This document shows positions 1 to 64,000 of a stretch of 64,000 nt of DNA, piece by piece. The position numbers were made by a program, and so were the translations under genes. The stretch comes from Nakamurella multipartita DSM 44233 (GTDB lineage: Bacteria > Actinomycetota > Actinomycetes > Mycobacteriales > Nakamurellaceae). The stretch lies in assembly GCF_000024365.1 (NCBI RefSeq), contig NC_013235.1, forward strand, positions 2,480,001 through 2,544,000. Direction: 5' to 3'. The notes under the pieces were generated by a model. It searched no databases and was not told the origin of the DNA. It worked only from the letters and a program-made list of their open reading frames with translations. Numbering within the stretch: position 1 is the first letter of the stretch; every line of letters starts with the position of its first letter.

Positions 1-2
1 CC

Positions 3-980
3 TACAGCACCCTGCTGTTCGTCGCCTGCCTCGGCGGGGTCGGCGGCGGCAACTTCGCCTCGTCGATGACCAACATCAACGCTTTCTACCCGGCCCGGCT
101 CAAGGGCTGGGCGCTGGGCATCAACGCCGGCGGCGGCAACATCGGCGTGCCGGTGGTGCAGTTGATCGGCCTGCTGATCCTGGCCACCATCGGCGCCAGC
201 TACCCGCGGGTGCTGCCCCTTATCTACATCCCGCTGATCATCGCGGCCGCCGTCGGCTCGTACCTGAAGATGAACAACCTGACGGAGATGCGCAACGCCA
301 AGCGGGCGATGCGGGACGTGTCCAAGGACGCGCACACCTGGGTCATCTCGCTGCTCTACATCGGCACCTTCGGCTCGTTCATCGGCTTCTCGTTCGCCTT
401 CGGCCAGGTGCTGCAGGTGCAGTTCGCGGACATCTTCTCCACCCCGGTCAAGGCCGCCTACCTGACCTTCATCGGGCCGCTGATCGGCTCGTTGATCCGT
501 CCCTACGGCGGTTCCCTGGCGGACAAGTTGGGCGGCGCCCGAGTCTCGTTCGTCAACTTCGTGGCCATGGCGCTGGGCGCGATCATCGTGCTGACCGCGT
601 CGCTGATGCACTCGCTGCCCCTGTACCTGGTCGGCTTCATCATGCTGTTCGCCTTCAGCGGCCTGGGCAACGGTTCGGTCTACAAGATGATCCCGGCCAT
701 CTTCAAGGCCAAGTCGGGCCTGGAGATCACCCGCGAGGGCGTCGATCCGGCCGTCTCGATGGCCAGGTCGCAGCGCTACGCCGGCGCGCTGATCGGGATC
801 GCCGGCGCCATCGGGGCCTTCGGTGGCGTGCTGGTGAACCTGGCCTTCCGCCAGTCGTTCCTGGCCACCAAGTCGGCCGACTCGGCCTACATCGCGTTCA
901 TCTGCTTCTACGCGATCTGCTTCGCCGTCACCTGGTACGTCTACCTGCGACCGTCGGCCAAGCGGCTCGAAGGTGTCTGA
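3..980 (+). CDS. narK: NarK-family nitrate/nitrite transporter, 5' truncated by window edge
   Basis: About 325 residues of an MFS membrane transporter are visible, and the reading frame is open from the first bases, so the N-terminal part lies outside the window. The glycine-rich stretch GGVGGGNFASSM followed by NINAFYP is the nitrate signature of NarK/NasA carriers. Several hydrophobic membrane segments follow, and the end is a short basic tail. It moves nitrate or nitrite across the cytoplasmic membrane. Its stop overlaps the GTG start of the siroheme synthase by 8 bases, which suggests translational coupling and a nitrite assimilation context, since siroheme is the nitrite reductase cofactor. 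Import versus nitrate/nitrite exchange cannot be told from this fragment. Confidence 0.93.
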   Translation, partial: YSTLLFVACLGGVGGGNFASSMTNINAFYPARLKGWALGINAGGGNIGVPVVQLIGLLILATIGASYPRVLPLIYIPLIIAAAVGSYLKMNNLTEMRNAKRAMRDVSKDAHTWVISLLYIGTFGSFIGFSFAFGQVLQVQFADIFSTPVKAAYLTFIGPLIGSLIRPYGGSLADKLGGARVSFVNFVAMALGAIIVLTASLMHSLPLYLVGFIMLFAFSGLGNGSVYKMIPAIFKAKSGLEITREGVDPAVSMARSQRYAGALIGIAGAIGAFGGVLVNLAFRQSFLATKSADSAYIAFICFYAICFAVTWYVYLRPSAKRLEGV

Positions 981-2223
981 TCACCGCTCGTCCGATCACT
1001 GCGCGGATGCCGGCCTGCTGCCCCTGCACCTGGCGGTGCGGGGGCGGCGGGTCGTCGTGGTCGGCGGGGGACCGGTGGCCGCCCGCAAGGTCGCCGGCTG
1101 CCTGGACGCCGGCGCCGACGTGCTGGTGGTCGCCCCGTTCGCCTGCGAGTCGATCGTGGCCGACGAGGCCGCCGGTCTGCTGACCTGGCGGTGCGCCGAA
1201 TACACGACCGGCGACCTGGACGGCGCCTGGCTGGTGTTCGCGGCCACCGGTGAGCGGGCCACTGACGACGCGGTCGCGGCGGATGCGGAGGCGGCCCGGG
1301 TGTTCTGCGTGCGGGCCGACGACGCCGCGCTGGGCAGCGCCCGCTCGGCCGCGGTGATCCGGCGCGACGACGTGCTGGTCTCGGTCGGTTCGGCCGACGC
1401 GGCCGATCCGCGCCGGGCGGTCGCCGTGCGTGACGCCATCACCCACGGGCTGGACACCGGGGCGCTGCCGGTGCGCCGGCAACGCGGCGGGCCCGGCCGG
1501 GTGGTGCTGGTCGGCGGCGGGCCCGGCGACGGCGACCTGCTGACCCTGCGCGGCCGGCGGGAACTGGCCGCCGCCGACGTCGTCGTCATCGACCGGCTGG
1601 CTCCGCGGTCGGTCATCGACGAACTCGGCCCCGGCGTGCTGGTCCTCGAGGTCGGCAAGGCGCCCGGCCGGCACCCGGTGCCGCAGCCGGAGATCAACCG
1701 GTTGCTGGTCGAACACGCCCAGGCCGGCCGCCGGGTGGTCCGGCTCAAGGGCGGCGACCCGTTTCTGTTCGGCCGCGGCGGCGAGGAGGTCGCCGCCTGC
1801 CGCGAGGCCGGCGTCGAGGTATCCGTGATCCCCGGGGTGACCAGCGCGTTCGCCGTGCCCGCGGCGGCCGGGATCCCGGTGACCCACCGGGGCCAGTCCC
1901 GGCAGGTCACCGTCATCACCGGGCACGACGCCGTCTCACCCGGCGGGCTGCCGGCCGACCTGGACTGGGCCGCCCTGGCCCGCGGTCGCGGCACCCTGGT
2001 GGTGCTCATGGGCGTCGCCGCCCTACCGACGATCCGGGCCGGCCTGCTCGGCGCGGGGATGGACCCGGCCACGCCGGTGGCCATCGTGGAGAACGGCTGG
2101 ACCCCGGCGCAACGGGTCACGACCGGCGCGCTGGACGAGATCGCCGATCGGGCCCGCGAGCGCGGCGTCGAGTCGCCCGCGGTCATCGTCATCGGTGACG
2201 TCGCCGGGCACGCCCGGCCTTAG
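973..2223 (+). CDS. cysG: Siroheme synthase: precorrin-2 dehydrogenase/uroporphyrinogen-III C-methyltransferase fusion
   Basis: 416 aa. The N-terminal Rossmann part (about residues 15-160, VVVVGGGPVAARKV) is the precorrin-2 dehydrogenase/ferrochelatase-like domain. The C-terminal part (from about 175, VVLVGGGPGDGDLLTLRG, and later VRLKGGDPFLFGRGGEE) is the SAM-dependent uroporphyrinogen-III methyltransferase. Together they convert uroporphyrinogen III towards siroheme. The length is somewhat below the 457 aa of E. coli CysG. The GTG start lies inside the end of narK (8-base overlap). The pairing suggests cofactor supply for nitrite or sulfite reductase. Whether the N-terminal domain also inserts iron is not visible. 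Confidence 0.93.
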   Translation: MSDHRSSDHCADAGLLPLHLAVRGRRVVVVGGGPVAARKVAGCLDAGADVLVVAPFACESIVADEAAGLLTWRCAEYTTGDLDGAWLVFAATGERATDDAVAADAEAARVFCVRADDAALGSARSAAVIRRDDVLVSVGSADAADPRRAVAVRDAITHGLDTGALPVRRQRGGPGRVVLVGGGPGDGDLLTLRGRRELAAADVVVIDRLAPRSVIDELGPGVLVLEVGKAPGRHPVPQPEINRLLVEHAQAGRRVVRLKGGDPFLFGRGGEEVAACREAGVEVSVIPGVTSAFAVPAAAGIPVTHRGQSRQVTVITGHDAVSPGGLPADLDWAALARGRGTLVVLMGVAALPTIRAGLLGAGMDPATPVAIVENGWTPAQRVTTGALDEIADRARERGVESPAVIVIGDVAGHARP

Positions 2224-2240
2224 CTGCGACCGGCCCAGCC

Positions 2241-2300
2241 GCCGAGTGTGCAGCAACCGCCCCTATTCTCGAGAATGAGGGCGGTTGCTGCACACTCGGC
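2241..2300. repeat. 60-nt near-perfect palindrome (28 of 30 pairs)
   Basis: Two 30-base arms meet at the centre ATTCTCGAGAAT. The outer 22 bases of each arm are exact reverse complements; only one dinucleotide (CT versus CT instead of AG) is unpaired. It starts 17 bases after the cysG stop and ends 40 bases before the lipoprotein start. It would form a very stable hairpin and may terminate cysG transcription, although no T tract follows. Confidence 0.9.
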
Positions 2301-2327
2301 GCGGGGTGGTGCGGGAACGGCGATCGG

Positions 2328-2333
2328 TAGGGT
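2328..2333 (+). promoter_or_regulatory. Candidate -10 box of a leaderless promoter (hydrolase)
   Basis: TAGGGT lies 7 nt before the ATG at 2341. With the usual distance from -10 to +1, transcription would begin at or next to the start codon. No clear -35 box is seen. Confidence 0.4.
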
Positions 2334-2340
2334 CGGATGG

Positions 2341-3765
2341 ATGACCGGTCACAAGCTCGCCCGCGTCCTGGTCCCGCTCGCCATGGTGGCCGGTGCATGC
2401 TCGGCCGGCCCCGGCACCGCACCCTCGGCCACGACCACCGTGACGGCCAGCAGTTCGGCCGGCGACGGCACCGACCCGGCCGGATCGATCGCCGGTGACT
2501 GGACCGGCCGGATCGAGATTCCCGGTGCGCCGCTGGCCGTCGGGGTCACCATCACCGGTGCCGACGGCAGCTACGCCGGCACGTTCGACGTCCCGGTCCA
2601 GGGACTGACCGGTGCGCCGTTGACCGACGTGACGGTGACCGGAACCACCGTCGGCTTCGGCATCTCGCAGATTCCCGGCAACCCCCGGTTCGACGGCGAG
2701 TTCGACGGCAGCCGGATCACCGGCACGTTCACCCAGAGCGGCCAGGCGTTCCCGCTGGACCTGAGCCGCGGAACGGTGGCGGCCGCCGCGCGCCCGCAGG
2801 AACCCCGGCCACCCTTCCCCTACGACACCGAGGACGTCAGCTACTCCGGCGGGGTCACCATCGCCGGCACACTGACCACGCCGCCCGGCGACGGGCCGTT
2901 CCCGGCGGTGCTGCTGATCACCGGCAGCGGGGCGCAGGACCGGGACGAGACGATCGCCGGGCACAAGCCGTTCCTGCTGATCGCCGACACGCTCACCCGA
3001 GCCGGGTACGCGGTGCTGCGGGTGGACGATCGCGGCATCGGCGGGACCGGCGGGGTGCTGGCCGAGGCCGGCTACGACGACCTGGCCGCCGACGTGGCCG
3101 CCGGCCTGCAGTTCCTGCGCGCCCGGCCCGAGATCAAGGCGGACGCGGTCGGTCTGCTCGGCCACAGCGAGGGCGGCTACCTGGCTCCCTTGGTGGCCCA
3201 GACGCAGGCGCAGAAACCTGACTTTGTGGTCCTGATGGCCGGCCCGGCGGTCAGCGGCCGGGACGTGCTGATCGAGCAGAACAAGCTGATCATGGCCGCG
3301 GCCGGGGCGACCCCGCAGCAGACCGACGACCAGGTCGCGTTCGTCACCCGCTACGCCGACCTGATCATCGCCGGTGATTTCGCCGGCGCCACCGCGTTGG
3401 CCCGCGAGCAGGTCACCAAGGCCGGCGGGGACGCCAGCCTGGCTCCGGACACGGCCAACGAGAACATGCGCGCCCTGCTGGCCTACGACCCCGCGCCCGC
3501 GCTGTCCGCGCTCACCGTGCCGGTGCTGGCCGTCTACGGCGGCCGTGACCTGCAGGTACCACCGGCCCAGAGCGAACCGGTGCTCCGGTCGTTGCTGGCC
3601 GCCAACCCGGACGCGACCGTGCAGACCTTTCCCACGCTCAACCACCTGATGCAGCCGGCCACCACCGGCTCACCCACCGAGTACGCGGCCATCGAGACGA
3701 CCATCGACCCGCAGGTGCTGGAGCTGTACGTCAGCTGGCTGCAGCAGCGTTTCCCGCCGGCCTGA
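2341..3765 (+). CDS. Lipoprotein alpha/beta hydrolase
   Basis: 474 aa. The chosen ATG gives a lipoprotein signal (basic start, hydrophobic core, lipobox VAGAC with Cys20); the longer frame from 2248 would place the palindrome inside the gene. A Thr/Ser-rich linker and a beta-rich domain (about 50-150) come before an alpha/beta hydrolase fold. The nucleophile is in LGHSEGGY (Ser about 276), the acid probably in YGGRDLQV and the histidine in LNHLMQP near the C-terminus. It is probably an esterase or peptidase anchored outside the membrane. The substrate is unknown. It stands alone between a palindrome and a convergent gene. Confidence 0.85.
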   Translation: MTGHKLARVLVPLAMVAGACSAGPGTAPSATTTVTASSSAGDGTDPAGSIAGDWTGRIEIPGAPLAVGVTITGADGSYAGTFDVPVQGLTGAPLTDVTVTGTTVGFGISQIPGNPRFDGEFDGSRITGTFTQSGQAFPLDLSRGTVAAAARPQEPRPPFPYDTEDVSYSGGVTIAGTLTTPPGDGPFPAVLLITGSGAQDRDETIAGHKPFLLIADTLTRAGYAVLRVDDRGIGGTGGVLAEAGYDDLAADVAAGLQFLRARPEIKADAVGLLGHSEGGYLAPLVAQTQAQKPDFVVLMAGPAVSGRDVLIEQNKLIMAAAGATPQQTDDQVAFVTRYADLIIAGDFAGATALAREQVTKAGGDASLAPDTANENMRALLAYDPAPALSALTVPVLAVYGGRDLQVPPAQSEPVLRSLLAANPDATVQTFPTLNHLMQPATTGSPTEYAAIETTIDPQVLELYVSWLQQRFPPA

Positions 3766-3839
3766 CCCGCACACCCGGCGGCGTGGGTCGGGCCCGGGGC
3801 GGCCCCGGGGCGGCTCGGGGGTCGGGGTGGGGGACGGCG

Positions 3840-4079
3840 TCACGGCGCGGGCGCGGTGAGCTGGGCCTGGTAGGCCAGCAGCCCGCCGACCAGCACGGCG
3901 AGGGCGACGAAGCCGACCAGCAGGGCGATCTTGCCGCCGCGCCGACCGAACACGGCCTGCCAGGCCCGGTACCGGTCGGTTTCGGCGCGGAACCGGCGCC
4001 AGTGCAGCAGCATCCAGCCGATCAACCCCAGGATGACGACCAGGCTGGCGAAGACGACGACGATCGTGATGGTGTGCAT
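3840..4079 (-). CDS. Small two-helix membrane protein
   Basis: 79 aa. It has an N-terminal membrane segment (about residues 4-26), a basic central loop (HWRRFRAETDRYRAW) and a second membrane segment (about 50-70). The ATG has a good Shine-Dalgarno sequence (GGAGG, 5 nt before). I do not recognise the family. It is convergent with the hydrolase and divergent from the DUF6394/potassium channel pair. The strong ribosome site and the two clean helices argue that it is real. Confidence 0.7.
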   Translation of the reverse strand: MHTITIVVVFASLVVILGLIGWMLLHWRRFRAETDRYRAWQAVFGRRGGKIALLVGFVALAVLVGGLLAYQAQLTAPAP

Positions 4080-4235
4080 CGGTCCTCCGCTCGCTCGGGG
4101 ACCGGGGATCAGGTCCTGATATCAGTGTTCCCACGGTGCGCCTGGCCAGCAGGATCGGTGCCCAGGGGTGATCATTTCGGTGACCGCGGCGTCACCGGCC
4201 GTTCGGCCGTCCGCCGGTCCCGCAGGGGGTGATCG

Positions 4236-4622
4236 ATGAACCTGGAAAAGGTCATCTTCGGCTTCTTCGTGCTGCTCGCCGCCACGTTGAACTTCGGGTT
4301 CTTCCTCGGCGACATCTCGGTGCCGTCGCTGCACAACATCTACGAGCTGTTCGGGGCGCTGGTGGTCAGCCTGATCGCCACCGTGCTCAAGTTCGGCGAC
4401 CGCACCCAGTTGGGGGCCACTCACCTGGCCACCAGCCTGGTCGCCGACCTGCAGCTGATCTGCGCCGCCCTGGTCTGGGGCTACGCCGCGAACGTCTCCG
4501 CGCACGGGGTGACGCCCGAGGCGATGGCCAGCGTGGTGTCGCTGTCCGGCGGTGCGCTGCTGGCCAACGTCGTCTCGGTGATCCTGCTCGTCGTCGAGAC
4601 CGTCTCCTTCCACCGCCGGTAG
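4236..4622 (+). CDS. DUF6394-like membrane protein
   Basis: 128 aa with about four hydrophobic helices and the motif HNIYELFGALVVSLIATVLKFGD. It resembles the DUF6394 proteins that accompany Trk/RCK potassium channels, recognised by pattern. The ATG follows GGGGGTGATCG. The gene ends 5 bases before the channel gene, so the two are almost certainly one operon and the protein may be a channel accessory subunit. Its biochemical role is not known to me. Confidence 0.75.
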   Translation: MNLEKVIFGFFVLLAATLNFGFFLGDISVPSLHNIYELFGALVVSLIATVLKFGDRTQLGATHLATSLVADLQLICAALVWGYAANVSAHGVTPEAMASVVSLSGGALLANVVSVILLVVETVSFHRR

Positions 4623-4627
4623 CCGCG

Positions 4628-6451
4628 ATGAGCAACGTCCTGCAGGTCTTCTGGAAGCAGATCTTCGGCGACGACGACGAACCGCGCCCACCCCGGCTGC
4701 GCCGCCGCATCGAGGTCGACAACGAGCCGGCGGCCACCGCGACCATCTTCATCGTGATGCGGCGGATGCGGGCGCCGCTGATCACCCTGATCGTCATCTT
4801 CTCGGTGACGGTCGTCGGCATGTCGCTCATCCCGGCCGTGGACCCGGAGGGCCGGCCGTACCACATGACGATCTTCGAGTCGCTGTACTTCATGAGCTAC
4901 ACGGCCTCGACCATCGGCTACGGCGAGTTGCCCTACCCGTTCAACGCCGATCAGCGCATGTGGGCCACGATTTCGATCTACCTGCTGGTGATCGGCTGGG
5001 CCTACGCGATCGGCTCGCTGCTGACCCTGTTGCAGGACCGCAGCTTCCGCAGTGCCCTGGCCCTGCAGCGCTTCCGGCGCAAGGTCCGCCGGTTGCGCGA
5101 GCCGTTCCTGCTGTTCGCCGGGTACGGGCAGACCGGCGAACTCCTGGGCAAGGCGTTCGACGCGATGGGCCAGCAGTTCGTGGTCATCGACGTCAAATCG
5201 GACCGGATCGACTCGTTGGACCTGGTCGCCTTCCATGCCGACGTGCCCGCGCTGACCGGCGACGTGCGCAACCCGCACCACCTGGCCGTGGCCGGACTGG
5301 ACAACCCCTACTGCTCCGGCGTGCTCGCCCTGACCAGCGACGACGAGGTCAACCTGCACGTGACCATGTCGGCCGCGCTGCTGCGCCCGGAGCTGCCGGT
5401 GATCGCCCGGGTGGTCTCGCCGGCCATCGAGTACCGGATGCAGGCGTTCGGCTCGCCGTCCCTGGTCAACCCGTTCGACCGGTTCGGCGACCATCTGCGG
5501 CTGGCCCTGCGGGCGCCGGCCTCCTACCAGCTGCTGACCTGGCTGGAGAGCGGGCCCGGCGCCCCCCGGCCCCGCCGGGCCCGGCCACCGACCAAGGGTC
5601 GCTGGGTGCTGGCCGGCTACGGCCGGTTCGGCAAGGAGCTGGTGACCGACCTGCAGGACGAGGGACTAACCGTCACCATCGTCGACCCGCTGGGCAGTGC
5701 GGACAATCCGGCGGTCATCGTCGGCGACGCGTCCGAGCCGGCGATCCTCAAGCAGACCGACCTGGCCACTGCGGTCGGCTTCGTCGCCGGCACCGACAAC
5801 GACACCACCAACCTGTCGCTGGTGGCCAGCGCCCGCCGGATCAACCCGACGCTGTTCGTGGCCGCCCGGCAGAACCAGCAGGCCAGCGCGCCGCTGTTCG
5901 AGGCGATGCGGCTGGACTCGCTGCTGGTGCCCACCGAGGTGGTCGCGCACGAGATGTACGCCCGGCTCAGCACCCCGCTGCTGTGGCGGTTCGTGCAGGA
6001 GATCCCGGCGCAGGGCGACGACTGGGCCGCAAAAGTGATGGAGCGGATCACCGCGTCCTGCGGGCGGCGGCTGCAGGAATTGTGGAAGGAACGGCTGGTG
6101 GCCGGGGAGGCGCCCGCCCTGCGCAAGTGCCTGGCGGCCGGGGACGTGCGGCTCGGGGACGTGCTGCGTGACCCGGACGACCGGGACCGCCCGCTGGACA
6201 TCGTCGCGCTGCTGGTCCTGCGGGACGATCACGCCCACCTGACGCCGGATCCGGATTTCCTCCTGGCGGCCGACGACGAGCTGCTGCTGGCCGGACGATC
6301 CACCGACCGGCGCGCGTTGGAGGGCACCCTGTACGACGACGCCGTGTGCGAATACGTGCTGCACGACCGGCATCTGCCGTCCAGCTGGGTGTGGCGCAAG
6401 CTGGCCCGCGCTGATCAACCGCGGGTCCAACCGCCGGTCCCGCGCCGCTGA
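4628..6451 (+). CDS. Potassium channel with two RCK (TrkA-N) domains
   Basis: 607 aa. After a cytoplasmic lead come one membrane helix (about 55-77), a pore loop with the selectivity filter TIGYGE (about 95-100) and a second helix (about 115-135). Two cytoplasmic RCK domains follow, each opening with a Rossmann motif (FAGYGQTGELLG and LAGYGRFGKEL) and an acidic residue after the second strand. This is the two-helix, MthK-like layout with two RCK units on one chain, probably gated by ligand binding. It follows the DUF6394 gene by 5 bases. The ion selectivity comes from the filter; the gating ligand is unknown. Confidence 0.92.
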   Translation: MSNVLQVFWKQIFGDDDEPRPPRLRRRIEVDNEPAATATIFIVMRRMRAPLITLIVIFSVTVVGMSLIPAVDPEGRPYHMTIFESLYFMSYTASTIGYGELPYPFNADQRMWATISIYLLVIGWAYAIGSLLTLLQDRSFRSALALQRFRRKVRRLREPFLLFAGYGQTGELLGKAFDAMGQQFVVIDVKSDRIDSLDLVAFHADVPALTGDVRNPHHLAVAGLDNPYCSGVLALTSDDEVNLHVTMSAALLRPELPVIARVVSPAIEYRMQAFGSPSLVNPFDRFGDHLRLALRAPASYQLLTWLESGPGAPRPRRARPPTKGRWVLAGYGRFGKELVTDLQDEGLTVTIVDPLGSADNPAVIVGDASEPAILKQTDLATAVGFVAGTDNDTTNLSLVASARRINPTLFVAARQNQQASAPLFEAMRLDSLLVPTEVVAHEMYARLSTPLLWRFVQEIPAQGDDWAAKVMERITASCGRRLQELWKERLVAGEAPALRKCLAAGDVRLGDVLRDPDDRDRPLDIVALLVLRDDHAHLTPDPDFLLAADDELLLAGRSTDRRALEGTLYDDAVCEYVLHDRHLPSSWVWRKLARADQPRVQPPVPRR

Positions 6452-6559
6452 CCCGGATTGATCGGTGGTCACGATCACATCGACGTGACCGACGGGCTCG
6501 CCGGGCGTCCCTGGAACACCACCACCGCCCGTGTGGCCGTCACGAAAGGAATCTCGGAC

Positions 6560-7819
6560 GTGTTCCTGATGAAGAACCAGGTCCGCCCCTACGCCTGGGG
6601 CTCGCGTACCGCGATCCCCACCCTGCTCGGGGCCCCGTCCCCGTCGCCCGAGCCGCAGGCCGAGCTGTGGGTCGGCGCGCATCCGGCCGACTCGTCGGTG
6701 CTGCTGCGCGACGGTGCGGAGCATCCGCTGCGGCACGCGATCACCGACGACCCGCACGCTCTGCTCGGCTCGCAGGTCGCCCGCGAGTTCGGCGCCACGC
6801 TGCCATTCCTGCTCAAGCTGCTGGCCGCCGACGCGCCGCTGTCGCTGCAGGCGCACCCGACCGCCGAGCAGGCCCGGGCCGGCTACGACGCCGAGGAGTC
6901 GGCCGGGGTGCCGATCGACGCCCCGTTCCGCAACTACAAGGACCGCTCGCACAAGCCCGAGCTGATGTACGCCCTGACCCCGTTCGAGGCGCTGTGCGGT
7001 TTCCGGCCCACCGAGCCGACCGGGCAACTGCTGGCCGAGCTGGCGGTGCCCGAACTGGCCGAGCTGCAGGCCACGCTGGCGGCGCAGCCGGGTGAGCCCG
7101 GGCTGCGCGCGGTGGTCACCGGCCTGCTGACCGCCGACCGGTCCACGGTCGCGCCGCTGGTCGAGGCCGTCGCCGCGGCCTGCGCCGCGCGGGCGGGTAC
7201 CCCCGGTCCGTTCGCCCGCGAGTTCGCCATGGGCGCCCAGCTGGCCGGCCACTACCCGGGCGATCCGGGCGTGCTGATCGCGCTGCTGATGAACCGGATC
7301 GACCTGGCCCCGGGCGAGGCCGTGTTCCTGCCCGCGGGCAACATGCACGCCTACCTGTCCGGGTTCGGCGTGGAGATCATGGCCAGCTCGGACAACGTGT
7401 TGCGCGGCGGGTTGACGCCCAAGCACGTCGACGTCGCCGAACTGTCCGCCGTGGTCACCTTCGCGCCGGACGAGCCGATGCTGATCCCCGCCGTCCCGGT
7501 CGGTCCGGGCGAGCACGCCTTCCGCACCCCGACGCCGGAGTTCGAGCTGTCCCGGATCGTGGTGCCGCCGACCGGCCGGGTGCTCGAGCACGACGGCCCG
7601 CAGATCGTGCTGGTCGTGGAGGGCTCGGTCACCCTGACCGACGCCCAGGGCACGCAACTGGTGGTCGAACCCGGCCGTTCGGTGTTCCTGCCGGCCCGTC
7701 AGGGCGCGGTCTGGCTGGAGGGCCCCGGCACCCTGTTCCGGGCCAAGGACGGGCTCGTCGGGACCGGGACGACCGGGACCGCCGCGGTGACCGAGCCGGC
7801 CGAGTTGTCGCTGGTCTGA
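6560..7819 (+). CDS. manA: Mannose-6-phosphate isomerase, class I
   Basis: 419 aa. It interconverts fructose-6-phosphate and mannose-6-phosphate and so feeds mannosylated glycans, fitting the mannosyltransferase gene mptB in this window. Family marks are QVRPYAWGS at the N-terminus, the zinc-site piece SLQAHPT, YKDRSHKPELMYAL and the cupin-like AGNMHAYLSG. The GTG start at 6560 is preferred because AAAGGA lies 9 nt upstream; the frame is open to 6458 but that extension has no family similarity. ATG 6569 is the alternative. Confidence 0.92.
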   Translation: MFLMKNQVRPYAWGSRTAIPTLLGAPSPSPEPQAELWVGAHPADSSVLLRDGAEHPLRHAITDDPHALLGSQVAREFGATLPFLLKLLAADAPLSLQAHPTAEQARAGYDAEESAGVPIDAPFRNYKDRSHKPELMYALTPFEALCGFRPTEPTGQLLAELAVPELAELQATLAAQPGEPGLRAVVTGLLTADRSTVAPLVEAVAAACAARAGTPGPFAREFAMGAQLAGHYPGDPGVLIALLMNRIDLAPGEAVFLPAGNMHAYLSGFGVEIMASSDNVLRGGLTPKHVDVAELSAVVTFAPDEPMLIPAVPVGPGEHAFRTPTPEFELSRIVVPPTGRVLEHDGPQIVLVVEGSVTLTDAQGTQLVVEPGRSVFLPARQGAVWLEGPGTLFRAKDGLVGTGTTGTAAVTEPAELSLV

Positions 7820-7884
7820 CGACCTCGGCGGTGGCCGGGCGCCCGAGCCCGGTGTGGCACGTGGGGTTCGTGTGACCGGCCGGA

Positions 7885-7890
7885 TACGTT
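7885..7890 (+). promoter_or_regulatory. Candidate -10 box before ftsK
   Basis: TACGTT ends 7 nt before the ATG at 7898. The intervening AGAAGG could instead be a ribosome binding site, so leaderless and leadered readings are both open. Confidence 0.3.
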
Positions 7891-7897
7891 AGAAGGC

Positions 7898-10690
7898 ATG
7901 GCTGCGAAGTCCCCGGCAACCCGGTCCTCAGGCGCGCGTTCGGCGCCTCGTTCGTCGTCCGGTGCTGCGTCGGGTTCCGGGGCGGGTTCCGGGTCGGGGA
8001 CGGCTCGTCGCCCGTCGTCGGCCGGCACCGGCAAGAGTTCGGCAAGCAAGTCGGGCGCGTCCCGGTCGACCTCCTCCCGGGGCCGGACGTCATCCTCGTC
8101 GCGGTCCGGCTCGGGTTCGGGATCGGGCAAGTCCGCTCGGCGCAGCACGGCGCCGACCACGGCCTGGTCGAACACCGCGGTCCGGGAGCAGTCGCCGATC
8201 GTCACCGGGCTCAAGGGTCTGGGCCGGGGAATCCGCCGGCTGTGGTTGCTGGCCGCGCGGTGGTGCGGGCAGCTGGCCCGGGCCGTCGGCGCCGGTGCGT
8301 CCGCGACGCGCTCGATCGACCGGGCGCACAAGCGGGACGGGCTGGCCCTGGGCCTGCTCGCGGTCGCCCTGATCTGCGCGGTCGGCACCTGGCTCGGCGC
8401 CGCCGGGCCGATCGGCGCCCTGGCCGACGACGCCGTCCGGGTGTGGTTCGGCCTGCTCGCCTTCGTCTTCCCGGTGGCTCTGGCCGGCACCGCGATCGTG
8501 CTGATGCGCACCGACCCGGATCCCGATCACCGCCCGCGGCGGATCGCCGGTGTGGTCGCCGTCGTGCTCAGCGCGGCCGGGGTGCTGCACGTCGTGCACG
8601 TGGCCCGGTTGCCCGAGGGCGCGGTCGACTCCACCGGACAGCGGATGGAGGCCGGCGGCACCGTCGGCTGGCTGGCCGGACAGCCGCTGTTCGTGGGCAT
8701 CACCGCCGTGCCGGCCATCTTGCTGCTGGTGCTGCTCGGCCTGTTCGGCCTGCTGCTGATCCTGGGCATCTCGGTGGCCGACGTGCCCCGGCTGGTCCGC
8801 GGCGGTTGGCGGGAGCTGGGCGGCTCGACCCACGACGACACCGACGAGTACGACGAGTCCGGCGACTCCGACGACCACCCGCTGGATCTGGAGTCCGATG
8901 CGCCCGCGCCCCGGCTGCGGCGCCCGTCCCGGCGCCGGCAGGCCGTGGAAGCCGATCGCGACGAGGCCACCGCTCCCGCCGCCGGCTTCGAGGCCGCCCT
9001 TACCCGGCCGATCCCGGTCACCCCGCCGCCCGAGGCGCCCACCGAGCCGCGGTCCAACTCCCGAACCGACGCCCGGACCGACGCCCGATCCGAACCGCGG
9101 GCCGGCCGCAAGGCCAAGCCTCCGGTCGCGCCGCCGGCGATGCCGTCCTTCACCGAGGCCCCCACCCAGCAGCTGCCCGTGGTCGCGCCCGATCCGAACT
9201 CCGGCTACCAGCTGCCGCCGCCCACCCTGCTCAAGCTCGGTGCGCCGCCCAAGGTCTCCTCGTCGGCCAACGACGAGATGATCGGCCGGATCAGCGGGGT
9301 GCTGGAGCAGTTCAACATCGATGCCGCAGTCACCGGCTTCACCCGGGGACCGACGGTCACCCGGTACGAGGTGGAGCTGGGCCCGGGCGTGAAGGTCGAG
9401 AAGATCACCGCGCTGACCCGCAACATCGCCTACGCCGCGGCCACCGAGAGCGTGCGGCTGCTGGCGCCCATCCCGGGCAAGTCCGCGGTGGGCATCGAGG
9501 TACCCAACACCGACCGGGAGATGGTGCGCCTGGGCGATGTGCTGGCCGCGCCGGACGCGCGCACCGACACCCACCCGTTGGTGATCGGCCTGGGCAAGGA
9601 CGTCGAGGGCGGCTTCGTCACCGCCAACCTGGCCAAGACCCCGCACCTGCTGGTCGCCGGTGCGACCGGGTCCGGCAAGTCGTCGTTCGTCAACTCGATG
9701 CTGGTCTCGCTGCTGGAGCGGGCCACCCCCGAGGACGTGCGGATGATCTTGGTCGATCCGAAGATGGTCGAGCTGACCCCGTACGAGGGCATCCCGCACC
9801 TGATCACGCCGATCATCACGCAGCCGAAGAAGGCGGCCGCGGCGCTGGCCTGGCTGGTCGAGGAGATGGAGCAGCGCTACCAGGACATGCTGGCCCACGG
9901 CGTCCGGCACGTGGACGACTTCAACAAGAAGGTCCGCAACGGGCAGATCGTCACCCCGCCCGGCTCCGAGCGGGTCTACAAGCCCTACCCGTACATCCTG
10001 GGCATCATCGACGAGCTGGCCGACCTGATGATGACCGCGCCCCGCGACGTCGAGGACGCGATCGTGCGGATCACCCAGAAGGCGCGGGCCGCCGGCATCC
10101 ACCTGGTGCTGGCCACCCAGCGGCCGTCGGTGGACGTGGTCACCGGCCTGATCAAGACCAACGTGCCGTCCCGGCTGGCGTTCGCCACGTCGTCACTGAC
10201 CGACTCGCGGGTCATCCTGGATCAGCCCGGTGCGGAAAAGCTCATCGGCATGGGCGACGGCCTCTACCTGCCGATGGGAGCGTCCAAGCCGGTCCGCATC
10301 CAGGGCGCCTACGTCTCCGACGAGGAGATCACCGCGATCGTCGACTTCGTCAAGGAGCAGGCGCAGCCGGACTACACCGAGAACGTCACCGTGGCCAAGG
10401 CCGACCCGGCCAAGGACGTCGACCCCGACATCGGTGGCGACCTGGACCTGCTGCTGGAGGCCATCAACCTGGTCGTCACCTCCCAGCTGGGCTCGACCTC
10501 GATGCTGCAGCGCAAGCTGCGGGTCGGGTTCGCCAAGGCCGGCCGGCTGATGGACCTGATGGAGACCCGGGGCATCGTCGGCCCGTCCGAGGGCAGCAAG
10601 GCCCGCGAGGTGCTGATCAAGACCGACGAGCTGGACGAGGTGCTCGGCGCGATCGCCGGCGTGCCCGCCCCGGTGCCGGACGAGATCTGA
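7898..10690 (+). CDS. ftsK: DNA translocase FtsK/SpoIIIE
   Basis: 930 aa. A Ser/Arg/Gly-rich disordered start (about 1-85) precedes four membrane helices (about 148-290), a charged Pro/Arg/Asp linker (about 300-440) and the RecA-like motor. Walker A is GATGSGKSSF (about 588-597), with LVDPKMVEL after it and LATQRPSVDVVTG further on. The C-terminal gamma winged helix (VTSQLGSTSMLQRKLRVGFAKAGR split by helices) reads polar chromosome motifs. It pumps DNA at the division septum to finish segregation. It is followed by an IS-disturbed region instead of an intact neighbour. Confidence 0.97.
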   Translation: MAAKSPATRSSGARSAPRSSSGAASGSGAGSGSGTARRPSSAGTGKSSASKSGASRSTSSRGRTSSSSRSGSGSGSGKSARRSTAPTTAWSNTAVREQSPIVTGLKGLGRGIRRLWLLAARWCGQLARAVGAGASATRSIDRAHKRDGLALGLLAVALICAVGTWLGAAGPIGALADDAVRVWFGLLAFVFPVALAGTAIVLMRTDPDPDHRPRRIAGVVAVVLSAAGVLHVVHVARLPEGAVDSTGQRMEAGGTVGWLAGQPLFVGITAVPAILLLVLLGLFGLLLILGISVADVPRLVRGGWRELGGSTHDDTDEYDESGDSDDHPLDLESDAPAPRLRRPSRRRQAVEADRDEATAPAAGFEAALTRPIPVTPPPEAPTEPRSNSRTDARTDARSEPRAGRKAKPPVAPPAMPSFTEAPTQQLPVVAPDPNSGYQLPPPTLLKLGAPPKVSSSANDEMIGRISGVLEQFNIDAAVTGFTRGPTVTRYEVELGPGVKVEKITALTRNIAYAAATESVRLLAPIPGKSAVGIEVPNTDREMVRLGDVLAAPDARTDTHPLVIGLGKDVEGGFVTANLAKTPHLLVAGATGSGKSSFVNSMLVSLLERATPEDVRMILVDPKMVELTPYEGIPHLITPIITQPKKAAAALAWLVEEMEQRYQDMLAHGVRHVDDFNKKVRNGQIVTPPGSERVYKPYPYILGIIDELADLMMTAPRDVEDAIVRITQKARAAGIHLVLATQRPSVDVVTGLIKTNVPSRLAFATSSLTDSRVILDQPGAEKLIGMGDGLYLPMGASKPVRIQGAYVSDEEITAIVDFVKEQAQPDYTENVTVAKADPAKDVDPDIGGDLDLLLEAINLVVTSQLGSTSMLQRKLRVGFAKAGRLMDLMETRGIVGPSEGSKAREVLIKTDELDEVLGAIAGVPAPVPDEI

Positions 10691-10697
10691 GCCGGCG

Positions 10698-10840
10698 GCC
10701 GGTCGCGGGGCCGCCTTCGACCGGGCCGCGGTCCGGACACATCCGGTCGACTACCGGTTGGTGGCCAACGGTTTCGTCACGCTGTTCCGGGATCGGCAGG
10801 TGCTGCACCGCGACCAGAGGCGCGACGCCGACCGGGGCTG
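10698..10840 (+). pseudogene. Possible truncated barstar-like gene next to the IS
   Basis: In the third frame after ftsK the translation reads AAFDRAAVRT then HPVDYRLVANGFVTLF and RDRQVL before an unrelated basic tail and a TGA. That resembles the opening of actinobacterial barstar-family (barnase inhibitor) proteins as I remember them. There is no convincing start codon and the rest of the fold is missing. The break lies a few bases before the presumed IS110 edge. The identification rests on a short stretch and memory only. Confidence 0.3.
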
Positions 10841-10890
10841 ATCAACTCGGCGAAACCGGGTCCGTTTTGAGGGTTTTCGCGCCAAGTTGA
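10840..10890. repeat. Imperfect inverted repeat at the left IS flank
   Basis: TCAACTCGGCG-AAACC on the left pairs with the reverse complement of GGTTTTCGCGCCAAGTTGA on the right, with a 2-base gap and one mismatch. It lies between the barstar-like remnant and the transposase and may mark or overlap the right end of the IS. The rest of 10891-11066 shows no gene. Confidence 0.5.
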
Positions 10891-11066
10891 CGCTTCTATG
10901 TTTGTCAACCCTGCTAATTGATCTTCTTCGCGGCCAAGTGGTGCACAGCCGGTTGACTTGCACCGGCCGTGCGCCAGGCGCCTTTCGGGCAGGGCTGAAC
11001 AGGCCTTCCTCGATCCGCTGGAGAAACGGATGTGGGCCGGCCGGGCGGTGGTGGGCGGGGACTGGG

Positions 11067-12161
11067 TCAGGCGGCCGTGGCGGCCTGACCGTTGGTCATC
11101 GTCGGGTTCAACGCCTCGATGGTGCGCAGGATCTTGAACATCTCGCGGGCGATGTACCGCTTGAGCATCCGGCGGATCTCTTTGGCCGTCAGGCTGCCGC
11201 TGCGCCGGCGGATGTAGTCCTGGGTTCGCTCGTCCCACTGGGCCCGGGTGACCGCGACGGTGTGCAGGGCCCGGTTCAGTTGGCGGTCGCCGCCCCGGTT
11301 GAGCCGGTGCCGCACGATCCGGCCGCTGGACGCCGGGACCGGGCTGGCCCCGGCCAGCGCCGCGAACGCCGCCTCGTCCCGGCAGCGGCCGTGGTGGCTG
11401 TAGGACACGATCAGCTGGGCGGCGACGACCGGGCCGACGCCGACCTGCTTGAGCAGCTGCGGAGCAGCGTCCTGAACGATCGTCGTCAGGCTCTTGCCGT
11501 TGTCCCGGATCTGCTGATCCAACTGGATGATCGCGTTCGCCTTGCGGCGCAGCACGACCAGCCGGGCCTGCTCCTCGATCGGCCGCCCACCCCGGCAACG
11601 AGACTTGGCCAGCTTCTCCAGATCTGTTCCACTCAAACCTTTTCGGCGCAGCGCCTGGTGCTCGGCGGTGCCGGTGAGCAGCTCGGCCAGCAGCTGGTTG
11701 TGCAGCTGGGTCCGGTGCCGGGTCATCTGTTCCCGGTCCACCACCAGCAGCCGCAACGCCTCCCGCACTCCCTCGCCGGTCCGCGGCGCCGGTACCCGCT
11801 CCACCGCCATGGCCAGCACCTTACGAGCGGCTAGCACCGCATCGCCCGGGTCGGACTTGCCGCGCCGGCCCCGCTCCCCGCGGGAGGGCCGCTCGACCTC
11901 GACGACCCGGATCCCGACCGCTTCCAACGCCCGGCACAGCCCCGCACCGTAGCTGCGGGTGCCCTCCAACCCGACCAGGAACCGGCCGGAAGGCACCACC
12001 CGCAGGATCCAGGTCACCACCTGGGCGTAACCCTGCTCGTCGTTGTCGATCGTGATCTGCTCGATCACCGCCCCGACCGGGGACACCACAGACAAACTCG
12101 TCGTGTCCACATGGGTGTCACCGCCGATGACGGCGTCGACCGAATCTGCCACAGTAGGCAT
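11067..12161 (-). CDS. IS110-family transposase (DEDD)
   Basis: 364 aa. The N-terminal RuvC-like DEDD domain starts AVIGGDTHVDTTSLSVV with EGTRSYG and KSDPGDAVLAARKVL further on. A helical middle follows, then the Transposase_20 part (LLKQVGVGPVVAAQLI, FAALAGASPVPASSG, HRLNRGGDRQLNRALH), which carries the conserved serine. The ATG at 12161 is chosen because the family start pattern begins there and GGAAGGAG lies about 11 nt upstream; the longer frame to 12233 is in the non-coding end. The length is close to the usual 330-400 aa, so the enzyme looks intact. Family members are guided by a bridge RNA from the element's non-coding end. Confidence 0.93.
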   Translation of the reverse strand: MPTVADSVDAVIGGDTHVDTTSLSVVSPVGAVIEQITIDNDEQGYAQVVTWILRVVPSGRFLVGLEGTRSYGAGLCRALEAVGIRVVEVERPSRGERGRRGKSDPGDAVLAARKVLAMAVERVPAPRTGEGVREALRLLVVDREQMTRHRTQLHNQLLAELLTGTAEHQALRRKGLSGTDLEKLAKSRCRGGRPIEEQARLVVLRRKANAIIQLDQQIRDNGKSLTTIVQDAAPQLLKQVGVGPVVAAQLIVSYSHHGRCRDEAAFAALAGASPVPASSGRIVRHRLNRGGDRQLNRALHTVAVTRAQWDERTQDYIRRRSGSLTAKEIRRMLKRYIAREMFKILRTIEALNPTMTNGQAATAA

Positions 12162-12440
12162 CAGCTCGTGCTCTCCTTCCAGAGCTCGGGTCAACAAGGG
12201 TCGACGCCGGCCTGGAGGACCCACCCGCGGCACATCTGTGACGGGTCACCCGGCTCTCCGCGTGAACGGGGAACAGGGACAGGCTTCTTATCAGGCCAAC
12301 AGGTGAGCAGGCCGGCGTCGGCGCCCGGGACGACACGTCAACTCAAAGGCACACCGAAGTGGCCGAATCAGCACCGAGCCAATCCCGAACACCAACCCCG
12401 AATCCTGGTCGAACACCCACCAGAACCGGCCTACCAACAC
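12162..12440 (-). ncRNA. Candidate bridge-RNA region of the IS110 element
   Basis: This gene-free stretch upstream of the transposase contains an exact 12-bp inverted pair, GACGCCGGCCTG (12203-12214) and CAGGCCGGCGTC (12308-12319), able to form a long-range stem, plus repeated GGTGTTCG-type segments nearer the outer end. IS110-group elements encode their bridge RNA in the 5' non-coding end. The assignment is by position and structure, not by match to a covariance model. Confidence 0.35.
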
Positions 12441-12445
12441 TCACA

Positions 12446-12473
12446 GATCAGCCCGCGTTGATCAGCCCGCGTT
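12446..12473. repeat. 14-bp tandem duplication at the right IS flank
   Basis: GATCAGCCCGCGTT occurs twice head to tail (12446-12459 and 12460-12473), 12 bases before the mdh stop codon. It may be a scar of the insertion or part of an intergenic repeat. Confidence 0.6.
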
Positions 12474-12484
12474 GATCGGTCGGC

Positions 12485-13549
<1,065 letters not shown>

Positions 13550-13629
13550 TCAGGTGCGGCGACTCGACCGATCATGTGGCGAGGGTCTCAGCATCGCCGC
13601 CGAACGGGCCGGCCGGAGCGCCCGATCGG

Positions 13630-14385
13630 TCAGGAAACCGGCGCTCGCGAGATGCCCGCAGGCAGGGCGGACGCCGATTCCCGATCCAGCAGGTACAGGG
13701 TGCGGGCCCGCCCGGTGGCGCCCGCGGCCGGCAGCGCCACCTCACCGGCCCCGCCCAGGGCGAGCGCGACGGCGGCCGCCTTGGCGGTGCCGGCGGTGAT
13801 GATCCACACGTCGGTGGCTCGCCGGATCGTCGGCAGGGTCAACGAGATCCGGGTCGGCGGCGGCTTGGGGCAGTTGCGCACCGCGACCACCGACCGGGTG
13901 TCGTACACCGCCGGCGATTCCGGGAACACCGACGCCACATGGCCTTCCGGACCCATGCCGAGCATCACCAGGTCGATGGTTTCCAGCCCGTCGACGATGT
14001 CGGCGTACGCGGCGGCGGCCGCGTCGACGTCGTCGCCGAACTCGCCGTCCGCCGGCGCCATCACGTGCACCCGCGCCGGGTCCACGTTGACCCGGCTCAG
14101 CAGCGCGTCCATCGCCTGCCCGGCGTTGCGTTCCGGATCCGACGACGGCACGAAACGTTCGTCACCCCACAGGATCTCCACCCGGGACCAGTCGACGGCG
14201 TCGCGGGCGGGGGAGTCGTTGAGGTGGGCCAGGGTGCTGATCCCGACGCCGCCGCCGGTCAGCGCGACCACGGGAATCCGGCCGGTGGACTGGATGTCGA
14301 CCAGCTTGGTGACCAGCCGGGCCGCGGTGGTGGCCGCCAGCAGGTCCGGGTTGGCGTGGATGACGACTTCCGGCGCCCCGCTCAT
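13630..14385 (-). CDS. pgl: 6-phosphogluconolactonase
   Basis: 251 aa. It hydrolyses 6-phosphogluconolactone, the second oxidative step of the pentose phosphate pathway. Typical stretches are [28 protein letters not shown] and [14 protein letters not shown], with the catalytic histidine in the last. The start ATG overlaps the opcA stop (ATGA), so translation is coupled. It is the last gene of the tkt-tal-zwf-opcA-pgl cluster, an order widely kept in Actinobacteria. The length matches the family. Confidence 0.95.
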
Positions 14386-15674
14386 GACGCATCCGCCTCG
14401 CTGCCCGGACTGGGCACGACCGGCTCGGCCTCCGGGACCGGCGCCGGGGTGGGGGCCGGCGCCGGGGCCTTGCGTCGCCGCGGGGCGCGCGCCGTGGCCG
14501 GGCCGGACTCCGGTCCGGTCGTGGGGGCGGTCTTCGCGGCGGCCGACGACCGAGTCGCCCGAGCGCCCGGCTTGGCCGCCGGTTTGGTGACCGCCTTGGT
14601 CCCGGCCTTGGTCGCCGCCTTCGGGGCCGTCTTGGCGCCGGCCTTGGCCTCAGGACCGGCCTTGGCCCCGGAACCGGCCTTGGCCGGCGTCGCGCCGCCG
14701 CGGGCGGTCGCGGTACGGGTGCTGGCCGCCCGGGCCGGACGGACCGTGGGCTCCGCGTTCACCAGTGGCAGACCCTTGGCCAGCACCTCGGCGTAGACCT
14801 CGTCGTCGTCCAGCCGGCGCAGTTCCTCGGCCAGGCACTCGCGCAGCGTCCGCCGGGGCAGCGAGATCGAGCGCTCCGGCTGGTGGGCCATCGTCAGTTC
14901 GGCGGTGGTGCCCTCGGGCCGGACCAGGGTGATCGGTCCGCCGCGGCGGTTCAGCACCACCGAATGCACGCCCGGCCCGGAGCGGGCCGGCGCCTTGATC
15001 CGCTTGGTCGGGCAGCGCAGGGCCAGCGCCAGCCAGGCGGCGAGCAGGTCGGTGGAGGGGGAGTCGGCCGAGCCGGACACCGTCACCTCGGTGACCTTCT
15101 CGTGCGGCGGCTGGTCCAGCGCGGAGGCGAGCAGGCCCCGCCAGCGGGTGATCCGGGTCCAGGCGATGTCGGTGTCACCGGGCCGGTAACTCTCCCGGCG
15201 CTTGGCCAGCTGGGCGCTCGGCCGCTTGGCCGAGTTGGCGTCGGTGATCCGGCGGTCGGCCAGGGTGCCGATCGGGTCCTCGGCCGGCAGATCGGGGGCA
15301 TCGCCGGGCCACCACACGACGACCGGCGCGTCGGCCAGCAGCAGCGGCGTCACGACGGAAGCGCCGTGGTCGACCAGCGATCCGTACAGGCGCAGCACGA
15401 TCACCTCGCTGGCCCCGGCGTCACCGCCGACCCGGATCTGGGCGTCCATCCGCGGCGACGCGCGTTTGGCCCCTCGGGCCAGCACGACCACCCGGCAGGG
15501 ATGCTCGAAGGACGCGGCGTTGGCGGCCGCGATCGGGTCCTCGGCCTGCCCGTCCTCGGTGACGATGACCAGGGTCAGCACCCGGCTCAACGCGACCGAG
15601 CCGCCCTGCTCCCGCAGGTCCAGCAGCGATCGGTTGATCTTGGACGATGTCGTGCTGGGCAGGTCGATGATCAC
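14382..15674 (-). CDS. opcA: Glucose-6-phosphate dehydrogenase assembly protein OpcA with long basic tail
   Basis: 430 aa. The first ~300 residues match the OpcA family, the partner needed for active Zwf (DLPSTTSSKINRSLLDLRE at the start, VVWWPGDAPDLP in the middle). OpcA is normally about 300 aa. Here about 120 more residues follow, made of Ala, Lys, Pro and Thr in loose repeats (KAGAKTAPKAATKAG and KAVTKPAAKPG), like histone H1 tails, with an acidic end. The GTG start overlaps the TGA of a 36-codon frame (GTGA) and has AGGGAG upstream. It overlaps pgl by 4 bases. Confidence 0.93.
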   Translation of the reverse strand: MIIDLPSTTSSKINRSLLDLREQGGSVALSRVLTLVIVTEDGQAEDPIAAANAASFEHPCRVVVLARGAKRASPRMDAQIRVGGDAGASEVIVLRLYGSLVDHGASVVTPLLLADAPVVVWWPGDAPDLPAEDPIGTLADRRITDANSAKRPSAQLAKRRESYRPGDTDIAWTRITRWRGLLASALDQPPHEKVTEVTVSGSADSPSTDLLAAWLALALRCPTKRIKAPARSGPGVHSVVLNRRGGPITLVRPEGTTAELTMAHQPERSISLPRRTLRECLAEELRRLDDDEVYAEVLAKGLPLVNAEPTVRPARAASTRTATARGGATPAKAGSGAKAGPEAKAGAKTAPKAATKAGTKAVTKPAAKPGARATRSSAAAKTAPTTGPESGPATARAPRRRKAPAPAPTPAPVPEAEPVVPSPGSEADAS

Positions 15675-15781
15675 CGGCGGCTCCCTGCGTCGAAGCTGGA
15701 TCGGGCGTGCTCGCCCGCGGTCTGCACAGTGCTCATGGACACAGTGCTCGTGGACACCGGGCTCATGGACGCCGGGCTCAT
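15671..15781 (-). CDS. Possible 36-aa ORF bridging zwf and opcA
   Basis: This frame begins with an ATG that overlaps the zwf stop (ATGA) and ends with a TGA that overlaps the opcA GTG (GTGA). It reads MSPASMSPVSTSTVSMSTV and then a basic tail ending SRR. The front half is encoded by a 15-bp tandem repeat. Its double coupling could simply carry ribosomes from zwf to opcA. It has no independent ribosome site, so it may be chance. Confidence 0.3.
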   Translation of the reverse strand: MSPASMSPVSTSTVSMSTVQTAGEHARSSFDAGSRR

Positions 15782-15786
15782 GGACG
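15727..15786. repeat. Four 15-bp tandem repeats over the zwf stop codon
   Basis: Units CAGTGCTCATGGACA, CAGTGCTCGTGGACA, then CCGGGCTCATGGACG twice. The last copy contains the zwf stop codon on the minus strand. Copies 1-2 and 3-4 are near-identical pairs, suggesting recent slippage duplication. Confidence 0.9.
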
Positions 15787-17328
15787 CCGCCACTTTCGCC
15801 CGTCCTTGGCCATCATCGCGTCGGCGCTGGCCGGCCCCCAGGAGCCGGGCTCGTACTGCTCCAGCTTGGAACCGGCGCGGGCCCAGTGCTTCTCGAACGG
15901 GTCCAGGATCTCCCAGGACAGCTCGACCTCGCGGTCCTGCGGGAACAGCGACGGCTCGCCCAGCAGCACGTCCAGGATGAGTCGCTCGTAGGCCTCCGGC
16001 GAGGCCTCGGTGAACGACTGGCCGTAGGAGAAGTCCATGGACACGTCGCGCACCTCCATCGCCGGGCCGGGCACCTTGGACCCGAAGCGGATGGTGACGC
16101 CCTCGTCCGGCTGCACCCGGATGACCAGCATGTTGGACCCGAGTTCCTCGGTGTCCGACCGCGAGAACGGAAGGTGCGGCGCGCGTTTGAACACCACCGC
16201 GATCTCCGAGACCCGCTTGCCCAGCCGCTTGCCGGTGCGCAGGTAGAACGGAACCCCGGCCCACCGGCGGTTGCCGATGAGCAGCTTGACCGCGGCGTAG
16301 GTCTCGGTGGCCGAGTCGGGGGAGATGCCGTCCTCCTCCAGGTACCCGAGCACTTTGCTGGCCCCCTGCCAGCCGCCGGCGTACTGGCCGCGGGCGCTGC
16401 CGGAGGCCAGGTCGTGCGGCAGTTGCACGGCCGAGAGGACCTTGACCTTCTCCCGGCGCAGGTCGTTGGGCTTGAAGGTGACCGGCTCCTCCATCGCGGT
16501 CAGCGCCATCAGCTGCAGCAGGTGGTTCTGGATGACGTCCCGGGCGGCACCGATACCGTCGTAGTAGCCGGCCCGACCACCCACGCCGATGTCCTCGGCC
16601 TGGGTGATCTGCACGTGGTCGACGTAGTTGTTGTTCCAGATCGGCTCGTAGAGCTGGTTGGCGAAGCGCAGGGCCAACAGGTTCTGGACAGTCTCCTTGC
16701 CCAGGTAGTGGTCGATCCGGAAGACACTGGACTCCGGGAACACCTCGCCGACCAGGCTGTTGAGCTCGACCGCGGACTTCAGGTCGTGCCCGAAGGGCTT
16801 TTCGATGACGACCCGGCGCCACTCCTCGCCGTGCGGTTCACACAGCCCGGAGCGCTTGAGCTGCTTGAGCACCACCGGGAACGCCCCCGGCGGGATGGAG
16901 AAGTAGAACGCGTGGTTGCCCCCGGTGCCGCGGACCCGATCCAGGTCCAGCAGGGTCTGGGCGAGGGTGTCGAACGCGTCGTCGTCGTCGAAGGCGCCCT
17001 GGACGAACCGGAAACCCTCGGCCAGGTGCCGCCAGACGTCCTCGGAGAACGGCGTGCGCGAGTGCTCCCGGACGGCGTCGTGCACGATCTTGGCGAAGTT
17101 CTCGTTCGTCCAGTCGCGCCGCGCGAAACCGACCAGGGCGAAGCCCGGCGGCAGCAGCCCGCGGTTGGCCAGGTCGTAGATCGCGGGCATGAGCTTCTTC
17201 CGGGCGAGGTCGCCGGTGACCCCGAAGATCACGATGCCGGACGGCCCGGCGATGCGCGGCAGCCGCTTGTCGCGGGGATCGCGCAGCGGGTTCACCGCGG
17301 CGGCCAGCCGGCTGGATGAGGTCACCAT
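15778..17328 (-). CDS. zwf: Glucose-6-phosphate 1-dehydrogenase
   Basis: 516 aa. NADP-linked oxidation of glucose-6-phosphate, the entry to the pentose phosphate pathway. The nucleotide site is VIFGVTGDLARKKLMPAIYDL and the active site is FRIDHYLGKETVQN. The ATG at 17328 fits the family N-terminus (TSSSRLAAAVNPLRDPRDKR), with GAAGGAAGG about 13 nt upstream; the frame is open to 17367. OpcA, encoded just downstream, is its assembly partner. The stop lies within a 15-bp tandem repeat. Confidence 0.96.
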   Translation of the reverse strand: MVTSSSRLAAAVNPLRDPRDKRLPRIAGPSGIVIFGVTGDLARKKLMPAIYDLANRGLLPPGFALVGFARRDWTNENFAKIVHDAVREHSRTPFSEDVWRHLAEGFRFVQGAFDDDDAFDTLAQTLLDLDRVRGTGGNHAFYFSIPPGAFPVVLKQLKRSGLCEPHGEEWRRVVIEKPFGHDLKSAVELNSLVGEVFPESSVFRIDHYLGKETVQNLLALRFANQLYEPIWNNNYVDHVQITQAEDIGVGGRAGYYDGIGAARDVIQNHLLQLMALTAMEEPVTFKPNDLRREKVKVLSAVQLPHDLASGSARGQYAGGWQGASKVLGYLEEDGISPDSATETYAAVKLLIGNRRWAGVPFYLRTGKRLGKRVSEIAVVFKRAPHLPFSRSDTEELGSNMLVIRVQPDEGVTIRFGSKVPGPAMEVRDVSMDFSYGQSFTEASPEAYERLILDVLLGEPSLFPQDREVELSWEILDPFEKHWARAGSKLEQYEPGSWGPASADAMMAKDGRKWRRP

Positions 17329-17391
17329 GGAGGTGGTGGTCCTTCCTTCAGGATCGAGTGAACGCACAATCGGGTGAACCGGTCACCGGCG

Positions 17392-17432
17392 GCGCAGGGG
17401 CCCGCCCGGACGACCGGGACGAGCCCCTGCGC
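17392..17432 (-). terminator. Hairpin between tal and zwf
   Basis: GCGCAGGGGC (17392-17401) pairs exactly with GCCCCTGCGC (17423-17432), and the loop holds a second small stem (CCCGG/CCGGG). It sits 10 bases after the tal stop. No T run follows, so it may be a partial terminator or an mRNA stabiliser that sets expression of zwf relative to tal. Confidence 0.5.
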
Positions 17433-17441
17433 GCAGCGTGC

Positions 17442-18551
17442 CTACTTGCCGTGCTTGGCCAGCTCCTGCGAGACCGACTCCAGCAGCTCCTCCCAGGCGG
17501 CGATGAACTTGTCGACGCCCTCGGTCTCCAGAACGGCGAAGACGTCGTCCAGGTCGATGCCCAGGGCCTCCAGGCCGGAGAACACCGCGGAGGCCTGGGC
17601 GTAGGTGCCCTCGATGGTGTTGCCGGTGATCACGCCGTGGTCGGCGACGGCGGCGATCGTCTTCTCCGGGGCGGTGTTGACCGTTTCCGGGGCGACGAGC
17701 TCAACGACGTAGCGGGTGTCGTCGTACTTGGGATCCTTGACCCCGGTGGACGCCCACAGCGGACGCTGCTTGTTCGCGCCCTTGGCGGCCAGCGCCTCCC
17801 AACGCGGGCCGGTGAAGGTCTGCTCGTAGGCCTGGTAGGCCAGCCGGGCGTTGGCGATCGCGGCCTGGCCCTCCAGGGCGTCGGCCTCGGGGGAGCCGAT
17901 CGCCTTGAGCCGCTTGTCGATCTCCGAATCCACCCGGGAGACGAAGAACGAGGCCACCGAATGGATCTCGGACAGATCGTGGCCGGCCTCGGCGGCCTGC
18001 TCCAGGCCGTCCAAGTAGGCGGCCATGACGGCGCGGTAGCGCTCCAGGCTGAAGATCAGGGTGACGTTGACGCTGATGCCCTCGCCGATGACGGCGGTGA
18101 TCGCGGGCAGCCCGGCCTCGGTGGCCGGGATCTTGATCAGCACGTTGGGCCGGTCGACGATCTTGTGCAGCTCGGCGGCCTGGTCGATGGTGCCCTGGGT
18201 CTCGTGGGCCAGCCGGGGGTCGACCTCGATGCTGACGCGGCCGTCGACGTGGTGGGTGGCCTGGAAGATGCCGGTGAACAGGTCGCAGGCGTCCCGGACG
18301 TCGTCGGTGGTGACCTCGCGGACGGTGTCGTCGACGGAGGCGCCCCGAGCGGCCAGCTCGTCGAGCTGCTTCTGGTAGGACGCGCCGTCCTTGAGCGCGG
18401 CCTGGAAGATCGACGGGTTGGTGGTGACCCCGCTGATGTGCCAGGTCTCGATCAGGTTCTTCAGGTTGCCCGAGTGCAGGCGCTGGCGGGACAGGTCATC
18501 GAGCCACAGGGAGACGCCCTGGGCGGTCAGATCGGCAAGACGGTCGGTCAT
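17442..18551 (-). CDS. tal: Transaldolase
   Basis: 369 aa. It transfers a dihydroxyacetone unit between sugar phosphates in the non-oxidative pentose phosphate branch. The Schiff-base lysine lies in [12 protein letters not shown]. The N-terminal DLSRQRL and [11 protein letters not shown] and the later [17 protein letters not shown] match the longer actinobacterial/cyanobacterial class. The ATG follows GAGGAG. It lies 54 bp after tkt on the same strand, so it is probably co-transcribed. Confidence 0.96.
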
Positions 18552-18605
18552 GGTGCGAACTCCTCGAACGGTGGATGGTGACGGGTCTGGTGGGGTGGGC
18601 GCGAA

Positions 18606-20729
18606 TCAGCCCGCGGCGGCCAGGCTGGCGCGGGCGGCGTCGGCGACGGCTTGGCTGGTGATGCCGAATTTGGTGAACAGGGTGGTGGCGTCGGCGGAGG
18701 CGCCGTAGTGCTCGAGGGAGACGGGTGTGCCGTGGGCGCCGAGCCAGCGCCACCAGGGTTGGGCGATGGCGGCTTCCACGCTGACCCGGGCGGTGACCGC
18801 GGTGGGCAGCACGGACTCGATGTAGGCGGCGTCTTGTTGTTCGAACCAGTCCAGGCAGGGCACGGACACCACGCGGGCGCTGATGCCGTCGGCGGCCAGC
18901 GTGTCGCGGGCGGCGACGGCGAGTTGGACCTCGCTGCCCGAGCCCATCAGGATGACCTTGCGCTCGGCGGTGGGATCCCAGTCGGCCAGGATGTAGGCGC
19001 CCTTGGCGACGCCGTCGGCGGTGGTCCCGGCCAGGACGGGCACGGCCTGGCGGGTCAGGCACAGTCCGACCGGGCCGGTGAACCAGTCGTGTTGGCGGTC
19101 CAGCACGGCCTGCCAGGCGTAGGCGGTTTCGTTGGCGTCGGCCGGGCGCACCACGCTCAGGCCGGGGATCGCGCGCAGCGCGGCCAGGTGCTCCACCGGC
19201 TGGTGGGTCGGGCCGTCCTCGCCCAGACCGATCGAGTCGTGGGTCCAGACGTAGATCGCAGGGGCACCCATGAGCGCGGCCAGGCGGACCGCGCCGCGCA
19301 TGTAATCACTGAATTGCAGGAAGGTGCCGCCGTAGGGGCGGGTCGGGCCGTGCATCACGATCCCGGACAGGATCGCGCCCATGGCGTGTTCCCGGATCCC
19401 GAAGTGCAGGGTCCGCCCGTAGGGCTGGGCGTTCCAGTGCTTGGTCGCGGCATCGACCGGGCCGAAGCTGTCGGCGCCCTCGATGGTGGTGTTGTTGGAT
19501 TCGGCCAGGTCGGCCGAGCCGCCCCACAGTTCGGGCAGCACCGGCCCCAACGCGCTCAGGACCTTGCCGGACGCGGCGCGGGTCGCGATGCCCTTGGGGT
19601 CGACGTCCCACGACGGCAGCACCTTGGTCCACCCGTCGGGCAGGTCGCGGGCGGTCAACCGGTCGAACAACGCCTTGCGCTGCGGGTTCTTGGCGGCCCA
19701 CGCATCGAACCCGGTCTGCCAGTCCGCTCGAGCGGCGGCGCCCCGATCGAGCAGCCCGCGGGTGTGCGCGATCACCTCGTCGTCGACCTGGAAGCTGCGG
19801 TCGGGGTCGAACCCGAGGATCTTTTTGACCGCGGCGACCTCGGGATCGCCCAGCGCGGAGCCGTGGGCCTTGCCGGTGTTCATCAGGGTCGGCGCCGGGT
19901 AGGCGATGATCGTGCGCAGCTCGATGAACGAGGGCCGGTCGGTCACCGCCTTGGCGTTCTCGATCGCCTCGAGGATGCCGGTGACGTTCTCCCCGCCCTG
20001 GACCTGCTGCACATGCCAGCCGTAGGCCTCGTAGCGGGCGGCGACGTCCTCGCTCAGCGCGATGTTGACGTCGTCCTCGATGCTGATGTCGTTGTGGTCG
20101 TAGATCACGACCAGGTTGCCCAGCTGCTGCCGGCCGGCGATCGAGGACGCCTCGGACGTGACGCCCTCCTCGATGTCACCGTCGGAGGCCAGCACGTAGA
20201 TGAAATGGTCGAACGGCGACTGCCCGGCCGGGGCGTCCGGATCGAACAGGCCCCGTTCCCGGCGGGCCGCCATGGCCATCCCGACCGCGGACGCCAGGCC
20301 CTGACCCAGCGGGCCGGTGGTGATCTCCACACCCTTGGTGTGGTGGTACTCCGGGTGGCCCGGGGTCAGCGAACCCCAGGTCCGCAACGCCTCCAGGTCG
20401 GCCAGTTCCAGGCCGAACCCGCCCAGGTACAGCTGCACGTACAGGGTCAACGAGGAATGACCGCAGGACAGCACGAACCGGTCCCGGCCCACCCAGTGCG
20501 GGTCCGCGGGATCGTGCCGCATCACCCGCTGGAACAACGAATACGCCGTCGGCGCCAACGACATCGCCGTGCCGGGATGCCCGTTGCCGACCTTCTGCAC
20601 CGCGTCCGCGGCCAACACCCGCGCGGTGTCCACCGCCCGCCGGTCCAACTCCGACCAGTCATCGGGCACATACGCCGTCGTCAACGCAGGGATATCAGCA
20701 GCAGCAGCGGAATCGAGCTGAGCGGTCAC
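18606..20729 (-). CDS. tkt: Transketolase
   Basis: 707 aa, thiamine-diphosphate enzyme that moves two-carbon units in the pentose phosphate pathway. Visible marks are VGNGHPGTAMSLAP, the ThDP/metal motif ASDGDIEEGVTSEAS and DHNDISIEDD, and the C-terminal THDSIGLGEDGPTHQPVEH. The GTG at 20729 is chosen (TGGAGG 11 nt upstream); a TTG six codons earlier is the alternative. It is the first gene of the minus-strand pentose phosphate cluster and is divergent from ctaB. Confidence 0.97.
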   Translation of the reverse strand: MTAQLDSAAAADIPALTTAYVPDDWSELDRRAVDTARVLAADAVQKVGNGHPGTAMSLAPTAYSLFQRVMRHDPADPHWVGRDRFVLSCGHSSLTLYVQLYLGGFGLELADLEALRTWGSLTPGHPEYHHTKGVEITTGPLGQGLASAVGMAMAARRERGLFDPDAPAGQSPFDHFIYVLASDGDIEEGVTSEASSIAGRQQLGNLVVIYDHNDISIEDDVNIALSEDVAARYEAYGWHVQQVQGGENVTGILEAIENAKAVTDRPSFIELRTIIAYPAPTLMNTGKAHGSALGDPEVAAVKKILGFDPDRSFQVDDEVIAHTRGLLDRGAAARADWQTGFDAWAAKNPQRKALFDRLTARDLPDGWTKVLPSWDVDPKGIATRAASGKVLSALGPVLPELWGGSADLAESNNTTIEGADSFGPVDAATKHWNAQPYGRTLHFGIREHAMGAILSGIVMHGPTRPYGGTFLQFSDYMRGAVRLAALMGAPAIYVWTHDSIGLGEDGPTHQPVEHLAALRAIPGLSVVRPADANETAYAWQAVLDRQHDWFTGPVGLCLTRQAVPVLAGTTADGVAKGAYILADWDPTAERKVILMGSGSEVQLAVAARDTLAADGISARVVSVPCLDWFEQQDAAYIESVLPTAVTARVSVEAAIAQPWWRWLGAHGTPVSLEHYGASADATTLFTKFGITSQAVADAARASLAAAG

Positions 20730-21045
20730 GGTGGGGCCAGCCTCCAAGGGGGGCGAGCCGACTGCCTCGGGCGCGCGACTCGCGGAACGTGTGACGGTGA
20801 TGACATTCGGTTGCGGAGCACGTCAAGCCTAGTACGGGCGCGTTGAGGGCCGATGTCGCGGTGTTCACAGAGCGACGACCTCGCCGTGAGATCGCCGATC
20901 GCGACACTTGCCGGGGCGATCCGGCAGCCGGTACCGGGCCCACCTAGGATGAGCCTTTGTTCGGTCCGACGCCCGCCGCCGCGGTCGTCACCTCGGCCGG
21001 TTCTGTTCGCCGCACGAACCGTCGCCGCTGAGCCAGAGGAGTCCT
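20730..21045. other. Divergent promoter region tkt/ctaB
   Basis: A 316-bp gene-free stretch between two divergent starts. On the plus strand TAGGAT (20945-20950) is a plausible -10 for ctaB, with about 90 nt of leader. On the minus strand TAGGCT in the CGTACTAGGCTTGACG area could serve tkt. I see no clear operator or riboswitch. Confidence 0.5.
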
Positions 21046-21999
21046 GTGGAGGTCGCGTCCCGATCCGGCGAGGATGCTGCGGTCGTCGCCGGCCGGGGTG
21101 AGGTGGGCCTGCGGGCCCGACTCGGCGCCTACGTGGCGCTGACCAAGCCGCGGATCATCGAACTGCTGCTGATCACCACGATCCCGGCGATGTTCGCCGC
21201 GCAGCGCCAGGTGCCGGGCATCGGTCTGCTGATCGCCACTCTCGTGGGCGGCACCCTGGCCGCCGGCAGCGCGAACGCCCTGAACTGCGTGGTCGACGCG
21301 GACATCGACGCGGTGATGCGCCGGACCCGGGCCCGGCCGCTGGCCCGGCACGCGGTCACCCCGCGGGCCGCACTCGTCTTCGGGGTGATCCTGGGCATCC
21401 TGGCCGCCGCGGTGCTGCTGGTCTTTACCACATGGCAGGCCGCGGTGCTCGCGGTCGTGGCCATCCTGTTCTACGTCTTCGTCTACTCCATGTGGCTCAA
21501 GCGCCGCACCTCGCAGAACATCGTGTGGGGCGGCCTGGCCGGCTGCATGCCGGTGATCATCGGCTGGTCGGCCGTCACCGGCAGCATCGGCTGGCCGGCC
21601 TGGGTGTTCTTCGGCGTCATCTTTTTCTGGACGCCGCCGCACACGTGGGCACTGGCGATGCGCTACCGGGCCGACTACGCGGCCGCGGGGGTGCCCATGC
21701 TCCCGGTCGTCGCCTCCGACCGGGAGGTCGTGCGGCAGATCGTGCTCTACAGCTGGGCCATGGTGGCCTGCTCGATGCTGCTGATTCCGGCCTCCTCCTG
21801 GATCTATGCCGCCGTCGCGGTCCCGGCCGGCCTGTGGTTCCTGGCGCTGGCCCATCTGCTGCACACGCGGGTGCTCAAGGGCGCGGCGGCCAAGCCGATG
21901 ACCCTGTTCCACCTGTCCAACCTGTACCTGACCGCGGTGTCGGTGGCCTGGGCCGTGGACGCGGCGATCGGTCTTCCGGTCGTGGGCTGGCCCTGGTGA
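21046..21999 (+). CDS. ctaB: Protoheme IX farnesyltransferase (heme O synthase)
   Basis: 317 aa, a UbiA-type prenyltransferase with about nine membrane helices. It adds a farnesyl group to heme B, making heme O for cytochrome oxidase. The first aspartate-rich site is [20 protein letters not shown] and the second region is [17 protein letters not shown]. The GTG start follows AGAGGAG. CtaA, the next enzyme towards heme A, is encoded 1.4 kb further on the other strand. ctaB opposite tkt is a common actinobacterial arrangement. Its stop overlaps the next small gene. Confidence 0.95.
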
Positions 22000-22268
22000 G
22001 CGAGCCCGCACGGCTCCGCTCGTTCCTGGCCGCGCACGGCGGTGGCGGGGAGGCGGTCATCGCTCCCATCGGCCGGGTCGGCGTCCGCATCGTGGTGGTC
22101 GGCACCGACGGCGCGTATTGCGATGCCATCGCCCCCACGGTCGCCGAAGCCGGCCAGTGGTGCGAGCAGGCCGGGATCGCGGTGGCCGACGAGTGGACCC
22201 GCGAGCTGGCCGCGTCCGTCTCACCCCGCCCGGCGGACCGGCGACGGATGGCCGGGACCGGCCGCTGA
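21996..22268 (+). CDS. 90-aa protein coupled to ctaB, function unknown
   Basis: The GTG overlaps the ctaB TGA (GTGA), so it is translationally coupled. The protein has an amphipathic start, a beta-like stretch [14 protein letters not shown] and two cysteines ([10 protein letters not shown] and GQWCEQAG), then a basic tail. There is no membrane segment. I do not recognise a family. The coupling suggests a role linked to heme O synthesis or simply shared expression. The two cysteines would merit checking for heme or metal binding. Confidence 0.65.
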
Positions 22269-22272
22269 GGCC

Positions 22273-22326
22273 GACAACAAAAATTGTCCACGACAACGCG
22301 AATTGTCGTTGACAACGTGCGTTGTC
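22273..22326. promoter_or_regulatory. Three 16-bp palindromic operators at 19-bp spacing
   Basis: GACAACAAAAATTGTC (22273-22288), GACAACGCGAATTGTC (22292-22307) and GACAACGTGCGTTGTC (22311-22326). All have GACAA, six variable bases, TTGTC, and start exactly 19 bp apart. They cover the likely promoter of the next gene, including a consensus TTGACA at 22309-22314. The array looks like cooperative binding sites for a dimeric repressor, plausibly the HTH protein encoded just downstream. Confidence 0.85.
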
Positions 22327-22338
22327 ACATGGCATCGT
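22309..22338 (+). promoter_or_regulatory. Candidate promoter of the HTH gene
   Basis: TTGACA at 22309-22314, an 18-bp spacer and CATCGT at 22333-22338, which is a weak -10. The +1 would be near the GTG at 22346, giving a leaderless message. The -35 overlaps palindromes 2 and 3. Confidence 0.45.
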
Positions 22339-22345
22339 CTGTGAC

Positions 22346-22732
22346 GTGGAACTCGGCGAGATGTACGACTACATCGCAACCTTGCTGGCGGACGCCGCGG
22401 TGCTCCCGGACGAGCCCGACAGCGAGGAGGAGTTCGAGCTGGCCAAGATCCGGCTGATCTCCCGGGCCCGGCTGGTTCTCGACATCATCGAGGGTCAGGC
22501 CGTGCATTCGTTGCGCTCGTCGCTTCCGCAGACCAGCTATTCCGAGATCGGCGACGCCCAGGGCATCAGCAAGCAGGCGTCGCGCATCCGGCACACCAAG
22601 CTCGAACAGGTGCTCCGGGTGCATCAGCTCGACGGCCGGCGGCACAGCCTGGCCAAGGCCGTCGTCAGCACCAAGCACCGTCGGGCCGCGGCCCCGGTGC
22701 GTCAGGCTCGCCGCCGCCCGCGCGAGGGCTGA
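22346..22732 (+). CDS. Small HTH protein, probable autoregulator
   Basis: 128 aa. An acidic helical N-terminal half (to about 45) is followed by a helix-turn-helix resembling sigma region 4 (SYSEIGDAQGISKQASRIRHTKL, written here as SYSEIGDAQGIS then KQASRIRHTKL, about 72-95). The C-terminal tail is strongly basic (HRRAAAP and ARRRPR). The GTG at 22346 is chosen because earlier codons of the frame lie in the promoter and palindromes; ATG 22361 is an alternative. No family name comes to mind. The three palindromes immediately upstream suggest it binds DNA and controls itself. Its wider targets are unknown. Confidence 0.75.
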   Translation: MELGEMYDYIATLLADAAVLPDEPDSEEEFELAKIRLISRARLVLDIIEGQAVHSLRSSLPQTSYSEIGDAQGISKQASRIRHTKLEQVLRVHQLDGRRHSLAKAVVSTKHRRAAAPVRQARRRPREG

Positions 22733-22897
22733 GCCCGCCGCGGTCGCAGCCCCTGCGACCCGGCTGTCCGCGGTGGCCCGTTCGGGTCAACCGTCGATCC
22801 CGCACACGCAGCGTCCGATCGCTGCGTGCACCCCCCACCAGTGGCTGCCCGCTACCCCGACAACGGGGGCAGCCGTCGACCCGGAAAGGTTCCCGTC
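22733..22897. other. Intergenic stretch with three perfect small hairpins
   Basis: GGTCGCAG-CCC-CTGCGACC (22742-22760) just after the HTH gene is a likely terminator without T tract. CACGCAGCG-N6-CGCTGCGTG (22805-22828) and a CCCCG/CGGGG stem near 22856-22869 lie in the probable leader of the next gene. No reading frame is convincing. Confidence 0.55.
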
Positions 22898-23209
22898 ATG
22901 GCCTCGAACAGCACCGTCAACGGTCCCAAGGTCGTCAACTCCCACACCGGCGCGTTCTTCGGCGCCTCGGTCGCGTTCCTGGCCGCGACCGGCGTGTGGA
23001 ACCTGGCCAACATCTGGATGCTCAACATCCCGGTGCAGCAGCAGTGGATGCTCGGCATGGGCATCATCAGCGCCGTGTTCGCCACCGTCGTGGTGTCCAA
23101 GGTGGTCCGCGACCGCGAGGAGGCCCGTTCGCTGGTCAACGAGGTGCGGGCGGCCCGCTACGAGGAGATCCTGGCCAGCGCGCCGGCTCCGGGCCTGGGC
23201 CACATGTGA
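22898..23209 (+). CDS. YiaA/YiaB-family inner membrane protein
   Basis: 103 aa with a helix pair: FGASVAFLAATGVWNLANIW and, after a short polar turn (NIPVQQQ), WMLGMGIISAVFATVVVSK. This matches the YiaA/B two-helix domain. A charged C-terminal helix (VRDREEARSLVNEVRAARYEE) follows. The ATG is preceded by GGAAAGG. Function of the family is unknown. It stands between an HTH gene and the heme A synthase. Confidence 0.8.
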   Translation: MASNSTVNGPKVVNSHTGAFFGASVAFLAATGVWNLANIWMLNIPVQQQWMLGMGIISAVFATVVVSKVVRDREEARSLVNEVRAARYEEILASAPAPGLGHM

Positions 23210-23265
23210 TCGGGCCGATCCGGTCTAGCCCCCGATCGACTCACGATCGACCCAGGAGCGCAGTG

Positions 23266-23499
23266 ATGATCAATCGACCCGTTCGACACCGGCGGCGGGA
23301 CCGCGGCCGGATGGTGTTCGTGGCCCCGCCGGTCCCGGCCTGGGTACCCGAACCCGAACCGGTGCCGACGCGGACCAGCCGGCTGGTGCGGGTGGCGGCC
23401 CGCGCCGGCCGCGGCCCGGGCCGGCTTCAGCCGGTCGAGGAAGCCGCGCTGCGCACGCTGTCGGACGCCTCCGCGGTGGCCTCGGTGCTGGGTCGGTGA
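23266..23499 (+). CDS. Possible 77-aa Arg/Pro-rich protein
   Basis: The ATG has GGAG 7 nt upstream. The product is basic with an RPVRHRRRDRGR start and a Pro-Glu segment (PAWVPEPEPVP). Its last 73 bases overlap the 3' end of ctaA on the other strand. No family is recognised. A good ribosome site supports it, composition does not exclude a chance frame. Confidence 0.4.
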   Translation: MINRPVRHRRRDRGRMVFVAPPVPAWVPEPEPVPTRTSRLVRVAARAGRGPGRLQPVEEAALRTLSDASAVASVLGR

Positions 23500-24440
23500 A
23501 CGCCCCGGTCCCGGGTCGCCAGCGCCACCGCGGCGGCCGCGGCGACCAGCAGGGTGGCGCCGAGCACGTGCGCTACCACCAGCACCTCGGGCACCCCGGT
23601 GGCGTACTGCACGAGTCCGATCAGGCCCTGCCCGGCGGTGACCCCGATCAGCACGTACGCGCGCACCATCAGCGCGCGGGGGGCCCGCACGGCCAGGTAG
23701 CCGACGGTCATCGCGACCAGCAGGCCCAGATAGGCGAACATCAGGTCGGCGTGCACCTGGGCCAGCGCCCGCACCGGCAGATCCAGCCGGGGCGTGGCGT
23801 CGTCACCCCCGTGCGGTCCGGCCGCGGTGACCAGGGTGCCGGCCACGCACAGCGCCCCGAGCACGACGACGGTCGCCCAGGTCAGCAGCTGCAGCGGGCG
23901 GGGAACCACGGGCACCGGCGGCTCGTCGGTCTCGTCCAGCCGGACCAGCACCACGATGGCCACGAACAGCAGGACCAGCGAGACCAGCATGTGCGGGGCG
24001 ACGGTCCACCAGGCCAGCCCGGTGAGCACCGTCAGTCCGCCCCACAGCGCCTGGAACAGCACCCCGGCGGGCAGCACCGCCGACAGCTTGACCAGTCCGG
24101 GCCGCTGCGGGCGGGCCCGCCAGAGCACCACGAACAGGCCCAGCGAGGCGACCAGCACCAGGCCGGTCAGCGTGCGGTTGCCGAACTCGATGGCCTGGTG
24201 GATGGGGGACAAGTCGGCCCGGCTCACCGGGACGAGCGAGCCCGGGTGGCATTCCGGCCAGGTCGGGCAACCCAGGCCGGACCCGGTGACCCGGACCGTG
24301 GCCCCGGTGACCGCGATCAGGCCATTGGTCACCACCGCCGCCCAGGCGAACGCCTTCTGCAGCTGATGCGAGGGGGCCCGGCGCCACCAGGGATCGGTGG
24401 GTCGGGAACCGGGCTCGCCGGTGCTCGCGGACGTCGTCAT
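23427..24440 (-). CDS. ctaA: Heme A synthase (COX15/CtaA)
   Basis: 337 aa with eight membrane helices. It oxidises heme O to heme A for cytochrome aa3 oxidase, completing the step begun by CtaB. Marks include VTGATVRVTGSGLGCPTWP, with the cysteine pair, and histidines in the helices (PIHQAIEFGNRTL, APHMLVSL, VHADLMFAY, VAHVLGATL). The ATG at 24440 overlaps the stop of the ABC permease (ATGA). A Ser/Ala/Glu-rich tail ends the protein and overlaps the 77-aa frame on the other strand. Confidence 0.94.
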   Translation of the reverse strand: MTTSASTGEPGSRPTDPWWRRAPSHQLQKAFAWAAVVTNGLIAVTGATVRVTGSGLGCPTWPECHPGSLVPVSRADLSPIHQAIEFGNRTLTGLVLVASLGLFVVLWRARPQRPGLVKLSAVLPAGVLFQALWGGLTVLTGLAWWTVAPHMLVSLVLLFVAIVVLVRLDETDEPPVPVVPRPLQLLTWATVVVLGALCVAGTLVTAAGPHGGDDATPRLDLPVRALAQVHADLMFAYLGLLVAMTVGYLAVRAPRALMVRAYVLIGVTAGQGLIGLVQYATGVPEVLVVAHVLGATLLVAAAAAVALATRDRGVHRPSTEATAEASDSVRSAASSTG

Positions 24441-25237
24441 AGCCATCGGAACCACCGTACGGTCGCCGCCCAGCCCAGGACGACCCAGGCCACGAGCACC
24501 AGCAGGGACAAGGCGGACGGGGTGGCCCCGTCCATCGCGGCGCGCAGCGCCTGGGACATGGCCCCGGGCGGGGTCAGCTCGCCGATGGTGCGCAGGCCGG
24601 CCGGCGCCTGATCCAGCGGCACGATGACGCCGCCGACCGCCACGAACACCAGCCAGACCAGGTTGGCCACGGCCAGCACGGCCTCGGCCCGCAGGGTGCC
24701 GCCCAGCAGCAGGGCCAGCCCGACGCAGGCGGCGGCCCCGAGCAGCACCACCAGCAGCGCCCAGGCCGGGTTGCCGTGCGGACGCCAGCCCAGGATCGCC
24801 GCCGCGATGCCGAGCACCACCAGCTGACCGGCAATGACGGCCAGGGTGGCGACGCACTTGCCGGCCAGCAGCTGCGCCCGGCCGACCCCGGCCGCGGCCA
24901 GCCGTTTGAGCACGCCGTACCGCCGGTCGAAGCCGGTGGTGATGGCCTGCGAGGTGAATGCGGCCGAGAACACGGCCAGCACGATCACGCCCGGCAGTAC
25001 CGCGTCGATGCGGGGCTCGGGCAGGGCGATCAGGGTGATCGTGACGCCGCCGATCAGCGCGACCAGCGGGATGATCAGCGCGAGCAGCAGCTGTTCGCCG
25101 TTGCGCAGGGTCACCCTGAGTTCGAGACCGGCGGTCGCCCCGATCCGTCGCAGCGGCGGCGCCGGCCGTGGGTCGGGGGCGAAAGTGCCGGGGATGAACG
25201 GCGAATTGGCCACCCCGCTCAGGTCGGGGCCGGTCAT
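24437..25237 (-). CDS. ABC-2 type permease
   Basis: 266 aa. A cytoplasmic start with Pro/Gly residues is followed by six hydrophobic helices, the ABC-2 exporter permease pattern (EQLLLALIIPLVALIGG, TGFDRRYGVLKRLAAAGV as the coupling loop). Its ATG overlaps the ATPase stop and its stop overlaps the ctaA start (both ATGA), so the three genes form a tightly coupled operon. It probably exports a lipid, drug or heme-related compound; the link with ctaA is conserved in Actinobacteria but unexplained. Confidence 0.9.
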   Translation of the reverse strand: MTGPDLSGVANSPFIPGTFAPDPRPAPPLRRIGATAGLELRVTLRNGEQLLLALIIPLVALIGGVTITLIALPEPRIDAVLPGVIVLAVFSAAFTSQAITTGFDRRYGVLKRLAAAGVGRAQLLAGKCVATLAVIAGQLVVLGIAAAILGWRPHGNPAWALLVVLLGAAACVGLALLLGGTLRAEAVLAVANLVWLVFVAVGGVIVPLDQAPAGLRTIGELTPPGAMSQALRAAMDGATPSALSLLVLVAWVVLGWAATVRWFRWL

Positions 25238-26178
25238 CGGCGGATCTCCCGTCCGGTCAGTTCCAGGTAGACCTCGTCCAGCGAGCGGTGGTTGACCTGC
25301 AGGTCGCCGGGCATGATGCCGACCCGCGCACAGAACGAGGTGACCGTGGCGACGGTGGCCGGCCGGATGTCGCCCTCCACCAGGTAGCGCCCGGGCTGCA
25401 TCTCGCGGACCAGGAAGCCGTCCGGCAGGGCTAGCCGCAGCAGTTCGACGTCCAGGCCGGGGGCCGCGCCGAAGGTGAGCCGGCGCTGCTCGGGACCGCC
25501 GGTCAGCTCGCTGGGCGCGCCGGCGGCGATCACCCGGCCGTGGTCGACGATGACGACCCGGTCCGAGAGCAGCTCGGCCTCGTCCAGCAGGTGCGTGGTC
25601 AGCAGGATCGTCACCCCGTCGGCTCGTGCCGCCTGCAACAGGTCCCACACCAGGTGCCGGGCCTGCGGATCCATGCCGGCGGTCGGCTCGTCCAGGAACA
25701 GCAACTCGGGCCGGCCGACCAGCGCCATGGCCAGGCTCAGCCGCTGCACCTGCCCGCCGGACAGGCGCCGGACCGGGGTACGGGCCACCGGCTGCAGGCC
25801 AAGTACCTCCAGCAGCCAGTCCGGGTCGAGCGGGCGAGCCGAGCAACGGGCGATCACCCGGAGCATCTCGCCGGTGCGGGCCGCCGCGTGCGACCCGCCG
25901 GCCTGCAGCATCACCCCGATCCGGGGCCGCACCTGCGCGGCCTGCCGCCAGGGATCCAGACCGAGCACGCGCACGGTGCCGCCGTCCGGTTTGGCGAAGC
26001 CGGTGCAGGTGTCCAGGGTGCTGGTCTTGCCGGCCCCGTTGGGTCCGAGCATGGTCACCAGCTCACCGCGGGCGATGGTCAGAGACACCCCGTCGACCGC
26101 GCGCAGGGCGCCGAAGGTGCGGACCAGACCGTCGACCTGCAGCACGGGCAGATCCGGGTCGGGCGCGGGGAGGGTCAC
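25234..26178 (-). CDS. ABC transporter ATP-binding protein
   Basis: 314 aa. Walker A is LGPNGAGKTSTLD, the signature is RRLSGGQVQRLSLAMAL, Walker B is LLFLDEPTAGMDPQ and the switch histidine is in TTHLLDE. It is of the DrrA/CcmA-like exporter class with a C-terminal extension of about 85 residues. The GTG at 26178 is chosen because TATCCT lies 8 nt upstream; the longer frame to 26313 has no similarity. It powers the permease encoded next, with which it overlaps by 4 bases. Confidence 0.93.
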   Translation of the reverse strand: MTLPAPDPDLPVLQVDGLVRTFGALRAVDGVSLTIARGELVTMLGPNGAGKTSTLDTCTGFAKPDGGTVRVLGLDPWRQAAQVRPRIGVMLQAGGSHAAARTGEMLRVIARCSARPLDPDWLLEVLGLQPVARTPVRRLSGGQVQRLSLAMALVGRPELLFLDEPTAGMDPQARHLVWDLLQAARADGVTILLTTHLLDEAELLSDRVVIVDHGRVIAAGAPSELTGGPEQRRLTFGAAPGLDVELLRLALPDGFLVREMQPGRYLVEGDIRPATVATVTSFCARVGIMPGDLQVNHRSLDEVYLELTGREIRR

Positions 26179-26186
26179 GGTAGTCG

Positions 26187-26192
26187 AGGATA
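26187..26192 (-). promoter_or_regulatory. Candidate -10 box of ABC operon
   Basis: TATCCT on the minus strand ends 8 nt before the GTG at 26178, consistent with a leaderless or very short leader message. Confidence 0.4.
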
Positions 26193-26257
26193 GGTGGCGC
26201 CGAAGGCCCTCGGTCGCCGTGCGGATGCGGGCTGGATCACTTGTGCCCGCCCGAGGG

Positions 26258-26752
26258 TCAGGCCAGGGACTGTGCGACCCGCTCCAGCGCGTCCATGCCT
26301 TCCTGCATGCCACTGTCCATCCCGCTGTCGAGGATCATGTCGCGAACCTGCCGGCTGGACACCTCGGTCAGCACGGTCAGCCGGGTGCGACCGCCCAGAT
26401 CGGTCAGTGTGTACGTGCACAGGGCCGGATCCAGGTCGCCGTCCGGCACGCCCTCGAACACCTCGGTGCACACGATCCGTTCGTCCGGCACGATCTCCCG
26501 GTACTCGCCGTGGAAGGCGACCTCGAAGCCTTCGTGGGCCGTCATCACGTAGCGCCAGCGGCCGCCGATCCGCAGGTCCACCTCGGCGCTGTCGACCTGC
26601 CCCCGCTCGCCGGCCCACCACCGCTTGATCAGGTCGGGCTCGACGTGCGCCCGGTACACCAGGTGGCGCTCCGCGTTGAAGTCCCGGGTGATCAGGATCT
26701 GGGTGTCCGACGGCAGGCTGACGACGGCGGTGTGGGTCGTCGAGGTGGTCAT
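26258..26752 (-). CDS. SRPBCC (AHSA1-like) protein
   Basis: 164 aa of the START/Bet v1-like fold: ITRDFNAERHLVYRAHVEPDLIKRWW at the front (split here as ITRDFNAERHLVYRA and HVEPDLIKRWW), GGRWRYVMTAHEGFEVAFHG in the middle and a C-terminal helix SGMQEGMDALERVAQSL. Such proteins bind hydrophobic ligands. AAGGAG precedes the ATG. The start overlaps the ArsR stop (ATGA). ArsR plus AHSA1 pairs are common in Actinobacteria, where the regulator controls its partner; the ligand is unknown. Confidence 0.88.
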   Translation of the reverse strand: MTTSTTHTAVVSLPSDTQILITRDFNAERHLVYRAHVEPDLIKRWWAGERGQVDSAEVDLRIGGRWRYVMTAHEGFEVAFHGEYREIVPDERIVCTEVFEGVPDGDLDPALCTYTLTDLGGRTRLTVLTEVSSRQVRDMILDSGMDSGMQEGMDALERVAQSLA

Positions 26753-27114
26753 GGCGTTTCTCCTTCGTGCTGTCCCGATGCCCGATCCGGGTGCTGGAGC
26801 TCGTCGAGCACCGTGTCGAGCAGGTCGTACCTGGCGTTCCAGGTCTGTTCGTAACGGCGGACCCACTCGTAGATCGGTCGCAGGGGTTCGCCGTCGAGCC
26901 GGTACACGCGCTGCCGGCCCCGGTCGTGAACCTGCACCAGGCCCACCTCGCGCAGCACCCGCAGGTGCTTGGAGACCAGCGGCTGCGGGATGCCCAACGC
27001 CTGGACCAGCTCGTTGACCGGCCGGCCGCCGCCGGCCAGCAGGTCGAGGATCTGCCGGCGCCGGGGCTCGGCGACCGCGTTGAACGCGTCGGTCGTCGTC
27101 GCTGCCCTGGCCAT
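26749..27114 (-). CDS. ArsR-family transcriptional regulator
   Basis: 121 aa winged helix (AVAEPRRRQILDLLAGG, VNELVQALGIPQPLVSKHLR, VYRLDGEPLRPIYEW). No metal-binding cysteine motif is seen, so it is not a classic metal sensor. I chose the ATG at 27114 instead of 27141 because a near-consensus promoter ends 6 nt before it, so the upstream ATG would not be transcribed. The stop overlaps the SRPBCC gene. It probably represses its own operon. Confidence 0.9.
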   Translation of the reverse strand: MARAATTTDAFNAVAEPRRRQILDLLAGGGRPVNELVQALGIPQPLVSKHLRVLREVGLVQVHDRGRQRVYRLDGEPLRPIYEWVRRYEQTWNARYDLLDTVLDELQHPDRASGQHEGETP

Positions 27115-27120
27115 CAGCCA

Positions 27121-27148
27121 ATCATATTCCGATATAGGCATGTGTCAA
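27121..27148 (-). promoter_or_regulatory. Near-consensus promoter of the ArsR operon (leaderless)
   Basis: TTGACA (27148-27143), 16-bp spacer, TATGAT (27126-27121), then 6 nt to the ATG at 27114, so +1 should be the A of ATG. The spacer holds the imperfect dyad ATATCGGAATAT, a plausible ArsR site. Confidence 0.75.
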
Positions 27149-27238
27149 GGATCGAACGGCCCGGCGTCCCGGTGGGTGTCCGGGGCGGTCGGCCGGGTTC
27201 CGCGGGGCCGCTGGCGGGTACCGGCCGAGCATGAGGAC

Positions 27239-28141
27239 GTGGGACCCGGACCGCCGGGAATCGAGCTGCCGGGAATCGAGCTGAAGGCCCCGTGGTGGGG
27301 CGGCGCGCTGGCCCAGGTGCGGCAGGTCTGGCTGCCGTTGGGCGGGGTTCTGCTGGCCTACTGGCTGGCGGCCGCGGTCAACCAGCCGCTGCGTGACCGG
27401 ATCGTGCCGGGCGCGGTGAACCACATCGGGCTGCCCCTGCACGTCGTCGAACCGGTCCGGGTGGACGAGTTCGTCTTCGGCGCCCTGCCGACGAGCTGGT
27501 TGCAGCAGCGCCTGTACGACCCGTCCGGGCCGCGCTGGTACGACGCCGTGGTCGCGCTGGTCTACGTCAGCCACTTCGTCGTGATCCCGGCGGTGGCCCT
27601 CGTCCTGTGGCGGTGGGGGACCCGCGCCCGCTTCCGCGCCTGGATCGGGTGCGTCACCCTGATGGTCGCCATCGGCACGACCGTCTACATCCTTTATCCG
27701 ATGGCCCCGCCGTGGATCGCCGCCGACCTGGGGTTCGCCGGTCCGGCTGACCGGATCTCCGGTATCGGCTGGGACTACCTCGGCCTGTCCCCGGTTGCCC
27801 GGTTGCTCGGGGTGGGGCAGGCGTCGGCCAACCCGGTGGCCGCCATGCCCTCGATGCATGCGGCCGCCGCGGCGCTGGTCGCCGCGTTCTTCTGGGCCGG
27901 CGCGGGCGGGTGGGCTCGCCTCGCGCTGGTCTGCTATCCACTGGCGATGGGGTTCGCGCTGGTCTACACCGCCGAGCACTACGTGGTGGACGTGGTGGCG
28001 GGTGGCCTGGTCGCGGTGGCGGTGGTGACCGGATGGACGGCCGGTCGCCGGTGGCGGGCCCGCCGGGCGACCGGATCGGCTCAGGGCTCGGGCACCGGCT
28101 CGACGCGGGCCGAGGGCAGCCCGGCGCGCCGCAGGCCGTAA
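27239..28141 (+). CDS. PAP2-family phosphatase-like membrane protein
   Basis: About 300 aa with five to six membrane helices. The active site motifs are AMPSMHAA and YTAEHYVVDVVAG, typical of the PAP2_3/inositolphosphotransferase-like subgroup, which lacks the classical first motif. It may dephosphorylate or transfer head groups on lipids. The start is uncertain; GTG 27239 is used. Near it a 15-bp unit CCGGGAATCGAGCTG is repeated (27254-27283). The 3' end overlaps mptB convergently by 61 bases. Confidence 0.82.
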   Translation: MGPGPPGIELPGIELKAPWWGGALAQVRQVWLPLGGVLLAYWLAAAVNQPLRDRIVPGAVNHIGLPLHVVEPVRVDEFVFGALPTSWLQQRLYDPSGPRWYDAVVALVYVSHFVVIPAVALVLWRWGTRARFRAWIGCVTLMVAIGTTVYILYPMAPPWIAADLGFAGPADRISGIGWDYLGLSPVARLLGVGQASANPVAAMPSMHAAAAALVAAFFWAGAGGWARLALVCYPLAMGFALVYTAEHYVVDVVAGGLVAVAVVTGWTAGRRWRARRATGSAQGSGTGSTRAEGSPARRRP

Positions 28142-29631
28142 GACACCCCGCCGACCACGACCGCGGCGACGATGACCGCCTGGACGATGACGAACACCGG
28201 GATGGTGGCGCCGTTGGGCATGATCGTCACCGAGAACAACACGGTGAGCCAGACCGCCGCGGTGCGGACCCGGGGGTCCGCGGTGGACACGGCCAGCGGC
28301 AGCGCCGCCCACAGCAGGTACCAGGGCTGGATCACCGGCGCCAGCAGCACGAAGGCGCCCATCGCCATGCCCAGGCCCATGATCGGGTTGATCCGGCGCT
28401 GCCAGCACTGCCACATGATCGCCACCGCGATGCCGGCCCCGATCAGGGTGCCGACCGGTTGCATGACGTCCAGCACGGCCTGGGTGTGATCGCCCAGGCC
28501 CAGCAGCAGGCCGGCCTGGCCGGAGATGACGCCCAGGCTGGTGGACACCGACAGGAACGAGCGGACGGTCCCCGGCGCACCCAGGGCGGCCACCCAGCCG
28601 AAGCCGACCCCGGCCACCGCGGTGAATGCGGCGAAGGTGAGGGCGGCGACCACGCCCACCTGCAGGCCGCAGCGCACCAGGTCACGCCAGCGGCCGCCGG
28701 CCCGGAGCGCGAGCATGATCACCAGGAAGGCCAGGGTCATGGCCGCGGTCGCCTTGATGCCCACGCCCAGGGTGATCAGCACGACGCCGCCGATCATCGA
28801 GCGCTCCAGCGCGATCACCAGCCCGGCGAGCATCGCCCCGAGCATCAGCGCCTCGTTGTGCCCGCCGCCGATCAGGTGGAACAGCACCAGTGGGTTCAGG
28901 GCGCCCAGCCACAGGGCGGCCACCGGGTCGAAGCCGCAGATCCGGGCCAGCCGGGGCAGCGCCCAGACGATCAACGCGACGCCGACCAGTTCCACCAGCC
29001 GCTGCAGCAGCACGCCGACGATCACGTTCTGTTGAGCCAGGCTGACCACCCCCTGGGCGATCAGCAGGTAGACCGGGCCGTAGGGGCTGGCGGTGTGCTG
29101 CCAGCGCACGTCGACCTGATGAGCGTAGGGATCGGCGTCGCCCAGGGTGTCGTACGGGCCGGACTCGTAGGGGTTGAAGCCGTGGCTCATCATCGAGCCG
29201 ATGGCCAGGTAGGAGTAGACGTCCCGGGAGAACAGCGGCGGCGTCACCAGCAACGGGACCGCCCACATGGCCAGGGTGTGCGAGAGCTGGCTGCGGGAGA
29301 GCCGGCGCGGCCGGCCGGGCGCGGCGAGCCGGCCGATCAGCACCCAGCACAGCACGATCAGCCCGATCCCGGCGTACGAGCAGGCCAGGGCGGCCGGGCC
29401 GATCCGGGAGAGCAGCCCCAGGATCCGCAGGCCGTCGACCGGGTTGGGGATCGGGGTCGCCGCGCCGTAGGAGGACCCGGCGCCCAGCATCAGCAGCAAC
29501 GCGCCGACCGTGCCCCAGCGGCGCAACCGGGACAGCTGCTTGACCTCGACCGCATCGAGAGCGCCGGCCGTCCCGTCGATGTCCTCGCCCGGTCCGCCGG
29601 TCGCTCCGACCACCAGCCGGTCCGCCGCCAC
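28081..29631 (-). CDS. mptB: Polyprenol-phosphomannose-dependent alpha-1,6-mannosyltransferase MptB
   Basis: 516 aa, a GT-C membrane glycosyltransferase with 12 or more helices. The first loop holds SRDVYSYLAIGSMMSHGFNPY with the expected acidic residue. It extends the alpha-1,6-mannan core of lipomannan-type glycolipids using decaprenyl-phosphomannose. The name is supported by position: MptB lies opposite sufR in mycobacteria too. TACACT 6 nt before the GTG at 29631 supports this start. ManA in the same window could supply mannose phosphate. Confidence 0.87.
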   Translation of the reverse strand: MAADRLVVGATGGPGEDIDGTAGALDAVEVKQLSRLRRWGTVGALLLMLGAGSSYGAATPIPNPVDGLRILGLLSRIGPAALACSYAGIGLIVLCWVLIGRLAAPGRPRRLSRSQLSHTLAMWAVPLLVTPPLFSRDVYSYLAIGSMMSHGFNPYESGPYDTLGDADPYAHQVDVRWQHTASPYGPVYLLIAQGVVSLAQQNVIVGVLLQRLVELVGVALIVWALPRLARICGFDPVAALWLGALNPLVLFHLIGGGHNEALMLGAMLAGLVIALERSMIGGVVLITLGVGIKATAAMTLAFLVIMLALRAGGRWRDLVRCGLQVGVVAALTFAAFTAVAGVGFGWVAALGAPGTVRSFLSVSTSLGVISGQAGLLLGLGDHTQAVLDVMQPVGTLIGAGIAVAIMWQCWQRRINPIMGLGMAMGAFVLLAPVIQPWYLLWAALPLAVSTADPRVRTAAVWLTVLFSVTIMPNGATIPVFVIVQAVIVAAVVVGGVSYGLRRAGLPSARVEPVPEP

Positions 29632-29637
29632 CGCAGC

Positions 29638-29643
29638 AGTGTA
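29638..29643 (-). promoter_or_regulatory. Candidate -10 box of mptB (leaderless)
   Basis: TACACT on the minus strand, 6 nt before the GTG of mptB. No good -35 is seen. The IdeR-type box lies 56 bp further upstream. Confidence 0.5.
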
Positions 29644-29698
29644 GGGCGGGCGGTGCGGTGGCGGCCCGCGCCGGCGGCCGACCGGACGGTGACAACGA

Positions 29699-29713
29699 AG
29701 GTGAGGCTGACCT
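29699..29713. promoter_or_regulatory. IdeR/DtxR-type iron box
   Basis: AGGTGAGGCTGACCT fits the core AGGTNAGNCTNACCT of the IdeR/DtxR consensus at every fixed position; the outer T and A bases of the 19-bp form are missing. It lies between the divergent mptB and sufR starts, 38 bp before the sufR -35. An iron-dependent regulator could therefore control the suf operon, mptB or both. Confidence 0.7.
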
Positions 29714-29750
29714 GCGTGTCCGGGACCACACCGACCTGCGCAGGCGGCCT

Positions 29751-29789
29751 TTGATCTTCGCCGGGAAAAAGGTCACACTGGTGTTGTGA
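29751..29789 (+). promoter_or_regulatory. sufR promoter with SufR-type operator
   Basis: TTGATC (29751-29756), 17-bp spacer, CACACT (29774-29779), then 6 nt to the GTG at 29786, predicting a leaderless mRNA. Overlapping the -10 and start is ACACT-GGTGT-TGTGA (29775-29789), which matches the ACACT-N5-TGTGA site that I recall for mycobacterial SufR. Confidence 0.7.
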
Positions 29790-30499
29790 AAACCGCTGCC
29801 GCGCTCGATGGTGCCCTCGAGGCACCCTCGACGAACGACCGCGGCGAGGGCCGGACCCGTGAGGCGGTCATCCAACTGCTGCTCGCGGACGGTCCGATCA
29901 CCGCGGCCGACCTGGCGGCCCGGCTCGGCATCTCGCCGGCCGCGGTGCGCCGGCACCTGGACCAGTTGCTCGCCGAGGGCGCGGTGCGCTCCCGTGAGGC
30001 GTCCGCCCGCGGGCAACGGGGACGGGGCCGCCCGGCCCGGTCCTACCTGCTCACCGATGTCGGCCGCGAACGGCTGCCGCACCAGTACGACGACCTGGCC
30101 GTGCAGGCGCTGGAATACCTGCAGCAGGTCGCCGGGCCGGAGTCGGTCTCCGAATTCGCCCGCCGCCGGGCCGAGGCGATCGTCGAACCGTTCACCGACC
30201 GGTTGGAGGCCGCGCCGGATCTGGCCACCCGGGCCGGGGTGCTGGCCGAGGCGTTGACCGCCGCCGGTTTCTCCGCCTCGCTCGAACAGGTCGGGGTCGG
30301 GCAGCAACTGTGCCAGCATCACTGCCCGGTCGGACACGTCGCCGCGAAGTATCCGCAGCTGTGCGAGGAGGAGATGGCGGTCTTCACCCGCGCCCTCGGC
30401 TCCTACGCGCAGCGGTTGGCCACGATCGCCCGGGGGGACCCGGTGTGCACCACCTTCATCCCGCTGGCCACGATCTCCCCGCATCGCAGCTCCGCCTAG
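29786..30499 (+). CDS. sufR: Fe-S cluster sensing repressor SufR
   Basis: 237 aa. An N-terminal winged helix ([20 protein letters not shown], then [14 protein letters not shown]) precedes a C-terminal domain with the cysteines expected for a cluster: [18 protein letters not shown] and DPVCTTF. SufR represses the suf operon when it carries an iron-sulfur cluster. It is the first gene of the operon, followed 136 bp later by sufB. The GTG start is supported by the promoter placement. The operator overlapping its start indicates autoregulation. Confidence 0.93.
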
Positions 30500-30635
30500 C
30501 CCACCGATCCACCGAACCGCCGCCTCACTGATTCAGATTCACAGATTCGAAGATCCAGTCACCGCCGCAGTGCCGTACGACACCGGGCCAGCCGCCGCAC
30601 GCCCGCCGTGTTCCGAGATACCGGAAGGACCGTTC

Positions 30636-32081
30636 ATGACCACCACGCAGGAACCGGAACTGAGCCAGGCCAGGATCGAGCAGGCCGCGACGATCGACCA
30701 ACTGGGCCGGTACGCGTTCGGCTGGTCGGACAGTGACAGCGCCGGCGCCACCGCCCGCCGCGGTCTGAACGAGGACGTCGTCCGCGACATCTCGGCCAAG
30801 AAGAGCGAGCCCGAGTGGATGCTTCAGCGACGCCTCAAGGCGCTGGAGCTGTTCGGCCGGCAGCCCATGCCGACCTGGGGCGCCGACCTGTCGGGCATCG
30901 ACTTCGACAACATCAAGTACTTCGTCCGGTCGACCGAGAAGCAGGCCGCCAGCTGGGAGGACCTGCCCGACGACATCAAGAACACCTACGACCGGCTGGG
31001 CATCCCGGAGGCCGAGAAGCAGCGGCTGGTCTCCGGCGTCGCCGCGCAGTACGAGTCCGAGGTGGTCTACCACCAGATCCAGGAGGATCTGGAGCGGCAG
31101 GGCGTCATCTTCCTGGACACCGACTCGGGCCTGCGCGAGCACCCGGAGATCTTCGAGAAGTACTTCGGCTCGGTCATCCCGTCCGGCGACAACAAGTTCT
31201 CGGCCCTGAACACGGCCGTGTGGTCGGGCGGCTCGTTCGTCTACGTGCCGCCGGGCGTGCACGTCGAGATCCCGCTGCAGGCCTACTTCCGGATCAACAC
31301 CGAGAACATGGGCCAGTTCGAGCGGACGCTGATCATCGTCGACGAGGACGCCTACGTGCACTACGTCGAGGGCTGCACCGCGCCGATCTACAAGTCCGAC
31401 TCGCTACACTCCGCGGTCGTCGAGATCATCGTCAAGAAGGGCGGCCGCTGCCGCTACACCACCATCCAGAACTGGTCGAACAACGTCTACAACCTGGTCA
31501 CCAAGCGGGCCAAGGCCGAGGCGGGCGCGACCATGGAGTGGGTCGACGGCAACATCGGGTCCAAGGTGACCATGAAGTACCCGTCGGTCTGGCTGATGGG
31601 CGAGCACGCCAAGGGCGAGGTGCTCTCCATCGCCTTCGCCGGCGAGGGCCAGCACCAGGACACCGGGGCCAAGATGCTGCACCTGGCCCCGCACACCTCC
31701 TCGACGATCATCTCCAAGTCGGTCTCCCGGGGCGGCGGGCGCACGTCCTACCGCGGTCTGGTGCAGGTCAACCCGGGCAACCACCACAGCCGGTCCACCG
31801 TCAAGTGCGACGCACTGCTGGTCGACACGCTGTCGCGGACCGACACCTACCCGTACGTCGACGTCCGCGAGGACGACGTGTCGATGGGCCACGAGGCGAC
31901 CGTCTCCAAGATCAGCGAGGACCAGCTGTTCTACCTGATGAGCCGCGGTCTGACCGAGGACGAGGCGATGGCGATGATCGTCCGCGGCTTCGTCGAGCCG
32001 ATCGCCCGGGAGCTCCCGATGGAGTACGCCCTGGAACTGAACCGATTGATCGAACTGCAGATGGAAGGAGCGGTGGGCTGA
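30636..32081 (+). CDS. sufB: Fe-S cluster assembly scaffold SufB
   Basis: 481 aa. It is part of the SufBC2D scaffold on which clusters are built. The beta-helix core shows [22 protein letters not shown] (split: [22 protein letters not shown]) and the C-terminal [26 protein letters not shown] 30636 follows GGAAGGA; the longer frame to 30570 is not supported. There is no intein, unlike the mycobacterial homologue. sufD starts one base after its stop. Confidence 0.97.
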
Positions 32082-32082
32082 C

Positions 32083-33300
32083 GTGACCGCCAGCACGCCC
32101 GTTGTGAGTCAGCACGGTCTGACCGAACACAGTCATGTCGGCGGGGCGACCGTCCGGAGCAAGGGGATCGACTCGCACCTGCACGGGGTCGGCTCCGCGG
32201 ATCCGGAGTCGCACCCGTTGCCTTCGAGCAAGTCCGAGGCCTGGCGGTTTACCCCGCTGCGCCGGCTCCAGGGCCTGGGCGAGGACCGGGCCTTCGACGG
32301 CATCGTCGGCGCGGACAACGAGCGCACCGTCGAGGGACCGGCCGGCATCATCGTCCGGCGCGTCAGCGGTGCGGAAGCGGCTGCCCTCAAGGGCATCTCC
32401 GGCAACCTGCCGACCGACCGGCCCTCGGCCCGGGCCTGGCAGGCCAGCGAGAGCATCCTGCTGATCGACGTGCCCGCGCAGACCGAGTTCCGCGAGCCGC
32501 TGATCGTCACCTTCGCCGGTGGCACGGTCGACCGGGCCTTCGCTGGCCATCTGATCGTCCGGGTCGGCGCGCACGCCAAGGCCCAGGTGGCGATCCTGCA
32601 CGAGGGCACCCAGCTGCTGTCCGACAACATGGAGATCGTCGTCGGTGACGGCGCCCAGTTGGAGTTCGTCGCGCTGGAGGAGTGGGACTCGCAGGCCGTC
32701 CACCTCTCGCACCACCACATCCGGGTCGGCCGGGACGCCACGGTCAAGCACACCGCGCTGACCTTCGGCGGGGACCTGGTCCGCGTCGTCGCCGACGTGG
32801 TCTACGACGGTCCCGGTGGTGATGTCGAGCTCAACGGCGTCTACTTCGCCGACGCCGGCCAGCACCTGGAGCACCGGCTGTTCGTCGATCACGCGGTCCC
32901 GCACTGCAAGTCGCGCGCGCTGTACAAGGGTGCGCTGCAGGGTGACAAGGCGCGCACCGTCTGGATCGGCGACGTGCTGATCCGCCGGGCCGCCGAGGGC
33001 ACCGACACCTACGAGCTCAACCGGAACCTGGTGCTCACCGAGGGCGCCCGCGCCGACTCGGTGCCGAACCTGGAGATCGAGACCGGCGAGATCGTCGGCG
33101 CGGGCCACGCCAGCGCCACCGGCCGGTTCGACGACGAGCAGCTGTTCTACCTGCTCTCCCGGGGCATCCCGGCCGAGGTCGCCAAGCGCCTGGTGGTGCG
33201 CGGCTTCTTCGGCGAGGTGCTGCTCAAGATCGGCATCGAATCGGTGCGTGCGCGCACCGCGGACATCATCGAGCGCGAGCTGGCCATCGCCGGCATCTAG
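32083..33300 (+). CDS. sufD: Fe-S cluster assembly protein SufD
   Basis: 405 aa, the SufB paralogue of the scaffold complex. Visible features are KSEAWRFTPLRRLQGL near the start and the C-terminal GHASATGRFDDEQLFYLLSRGI, with the shared beta-helix between. A GTG start lies 1 base after the sufB stop. It interacts with SufB and SufC to recruit iron. Confidence 0.95.
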   Translation: MTASTPVVSQHGLTEHSHVGGATVRSKGIDSHLHGVGSADPESHPLPSSKSEAWRFTPLRRLQGLGEDRAFDGIVGADNERTVEGPAGIIVRRVSGAEAAALKGISGNLPTDRPSARAWQASESILLIDVPAQTEFREPLIVTFAGGTVDRAFAGHLIVRVGAHAKAQVAILHEGTQLLSDNMEIVVGDGAQLEFVALEEWDSQAVHLSHHHIRVGRDATVKHTALTFGGDLVRVVADVVYDGPGGDVELNGVYFADAGQHLEHRLFVDHAVPHCKSRALYKGALQGDKARTVWIGDVLIRRAAEGTDTYELNRNLVLTEGARADSVPNLEIETGEIVGAGHASATGRFDDEQLFYLLSRGIPAEVAKRLVVRGFFGEVLLKIGIESVRARTADIIERELAIAGI

Positions 33301-33359
33301 CCGTCCGGGCCGCCGCCCACCGTCATTTCTTCCAGACACTCACAGGAGATAGAGCTTTC

Positions 33360-34154
33360 ATGTCAACCCTGGACATTCGCGACCTGCACGTCTCGGTGCT
33401 GACCGAGGAGGGACCGGTCGAGATCCTGCGCGGGGTCGACCTGACCGTGTCCTCGAACGAGACCCACGCGATCATGGGGCCCAACGGCTCCGGCAAGTCG
33501 ACGCTGGCGTACTCGCTGGCCGGTCACCCCAAGTACCACGTCACCTCCGGCACGGTCACCCTGGACGGGGAGGACGTGCTGGCCATGAGCGTGGACGAGC
33601 GGGCCCGGGCCGGGCTCTTCCTCGCCATGCAGTACCCGGTCGAGGTGCCCGGGGTGTCGACCTCCAACTTCCTGCGGACCGCGGCCACCGCGGTCCGGGG
33701 CGAGGCCCCGCCGGTGCGCAAGTGGGTCAAAGAGGTCAAGACCGCGATGAAGGATCTGGAGATCGATCCGGAGTTCGCCGAGCGTTCGGTCAACGAGGGC
33801 TTCTCCGGCGGCGAGAAGAAGCGGCACGAGATCCTGCAGCTGACGCTGCTCAAGCCCAAGATCGCCGTCCTGGACGAGACCGATTCCGGCCTGGACGTGG
33901 ACGCGCTGCGGATCGTGGCCGAGGGAGTGAACCGCTTCAAGGCGACCTCCGCCGAGTCCGGTGACGGCGCCGGCGTGCTGCTGATCACCCACTACACCCG
34001 GATCCTGCGCTACATCCGGCCCGATCGGGTGCACGTGTTCGCCGCCGGCCGGATCGTCGAGTCCGGTGGGCCCGAGCTGGCCGACGAGCTGGAGACCAAC
34101 GGTTACGTGCGCTTCACCGACGCGGTGGGCACCGCGGCCGCGGCGACGGTCTGA
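33360..34154 (+). CDS. sufC: SufC, ATPase of the Suf scaffold
   Basis: 264 aa ABC-type ATPase without membrane partner. Walker A is GPNGSGKSTLAYS, the signature is EGFSGGEKKRHEILQL and Walker B is IAVLDETDSGLDVD, all SufC-typical. GGAGAT lies 11 nt before the ATG. ATP binding changes the SufBD interface during cluster assembly. Confidence 0.97.
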   Translation: MSTLDIRDLHVSVLTEEGPVEILRGVDLTVSSNETHAIMGPNGSGKSTLAYSLAGHPKYHVTSGTVTLDGEDVLAMSVDERARAGLFLAMQYPVEVPGVSTSNFLRTAATAVRGEAPPVRKWVKEVKTAMKDLEIDPEFAERSVNEGFSGGEKKRHEILQLTLLKPKIAVLDETDSGLDVDALRIVAEGVNRFKATSAESGDGAGVLLITHYTRILRYIRPDRVHVFAAGRIVESGGPELADELETNGYVRFTDAVGTAAAATV

Positions 34155-34164
34155 CGACCGGTAG

Positions 34165-35487
<1,323 letters not shown>

Positions 35488-35490
35488 CCC

Positions 35491-36000
35491 GTGCAGATGG
35501 AAAAGCTCTACCAGGAGATCATTCTCGATCACTACCGGGCCCCGCACCATTACGGGCTGCGGGATCCGTTCGAGGCCCAGGTCCATCACGTCAACCCGAC
35601 CTGCGGCGACGAGATCACCCTGCGGGTGCACCTGGTCGACACCGGCGACGAGCCGGTGGTGGCCGACGTGTCCTACGAGGCGCTGGGTTGCTCGATCTCC
35701 CAGGCCTCCACGTCGGTGCTCACCGACCTGGCCATCGGCCGGCCGCTGGCCGACGTCTTTGAGGCCCTGGACGATTTCACCGCCATGATCACCAGCCGGG
35801 GGACCGTCGAGGGTGACGAGGAGGTCATCGGCGACGGCATCGCGTTCGCCGGGGTGGCCAAGTATCCGGCCCGGGTCAAATGCGCGCTGCTGGGCTGGAT
35901 GGCGTTCAAGGACGCCGTTGTGCAGATCATGGCCGCCGATGCCGAATCCAATCCCGACGCAGGCGATTCCGAATCACTGAGCACCGCGAAGGAGGGCTGA
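35491..36000 (+). CDS. sufU: SufU sulfur-transfer protein
   Basis: 169 aa. The zinc ligands of SufU are visible: NPTCGDEI (with Asp), EALGCSISQAS and RVKCALLGW. It accepts persulfide from SufS and passes it to the scaffold. The start is GTG 35491, three bases after sufS; ATG 35497 is possible. A Ser/Asp-rich tail of about 20 residues extends it slightly. Confidence 0.95.
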   Translation: MQMEKLYQEIILDHYRAPHHYGLRDPFEAQVHHVNPTCGDEITLRVHLVDTGDEPVVADVSYEALGCSISQASTSVLTDLAIGRPLADVFEALDDFTAMITSRGTVEGDEEVIGDGIAFAGVAKYPARVKCALLGWMAFKDAVVQIMAADAESNPDAGDSESLSTAKEG

Positions 36001-36003
36001 TCC

Positions 36004-36432
36004 ATGACCAGCACCGAGGACCTGAGCACCGGCCGGGAAGGCCGTGGTGCGGCCGACCTGGACGCCGCGCAGCCCGCCGCGCCCGCCGCCCCGATCGACA
36101 CCCAGCTCCTGGAGGACCTCGAAGAGGCCCTCAAGGACGTCGTCGACCCCGAACTCGGCATCAACATCGTCGATCTCGGTCTGGTCTACGACCTGCACGT
36201 GGACGCCGGCACCGACAACCAGAGCGTCGCCACCATCGACATGACCCTGACCAGCGCGGCCTGCCCGCTGACCGACATGATCGAGGACCAGGTGGCGGCC
36301 GCGCTGACCGGCCCGGACGCCGGGCTGGTCGACGACTTCCGGATCAACTGGGTGTGGTTGCCGCCGTGGGGTCCGGAACGGATCACCGAGGACGGCCGGG
36401 ACCAGATGCGCGCCTTGGGCTTCAACATCTGA
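36004..36432 (+). CDS. sufT: SufT-like metal-sulfur cluster assembly factor (DUF59/MIP18)
   Basis: 142 aa. After an Ala/Pro-rich lead (about 1-32) comes the DUF59 domain: DVVDPELGINIVDLGLVYDL, MTLTSAACPLTDMIEDQV with its conserved cysteine, and WLPPWGPERITEDGRDQMRA. It helps maturation of Fe-S proteins. GGAGG lies 8 nt before the ATG, which is 3 bases past sufU. It is the last gene of the suf operon. Confidence 0.94.
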   Translation: MTSTEDLSTGREGRGAADLDAAQPAAPAAPIDTQLLEDLEEALKDVVDPELGINIVDLGLVYDLHVDAGTDNQSVATIDMTLTSAACPLTDMIEDQVAAALTGPDAGLVDDFRINWVWLPPWGPERITEDGRDQMRALGFNI

Positions 36433-36458
36433 ACCGAGCCCGCCCGGGCCGTCTCGCA

Positions 36459-36474
36459 TCCGGCTGGAGAGCCG
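36459..36474 (+). terminator. Small hairpin after sufT
   Basis: CCGGCT-GGAG-AGCCGG, 27 bases past the sufT stop, without a T run. It may end or slow suf transcription. The rest of 36433-36582 holds nothing clear except the ribosome site of the next gene. Confidence 0.35.
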
Positions 36475-36582
36475 GTGAGCCGATGGTGATCGCGGCGACA
36501 TCCGGGTCGGGGATGATCGAGCTCCCCACCTGGTCGCGGCCCGTCCGCGCCGCCGCCGATCAACCCCGTCCGGAGTGCCTGC

Positions 36583-37842
36583 ATGTCGCCGAGCGTCCGG
36601 CGGGTCCCCGTGCCCGACGTAGACTCCCACGGGAGCGATCGACACCCGAGCGATCGAGACGGTGACGATCGAGACGGTGATAATCGAGACCGCGAAGACG
36701 TGGCGGGGGTGACCGGACAGACCGTGACTGGATCCGTGGTCGGTTTCGATCCCGACGAGCTCGTCGGCTTCCGGATCGGGGTGACCGCGCACCGCCGTTC
36801 GGCCGACCTGATCGCCGCCCTGGAACGTCGTGGGGCCGAAGTGCTGCACGCGCCAACCCTGCGGATCGTGCCGGCCGATCAGGACGAGCGGCTCATCGTC
36901 GCGACCGCCGAGGTGATCGCCGCCCGGCCGGACATCCTGCTGGTCACCACCGCCTATGGTCTGCGCGGCTGGCTCGAGGCCGCCGATGCGGCCGGGCTCG
37001 GCCCGTCGTTGCTCGAAGTGCTCAGCGAAGCAAAGATTCTCGTGCGCGGTCCGAAGGCCCGGGGCGCGGTCCGGGCCGGCGGCCTGCGGGACGCGGGGAT
37101 GAGCGACGAGGAAACCACCGAGTCGCTGATCGACCAGGTGCTGGCCAACGGGGCGGACGGGCTCACGGTGGCGATCCAGCTGCACGGGTTCGTCGACGAG
37201 GAACAGCTGGTGCGGCTGCGCCAGGCCGGGGCCACGGTGATCACCGTGGCGCCCTACCTGTGGACCGCGCCGTCCGAGCCGCAACGGGTGCAGCGCCTGC
37301 TCGACGCGATCGCCGGCCGCTCCCTGGACGCCGTCACCTTCACCAGCGCCCCGGCCGCCGAGGCGCTGCTGGCCGCGGCCCGCGAACGGGACCGGTTCGA
37401 CCAGGTCGTCGCGGCGATGCGGGCCGATGTGGTGCCGTTCGTCGTCGGCCCGGTCACCGCCGCCCCGTTGCACGCCGTGGGCATCGACGCCATCTACCCG
37501 GACCGCTACCGGCTCGGGGCCATGGTCCGAACCCTGTGCGAGTACCTCATCGAGCACCATGTCCGCCGGGTGCCGACCCGGCACGGGCTGCTGGAGATCC
37601 GCGGCCGCAGCGCCGCCCTGGACGGCCAGCGGGTCACGCTGTCGCCGACGTCGGTCGCCGCGCTGCGCCTGCTGGCGGACGCCGCCGGGGCGGTGGTGCC
37701 CAAGGCCCGCCTGCAGGAGGTGCTGCCCGACTCCGGGGACGATCACGCCCTCGAGGTGGCGATCGCCCGGCTACGGCAGGCGCTGCCGCAGCGCGACCTG
37801 GTGGCCACCGTGATCAAGCGCGGGTACCGGCTGGACGTGTGA
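36583..37842 (+). CDS. Uroporphyrinogen-III synthase fused to an OmpR-type winged helix
   Basis: 419 aa. The HemD-like domain (about 55-310) carries VGVTAHRRSADLIAALERRGAEV-type features (here IGVTAHRRSADL) and DAVTFTSAPAAEALL. The C-terminal OmpR/PhoB winged helix (about 330-419) has LSPTSVAALRLLADAAG and RLRQALPQRDLVATVIKRGYRL. The fusion is known in Actinobacteria and may regulate, not only make, tetrapyrroles. ATG 36583 has GGAG at 7 nt. The resulting N-terminal tail holds four 15-bp repeats (SDRDGDDRDGDNRDR); GTG 36700 would omit it. Confidence 0.87.
   Translation: MSPSVRRVPVPDVDSHGSDRHPSDRDGDDRDGDNRDREDVAGVTGQTVTGSVVGFDPDELVGFRIGVTAHRRSADLIAALERRGAEVLHAPTLRIVPADQDERLIVATAEVIAARPDILLVTTAYGLRGWLEAADAAGLGPSLLEVLSEAKILVRGPKARGAVRAGGLRDAGMSDEETTESLIDQVLANGADGLTVAIQLHGFVDEEQLVRLRQAGATVITVAPYLWTAPSEPQRVQRLLDAIAGRSLDAVTFTSAPAAEALLAAARERDRFDQVVAAMRADVVPFVVGPVTAAPLHAVGIDAIYPDRYRLGAMVRTLCEYLIEHHVRRVPTRHGLLEIRGRSAALDGQRVTLSPTSVAALRLLADAAGAVVPKARLQEVLPDSGDDHALEVAIARLRQALPQRDLVATVIKRGYRLDV
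36636..36695. repeat. Four 15-bp tandem repeats in the HemD-fusion 5' end
   Basis: Units start at 36636, 36651, 36666 and 36681; the middle two are identical (CGATCGAGACGGTGA), the others diverged. In frame they encode Asp/Arg-rich pentads. Confidence 0.85.
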
Positions 37843-37882
37843 GCCCGGCGGGATCGGCGATCGTGATGCAGGATCGTCGGTC

Positions 37883-38920
37883 ATGGCACCCTCACCACAC
37901 TGGGTTTCGCTGACCCGGACCGAGGCCACGTTCGCCAGCGACCTGGGCAGCGTGCATGTCGTGGACGCGCAGCGACTGCCCATCCTGAGCCGTCTGTCGA
38001 TCAAACGCGTGGTGCTCGCCTCCGGGGCGATGCGCGAACCGCAATGGAACGTCAACGCCAACCAGCTCTCGTACCTGCTGCGGGGGACGGTCCTGGTCTC
38101 GATCCTGGGCGATCACAACCAGTTCAGTTCGTTCGTCGTCACCCCCGGGCAGATGTACCACGTCGAATCCGGTGCGGTGTACCACATCGAGAACATCGGC
38201 CCGGACGAGGCCGAGGTGATCATCGCGCTCCGGTCGGAACGGCCGGCGCACTTCTCGCTGCGCGACAGCATGTCGGCGATGACCGACGCGGTGCTGGGCA
38301 ACACCTACGATCTGCCCGCCTCGGCCTTCCAGGCCTTCACCCGGCCGCCGTCCGCGCAAATCGTGGCCCGGCGCTCGGGAACCCCGGTCGAGGCCACCCA
38401 GCGACTGCCCAACGCCCACCTGTTCGACGCCGAGGGGCAGCAAGCTCCGCTGACCTACGCCTACGGGTCCGCCCACCTGGCGCGCCGGCAGTACTGGGCC
38501 GCGCTGGAGGACATCTCGATGTACTCCCTGCGGGTGCGGGAGAACGGCATGCGGGCCCCGCACTGGCACCCGGTGACCGCGGAACTGGGCTACGTGGCCA
38601 CCGGTCACGCCCGGATGCGGATCCTGGACCCGGACGGAACCCTGGACGAGTACCTCCTCGCGCCCGGCGATGTCTATTTCGTGCCGCGGGCGTACCCGCA
38701 TCACATCGAGGTCGTCGGCGACGACGAGTTCCACTTCCTGATCTTCTTCGATCAGCCCACTCCGGGCGACATCGGTTACCGGGCGACCGCCACCGCCTTC
38801 TCGCGCGAGGTGCTGGCGGCCACCTTCGACGTGCCCGAGCGGCTGCTGCCCACGTTCCCGTTCACGCCGGCCGACCCGCTGATCGTGCCGCGGCGCAACC
38901 CCACCGATCCACCGGGCTGA
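37883..38920 (+). CDS. Bicupin (oxalate decarboxylase-like)
   Basis: 345 aa with two cupin domains. The second (about 200-320) has the full metal set: HWHPVTAELGYV and later FVPRAYPHHIEV. The first (about 45-150) has QWNVNANQLSYLLRG and MYHVESGAVYHIEN, where asparagines replace the usual histidine pair, so it probably binds no metal. Oxalate decarboxylases use two metal sites, so the reaction may differ. CAGGAT 8 nt before the ATG is a possible -10. It stands 40 bp after the HemD fusion. Confidence 0.82.
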   Translation: MAPSPHWVSLTRTEATFASDLGSVHVVDAQRLPILSRLSIKRVVLASGAMREPQWNVNANQLSYLLRGTVLVSILGDHNQFSSFVVTPGQMYHVESGAVYHIENIGPDEAEVIIALRSERPAHFSLRDSMSAMTDAVLGNTYDLPASAFQAFTRPPSAQIVARRSGTPVEATQRLPNAHLFDAEGQQAPLTYAYGSAHLARRQYWAALEDISMYSLRVRENGMRAPHWHPVTAELGYVATGHARMRILDPDGTLDEYLLAPGDVYFVPRAYPHHIEVVGDDEFHFLIFFDQPTPGDIGYRATATAFSREVLAATFDVPERLLPTFPFTPADPLIVPRRNPTDPPG

Positions 38921-39019
38921 CCGCGAGCATGCTGGGCGGGTGACCTGCGTCGGCCGGGCCGGCGGCGGGTAAACACGCGGATGGACGGCGCCGTCCGGTG
39001 AGCGCGAGGAGGTCCGCAG

Positions 39020-40240
39020 ATGACCAGGACGAAATCCGGGCAGCCGAGCGAGCCGGTCGCGCACCATCCGCGGGTCGGACAGCCGCACGACGCCGCCGCG
39101 GAGGGTCCGATTGCCCAGGCCGAGGCGGTCGCCGCCACGCTGCGCACGCCGGCCGACCCGCTCGGGCCGCTGGGCCGCCGGCTGAACTGGCGCTCGGCCT
39201 TCCTGATCGGGCTGGCCGCCACCGCCGGGGTCGCGGTGACGGTCGGGATCATCCAGATGCTGCTGCTGGCCGGTCAGGTGCTGCTGCTGATCGCGCTGGC
39301 CCTGTTCCTGGCCATCGGCCTGGAACCGGCCGTGTCCTGGCTGATCACCCACCGTTTCCCGCGCTGGGCCGCGGTGTTCACCGTGCTGGCCGGGCTGACC
39401 CTGCTGCTGGCCGGGTTCATCGCCGCCGCCATCCCGGCCCTGGTCGAGCAGGGTCGGCGGCTGGTCGAGGCGGCCCCGCAGTACGTGGCCCAACTCAGCG
39501 ACGACAGCTCGGCCATCGGCCAGCTCAACCAGCGCTTCCACCTGCAGGAGACGGTGCAGCAGATCGTCGACGGCGGCGGCCCGGGCCTGGCCTCCGGGGT
39601 GATCAGCGTCGGCGAGGCCGTCTTCGGTGCGTTCTCCGGTCTGCTGGTGGTGGCCGTGCTCACGGTCTACTTCCTGGCCGACATGCCCCGCGTGCGCACC
39701 ACCCTGTACCGGTTCATGCCGGCGCCCCGGCGGCCCCGGGCGATCCTGCTGGGGGACCAGATCATGGTCAAGGTCGGCGGGTACGTGCTGGGCAACGTGG
39801 TCATCTCGGTGATCTCGGCGGTGGTCACCTTCGTCTGGCTGATCGCATTCGGCGTGCCCTACCCGCTGTTGCTGGCCATCCTGTTCGCCCTGCTCGACCT
39901 GATCCCGGTGATCGGATCGCTGATCGCCGGAGCCCTGGTCGCCCTGGCCGCGTTCAGCGTGTCGGTGCCGGTCGGGCTGGCCACCATCGGCTACTTCGTG
40001 GCCTACAAGCTGGTCGAGGACTACCTGCTCACGCCAAAGGTGTTCGGCCGGGTGCTGCGGATGCCCGCGCTGGTCACCGTCTGCGCGATCCTCATCGGCG
40101 GCGCCCTGCTCGGGCTGGTCGGCGCGCTCGTCGCGCTGCCCACGGCGGCCGCGATCATGCTGCTGGTGCAGGAGGTGGTGTTCCCGCGCCTGGATCGCGC
40201 CCATGCCAGCGGCGAGCCGGCAGCTGACCCGGCGGCCTGA
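39020..40240 (+). CDS. AI-2E family transporter (PerM/YdiK-like)
   Basis: 406 aa with about eight membrane helices and a soluble loop (about 140-195) between helices 3 and 4. The family stretch PLLLAILFALLDLIPVIGSL (written as LLAILFALLDLIPVIGS) and YKLVEDYLLTPKVFGR are clear. Family members move small molecules or act as antiporters; the AI-2 label does not prove a signal substrate. AGGAGG lies upstream of the ATG. Confidence 0.88.
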   Translation: MTRTKSGQPSEPVAHHPRVGQPHDAAAEGPIAQAEAVAATLRTPADPLGPLGRRLNWRSAFLIGLAATAGVAVTVGIIQMLLLAGQVLLLIALALFLAIGLEPAVSWLITHRFPRWAAVFTVLAGLTLLLAGFIAAAIPALVEQGRRLVEAAPQYVAQLSDDSSAIGQLNQRFHLQETVQQIVDGGGPGLASGVISVGEAVFGAFSGLLVVAVLTVYFLADMPRVRTTLYRFMPAPRRPRAILLGDQIMVKVGGYVLGNVVISVISAVVTFVWLIAFGVPYPLLLAILFALLDLIPVIGSLIAGALVALAAFSVSVPVGLATIGYFVAYKLVEDYLLTPKVFGRVLRMPALVTVCAILIGGALLGLVGALVALPTAAAIMLLVQEVVFPRLDRAHASGEPAADPAA

Positions 40241-40340
40241 CCCGGGGGTCTGATCCCCGGCCCGGACCGGGGGTCGCCCCAGTTGATGGGCCGACCCGGA
40301 CGGCCGGATGGGGGAGCGGTCGTCGGGCGGGGTCCCCGAA

Positions 40341-40354
40341 TGGGAGCGATTCCA
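40341..40354. promoter_or_regulatory. CebR/CelR-like operator before the glucanase
   Basis: TGGGAGCGATTCCA matches 12 of 14 positions of TGGGAGCGCTCCCA, the site of the LacI-family CebR/CelR repressors of cello-oligosaccharide use. It lies 52 bp before a candidate -10. Confidence 0.5.
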
Positions 40355-40405
40355 CCATTTGGCTGATCTGCGGGCCCTGTGCGCGCGCGGCGGTCGGGCC
40401 GGTGC

Positions 40406-40430
40406 TAGCGTCCGATCACCCAAGGTGATC
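40406..40430 (+). promoter_or_regulatory. Candidate -10 and perfect 17-bp palindrome before the glucanase
   Basis: TAGCGT (40406-40411) is a plausible -10. Immediately after it, GATCACC-CAA-GGTGATC (40414-40430) is an exact 7-3-7 palindrome where +1 should fall, a position typical of a repressor site. Confidence 0.55.
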
Positions 40431-40496
40431 GACACATTGCGGAGAGTACTGATGGTCCAACGCGTTCGCCGTCGCCAACCGCACGAGAGGACACCG

Positions 40497-42116
40497 ATGT
40501 CCCTACGTTTCCGGTCCCTGACCACCCGCGCCGCCGTGATCGTCACGGCCGGCGCCCTCGCCCTGACCGGGGCCGTCATCGCCACGGCCGGTCCGGCCGC
40601 CGCGGCCGACCCCACCTGGCAGACCGTGTTCCGGGACGACTTCACCGGGAGCGGCCTGCCCGACCCGAACAAGTGGATCCTGACCCAGGGCACGTCGTAC
40701 CCGGGTGGTCCGGACGCGTTCGGCACCGGTGAGATCGAGACGATGACCAACCGGCCGGAGAACGTCGACGTCCGCAACGGAAACCTCTACATCACCCCGC
40801 AACGGGACAGCGCCGGCCGGTGGACCTCGGCCCGCGTCGAGTCGGCCGCATCGAACTACCGGCCACCGGCCGGGGGCGTCATGCACGTCGAAAGTCGTTT
40901 GCAGTTGCCCAATGTCACCGGCAGCGAGGCCCTGGGGTACTGGCCGGCGTTCTGGATGCTGGGCGGGCCGTACCGGCAGGACCGCTGGTCGTGGCCGGCC
41001 ATCGGCGAGTTCGACATCATGGAGAACGTCCAGGGGCTGAACTGGACCTACAACGTGCTGCACTGCGGCGTGTGGGCCGGCGGCCCGTGCAACGAGCAGG
41101 AGGGCATCAACAACGGCGTGAACAACGCCGGGGCGCCGTGCAAGGTCACCACCTGCCAGGCCGGCATGCACACCTACGGGCTGGAATGGGACGACTCCGG
41201 TCCGGTCGAGCAGCTGCGCTGGTACCTGGACGGCGAGCTGACCTTCACCGTCAACGCCAACCAGGTGCCCGCCGCCACCTGGAACAGTCTGGCCGACCAC
41301 GCCGGGTACTTCATCATCCTCAACGTCGCGATGGGCGGGGCCTTCCCGAACAAGCTCGGCGGCGGCCCCAACGCCGGCACCAAGCCGGGCGTGCCGATGG
41401 TCGTCGACTACGTCGAGGTCAAGTACGCCGGCGGGTCCGGCACCCCGACCACCAGCACTCCGGTCACCAGCACCCCGACCACGAGCACGCCGACCACCAG
41501 CACCCCGACCACCAGCACCCCGGTGACCAGCACGCCGACCACCAGCACGCCGGCGACCCCGCCGACCGGTGGTTCCGCGTCCCCGTCCGCGCTGCGGGTG
41601 TCGGGCAGCACGTCCGACAGCCTGACCCTGAGCTGGCAGGGGTCGGCCGGCGCGAGCTACGAAGTCCTGCGGTCGGGTATCCGGATCGCCACGGTCACCG
41701 GCACCTCGTACACCGACCGCGGGCTGTTCCCGAACACGCCCTACGTGTACTCGATTCGCGGCGGCGGGGTGACCACCCCGGAGCTGACCGCCACCCTTAA
41801 CGGCGCCTCGGCGAGCACCTCGACGGCCGCGCCGACCAGCGGGCCCACGACTGAGCCGACTGCTGGGCCGACCACCGGGCCGGTATCGGGTGGCCCGTCC
41901 GGTCTGAAGGTCACCGGGACCACCGGCAGCACCATCACGCTGGGCTGGGCCGGGTCGGCCGGGGCCAGCTACGACGTGCTGCGTTCGGGTATCCGGATCG
42001 CCACGGTCACCGGCACTTCGTTCACTGATGTCGGCCTGTTCGCCAACACCCCGTACGTGTACTCGATCCGCGGCAACGGGACGACCACGCCGGAGCTCAC
42101 GGCCCGGATCGGATAG
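40497..42116 (+). CDS. Secreted GH16 beta-glucanase with two FN3-like repeats
   Basis: 539 aa. A signal peptide (basic start, hydrophobic core, cleavage near GPAAAADP) precedes a GH16 domain (about 40-325) with the catalytic motif GEFDIMENV, of the laminarinase type. A linker of seven TPxTS pentads follows, then two FN3-like modules (about 365-435 and 470-538) separated by a Thr/Pro linker. The modules are almost identical in DNA, a recent duplication. GAGAGGA precedes the ATG. It probably degrades extracellular beta-1,3-glucans. Confidence 0.9.
   Translation: MSLRFRSLTTRAAVIVTAGALALTGAVIATAGPAAAADPTWQTVFRDDFTGSGLPDPNKWILTQGTSYPGGPDAFGTGEIETMTNRPENVDVRNGNLYITPQRDSAGRWTSARVESAASNYRPPAGGVMHVESRLQLPNVTGSEALGYWPAFWMLGGPYRQDRWSWPAIGEFDIMENVQGLNWTYNVLHCGVWAGGPCNEQEGINNGVNNAGAPCKVTTCQAGMHTYGLEWDDSGPVEQLRWYLDGELTFTVNANQVPAATWNSLADHAGYFIILNVAMGGAFPNKLGGGPNAGTKPGVPMVVDYVEVKYAGGSGTPTTSTPVTSTPTTSTPTTSTPTTSTPVTSTPTTSTPATPPTGGSASPSALRVSGSTSDSLTLSWQGSAGASYEVLRSGIRIATVTGTSYTDRGLFPNTPYVYSIRGGGVTTPELTATLNGASASTSTAAPTSGPTTEPTAGPTTGPVSGGPSGLKVTGTTGSTITLGWAGSAGASYDVLRSGIRIATVTGTSFTDVGLFANTPYVYSIRGNGTTTPELTARIG
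41451..41555. repeat. Seven 15-bp repeats encoding the Thr/Pro linker
   Basis: Seven units of the type ACCAGCACCCCGACC run head to tail and encode TSTPT-type pentads. Confidence 0.9.
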
Positions 42117-42148
42117 GGCTCGGCCCAGGAAGGCCCGGCGGGGCCAGG

Positions 42149-42154
42149 TAGGTT
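42149..42154 (+). promoter_or_regulatory. Candidate -10 box of dgt
   Basis: TAGGTT ends 8 nt before the ATG at 42163, suggesting a leaderless or nearly leaderless message. Confidence 0.45.
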
Positions 42155-42162
42155 CCCGAGGT

Positions 42163-43743
42163 ATGGATCCGCGCCTGGCCCGCCGGTGGGCCGAGGTCCC
42201 CACGCTGAGCCCGGCCGCCGTCGCCGCGGACGGCGCGCGGGGCGCCGACGCCGAACTGGCCGCGGCCACCGAGGGGGCGTTCCGGGACGACCTGGAACGA
42301 ATCCGGTTCTCCCCGTACTTCTCCCGCTTGGCCGCCGTCACCCAGGTGATCTCCCAGGGGGCGTCCGGCCAGGTCGTGCACAACCGGCTGACCCACACGG
42401 TCAAGGTCACCTCGGTGGCCCGGGCGATCGCCGTCGGGTTGCGCCGCGGTCCCTACGCGCAGCTTGCCGACGATCTCGGCGGCTGCGACGCGGTCGTCGT
42501 GCAGGCGGCGGCCAGCGCGCACGACCTGGGCCACCCGCCGTTCGGTCATCTGGGGGAGCGGATCCTGGACCGGATCGCCCGCTCCCGGTTCGGCCTGGCC
42601 GACGGTTTCGAGGGCAACGCGCAGACCTTCCGCATCCTGACCGAGCTGGACGTGCACGGGGAGTCCGGCGAGGGACTGAACCTGACCGCGGCCGTGCGGG
42701 CCGCCGTGCTGAAGTACCCGTGGTCGCGGCTGCACGTGCCCGACCCGCACCCGAGCACCTTGGCCCAGCCGCCCCGCGGCGGCGGGCCCGGGGAAGAGGG
42801 GGCCGGGTCGGGCAAGTACTCGGCCTACGTGCTCGACGTCGGTGAGATGCGCGAGGTGCTGGCCGCGTACCCCAAGATCGGCCCGTTGCGGCAGACCGTC
42901 GAGTGCTCGGTGATGGACGCCGCCGACGACATCGCCTACTCCCTGCACGATCTGGACGACTTCCACCGGGCCGGGGTGCTCCAGCACGCCTCCGTCGCGG
43001 CCGAGTTCCGCAGCTGGTTGCGCCGCCGGGCCGAGTTCTCCCGGCGCACCCTGCCCGAGGACGACCGGCGGCCCGGGGTGGCCCTGGAACGGCTGCGCCG
43101 GCGGCTGCAGGACCGGGACGAGTGGATCTTCCAGGACGAGGCGTTCGCGGTCGCGGTCGGTCGGGTGGCCACTGACCTGCTGGACGGGTTGCTGGCCGTG
43201 CCGTTCGATTCCTCGCTGGCCGCGGAGCGGGCCATCGGCACCTTTACCCGGAGCTGGATCGCGCACCTGCAGGAGTCGGTGGAGATGACCGCCGACCCGC
43301 CGATCCGCTCCGGACACGTTCAGCTGGGCCGGCAGGCCTGGCACGAGGTCGCCGTGCTCAAGTTCGTGCACCAGCGGTTCGTGCTCGAGCGGCCGGATCT
43401 GGCCCTGTACCAGCGGGGCCAGGCGCAGTCGCTGTCCTCGCTGGTTGCCGACCTGGAGTCGTGGCTGACCGACCCGATCGACTCGGGCCGGGCGCCGCGC
43501 CGGCTGGTCGACCTGGTGGCCCTGGCTACCGCCGGCTACCGGCGGGTCGCCCGCGAGGAACCGGAGCTGCTGGTCGGCCCGACCGGGGAACCGATGTCCG
43601 GGCGCGAGGACATCGTCCGGCTGGGCCGGGGCCGCGGCATCATCGACTACGTCGCCTCGCTGACCGACGACCGGGCCGGCGCCGCCGCCCGCACGCTGTC
43701 GGGTCTGACCGGGCAGCTGTTCGAAGCCGGGTCCGGGTTGTGA
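42163..43743 (+). CDS. dgt: Deoxyguanosinetriphosphate triphosphohydrolase-like protein
   Basis: 526 aa HD-domain enzyme that splits dNTPs into nucleoside and triphosphate, limiting the pool. The metal motif is visible as NRLTHTVKV, AASAHDLGHPPFGH and later VMDAADDIAYSLHDLDDF. The N-terminal RFSPYFSRLAAVTQV is typical. The TGA overlaps the GTG of the next gene, so the two are coupled. Confidence 0.92.
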   Translation: MDPRLARRWAEVPTLSPAAVAADGARGADAELAAATEGAFRDDLERIRFSPYFSRLAAVTQVISQGASGQVVHNRLTHTVKVTSVARAIAVGLRRGPYAQLADDLGGCDAVVVQAAASAHDLGHPPFGHLGERILDRIARSRFGLADGFEGNAQTFRILTELDVHGESGEGLNLTAAVRAAVLKYPWSRLHVPDPHPSTLAQPPRGGGPGEEGAGSGKYSAYVLDVGEMREVLAAYPKIGPLRQTVECSVMDAADDIAYSLHDLDDFHRAGVLQHASVAAEFRSWLRRRAEFSRRTLPEDDRRPGVALERLRRRLQDRDEWIFQDEAFAVAVGRVATDLLDGLLAVPFDSSLAAERAIGTFTRSWIAHLQESVEMTADPPIRSGHVQLGRQAWHEVAVLKFVHQRFVLERPDLALYQRGQAQSLSSLVADLESWLTDPIDSGRAPRRLVDLVALATAGYRRVAREEPELLVGPTGEPMSGREDIVRLGRGRGIIDYVASLTDDRAGAAARTLSGLTGQLFEAGSGL

Positions 43744-44408
43744 CCCGCCGCCGTGCGGTGGCCGGCGGCGGCGTCGAGGTGGAGGTGCCGCCGGAGCGCC
43801 TGGTCGGCTTCCTGAGCCGGTTCGGCGCTCGCAACGGGGGACTGGCCGATCTGGCGACCGACGGGGTCACCGTCCGGATCCGCGGCGGTGACGGCACCCT
43901 GGCCCGGATCGAGGTGCCGTTCGGGCCGATGGCGGTCGGCGACCGCGAGCCGGTGGAGGCCCTGCTGGCGCATCTGGCCGGCCTGGGCACCCTCGGGGTG
44001 ATCCTGGTCCGGGGCGGTGCGCACTCGGTCGGACTGGCCCGGGACGGGGCCGTGCTGCGCTCGTCCACCGACCGGGCCTACCTGCAGGGCCGCACGGCGG
44101 CCGGCGGGTGGTCCCAGCAACGGTTCGCCCGCCGGCGGGGCAACCAGCGCACCGCCTCCCTGGCCGATGCGGCCGACACCGCCGTACGCGTGCTCACCGA
44201 CCCGCACTCCCCGCCGCCGGCCGCACTGGTGCTCGGCGGCGACCGGCCGGCCCTGGCGCAGGTGCTGGCCGACCCTCGCCTGGCCGCGCTGGCCGCCCGG
44301 CCGCGCCGCACCTTCGCCGACATTCCCGAACCCCGCCGTGCCGTGCTGGACGAGGTCGCCGCCCGGAGCCTGAGCGTGCCGATCGTCATCGAGCCGGCGG
44401 CCACGTGA
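43740..44408 (+). CDS. acVLRF1-type peptidyl-tRNA hydrolase (Vms1-like release factor fold)
   Basis: 222 aa. The release-factor-like core contains AAGGWSQQRFARRRGNQ (about 119-135), the acVLRF1 catalytic loop with its glutamine, analogous to the GGQ of eRF1. The C-terminal part (LVLGGDRPALAQVLADPRL) is the family's second half. Such proteins are thought to release peptides from stalled 50S ribosomes. GTG 43740 overlaps the dgt stop. Activity in this organism is inferred from the family. Confidence 0.85.
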   Translation: MTRRRAVAGGGVEVEVPPERLVGFLSRFGARNGGLADLATDGVTVRIRGGDGTLARIEVPFGPMAVGDREPVEALLAHLAGLGTLGVILVRGGAHSVGLARDGAVLRSSTDRAYLQGRTAAGGWSQQRFARRRGNQRTASLADAADTAVRVLTDPHSPPPAALVLGGDRPALAQVLADPRLAALAARPRRTFADIPEPRRAVLDEVAARSLSVPIVIEPAAT

Positions 44409-44484
44409 TATTCAGACGAGCACACCCGCGCGGCCCGATCCGGGTCGCGGCCGCACGCCGCAGGATGAGCAGGAGAGCACCGCA

Positions 44485-46866
44485 GTGACCGAGCCCGACA
44501 CCGACCAGCAGATCGTCAGCCGCATCGCCGGGGAACTCAACGCCCAGCCCTGGCAGGTGCAGGCGGCCGTCGCGCTGCTGGACGAGGGGGCCACCGTCCC
44601 GTTCATCGCCCGGTACCGCAAGGAGGTCACCGGCTCGTTGGACGACGCGCAGCTGCGCGATCTGACCGAGCGGCTGGACTACCTGCGCGACCTGGCCGAT
44701 CGCAAGAAGGCCGTGTTGGAATCCATTGCCGCGCAGGGCAAGTTGACCGACGCGCTGGCCGCGTCGATCCAGGCGGCGGACACCAAGGCCCGGGTCGAAG
44801 ACATCTACCTGCCGTTCAAGCCCAAGCGGCGGACCAAGGCCCAGATCGCCCGGGAGGCCGGCCTGGAGCCGCTGGCCGACGGCCTGCTCGGCGATCCGCG
44901 GGTCGACCCGGCGGCCGCGGCCGCGGCCTTCGTCGACCCGGACAAGGGGGTGGCCGACGGCGACGCCGCCCTGGCCGGGGCCCGCGCGATCCTGACCGAG
45001 CGCTTCGGCGAGGACGCCGATCTGGTCGGTGAACTGCGCGAGCTGCTGTGGCAGCGGGGCGGGCTGGTCAGCACCGTGCGCGACGCCGGGCACGAGGACG
45101 CCGCCCGGTTCGCCGACTACCACGACTTCTCCGAGTCGGTGAAATCCATGCCCTCGCACCGCATTCTGGCGATGTTCCGGGGGGAGAGCACGGGCGTGCT
45201 CAGCCTGGCCGTCGACCCCGAGGCGGCCCCGGCCGATCCCACCGATCCGACCGGCCCGGCCGTGCTCTCGGACTACGAGCGGCGCATCGCCGGCGCGTTT
45301 GGCATCGCCGATCGGGGCCGGCCGGCCGACCCGTGGTTGCTGGACACCGTTCGCTGGGCCTGGCGCACCCGGATCGTGGTGTCGCTGGGCATCGACGTGC
45401 GGACCCGGCTGCGCCAGTCGGCCGAGGCCGATGCGGCCGCGGTGTTCGCGGCCAACCTCAAGGACCTGCTGCTGGCCGCGCCGGCCGGCGGCCGGCCCAC
45501 CCTGGGCCTGGACCCGGGCTTTCGCACCGGGGTCAAGGTGGCGGTGGTGGACGGCACCGGCAAGGTGCTGGCCACCGACACGATCTACCCGCACCAGCCG
45601 GCCAACCGGTGGGACGCCGCGCTGGCCAGCCTGCACCGGCTGGTCACCACCCACGGCGTCGAGCTGGTGGCCATCGGCAACGGCACCGCGTCCCGGGAAA
45701 CCGACCGGCTGGCCGCGGATCTGGTCAAGCAGTGCCCGGGCCTGACCAAGGTCATGGTGTCCGAGGCGGGCGCCTCGGTGTACTCGGCCTCGGCCTACGC
45801 CTCCGGTGAGTTGCCCGACCTGGACGTGTCGCTGCGCGGCGCGGTGTCCATCGCCCGCCGGTTGCAGGATCCGCTGGCCGAGCTGGTCAAGATCGACCCC
45901 AAGTCCATCGGGGTCGGCCAGTACCAGCACGACATTGCCGAATCGACGCTGACCCGTTCGCTCAACGCCGTCGTCGAGGACTGCGTCAACGCCGTCGGCG
46001 TCGAGGTCAACACCGCGTCCGTGCCGCTGCTCGCACGGGTCTCCGGGGTGACCACCACGCTGGCCGAGAACATCGTCCGGCACCGGGACACCAATGGCCC
46101 CTTCACCTCTCGGCAGGACCTCAAGCACGTCGCGCGCCTGGGCCCCAAGGCCTACGAGCAGTGCGCCGGGTTCCTGCGGATCCGTGGCGGCAGCGATCCG
46201 CTGGACTCCTCGGGGGTGCACCCGGAGGCCTACACGGTGGTGCGGCGGATCCTCACCCGCACCGGCGGCGACGTGCGGACCCTGGTCGGCAACACCACGG
46301 TGCTGCGCACGTTGCGGCCGCAGGAGTTCACCGACGAGACCTTCGGCGTGCCGACGGTGACCGACATCCTGGCCGAGCTGGAAAAGCCCGGCCGGGACCC
46401 GCGGCCCGCGTTCACCACCGCCACCTTCGCCGACGGCGTGGAGAAGATCGCCGACCTGCGGGTGGGCATGGTGCTCGAGGGCGTGGTCACCAACGTCGCC
46501 GCCTTCGGAGCGTTCGTCGACGTCGGGGTGCACCAGGACGGGCTGGTGCACGTCTCGGCGATGTCCCGGACGTTCATCAGCGACCCGCGCGAGGTCGTCA
46601 CCTCCGGTCAGGTCGTCAAGGTCAAGGTGATGGCCGTGGACGAGCAGCGCAAGCGGATCTCGTTGACCCTGCGGCTGGACGACGAACCGGGCGCGCCGGC
46701 GGCCGGCCCCAAGGGGTCACGGCCGGCGCCGGCCCGGTCCGGCGGCGGCCGCCCGGCCAGCGGGCAGCGGTCGGACCGGGGCCGGCAGGGCGGGGCCCGG
46801 GGCGATCGGCCGGCCCCCGGCGGGGCGATGGCGGACGCGTTGCGGCGGGCCGGATTGGGCCAGTAA
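44485..46866 (+). CDS. tex: Tex-family RNA-binding protein
   Basis: 793 aa. Order: N-terminal helical Tex domain (TVPFIARYRKEVTGSLDD), YqgF-like nuclease fold (LGLDPGFRTGVKVAVVDGTG), helix-hairpin-helix (RVSGVTTTLAENIVRHRD) and S1 domain (about 655-725; GMVLEGVVTNVAAFGAFVDV). A Gly/Arg-rich tail of about 55 residues ends it. Tex acts in transcription and RNA metabolism. The GTG start follows AGGAGAG by some 10 bases. Confidence 0.95.
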   Translation: MTEPDTDQQIVSRIAGELNAQPWQVQAAVALLDEGATVPFIARYRKEVTGSLDDAQLRDLTERLDYLRDLADRKKAVLESIAAQGKLTDALAASIQAADTKARVEDIYLPFKPKRRTKAQIAREAGLEPLADGLLGDPRVDPAAAAAAFVDPDKGVADGDAALAGARAILTERFGEDADLVGELRELLWQRGGLVSTVRDAGHEDAARFADYHDFSESVKSMPSHRILAMFRGESTGVLSLAVDPEAAPADPTDPTGPAVLSDYERRIAGAFGIADRGRPADPWLLDTVRWAWRTRIVVSLGIDVRTRLRQSAEADAAAVFAANLKDLLLAAPAGGRPTLGLDPGFRTGVKVAVVDGTGKVLATDTIYPHQPANRWDAALASLHRLVTTHGVELVAIGNGTASRETDRLAADLVKQCPGLTKVMVSEAGASVYSASAYASGELPDLDVSLRGAVSIARRLQDPLAELVKIDPKSIGVGQYQHDIAESTLTRSLNAVVEDCVNAVGVEVNTASVPLLARVSGVTTTLAENIVRHRDTNGPFTSRQDLKHVARLGPKAYEQCAGFLRIRGGSDPLDSSGVHPEAYTVVRRILTRTGGDVRTLVGNTTVLRTLRPQEFTDETFGVPTVTDILAELEKPGRDPRPAFTTATFADGVEKIADLRVGMVLEGVVTNVAAFGAFVDVGVHQDGLVHVSAMSRTFISDPREVVTSGQVVKVKVMAVDEQRKRISLTLRLDDEPGAPAAGPKGSRPAPARSGGGRPASGQRSDRGRQGGARGDRPAPGGAMADALRRAGLGQ

Positions 46867-46909
46867 CGCTCGCCCGACGCTGGTGGCCGGGAAGCGGCCC
46901 GGTCACCGG

Positions 46910-46915
46910 TAGACT
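46910..46915 (+). promoter_or_regulatory. Candidate -10 box of the ABC-F gene
   Basis: TAGACT ends 8 nt before the GTG at 46924; no Shine-Dalgarno is visible, which agrees with a leaderless message. Confidence 0.5.
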
Positions 46916-46923
46916 CGGCACAC

Positions 46924-48549
46924 GTGATCACCGCGACCGGTCTGGAATTGCGGGCCGGGACCAGGATCCTGCTCGCCGACACTGCCCTGCGCGTGCACGC
47001 AGGCGATCGAATCGGCCTGGTCGGACGCAACGGCGCCGGCAAGACCACCACCCTGCGGGTACTGGCCGGGGAGTCGCTGCCCTACGCGGGCAGCGTCACC
47101 GCCTCCACTCCGATCGGCTACCTGCCGCAGGACCCGCGCGAGGGTGACCTGGAGGTCACGGCCAAGAACCGGGTGCTCTCCGCCCGCGGCCTGGACGTCC
47201 TGGTCGCCGATCTGGAGAAGGTCCAGATCCGGATGGCCGAGCTGACCGACGCCGCGGAACTGGACGCCGCGACCCGCCAGTACGGCCGGATCGAGGATCG
47301 GTTCGCCTCCCTCGGCGGCTATGCGGCCGAGTCCGAGGCGGCCCGGATCTGCTCCAACCTGGGTCTGCCGGACCGGGTGCTGGCCCAGCAGATGAGCACG
47401 CTGTCCGGCGGGCAGCGGCGCCGGGTCGAACTGGCCCGGATCCTGTTCGGGGCGCGCGCCGAGGATGGCGCCGGCTCGGGCACCATGCTGCTGCTGGACG
47501 AGCCGACCAACCACCTGGACGCCGACTCGATCGTCTGGCTGCGCGACTACCTGCGGCTGTTCTCCGGCGGCGTGGTGATCATCTCGCACGACGTGGACCT
47601 GCTGGCCGCGGTGGTGAACAAGGTCTGGTTCCTGGACGCGGTCCGCGGCGAGCTGGACCCGTACAACATGAGCTGGTCGCGCTACCTGGAGGCGCGGGCC
47701 ACCGACGAGCAGCGCCGCCGCCGGGAACGGGCCAATGCCGAGAAGAAGGCGTCCGCGCTGATGGCCCAGGCGGCCAAGCTCGGCGCCAAGGCGACCAAGG
47801 CGGCCGCGGCCCACCAGATGGTGCGCCGGGCCGAGAAACTGATCTCCGGCCTGGACGACGTGCGGATGGCCGACAAGGTGGCCAAGATCCGGTTCCCGCA
47901 GCCCGCCGCCTGCGGTCGCACCCCGCTGACCGCCGAAGGGCTCTCGAAGTCCTACGGCTCGCTGGAGGTCTTCAGCGGGGTCGACCTGGCCATCGACCGG
48001 GGCAGCCGGGTGGTGGTGCTCGGACTGAACGGCGCCGGCAAGACGACCCTGCTGCGGCTGCTCGGCGGAACCGAACGGCCGGACACCGGCGAGGTGGTAC
48101 CCGGGCACGGGCTCAAGCTCGGTTACTTCGCCCAGGAACACGACACCATCGACCCCGACGCCACGGTCTGGGAGAACACCCGGCACGCCGCCCCCGACGC
48201 CGGCGCCCAGGAGCTGCGCAACCTACTCGGTTCGTTCATGTTCACCGGTGAGCAGCTGGACCAGGCGGCCGGCACCCTGTCCGGCGGTGAGAAGACCCGG
48301 CTCGCGCTGGCCGGCTTGGTGTCCTCGGCGGCCAACGTCCTGCTGCTGGACGAACCGACCAACAACCTGGATCCGGCCAGCCGCGAGCAGGTGCTGGAGG
48401 CGCTGCGCTCCTACGCGGGGGCGGTCGTCCTGGTCACCCACGACCCCGGCGCGGTCGTCGCGCTGCAGCCCGAGCGGGTCATCCTGCTGCCCGACGGCAC
48501 CGAGGACCACTGGTCGCCGGACTACCTGGATCTGGTCGAACTGGCCTGA
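46924..48549 (+). CDS. ABC-F family ATPase
   Basis: 541 aa, two ABC domains in one chain and no membrane part. Walker A sites are GRNGAGKTTTL (about 38) and GLNGAGKTTLL (about 363), signatures LSGGQRRRVELARI and LSGGEKTRLALAG, with LLLDEPTNHLD and LLLDEPTNNLD. The inter-domain linker (about 250-320) is rich in Lys/Ala/Arg. ABC-F proteins act on the ribosome, some giving antibiotic resistance, others helping translation. The mycobacterial homologue sits in the same gene order. Confidence 0.94.
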   Translation: MITATGLELRAGTRILLADTALRVHAGDRIGLVGRNGAGKTTTLRVLAGESLPYAGSVTASTPIGYLPQDPREGDLEVTAKNRVLSARGLDVLVADLEKVQIRMAELTDAAELDAATRQYGRIEDRFASLGGYAAESEAARICSNLGLPDRVLAQQMSTLSGGQRRRVELARILFGARAEDGAGSGTMLLLDEPTNHLDADSIVWLRDYLRLFSGGVVIISHDVDLLAAVVNKVWFLDAVRGELDPYNMSWSRYLEARATDEQRRRRERANAEKKASALMAQAAKLGAKATKAAAAHQMVRRAEKLISGLDDVRMADKVAKIRFPQPAACGRTPLTAEGLSKSYGSLEVFSGVDLAIDRGSRVVVLGLNGAGKTTLLRLLGGTERPDTGEVVPGHGLKLGYFAQEHDTIDPDATVWENTRHAAPDAGAQELRNLLGSFMFTGEQLDQAAGTLSGGEKTRLALAGLVSSAANVLLLDEPTNNLDPASREQVLEALRSYAGAVVLVTHDPGAVVALQPERVILLPDGTEDHWSPDYLDLVELA

Positions 48550-48664
48550 ATCGGTTCCGGCGGCGATGCCACCGGTGGCGGGTCGGCCGGTTCTGTTCGA
48601 TCATGGACGACAGACCTGCCCAACCGCCGAATAGTGACCGGGCATCCAACCGAGGGGTGGCGAC

Positions 48665-48913
48665 GTGGCCACAGAGACCAAGACAGCATCGAAGACGGCC
48701 AAGACCGTGACGATCAAGAAGGGCGCCCGGATCACCGGTCCGGCTCGGGACAAGCTGGCCGCCGATCTGCGCAAGAAGTACGAGAAGGGTCAGAGCATCC
48801 GGGCCCTGGCCGAGGGCACCGGCCGTTCCTACGGGTTCGTGCACCGGTTGCTGCTGGACGCCGAGGTCCCCCTGCGCGGGCGGGGCGGAGCCACCCGCAC
48901 GAAGAAGAAGTGA
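48665..48913 (+). CDS. 82-aa helix-turn-helix protein
   Basis: A Lys/Thr-rich start (about 1-25) is followed by a helix-turn-helix (ADLRKKYEKGQSIRALAEGT, GRSYGFVHRLLLDAEV) and a basic end (ATRTKKK). It corresponds to the small HTH protein found after the ABC-F gene in other Actinobacteria. GAGGGG lies 9 nt before the GTG. Its stop overlaps the enoyl-CoA hydratase start (GTGA). Likely DNA-binding, targets unknown. Confidence 0.85.
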   Translation: MATETKTASKTAKTVTIKKGARITGPARDKLAADLRKKYEKGQSIRALAEGTGRSYGFVHRLLLDAEVPLRGRGGATRTKKK

Positions 48914-49737
48914 GCCCCGGCCCCGGGACCGGCATCGATCAGCACCTGCTGGACAGCGGTCACGTCGTCCTGCGGGTCGACGGGCCGGTGGCCACGGTCG
49001 CCCTGGACCGGCCGGCCGCCCGCAACGCGCAGCTGCCGCAGACCTGGGCCGCCCTGGCCCACCTGGGGGAGACGCTCGGCGACGACATCCGGGTGGTGAT
49101 CGTCTGCGGCGAGGGCCCGTCGTTCTCGGCGGGCCTGGACCGCTCGGCCTTCGGACCATCGCCCGACTCGTTGCTGGGCACCATCGCCCGGGCCCCGCTC
49201 AGCGTCGCCGACGAGTCGATCGCCGGGTTCCAGCGGGCCTTCACCTGGCTGTCCGACTCCCGGTTCGTCTCCATCGCCGCGGTCGCCGGGCACGCCGTCG
49301 GCGCCGGTTTCCAGCTCGCCCTGGCGTGCGACCTGATCGTCGTCGCCGACGACGCCGAATTCCGGATGGCCGAGGTCAGCTACGGGCTGGTGCCCGACCT
49401 GACCGGAACCGGCCGGCTGCTGCGGCTGGTGGGCTACCAACGGGCGCTGGAGATCTGTGCGACCGGCCGGCACGTGCACGCGGACGAGGCCGTGCGCATC
49501 GGCCTGGCCCTGTGCAGCGTCCCGCGGGAGGAGTTGGACGCGGCCGTCGCCGACCTGGCCGCCGCCCTGGTCGAGTCACCGACCGAGGCGGTGCGCTCGA
49601 TCAAGGGTCTGCTGGCCGGGGCGCACGACCGAACGGTCGAGGAGCAGCACGCCGCCGAACGCGCCGCCCAGATCCCCCTGCTGCACCGGCTGGCCGCCGC
49701 CGCCCGCAGCGCCGCCGCCTCCGAAGCCGCCCGCTGA
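48910..49737 (+). CDS. Enoyl-CoA hydratase/isomerase
   Basis: 275 aa crotonase-fold protein. The oxyanion loops appear as GPSFSAGLDRSAF and AGHAVGAGFQLALACDLIV. At the first acid position (MAEVSYGLVPDLTGTGRL) a glutamate/aspartate pair typical of hydratases is partly replaced, so the exact reaction (hydratase or isomerase) is open. The GTG overlaps the HTH stop. It is convergent with acnR. Confidence 0.87.
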   Translation: MSPGPGTGIDQHLLDSGHVVLRVDGPVATVALDRPAARNAQLPQTWAALAHLGETLGDDIRVVIVCGEGPSFSAGLDRSAFGPSPDSLLGTIARAPLSVADESIAGFQRAFTWLSDSRFVSIAAVAGHAVGAGFQLALACDLIVVADDAEFRMAEVSYGLVPDLTGTGRLLRLVGYQRALEICATGRHVHADEAVRIGLALCSVPREELDAAVADLAAALVESPTEAVRSIKGLLAGAHDRTVEEQHAAERAAQIPLLHRLAAAARSAAASEAAR

Positions 49738-49762
49738 CCCGCCCGGACGACCCCTACCTCTC

Positions 49763-49861
49763 GCGCGGATCAACTTCGCCGGCGCGGCTGAAGTCGTTGA
49801 CTCCAGTCACACCAGTCTCATTCGGGGTCAGTTGATCCGCGCAGAAGTAGTTGATCCGCGC
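49763..49861. repeat. 13-mer GCGCGGATCAACT present three times
   Basis: GCGCGGATCAACT (49763-49775) and its exact reverse complement AGTTGATCCGCGC at 49830-49842 and again at 49849-49861. The region lies between two convergent genes and could terminate both. The two direct copies are spaced 19 bp. Confidence 0.85.
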
Positions 49862-49913
49862 GGGGTGGTCCAACCGCGCAGGGGTGGAGGATCGGCGCGA
49901 GAGGAGCTGGGGA

Positions 49914-50474
49914 TCAGCCCTGGCGGACTGATCCTTCGACCAGATCCAGGACCCGCTCCAGCCGGTCGGCCGGCAGGCCGGCCGCCAGGTGGGCCGTCAG
50001 ACCCTCCATGACCAGCTCGAGATAGCTCGCCACCTGGTCGATCTCGGCGTCCGCGCGGAGCGCGCCGAGCTGGCGTTGACCGCGCAACCGATCCCGCACG
50101 GCCGCCCCCAGCTCGTCCAGTTGCGGCTGCCAGGCGACCCGGAAGGCCGGATCGGTCCGCAGCCGGCGAGCGATCTCCAGCTGCGTCCCGATCCGTTCGG
50201 CGTCCGGTGCGGCGATCATCTCGCGCATCACCTGCACCAGACCGTGCTCGGTCACCGTCTGCCGCATGGCGGCCGCGTCCTGCTCCGCGACCGCCAGGAA
50301 CAGCGCCTCCTTGTCGGCGAAGTGATGGAAGATCGCCCCACGAGACAGGCCGATCTCCTCCTCCAGCACCCGCACCGTTGCGCCCTCATAACCGTGCCGG
50401 GCGAAACAGGCGCGGGCGCCGTCGAGGATCTGCTGCCGGCGCGCCCGCAGGTGGTCGGGACTGACCTTGGGCAC
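49914..50474 (-). CDS. acnR: TetR-family repressor AcnR
   Basis: 186 aa. The N-terminal helix-turn-helix (RQQILDGARACFARHGYEG, IGLSRGAIFHHFADKEALF) is TetR-type; the helical C-terminal domain would bind the effector. The gene lies 9 bases after acnA on the same strand, the arrangement of AcnR of corynebacteria and mycobacteria, which represses aconitase. A matching AcnR box is present upstream of acnA. The start is GTG 50474. Confidence 0.9.
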   Translation of the reverse strand: MPKVSPDHLRARRQQILDGARACFARHGYEGATVRVLEEEIGLSRGAIFHHFADKEALFLAVAEQDAAAMRQTVTEHGLVQVMREMIAAPDAERIGTQLEIARRLRTDPAFRVAWQPQLDELGAAVRDRLRGQRQLGALRADAEIDQVASYLELVMEGLTAHLAAGLPADRLERVLDLVEGSVRQG

Positions 50475-50483
50475 CGGGCCGGC

Positions 50484-53327
<2,844 letters not shown>

Positions 53328-53715
53328 GGAGTTCTCCTCACTTCGGGCGGCGCGGCGGTGGGCCTCCCGGCGGCGGCGCGGGCGACCCGAGGCCATTGTC
53401 GTCCGGGCGATCGGGGTGGGCGCACCGGCCCCGGCCTCGACACCGGACTCTGACGGACTCGAGTTCAAACAGTACGCTTGTCCTGCTATTTGGTGCAAAC
53501 GAGCGCGGCCGGCGTGTCGAGGTGGGTCGGACGGCCGGGTCGGGACAGCCTGCCGCACCCACATTGCCGCGGTGTTGCCGGCGCCGGTATGGGGGCGGTG
53601 CGGCCGGGTTCGGTCGAGCTTCGCGGACGAAGGCCGCGGAGAATCGGGCAGGGCCCACACGAGGGCGCGGCTTTGATCAGCCCAGCCGGGTGGGGGTGGC
53701 CCGCGCGCAGATGCC
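53328..53715. other. acnA upstream region
   Basis: No gene is supported. It holds the acnA leader of about 130 nt, the promoter and AcnR-type box described separately, and GC-rich sequence without clear structure up to the terminator of the next gene. Confidence 0.6.
53469..53498 (-). promoter_or_regulatory. acnA promoter with AcnR operator
   Basis: Minus strand: TTGCAC (53498-53493), 18-bp spacer, TACTGT (53474-53469). The sequence CAGGACAAGCGTACTG (53485-53470) fits CAGNACnnnCGTACTG, the AcnR site that I recall from corynebacteria, at all fixed positions and covers the -10. Confidence 0.75.
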
Positions 53716-53750
53716 GAAGAGCCCCGGGCGGCTGGCGCCCGGGGCCCTTC
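53716..53750 (-). terminator. Strong GC hairpin terminator
   Basis: GCCCCGGGCG-GCTGG-CGCCCGGGGC with GAAG/CTTC flanks, about 30 bases past the stop of the membrane protein at 53779. On the minus strand CTCTTC follows. It separates that gene from acnA. Confidence 0.7.
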
Positions 53751-53778
53751 GTGGAGTGTCGGTGGGACCGACGAGTTG

Positions 53779-55386
53779 TTAGTTGCCGGACAGGGTGATC
53801 AGGTAGTCGACGTCGCCCGGCTCCAGGCCCTTGAGCAGCGAGGTGAACACGTCACCGGCCGACCGCACCGGGCTGACGTACCACTGGCCGTCCACCTGGG
53901 TGGTGACCAGGCCCAGACCGATGACCTGCTTGAACTCGCGCTTGATGATGTCGACGGCCTGCTGGTCCAGATCGGCGGAATCGGCGTACTGCGCGATGTA
54001 GGTGTCGATGGTGCTGTCGTCGATGGTGGTGGCCGGCTGGCCCGGGGCCGACACGGTGAGCGAACCGGCGGACGGGTCGCGCTCGATGGTGATCGTCTGG
54101 CCGTCGGCAGTGATGGTCAGCGACTTGATCGAGACCTTCTTGCCGCCGGTGACGTCGCTGACGTCCCACTCGGTGTCGCTGATGGTGAAGCCCAGGTCCT
54201 GCATGTCGCCCTCGAGCGAGCCGCTGTCGGCCTGCTGCAGCAGCAGCTTGCCGTAGTCGTGCAGGGCACCCATCTCATCGGGCGGGGTCACCGCGATGAT
54301 GCCGGCCAGGTCGCCGGACTGGGCGGCCTTGAACAGCGCGTCCACCGCACCCTCCGGGCTGCTCGCACCGGCGGCCGGGATCGCGTCCGCGGCGGTCGGG
54401 TTGGGCAGGCCGGCTTCCTGGGTGGCGTTGTCGGCAATCGTGTAGAAGAAGCTGACGTACCAGTTGTCGCCCCGCTTGACGGTCGCGACGCGGAACGGCT
54501 TGCCGTCGTTCTTGGCCACCTCGTCGGCGATGTTGACCGTCTCGGACTGCGGCTGGACCTGATCGAGCTGGGAGCCGAAGGCATCCTTGATCTTGTCCGA
54601 CAGCGGCAGGTCCGACGGGTTGCTCTCGACGGTGATGGTGCCGCCGGTCAGCTTGACGATCTGCAGGTGGTCGTTGATGACGTCGTTGTCGCCGGCGAAG
54701 GTCAGGTCCTTGACGGTGATCTTGGTGCCGGTCATCGTGTCGGCCGACGCGTTCGGGCTCAACACCTCCAGGCGCTTGAGCTCGGTGATGATATCGCTGT
54801 TGAGGTCCTTGAACAGCGACGCCTCGGCCGGGTCCAGCTGGTCGGCCAGCCCGATCGGGTCGGAGTTGCTCAGGGTGGAGAACAGGGCGGTGACCGACGC
54901 CTGGGGAGTGGATTCGCCCCCGGCGGTGGCGGCCGTGGAGTTCTTGTCGCGGAAGGCGAAGAACCACACGCCGGCCGCGGCGACCAAGGCCACGACGACG
55001 ACCAGCGCCACGATCAGCGGCGTCTTGCTCTTCTTGGGTTCGGTGGCCGGGCCCTGGGTGTTCCAGGGCTGCTGGCCGGGTCCCTGCGGGGGGAAGGTCT
55101 GCGTGGGCGGCTGCTGCCAGCCCTGCGGCCCGGTCGGGGGCTGACCCTGCGGTCCGGTCTGCGGCTGCCAGCCCTGCGGGCCCGTCGGCTGGCCGGGAGC
55201 GCCCGGGCCGGGATTCTGGCCCCAGTTCTGCCCGCCGGGGTTGCCCCCGGGATTCTGCGGTCCGCCGCCCTGGCCGGGCTGTGGCCAGCCCTGGGGTCCG
55301 TTCGGGCCCTGCCAGGGTCCCTGGGGCGGTGGCCCGCCCGCCGGTCGACCCTGCGCCGGCCCCTGAGGTCCGCCCTGCTCGCTCAT
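53779..55386 (-). CDS. Membrane-anchored protein with Pro/Gly/Gln-rich N-terminus
   Basis: 535 aa. Residues 1-115 are low complexity (repeats of GPQGWQP type), followed by KKSK, one membrane helix (about 120-142) and a 390-residue extracellular part containing two similar halves, each opening with [14 protein letters not shown]- or [14 protein letters not shown]-like helices and ending in [10 protein letters not shown] or [10 protein letters not shown]. The halves suggest an internal duplication of an NTF2-like or lipoprotein-like fold. I know no function. It may be a cell-envelope protein. GAAGGG is near the start. Confidence 0.8.
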
Positions 55387-55616
55387 CGCGCGTGCATCCC
55401 TTCTATGTCGTGTTCCGGGCCGTTGAGTTCAGCCGGAATTTCTGACCCCGGTGTCGATCCCCGACGTTGCCGTCGTGAGGTCCGGTTGCGTGGTGGTGGT
55501 GCCACTCGTGCGCGGCGCAGCCGGGCGCGCCGGTTGCCGTGCAGGTTCAGGAGCGTCGACGCGCTCCCCTGGGACATCGGTCGAGCCCATGATGATGTGA
55601 CGTACGTCTCAGTCAT
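55383..55616 (-). CDS. Possible 77-aa upstream ORF
   Basis: Starts MTETYVTSSWARPMSQGS, is rich in Arg (NRRARLRRAR), and ends with a TGA overlapping the ATG of the membrane protein (ATGA). GGGGGTG lies before the ATG. It could be a leader coupling translation, or chance. No family is recognised. The remaining 55617-55648 has nothing. Confidence 0.3.
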   Translation of the reverse strand: MTETYVTSSWARPMSQGSASTLLNLHGNRRARLRRARVAPPPRNRTSRRQRRGSTPGSEIPAELNGPEHDIEGMHAR

Positions 55617-55648
55617 TTGGTTGCACCCCCGGCGACCATCATGACTGA

Positions 55649-56167
55649 TCAGGTGGACAACATCGAAGACCTCTGTGGCGGACGGGTGAAACTGTTACCG
55701 AATGTCGTCCCGATGCCACCGCCGATCAGCAGGAGGCCACCGGCGGCCATCACGCTCGGGCCGATCGGATCGAGGCGGACCGGGAGCCCACCGGAACGCA
55801 CCGCGAACAGCAGGATGCCGATCGACAGGGTCGCCGCGAACAACCCGATGACGACGGCCAGCACGCCGGTGGACCGCCACCAGCGCAGGGCGCCGGTCAC
55901 CACCGGGGCGAAGCACAGCACCCCCAGGAAGGGCCAGGCGCCGACGGCCACCGCCACCAGCCCGTCCTGGGCGAACCCCAGGCGTTCGAGCACCCCGACG
56001 ATCTCGTAGCTCGATCGCTTCACCGTGCCGGAGATGACCCAGGGCAGGAACGAGCCGACGACGACCAGGAGCAACCCGCATCCGGTGATCAAGCACCAGG
56101 CGATCAACAACCGCAGCCGGCGCGGCGACTCACCGCGGTCGTCTGTCGCTGCGAGGATCTGGGCCAC
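55649..56167 (-). CDS. Four-helix membrane protein, function unknown
   Basis: 172 aa. About four membrane segments, e.g. LIAWCLITGCGLLLVVVGSF and VLAVVIGLFAATLSIGILLF, with VGSFLPWV after the first. Short basic stretches give a cytoplasmic N-terminus. The GTG at 56167 is chosen because GACACT lies 6 nt upstream. It is divergent from the NlpC/P60 gene. I do not recognise the family. Confidence 0.7.
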   Translation of the reverse strand: MAQILAATDDRGESPRRLRLLIAWCLITGCGLLLVVVGSFLPWVISGTVKRSSYEIVGVLERLGFAQDGLVAVAVGAWPFLGVLCFAPVVTGALRWWRSTGVLAVVIGLFAATLSIGILLFAVRSGGLPVRLDPIGPSVMAAGGLLLIGGGIGTTFGNSFTRPPQRSSMLST

Positions 56168-56432
56168 CCGGTCAGTGTCCCGGAGGGCGGCCCGGCCGCC
56201 GCAAGTGGGTGATCGCTCGAAAAAGATCAGCCCGATTACGTCGCTCATGCGCGATTTGTCCGTTATGGGACGCAAGTGTTTGCCGTGACCGCTGGTCAAT
56301 AGGGGGATAGGAGTGGCATGGTTCTCCTGGCGTGTCGTCTTGACAGTTCCTGTCCAGTTCAACTCGCCAGTGTCCGTGCCAGCTGTGAGCAGCGGTCCGT
56401 CGTCAGGGCCCAGCGTGAGGAGGTGTGACGGC
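56168..56432. other. Divergent upstream region before the NlpC/P60 gene
   Basis: 265 bp. A consensus-like TTGACA is at 56340-56345 but no good -10 is spaced from it. I looked for a ydaO (c-di-AMP) riboswitch, common before such genes, and saw no convincing motif. A strong AGGAGGTG ends the region. Confidence 0.4.
56174..56179 (-). promoter_or_regulatory. Candidate -10 box (leaderless)
   Basis: GACACT on the minus strand, 6 nt before the GTG at 56167, as in the sufR and mptB promoters. Confidence 0.4.
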
Positions 56433-58310
56433 GTGCCCGTTGGAGCTCGGCCGCAGGCCGCGTGGCGTCCCCAGGCTCGTCCGTTGAGCGCCCGGGTCAA
56501 CCGGCGCACGGGCGTGATCCGGGCCGCCGTGGGATTCGCGCTGGCCGCGGGGCTGCTGTTCGGCAGCGCCGTGCCGGCCAACGCCGTCCCGCCCCCGCCG
56601 GACAATCCTTCCGACCAGCAGATCGAGCAGGGACAGGACCAGGCGGCCGCGTCCGCGGCCGAGGTCGGGCGGCTGGCCGGGCTGGTCGCCCAGACCCAGG
56701 GCGACATCGACCGGCTGCACAACGATCTGGAGATGAAGGCGGAGCTGGCCAACAAGGCCCGTGTCGACCTGTCCGTCGCCCAGTCCGACGCCGCCGCGGC
56801 CGCCTCCGCCTCGCAGCAGGCGCAGAACGACGCCGCCGCCGCCGGCCAGGCCGTCGCCGACGCCAAGCAGAAGGCCGCGGCGTTCGCCGCCGCCTCCTTC
56901 CGCCAGGGATCGGTGCTCGGTTCGCTGTCCGCCTACTGGGACGCCGGCAGTGCCGGTGATGTGCTGCAACGCCAGGAACTGCTCGGCCAGGTCTCGGGAT
57001 CGCAGCTCAACGCGATGAGCAACCTGGAGGCGACCCGAACCCACAAGGCCAACCAGGACTCGGCGGCACGGGCCGCGCTGGACGCCGCCAATGCGGCGCG
57101 GGCTCGAGCCGACCAGGCCAAGGTGACCGCCGATCGGGCCCAGCAGGAGGCGGCCGACGCCCTGCAGGCGGGCGAGGATCAGCTGGCCTCCCTGCAGGCT
57201 CAGCACGACCAGCAGGAACGCGACTATCAGGCTGCGCTGGCCAATGTGGCCGGGCTGCAGAACCAGCGGGACCAGTACAACCAGTGGCTGGCGCAGAAGC
57301 AGGCCGAGGAAGAGGCGGCCCGGCTCGCGGCCGAGGAGGCCGCGCGGCAGGCCGCCGCCGCCGAGGCGGCGCGGCAGGAGGCAGCGCGGCAGGAAGCGGC
57401 CCGGCAGGCGGCCGCCGCGCAGGCGGCGGCCGAGGCGGCCGCCGCCCAGGCGCAGGCGGAGGCCGAGGCCGAGGCCGAGCGGCAGTCCGCGGCCCGGGAG
57501 GCGGCCAACCAGGCCGCCCGGGCGGCCCAGGAGGCACAGGCCAACCCCGGCGCCCCGACCTATGCCAGCTGTGACGAGGCGCGGGCCGCCGGTCGGGGTC
57601 CCATTCCCCAGGGAGATCCCGCCTACCGCTCCGAACTCGACCCGAACAACAACGGGACCGCCTGCGACGGCGGGTCGTCGGGCAATGCGCAGGCCAGCTC
57701 CGAGCCGTACTACGCCAACTGCGACGACGCCCGATCGGCCGGCGTTGCCCCGATCAACCGGGGATCGGCCGGATACCGGGCCGCGCTGGACCCGAACGAC
57801 AACGGGATCGCCTGCGAGGGCACGGTTTCGGCCGCGCAGCCGGCGTCGTACTCGTCCTCCTCCGGCGGGGACTCGTCCTCCCGCGGCCAGCGGGTGGTGA
57901 ACGCGGCCAAGCAGTGGCTGGGCACCACCTACGCCTGGGGCGGCGGCGACTACGACGGCCCGACGCTGGGCATCCGGGACGGCGGCGTGGCAGACCGGTA
58001 CGGCGACTACCGCAAGGTCGGCTTCGACTGCTCGGGCCTGGCCCTGTACGCCTGGTCCCAGGTCGGGGTCTACCTGCCGCACTACTCCGTCTACCAGTAC
58101 ACCGGGCAGTCGGCCAAGGTCTCACGCAGCGACCTGCAGCCCGGTGACCTGGTGTTCTGGGCCAACAACACCTCGGACCCGAGCACCATCCACCACGTGG
58201 CCATCTGGATCGGCAACAACCAGATCATCGAGGCCCCCAACTCGGGCAGCTACGTCAAGATCTCCACGATGTACTGGAACGGTTACATCGGGGCGGTCCG
58301 GCCGGGCTGA
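56433..58310 (+). CDS. NlpC/P60 cell-wall hydrolase with coiled coil and two Excalibur domains
   Basis: 625 aa. A signal peptide (GFALAAGLLFGSAVPANA) precedes a long Ala/Gln/Glu-rich coiled coil (about 60-370). Two Excalibur calcium-binding motifs follow (SCDEARAAG with DPNNNGTACD, and NCDDARSAG with DPNDNGIACE), then an NlpC/P60 peptidase (about 500-625) with FDCSGLALYAW (Cys), HHVAIWIG (His). It probably cleaves peptidoglycan peptides during division, like RipA. AGGAGGTG lies 7 nt before the GTG. Confidence 0.92.
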   Translation: MPVGARPQAAWRPQARPLSARVNRRTGVIRAAVGFALAAGLLFGSAVPANAVPPPPDNPSDQQIEQGQDQAAASAAEVGRLAGLVAQTQGDIDRLHNDLEMKAELANKARVDLSVAQSDAAAAASASQQAQNDAAAAGQAVADAKQKAAAFAAASFRQGSVLGSLSAYWDAGSAGDVLQRQELLGQVSGSQLNAMSNLEATRTHKANQDSAARAALDAANAARARADQAKVTADRAQQEAADALQAGEDQLASLQAQHDQQERDYQAALANVAGLQNQRDQYNQWLAQKQAEEEAARLAAEEAARQAAAAEAARQEAARQEAARQAAAAQAAAEAAAAQAQAEAEAEAERQSAAREAANQAARAAQEAQANPGAPTYASCDEARAAGRGPIPQGDPAYRSELDPNNNGTACDGGSSGNAQASSEPYYANCDDARSAGVAPINRGSAGYRAALDPNDNGIACEGTVSAAQPASYSSSSGGDSSSRGQRVVNAAKQWLGTTYAWGGGDYDGPTLGIRDGGVADRYGDYRKVGFDCSGLALYAWSQVGVYLPHYSVYQYTGQSAKVSRSDLQPGDLVFWANNTSDPSTIHHVAIWIGNNQIIEAPNSGSYVKISTMYWNGYIGAVRPG

Positions 58311-58329
58311 CCCGGGTGGCCGGCCGGAC

Positions 58330-58335
58330 GACAAT
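58330..58335 (+). promoter_or_regulatory. Candidate -10 box of the MobA-like gene
   Basis: GACAAT ends 7 nt before the ATG at 58343; no ribosome site is seen. Confidence 0.35.
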
Positions 58336-58342
58336 CGGGTCC

Positions 58343-58960
58343 ATGCCGTCCGCGTCAGCGCACCCGTCGGGGTCACCGGGTCCGTCCGCGGCCGTCGTGC
58401 TGGCCGGTGGCCGCGGCCGCCGGCTCGGTGGGGTGGACAAACCCGCCCTGCGCATCGGTGAGAGGACATTGCTGGACGTGGCGCTGGCCGCGGTCGCCGG
58501 GGTGCCGACGGTGGTGGTCGGCCCGGACCGCGACGTCCCGCCCGGCGTCCTGGTCGTTCGGGAGGATCCGCCCGGCGGGGGTCCGGCCGCCGCGCTCGCC
58601 GCTGGCGTCGCCGCCCTGCCGGCCCGGCCGAGCCAGGCCCTGGTGGTGGTTCTGGCCGCCGATCTGACGGCCATCGACGCCGCGACCGTGGCCGCCCTGT
58701 GCGCCCGGGTCGGCCGGACCGGGGCGGTGCTGCTGGACGGCGAGGGCCGGTCCCAGTGGCTGGCCGGCGTGTGGCGGTGGGGCGCCCTGACCGGCGCCCT
58801 GCGGCAGCAGCCGAGCTGGCACCAGCGATCCGTGCGCGACCTGCTGGGCCCGCTGGACCCGGTGCCGGTGGCCGGACGCGAGGACGCGACCGCCGATGTG
58901 GACACCCCCGAGGACCTGCGCCGCCTGCGGTCGAGCTCGTCCCGTCTGGGGCCGTCGTGA
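58343..58960 (+). CDS. mobA: MobA-like molybdenum cofactor guanylyltransferase
   Basis: 205 aa nucleotidyltransferase. The N-terminal nucleotide motif is AVVLAGGRGRRLGGVDKPAL; LVVVLAADLTAID holds the metal aspartate. It would attach GMP to molybdopterin, supporting enzymes such as nitrate reductase. A family member with another nucleotide sugar substrate cannot be excluded. It stands between the NlpC/P60 gene and moxR. Confidence 0.8.
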   Translation: MPSASAHPSGSPGPSAAVVLAGGRGRRLGGVDKPALRIGERTLLDVALAAVAGVPTVVVGPDRDVPPGVLVVREDPPGGGPAAALAAGVAALPARPSQALVVVLAADLTAIDAATVAALCARVGRTGAVLLDGEGRSQWLAGVWRWGALTGALRQQPSWHQRSVRDLLGPLDPVPVAGREDATADVDTPEDLRRLRSSSSRLGPS

Positions 58961-59105
58961 CAAACCGATGGGCATCGGCTGTGAGTTGGTCATCGAGCGG
59001 CCCGCTCGGTGACCGGCCGGGCGAACCGGCCTCGGCGCAGCGTTCGGACAATGGCAGTCTTGAACCGGCGCCCGCAGTGCGGGCCGCCTGCGGACAGGAG
59101 GACCG

Positions 59106-60188
59106 TTGAGCACACACGCGTCGAGCGGGGGAGTCGCCGGCCCGGCGGCCGGCGCCGCGCCCGGGCCGTCGCCGGCCCACCGACCGCCCGCCCCGAACAC
59201 CCCCACGGCGGACGCCGCGCTGCTCGAACGCACGGTGTTCGAGGTCAAGCGGATCATCGTCGGGCAGGACCGGTTGGTCGAGCGGATGCTGGTCGGCCTG
59301 CTGGCCCGCGGTCACCTGCTGATCGAGGGCGTCCCCGGGGTGGCCAAGACGCTGGCGGTCGAGACCTTCGCCCGGGTGGTCGGCGGCACCTTCAACCGGA
59401 TCCAGTTCACCCCCGACCTGGTGCCTTCCGACCTGCTGGGCACTCGCATCTACCGGGTGGGCCGGGAGCAGTTCGACATCGAGCTGGGCCCGGTGGTGGC
59501 CAATTTCGTGCTGACCGACGAGATCAACCGGGCCCCGGCCAAGGTGCAGTCGGCCCTGCTGGAGGTGATGGCCGAACGGCACGTCTCGATCGGCGGCAAG
59601 ACCTTCCCGATGCCCGACCCGTTCCTGGTGATGGCCACCCAGAACCCGATCGAAAACGAGGGCGTCTACCCGTTGCCGGAGGCCCAGCGCGACCGGTTCC
59701 TGTTCAAGCTGCTGGTCGACTACCCGGTGCCGGACGAGGAGCGCGAGATCGTCTACCGGATGGGCGTCACCCCGCCCACCCCGAACCAGGTGCTGCCGAT
59801 CACCGAGCTGGCCCGGCTGCAGCAGGTCGCGGCGACCGTGTTCGTCCATCACGCCCTGGTCGACTACGTCGTGCGGCTGGTGTTCGCCACCCGCACGCCG
59901 GCCGAGCACGGGCTCAAGGATGTGGCCGGGTGGCTGTCCTACGGCGCCTCGCCGCGGGCGTCGCTGGGCATGATCGCCGCCTCCCGCGCGCTGGCCCTGG
60001 TGCGCGGGCGCGACTTCGTCGTGCCGCAGGACGTCGTCGACGTCGCCGCCGACGTGCTGCGGCACCGGCTGGTGCTGTCCTACGACGCGCTGGCCGACGG
60101 GGTACCGGTGGAGGCGGTGCTCACCCGCCTGCTGCAGGCCATCCCGCTGCCCCAGGTCAGCCCGTACGTGCATCCCGGCGTCGCTTGA
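59106..60188 (+). CDS. MoxR-family AAA+ ATPase
   Basis: 360 aa. Ala/Pro-rich lead (1-36), then the MoxR core with Walker A GVPGVAKTLAVE (about 76), Walker B FVLTDEINRAPAKVQ and sensor ATQNPIENEGVYPLPEAQRD. These ATPases act as chaperones with VWA proteins. TTG start with CAGGAGGA upstream. It overlaps the next gene by one base. Confidence 0.93.
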   Translation: MSTHASSGGVAGPAAGAAPGPSPAHRPPAPNTPTADAALLERTVFEVKRIIVGQDRLVERMLVGLLARGHLLIEGVPGVAKTLAVETFARVVGGTFNRIQFTPDLVPSDLLGTRIYRVGREQFDIELGPVVANFVLTDEINRAPAKVQSALLEVMAERHVSIGGKTFPMPDPFLVMATQNPIENEGVYPLPEAQRDRFLFKLLVDYPVPDEEREIVYRMGVTPPTPNQVLPITELARLQQVAATVFVHHALVDYVVRLVFATRTPAEHGLKDVAGWLSYGASPRASLGMIAASRALALVRGRDFVVPQDVVDVAADVLRHRLVLSYDALADGVPVEAVLTRLLQAIPLPQVSPYVHPGVA

Positions 60189-61183
60189 TGGACGCGGCCC
60201 CGCAGGAGCTGCCGCCGAATCCGGGGGCCCCACCCCGGACGGCCGATCCGACCCGCCTGGACGCGGCGCTGAGCACCCTGGAGCTGACCGTCCGGCGCCG
60301 CCTGGACGGGCTGCTGCAGGGCAACCACCTGGGCCTGGTGCCGGGTCCGGGGACCGAACCGGGCGACGCCCGGCCGTACTACCCGGGCGACGACGTGCGC
60401 CGGATGGACTGGTCGGTGACCGCGCGGACCACCGAGCCGCACATCCGGCAGACCGTCGCCGACCGTGAGCTGGAGACCTGGCTAGTGGCCGACCTGTCGG
60501 CCTCGCTGGACTTCGGCACCGTCGGCTGCGAGAAGCGGGACCTGGTGGTCGCCGCCGCGGCCGCGGTCGGGCACCTGACCCGGGGCGGCGGCAACCGGAT
60601 CGGGGCCATCGTGGCGTCCGGCTCGCAGCTGGCCCGGGTGCCGGCCCGCGGCGGCCGCCCGCACCTGGAGTACCTGCTGCGCACGCTGGCCAACAACCCC
60701 CGGGCCACTCCGGGCGACCGGGGTGACCTGGCCACCGCGCTGGAGCAGCTGCGGCGCCCGCCGCGGCGGCGGGGTCTGGTCGTGGTCATCTCCGACTTCA
60801 TCGGCCCGGTGGACTGGGAGCGCCCGCTGCGCGGCCTGTCCGCCCGGCACGACCTGCTCGCCGTCGAGGTCATCGACCCCCGCGACCTGGAGTTGCCGGC
60901 CGTCGGCCTTGTCACCCTGGTCGACCCGGAAACCGGTCGCAGCAAGGAGGTCTCGACCAGCGCCGGGCTGCGGGCGGCCTTCGCCAAGGCCTCCGCCGAG
61001 CACCGTGCGCAGGTGGCCGGGGCGCTGCGGCGGGCCGGCGCGGCCCAGCTGGTCCTGCGCACCGACGGCGACTGGATCGCCGACGTGTTGCGGTTCATCG
61101 TGGGCCGCAAGCGTGGCTGGACCGGGGCCACCGCCCCCGGCACCCCCAACCGCACGCCCCGCGGCGGGGAGGCCTGGCAGTAA
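60188..61183 (+). CDS. DUF58 domain protein
   Basis: 331 aa. The DUF58 signature RPYYPGDDVRRMDWSVTART is clear, followed by a VWA-like fold (LVADLSASLDFG with its metal-site residues, VVVISDFIGPVDW). It is usually encoded between MoxR and VWA proteins and is presumed part of the same complex. The ATG overlaps the MoxR stop by one base (TGATG). Confidence 0.92.
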   Translation: MDAAPQELPPNPGAPPRTADPTRLDAALSTLELTVRRRLDGLLQGNHLGLVPGPGTEPGDARPYYPGDDVRRMDWSVTARTTEPHIRQTVADRELETWLVADLSASLDFGTVGCEKRDLVVAAAAAVGHLTRGGGNRIGAIVASGSQLARVPARGGRPHLEYLLRTLANNPRATPGDRGDLATALEQLRRPPRRRGLVVVISDFIGPVDWERPLRGLSARHDLLAVEVIDPRDLELPAVGLVTLVDPETGRSKEVSTSAGLRAAFAKASAEHRAQVAGALRRAGAAQLVLRTDGDWIADVLRFIVGRKRGWTGATAPGTPNRTPRGGEAWQ

Positions 61184-62145
61184 TGAGTTTCGCCTCGCCC
61201 TGGTGGCTCGCCGCCGGCCTCCTCGTGCTGGCCCTCGGCGTCGGGTACCTGATCGCGCAACGACGACGCCGCCGCAACACCGTCAAGTTCGCCAACCTGG
61301 AGCTGCTGGACAAGGTGGCCCCCGGCCGTCCGGGCTGGTGGCGGCACATCCCCACGGCGCTGGTGCTGGTCGGGTTGATGCTGCTGACCGTCGCGCTGGC
61401 CGGTCCGACCGCGCAGGCCAAGGAGCCGCGCAACCGGGCCGTGGTCATGCTGGCCGTCGACACGTCGCTGTCCATGGAGGCGACGGACGTCGCCCCCAAT
61501 CGGCTGGACGCGGCCAAGGAGGCGGCGCAGTCGTTCGTCGACGATCTGACCCCGGGCGTGAACCTGGGCATCGTCTCGTTCGCCGGCATCGCCACCGTCC
61601 TGGTCAGCCCGACCACCGACCGCACGGTGGCCAAGCAGGCGATCGACGGGCTCACCCTGGACGAGCGCACCGCCACCGGCGAGGCGATCATCTCCAGCCT
61701 GCAGACGATCGAGCTGTTCTCCAAGACGCTGCCGCCGGACGGCACCGACACCGGGCCCCCGCCGGCCCGGATCGTGTTGATGACCGACGGCAAGCGCACC
61801 GTGGGCCGCACCGAGCAGGACGCCGCCCAGCGCGCCGCCGATGCCGGTGTGCCCGTCTCGGTGATCGCGTTCGGCACCGACAACGGATCCATCACCGTCA
61901 ACGACGAGGTGATCCCGGTGCCGCTGGACACCGAGGCGATGCAGCAGATCGCGCAGATCTCCGGCGGTGACTTCCACCAGGCCGCGTCCGCCGAGGAGCT
62001 CAAGTCGATCTACGCCCAGCTGGGGGAGCAGATCGGCTACGAGACCAAGGAACGCGACGTCTCCAAGCCGTGGCTGATCGCGGGGACCATGCTGGTGGTG
62101 CTCGGGTCGGCGGCGGCGCTGGTGATCACCGCACGCATCCCCTGA
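61183..62145 (+). CDS. VWA domain membrane protein (BatA-like)
   Basis: 320 aa. Two N-terminal membrane helices (about 4-24 and 58-77), a VWA domain with MIDAS motif DTSLSMEATD (about 91-100) and a C-terminal helix (about 295-315). The domain faces the outside or the cytoplasm depending on topology. The start overlaps the DUF58 stop (TAATG). The trio is conserved next to fabG-inhA in mycobacteria. Confidence 0.92.
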   Translation: MSFASPWWLAAGLLVLALGVGYLIAQRRRRRNTVKFANLELLDKVAPGRPGWWRHIPTALVLVGLMLLTVALAGPTAQAKEPRNRAVVMLAVDTSLSMEATDVAPNRLDAAKEAAQSFVDDLTPGVNLGIVSFAGIATVLVSPTTDRTVAKQAIDGLTLDERTATGEAIISSLQTIELFSKTLPPDGTDTGPPPARIVLMTDGKRTVGRTEQDAAQRAADAGVPVSVIAFGTDNGSITVNDEVIPVPLDTEAMQQIAQISGGDFHQAASAEELKSIYAQLGEQIGYETKERDVSKPWLIAGTMLVVLGSAAALVITARIP

Positions 62146-62178
62146 CGCGCCTGCCGGGTCCCGCGGCCCGGGTCCGGA

Positions 62179-62184
62179 TAAGGT
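62179..62184 (+). promoter_or_regulatory. Candidate -10 box of fabG-fabI
   Basis: TAAGGT lies 123 nt before the fabG start, implying a leader of about 115 nt that contains a short GTCCC/GGGAC stem. Confidence 0.4.
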
Positions 62185-62307
62185 CTGTCCCGGCAGCGGG
62201 ACGGTGTTGCCCCGGTGGTGTTCCGTCCTGAGGTCGGCTCTGCACGACACGGACAGTTCCGGGCCCGGCGGGCCCGAACGGCCGGCGACACAGACGGGAC
62301 GGACGAC

Positions 62308-63030
62308 GTGACGCAAGCACCCGCAACCGGGCGATCGGCGCTGGTGACCGGTGGCAACCGGGGAATCGGGTTGGCCATCGCCCGGGCCCTGGCCGCCGAC
62401 GGTCATCGGGTGACGGTCACCCATCGTTCCGGGGAGCCCCCGCAGGGGCTGTCCGGAGTCATCTGCGACGTGACCGACGCGGCCAGCATCGACGCCGCGT
62501 TCAGCCAGGTCGAGGCCGATCAGGGGCCGGTGGAGATCCTGGTCGCCAACGCCGGCATCACCGACGACACGCTGCTGCTGCGGATGAGCGAGGACACCTT
62601 CACCTCGGTGGTGGACGCCAACCTGACCGGCGCCTACCGGGTGGCCAAGCGGGCCGCGTCCGGCATGCTGCGCAAGCGCTGGGGGCGGATGATCTTCATC
62701 TCCTCCGTGGTCGGGCTGTCCGGCGGGGCCGGGCAGGCCAACTACTCGGCGTCCAAGGCCGGCCTGGTCGGCCTGGCCCGCTCGATCGCCCGCGAACTGG
62801 GCTCGCGCCACATCACCGCCAACGTGATCGCCCCCGGATTCGTCGATACCGACATGACGCAGTCCCTGCCCGAGGCCCGGCGCACCGAGATCGTCAACCA
62901 GGTGCCGTTGAAGCGGTACGCGGAGCCGTCCGAGATCGCCGACGCCGTCGCCTTCCTGGCCTCCGATCGGGCCGCCTACATCACCGGCGCGGTCCTGCCG
63001 GTCGACGGTGGCCTGGGCATGGGCCACTGA
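62308..63030 (+). CDS. fabG: 3-oxoacyl-ACP reductase FabG
   Basis: 240 aa SDR. NADPH site VTGGNRGIGLAIA; catalytic Ser-Tyr-Lys in FISSVVG and YSASKAG; the C-terminal AAYITGAVLPVDGGLGMGH. It reduces 3-oxoacyl-ACP in fatty acid elongation (mycolic elongation in mycobacteria as MabA). GTG 62308 after GGGACGGAC. It is 49 bp before fabI, as in the fabG1-inhA operon. Confidence 0.95.
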   Translation: MTQAPATGRSALVTGGNRGIGLAIARALAADGHRVTVTHRSGEPPQGLSGVICDVTDAASIDAAFSQVEADQGPVEILVANAGITDDTLLLRMSEDTFTSVVDANLTGAYRVAKRAASGMLRKRWGRMIFISSVVGLSGGAGQANYSASKAGLVGLARSIARELGSRHITANVIAPGFVDTDMTQSLPEARRTEIVNQVPLKRYAEPSEIADAVAFLASDRAAYITGAVLPVDGGLGMGH

Positions 63031-63079
63031 CCCACCCCGCTTCACCCACTCCCGATCCCCACCCCCGGAGGAACACCAG

Positions 63080-63892
63080 ATGGCCGACCACCTCGGCAGC
63101 GACCTGCTCGCCGGCAAGAACCTGCTCATCACCGGCATCATCACCGAGGCCTCGATGGCGTTCCACACCGCGCGGCTGGCCCAGCAGCAGGGCGCGAACG
63201 TGGTGCTGACCGGCTACGGGCGGCTGTCGCTGGTCGAGCGGATCGCCAAGCGGCTGCCGGCCCCGGCCCCGGTGGTCGAGCTCGACGTCACCGACAAGGC
63301 CCAGCTGGACTCGTTGGCCGACCGGGTCGGCGAGCACGTGAACCGGCTCGATGGGGTGCTGCACTCCATCGGGTTCGCGCCGGCCACCGCCCTGGGTGGG
63401 GACTTCCTGGACTGCCCCTGGGAGGACGTGGCCACCACCGTGCACACCTCCGCCTACTCGCTCAAGTCGCTGGCCGTCGCGGCGTTGCCGCTGATGACCG
63501 ACGGCGGCAGCATCGTCGGTCTGGACTTCGACGCCCGCCAGGCCTGGCCGGCCTACGACTGGATGGGCGTGGCCAAGGCCGCGCTGGAGTCGGTGACCCG
63601 GTACCTGGCCCGCGACCTGGGCCCGATGGGGATCCGGGTCAACCTGGTCTCGGCCGGCCCGATCAAGACCATCGCGGCCAAGTCGATCCCCGGCTTCGTG
63701 GACTTGGAGAACGGCTGGAGCACCCGCGCCCCGCTGGGCTGGGACACCTCCGACCCGACGCCGGTGGCCCGGGCCGCGGTCGCGCTGCTGTCCGACCTGT
63801 TCCCGGCGACCAGCGGCTCGATGGTGATGGTCGACGGCGGGTTCCACGCCCTGGGCTTCGGCAAGAAAGAGGTGGCCGCCCCGGCCGAGTGA
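63080..63892 (+). CDS. fabI: Enoyl-ACP reductase, InhA type
   Basis: 270 aa. InhA-like features: LITGIITEASMAFHTAR at the NADH site, DGVLHSIGFAPATAL and the active site YDWMGVAKAALES with Tyr and Lys. It reduces the enoyl-ACP double bond, the last step of elongation. GGAGGAA lies before the ATG. In mycobacteria the next gene is hemH; here the remaining bases show none. Confidence 0.95.
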   Translation: MADHLGSDLLAGKNLLITGIITEASMAFHTARLAQQQGANVVLTGYGRLSLVERIAKRLPAPAPVVELDVTDKAQLDSLADRVGEHVNRLDGVLHSIGFAPATALGGDFLDCPWEDVATTVHTSAYSLKSLAVAALPLMTDGGSIVGLDFDARQAWPAYDWMGVAKAALESVTRYLARDLGPMGIRVNLVSAGPIKTIAAKSIPGFVDLENGWSTRAPLGWDTSDPTPVARAAVALLSDLFPATSGSMVMVDGGFHALGFGKKEVAAPAE

Positions 63893-64000
63893 TACTCCGA
63901 CGGCCGTGCGCGGGGGGCTAGGACGCTCCTGAATTATCCGTATGTCGGCCCCTGTTGATCTTGTGGGTTCGGGATGATCTTGGTGTGCAGGGTCGGTCGC
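63893..64000. other. Window end without recognisable gene
   Basis: 108 bp after fabI. GATCTTG occurs twice (near 63957 and 63976). No frame or structure is convincing. Confidence 0.4.

What the first reader, a model, noticed from the sequence alone, without database searches (positions are those of the whole stretch)
22273..22732. Three equally spaced GACAA-N6-TTGTC palindromes in front of an unnamed HTH protein
The sequence shows three 16-bp palindromes with identical half-sites and different centres, starting exactly 19 bp apart, over a consensus -35. The gene right behind encodes a 128-aa protein with a sigma-region-4-like HTH and a basic tail. Selection kept the half-sites but not the centres, which is what an operator array does. 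The protein, its family and its regulon are not known to me; this is my best candidate for an undescribed regulatory system, perhaps tied to heme/cytochrome genes on both sides.
Basis: partly seen in the sequence, partly recalled or inferred. Interest (0 to 1): 0.85.

Follow-up and report, generated by a model that had tools for sequence, protein, structure and literature searches.

The report
Self-repressing switch with a recognition code
Three matching DNA palindromes in front of a small bacterial gene are most likely the docking sites through which that gene's own protein turns itself and a neighbouring membrane-protein gene off, and the same arrangement, with a one-letter change in the protein predicting a one-letter change in the DNA, recurs in many actinobacteria.

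Summary
The array is real: three exact GACAA-N6-TTGTC palindromes, 19 bp apart, three of the four exact sites in the 6.06-Mb genome, whose size equals that of Nakamurella multipartita Y-104. Array, HTH gene and a neighbouring YiaAB-like two-helix membrane-protein gene form one unit in 7 of 17 genus genomes; an eighth, and one genome of another family, carry a divergent version. The haem-gene neighbours are not conserved (0 of 8 loci). The HTH protein belongs, by profile, to a large actinobacterial class that includes the N-terminal part of ClpC2 and the RelI antitoxin. Class members usually stand behind tandem palindromes at their promoter. ClpC2 is a published autorepressor with this layout, so 'undescribed system' is only partly right. 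New here, as far as I could search: the residue three places after the recognition-helix Gln goes with the half-site, Arg with TTGTC (14 of 15), Gln/His/Ala with TTGAC (85 of 85); 30 of 130 loci gave no call. The window protein has Arg and TTGTC. Best reading: autorepression of the HTH-YiaAB unit. No bench evidence exists.

The parts
22273..22288 (+). Operator palindrome 1 (distal), GACAACAAAAATTGTC
   Evidence: exact in 2 of the 7 aligned promoters, one mismatch in a third
22292..22307 (+). Operator palindrome 2 (core), GACAACGCGAATTGTC
   Evidence: half-sites identical in 7 of 7 aligned promoters
22311..22326 (+). Operator palindrome 3 (core), GACAACGTGCGTTGTC; covers the -35 end and the spacer
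22309..22314 (+). -35 hexamer TTGACA, made by the conserved GTT spacer plus the left arm of palindrome 3
   Evidence: sequence; GTT spacer in 7 of 7 aligned promoters
22333..22338 (+). Probable -10, CATCGT, 7 nt before the GTG (leaderless promoter inferred)
   Evidence: by eye; homologues have CATGCT, CAGACT, CACACT and similar 17-18 bp from the -35; scanner reports no promoter
22346..22732 (+). HTH protein, 128 aa (P0001); long helix 27-59, HTH about 65-96, recognition helix with K76-Q77-A78-S79-R80, basic tail
22898..23209 (+). YiaAB-like two-helix membrane protein, 103 aa, conserved partner gene
   Evidence: Pfam PF05360 E=2.7e-5, 24.7 bits against a cut-off of 26.6; adjacent to the HTH gene in 7 of 7 type I loci

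Best explanation
The 128-aa protein is an autorepressor. It dimerises through its long helix and reads GACAA-N6-TTGTC with a sigma-region-4-like HTH, two or three dimers side by side on the array. Bound dimers cover the -35 and spacer of a leaderless promoter and shut off the HTH gene and the downstream YiaAB-like gene, so the unit is kept low until an unknown signal releases the repressor. SHOWN by comparison: the array, its conservation, linkage with YiaAB, class membership by profile, residue/half-site covariation. INFERRED: binding by this protein, repression rather than activation, dimerisation and cooperativity, leaderless start, co-transcription with YiaAB, and an inducing signal (by analogy with ClpC2).
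For: At least one exact palindrome before each of the 6 other type I HTH genes and before both type II ones. In G006 a two-palindrome array precedes the YiaAB transcript. Of 20 exact sites in the seven type I genomes, 17 lie at this unit, 15 before the HTH gene and 2 before YiaAB. In the genus 8 of 17 genomes have both YiaAB and a type I or II HTH, 9 of 17 neither. hhalign of the P0001 family against the class: 94.5%, E 8e-8, over long helix and HTH. Tandem palindromes before 52 of 67 loci the script called class members, 0 of 12 Lrp-type, 0 of 2 others, 4 of 1620 shuffles. Arg with TTGTC 14 of 15; Gln/His/Ala with TTGAC 85 of 85. Reverse tests: 12 of 13 full TTGAC arrays in the genus directly precede a class HTH and the 13th an operon whose second gene is one; 5 of 6 full TTGTC arrays in 260 genomes precede an Arg-type HTH (three of those five, the window included, were already known). 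Published autorepression by ClpC2 with the same layout.
Against: No binding or expression data for this protein. The G006 HTH promoter keeps only one intact palindrome. L237 has Arg but TTGAC; L386 has Arg and no palindrome; 29 of 130 class loci show no exact palindrome within 320 nt and 1 is a tie. Loci are related, so the Fisher p overstates; at 60% identity the clusters are Arg-TTGTC 5, Arg-TTGAC 1, other-TTGAC 10, other-TTGTC 0 (p 0.0014). The position was picked by eye from the first loci. The P0001-family profile by itself does not reach ClpC2 or RelI in the PDB; the link runs through the class profile. In ClpC2 the authors place DNA binding in the other domain, with mutant data. RelI's authors report no inverted repeats upstream.
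Confidence: 0.82

Rival explanations
1. The HTH protein binds the array but activates, or does both: palindromes 1 and 2 recruit RNA polymerase while palindrome 3 represses at high dose.
For: Palindromes 1 and 2 are centred near -65 and -46 from the start codon, usual activator positions; the -10 is weak.
Against: The most conserved pair includes palindrome 3 on the -35 end and spacer; in class members with 27-29-bp periods such as L242 the last palindrome lies over the likely -10 (by eye); ClpC2 represses.
Confidence: 0.12
2. Another regulator of the cell binds the array; the neighbouring HTH protein is merely its target.
For: No binding data; the own genome has further members of the class.
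Against: No other exact tandem array of this half-site in the own genome; the 9 genus genomes without the unit have 4 lone exact sites between them and no exact tandem pair; the half-site goes with the recognition residue of the very next gene.
Confidence: 0.06
3. HTH plus YiaAB-like protein is a toxin-antitoxin-like pair: the HTH protein neutralises and represses a harmful small membrane protein.
For: The class includes the RelI antitoxin; two-gene unit with patchy distribution and changing surroundings.
Against: In 19 of 28 genomes with a YiaAB-like gene no such HTH was seen near it (motif search in loci of up to 3.3 kb, three of them cut short); no toxicity data; RelI's gene order is different.
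Confidence: 0.12
4. The palindromes act as RNA hairpins or are a mobile repeat.
For: Inverted repeats could form stems; a terminator-like match on the minus strand lies inside the array.
Against: If the transcript is leaderless they lie upstream of it; no Rfam match there at E up to 1; not dispersed in the genome; spacing fixed to the promoter.
Confidence: 0.02

Closest known systems
ClpC2 (HTH plus Clp_N) autorepressor of actinobacteria, operator CGTCAAC-n5-GTTGACG (PMC10030653, passages seen)
   Same: Related HTH domain by profile; palindromes often repeated and overlapping the putative -35/-10 of a leaderless gene; autorepression shown there
   Different: The window protein has no Clp_N match; half-site GACAA/TTGTC, not GTCAA/TTGAC; N6, not N7; 19-bp period, against 28 bp in Nakamurella's own ClpC2-type gene (L242); the partner is a separate YiaAB-like gene
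RelI antitoxin of the RelS-RelI pair (PMC13284704, passages seen)
   Same: Same HTH class by the class profile (9sdc, E 6.2e-12); small protein in a two-gene unit
   Different: Its partner is an RNase, and its authors report no inverted repeats upstream and no DNA-binding evidence; the window unit has a clear array and a membrane partner
Sigma-70 region 4
   Different: No sigma-factor Pfam or NCBIfam match for the 128-aa protein; similar Z with Lrp/AsnC-type HTHs
YiaAB family (Pfam PF05360) without regulator
   Same: Two-helix domain
   Different: In the loci outside the genus, all but G033's showed neither the HTH motif nor the palindromes

Membership tests
ClpC2/RelI-type HTH class | Profile similarity over the long helix and the HTH | tested here: met
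   hhalign A1 vs A5, 94.5%, E 8e-8, columns 32-84; A5 finds 8ada (1.1e-18) and 9sdc (6.2e-12). A1 alone finds neither
ClpC2/RelI-type HTH class | Tandem palindromes overlapping the promoter of the own gene (feature of most members seen here, not of RelI) | tested here: met
ClpC2/RelI-type HTH class | Half-site goes with the recognition residue | tested here: met
   R80 and TTGTC, as in 14 of 15 Arg-type loci with a call, the window's own family included
ClpC2/RelI-type HTH class | Same fold as the ClpC2 N-terminal fragment or RelI | tested here: inconclusive
   model of moderate confidence (pLDDT 75.9); structure comparisons gave no verdict on this
ClpC2 proper | C-terminal Clp_N domain | tested here: not met
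   no Pfam match in P0001 at E up to 10 and 5
ClpC2 proper | Operator GTCAAC-n5-GTTGAC | tested here: not met
   GACAA-N6-TTGTC instead
Sigma-70 family | Sigma-factor domains (regions 2 and 4) | tested here: not met
   no Pfam or NCBIfam match in the 128 aa at E up to 10; only an HTH that resembles region 4
YiaAB (PF05360), for the partner gene | Pfam gathering score | tested here: inconclusive
   24.7 bits against 26.6, E 2.7e-5
Type II toxin-antitoxin | Toxic partner neutralised by the HTH protein | not testable with these tools
   needs growth assays

The most novel reading that the evidence does not exclude
Actinobacteria use one very common design, a sigma-region-4-like HTH that silences its own leaderless promoter through tandem palindromes, with a one-residue recognition code, and plug different partners into it (Clp_N sensor, RNase, YiaAB membrane protein). 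The window unit would be a membrane-coupled form in which the YiaAB-like protein or its state releases the repressor. The same code implies that in ClpC2 the N-terminal HTH, not the Clp_N domain, reads the operator.
Probability: 0.35. Interest if true: 0.8.

Novelty: new variant of a known kind. Interest (0 to 1): 0.62.

Why it matters
A local curiosity opens onto a large, mostly unnamed class of apparent self-repressing switches (one member alone matches something in 168 of 246 class genomes) whose operators seem predictable from one residue. If that holds, their targets become findable, small orthogonal repressor/operator pairs become available, YiaAB-like proteins of unknown function gain a dedicated regulator to study, and the place where ClpC2 reads DNA may need correcting.

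Tried and rejected
Haem/cytochrome link: rejected (0 of 8 loci). A wide regulon in the own genome: with one mismatch allowed, 34 sites against 11 for the reversed pattern; apart from C1:4305328-4305394 these were not followed up. Single-protein and alignment scans of genome contigs: nothing. Phages and plasmids: nothing. G018 hit: spurious. G613 array hit: nothing recognised nearby. The P0001-family profile against the PDB: no relevant hit. First AlphaFold model (7 rows, pLDDT 64.6) and its Foldseek search: uninformative. Second model (16 rows, pLDDT 75.9): all Foldseek E-values above 1, and neither 8ada nor 9sdc is among the rows shown. Rfam: nothing relevant. PHROGs, NCBIfam, Pfam: no family for P0001. 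Literature on YiaAB function: only search listings seen, nothing useful.

A first, looser scan found tandem palindromes of any half-site before 40 of 60 class-wide loci and in 37 of 600 shuffles; several of the 40 are GC-rich chance repeats far upstream of Lrp-type genes. The stricter scan replaced it. In one search a regex put five Lrp-type loci (L246, L252, L274, L292, L293) into the class and one non-HTH hit (L239) into the genus set; by eye the corrected counts are 33 of 41, 0 of 17 and 19 of 20, and two of the 41 (L263, L265) carry identical genes. One search counted two genes twice; one search is the recount used here.

Full report
OBSERVATION. The window holds exactly three GACAA-N6-TTGTC palindromes, 19 bp apart, where 0.02 would be expected. 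The whole genome (6,060,298 bases, one contig) holds four; the size equals that published for Nakamurella multipartita Y-104 (passages of PMC3035273), which is how I name the organism. The fourth site is a lone one before a different, ArsR-like gene (by eye). TTGACA at 22309-22314 is formed by the GTT spacer and the third palindrome; a poor -10 (CATCGT) follows 18 bp on and the GTG start 7 nt after it, so the transcript is probably leaderless (the simple scanner reports no promoter).

THE UNIT. Homologues of the 128-aa protein occur in 7 of 150 genomes searched, own genome included, all in the genus. The six others each have at least one exact palindrome just before the gene. Seven promoters aligned on the last palindrome (six HTH promoters, and for G006 its YiaAB promoter because its HTH promoter keeps only one palindrome) share ATTGTCGTTGACAA and the following TTGTC in 7 of 7, while centres vary. 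Exact sites in the seven type I genomes number 20 (G000 4, G003 3, G005 3, G006 4, G011 2, G012 2, G013 2); 17 of the 20 lie at this unit (15 before the HTH gene, 2 before YiaAB in G006) and 3 are lone sites elsewhere. In the seven loci the HTH gene is next to a YiaAB-like gene (window 22898-23209). In G006 YiaAB comes first and each gene has its own promoter. An eighth genus genome (G004) and one from another family (G033) have a divergent HTH (type II) with a 20-bp-period array (one of G004's two copies has one mismatch) and one or two YiaAB genes. In the genus 8 of 17 genomes have both kinds of gene and 9 of 17 neither. ctaB and cox15 give no hit in the 8 loci. Outside the genus, 20 of the genomes have a YiaAB-like gene; only G033 showed the HTH, by a motif search in the fetched loci, three of which were cut short. 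The array pattern itself was found in 2 of 394 class genomes, the own one and an unrelated hit.

THE CLASS. A profile of types I and II gives hits at E up to 0.01 in 163 of 394 class genomes. One paralogue in the own genome has three GTCAA-N7-TTGAC palindromes at 23 bp in front. I then examined 60 class-wide loci, the first 60 rows without internal stops apart from the own genome, and 21 genus loci; by eye 41 of the 60 are class members, 17 Lrp-type and 2 others. With the stricter scan, tandem palindromes stand before 33 of 46 class-wide and 19 of 21 genus loci that the script called class members, 0 of 12 Lrp-type, 0 of 2 others, and in 4 of 1620 shuffles; corrected by eye, 33 of 41, 19 of 20 and 0 of 17. 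Periods are mostly 23 or 27-29 bp, and in several members the last palindrome lies over a likely -10 immediately before the start codon (for example L242, by eye). Reverse test: 20 loci in 11 of 17 genus genomes carry GTCAAN6-7TTGACN4-12GTCAA. Thirteen match on both strands, that is, hold two full palindromes; 12 of these directly precede a class HTH (10; the G000 and G014 ones not fetched there are L242 and L227), and the 13th precedes an operon whose second gene is one. Of the 7 one-strand loci 1 does.

THE CODE. The position was picked by eye from the first loci. Of 159 loci given, 27 lack the motif and 2 are repeats; the other 130 were compared for the residue three places after the helix Gln and exact palindromes within 320 nt upstream (a recount). 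Arg: TTGTC 14, TTGAC 1 (L237), none 1 (L386). Gln: TTGAC 42, tie 1 (L272), none 9. His: TTGAC 42, none 13. Ala: TTGAC 1. Phe, Val, Trp: none, 6. Spacing goes with it: Gln N7 in 79 of 81 TTGAC palindromes, His N6 in 65 of 66, Arg N6 in 24 of 25 TTGTC palindromes. Fisher p is 3e-16, but loci are related; at 60% identity the clusters are Arg-TTGTC 5, Arg-TTGAC 1, other-TTGAC 10, other-TTGTC 0, p 0.0014. In the 61 distinct loci fetched after the idea arose, Gln/His gave TTGAC in 41 of 41 with a call and Arg TTGTC in 2 of 2; 18 had no palindrome. From DNA to protein: 6 loci in 260 genomes have full tandem TTGTC arrays; 5 precede a class HTH, all with Arg, four of them from one genus, and three of the five (window, G430, G514) were already known; the sixth (G029) shows none; the 10 one-strand loci show none. 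Four relatives that lack the Gln motif were met (L338-L341), and the two whose upstream DNA I displayed lack palindromes.

WHAT IT IS LIKE. The class profile finds the ClpC2 N-terminal fragment (8ada, E 1.1e-18) and the RelI antitoxin (9sdc, E 6.2e-12) in the PDB, and the window family matches the class at 94.5%, E 8e-8, type II at 81.8%, E 1.1e-5; the window family's own profile finds neither structure. ClpC2 represses its own leaderless gene through CGTCAAC-n5-GTTGACG, repeated in many actinobacteria (PMC10030653, passages). Its authors place DNA reading in the Clp_N domain, supported by a double mutant, and describe the N-terminal part as the dimerisation domain. The crystallised fragment 4-72 seems to end just before the recognition helix (KQ at 74 in the Nakamurella homologue, which aligns 8-72 to 8-72). 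That ClpC2 has an HTH region was already noted in the RelI paper (PMC13284704, passages). A 2026 paper repeats the ClpC2 autoregulation (PMC12913811, passages). The AlphaFold model of P0001 puts the HTH on sigma region 4 with middling Z.

MECHANISM. Palindrome 3 covers the -35 end and spacer; dimers on palindromes 2 and 3, plus 1 where present, would block polymerase. Spacing between palindromes (3 bp in type I, 4 in type II) varies while N6 inside each does not, so the palindrome is the likely dimer site. The inducing signal is unknown; the YiaAB-like partner is the first candidate.

NOVELTY. The kind (HTH autorepressor on tandem palindromes) is known from ClpC2. I found no paper on the class-wide operator rule, the code or the HTH-YiaAB unit in the searches, which cover an open-licence library only.

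Noticed in passing
L017:7051-7300 (G006): Behind the YiaAB-side array of G006 comes a short ORF of about 39 codons with a basic tail, close behind the promoter and before the YiaAB gene; real gene or leader not tested.
   Followed up: no
L333:1729-1795 (G000:C1:4305328-4305394): Three GTCAAG-type palindromes, two of them imperfect, lie before a minus-strand membrane-protein ORF followed by an XRE-like regulator, not a member of the class (by eye).
   Followed up: partly
L051, L053, L054, L061: Stand-alone actinobacterial YiaAB genes often seem to have TGAGTA-like inverted repeats upstream, for example TGAGTAGCACTGCTCA in L054, perhaps another operator (by eye).
   Followed up: no
L001:1501-1516 and L026:1501-1516: Lone GACAA-N6-TTGTC sites overlap a TTGACA before ArsR-like HTH genes, a different family (by eye).
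   Followed up: no
window 22742-22828: Hairpin-forming inverted repeats (GGTCGCAG/CTGCGACC, CACGCAGCG/CGCTGCGTG) between the HTH and YiaAB genes; no terminator-like site reported there.
   Followed up: partly
L417 (G029:C160:15486-15529): Full tandem GACAA-N6-TTGTC array with no class HTH found nearby by motif; reader unknown.
   Followed up: no
L338-L341: Relatives of the L284 protein lack the recognition-helix Gln motif; in the two displayed (L338, L341) palindromes are absent as well.
   Followed up: partly
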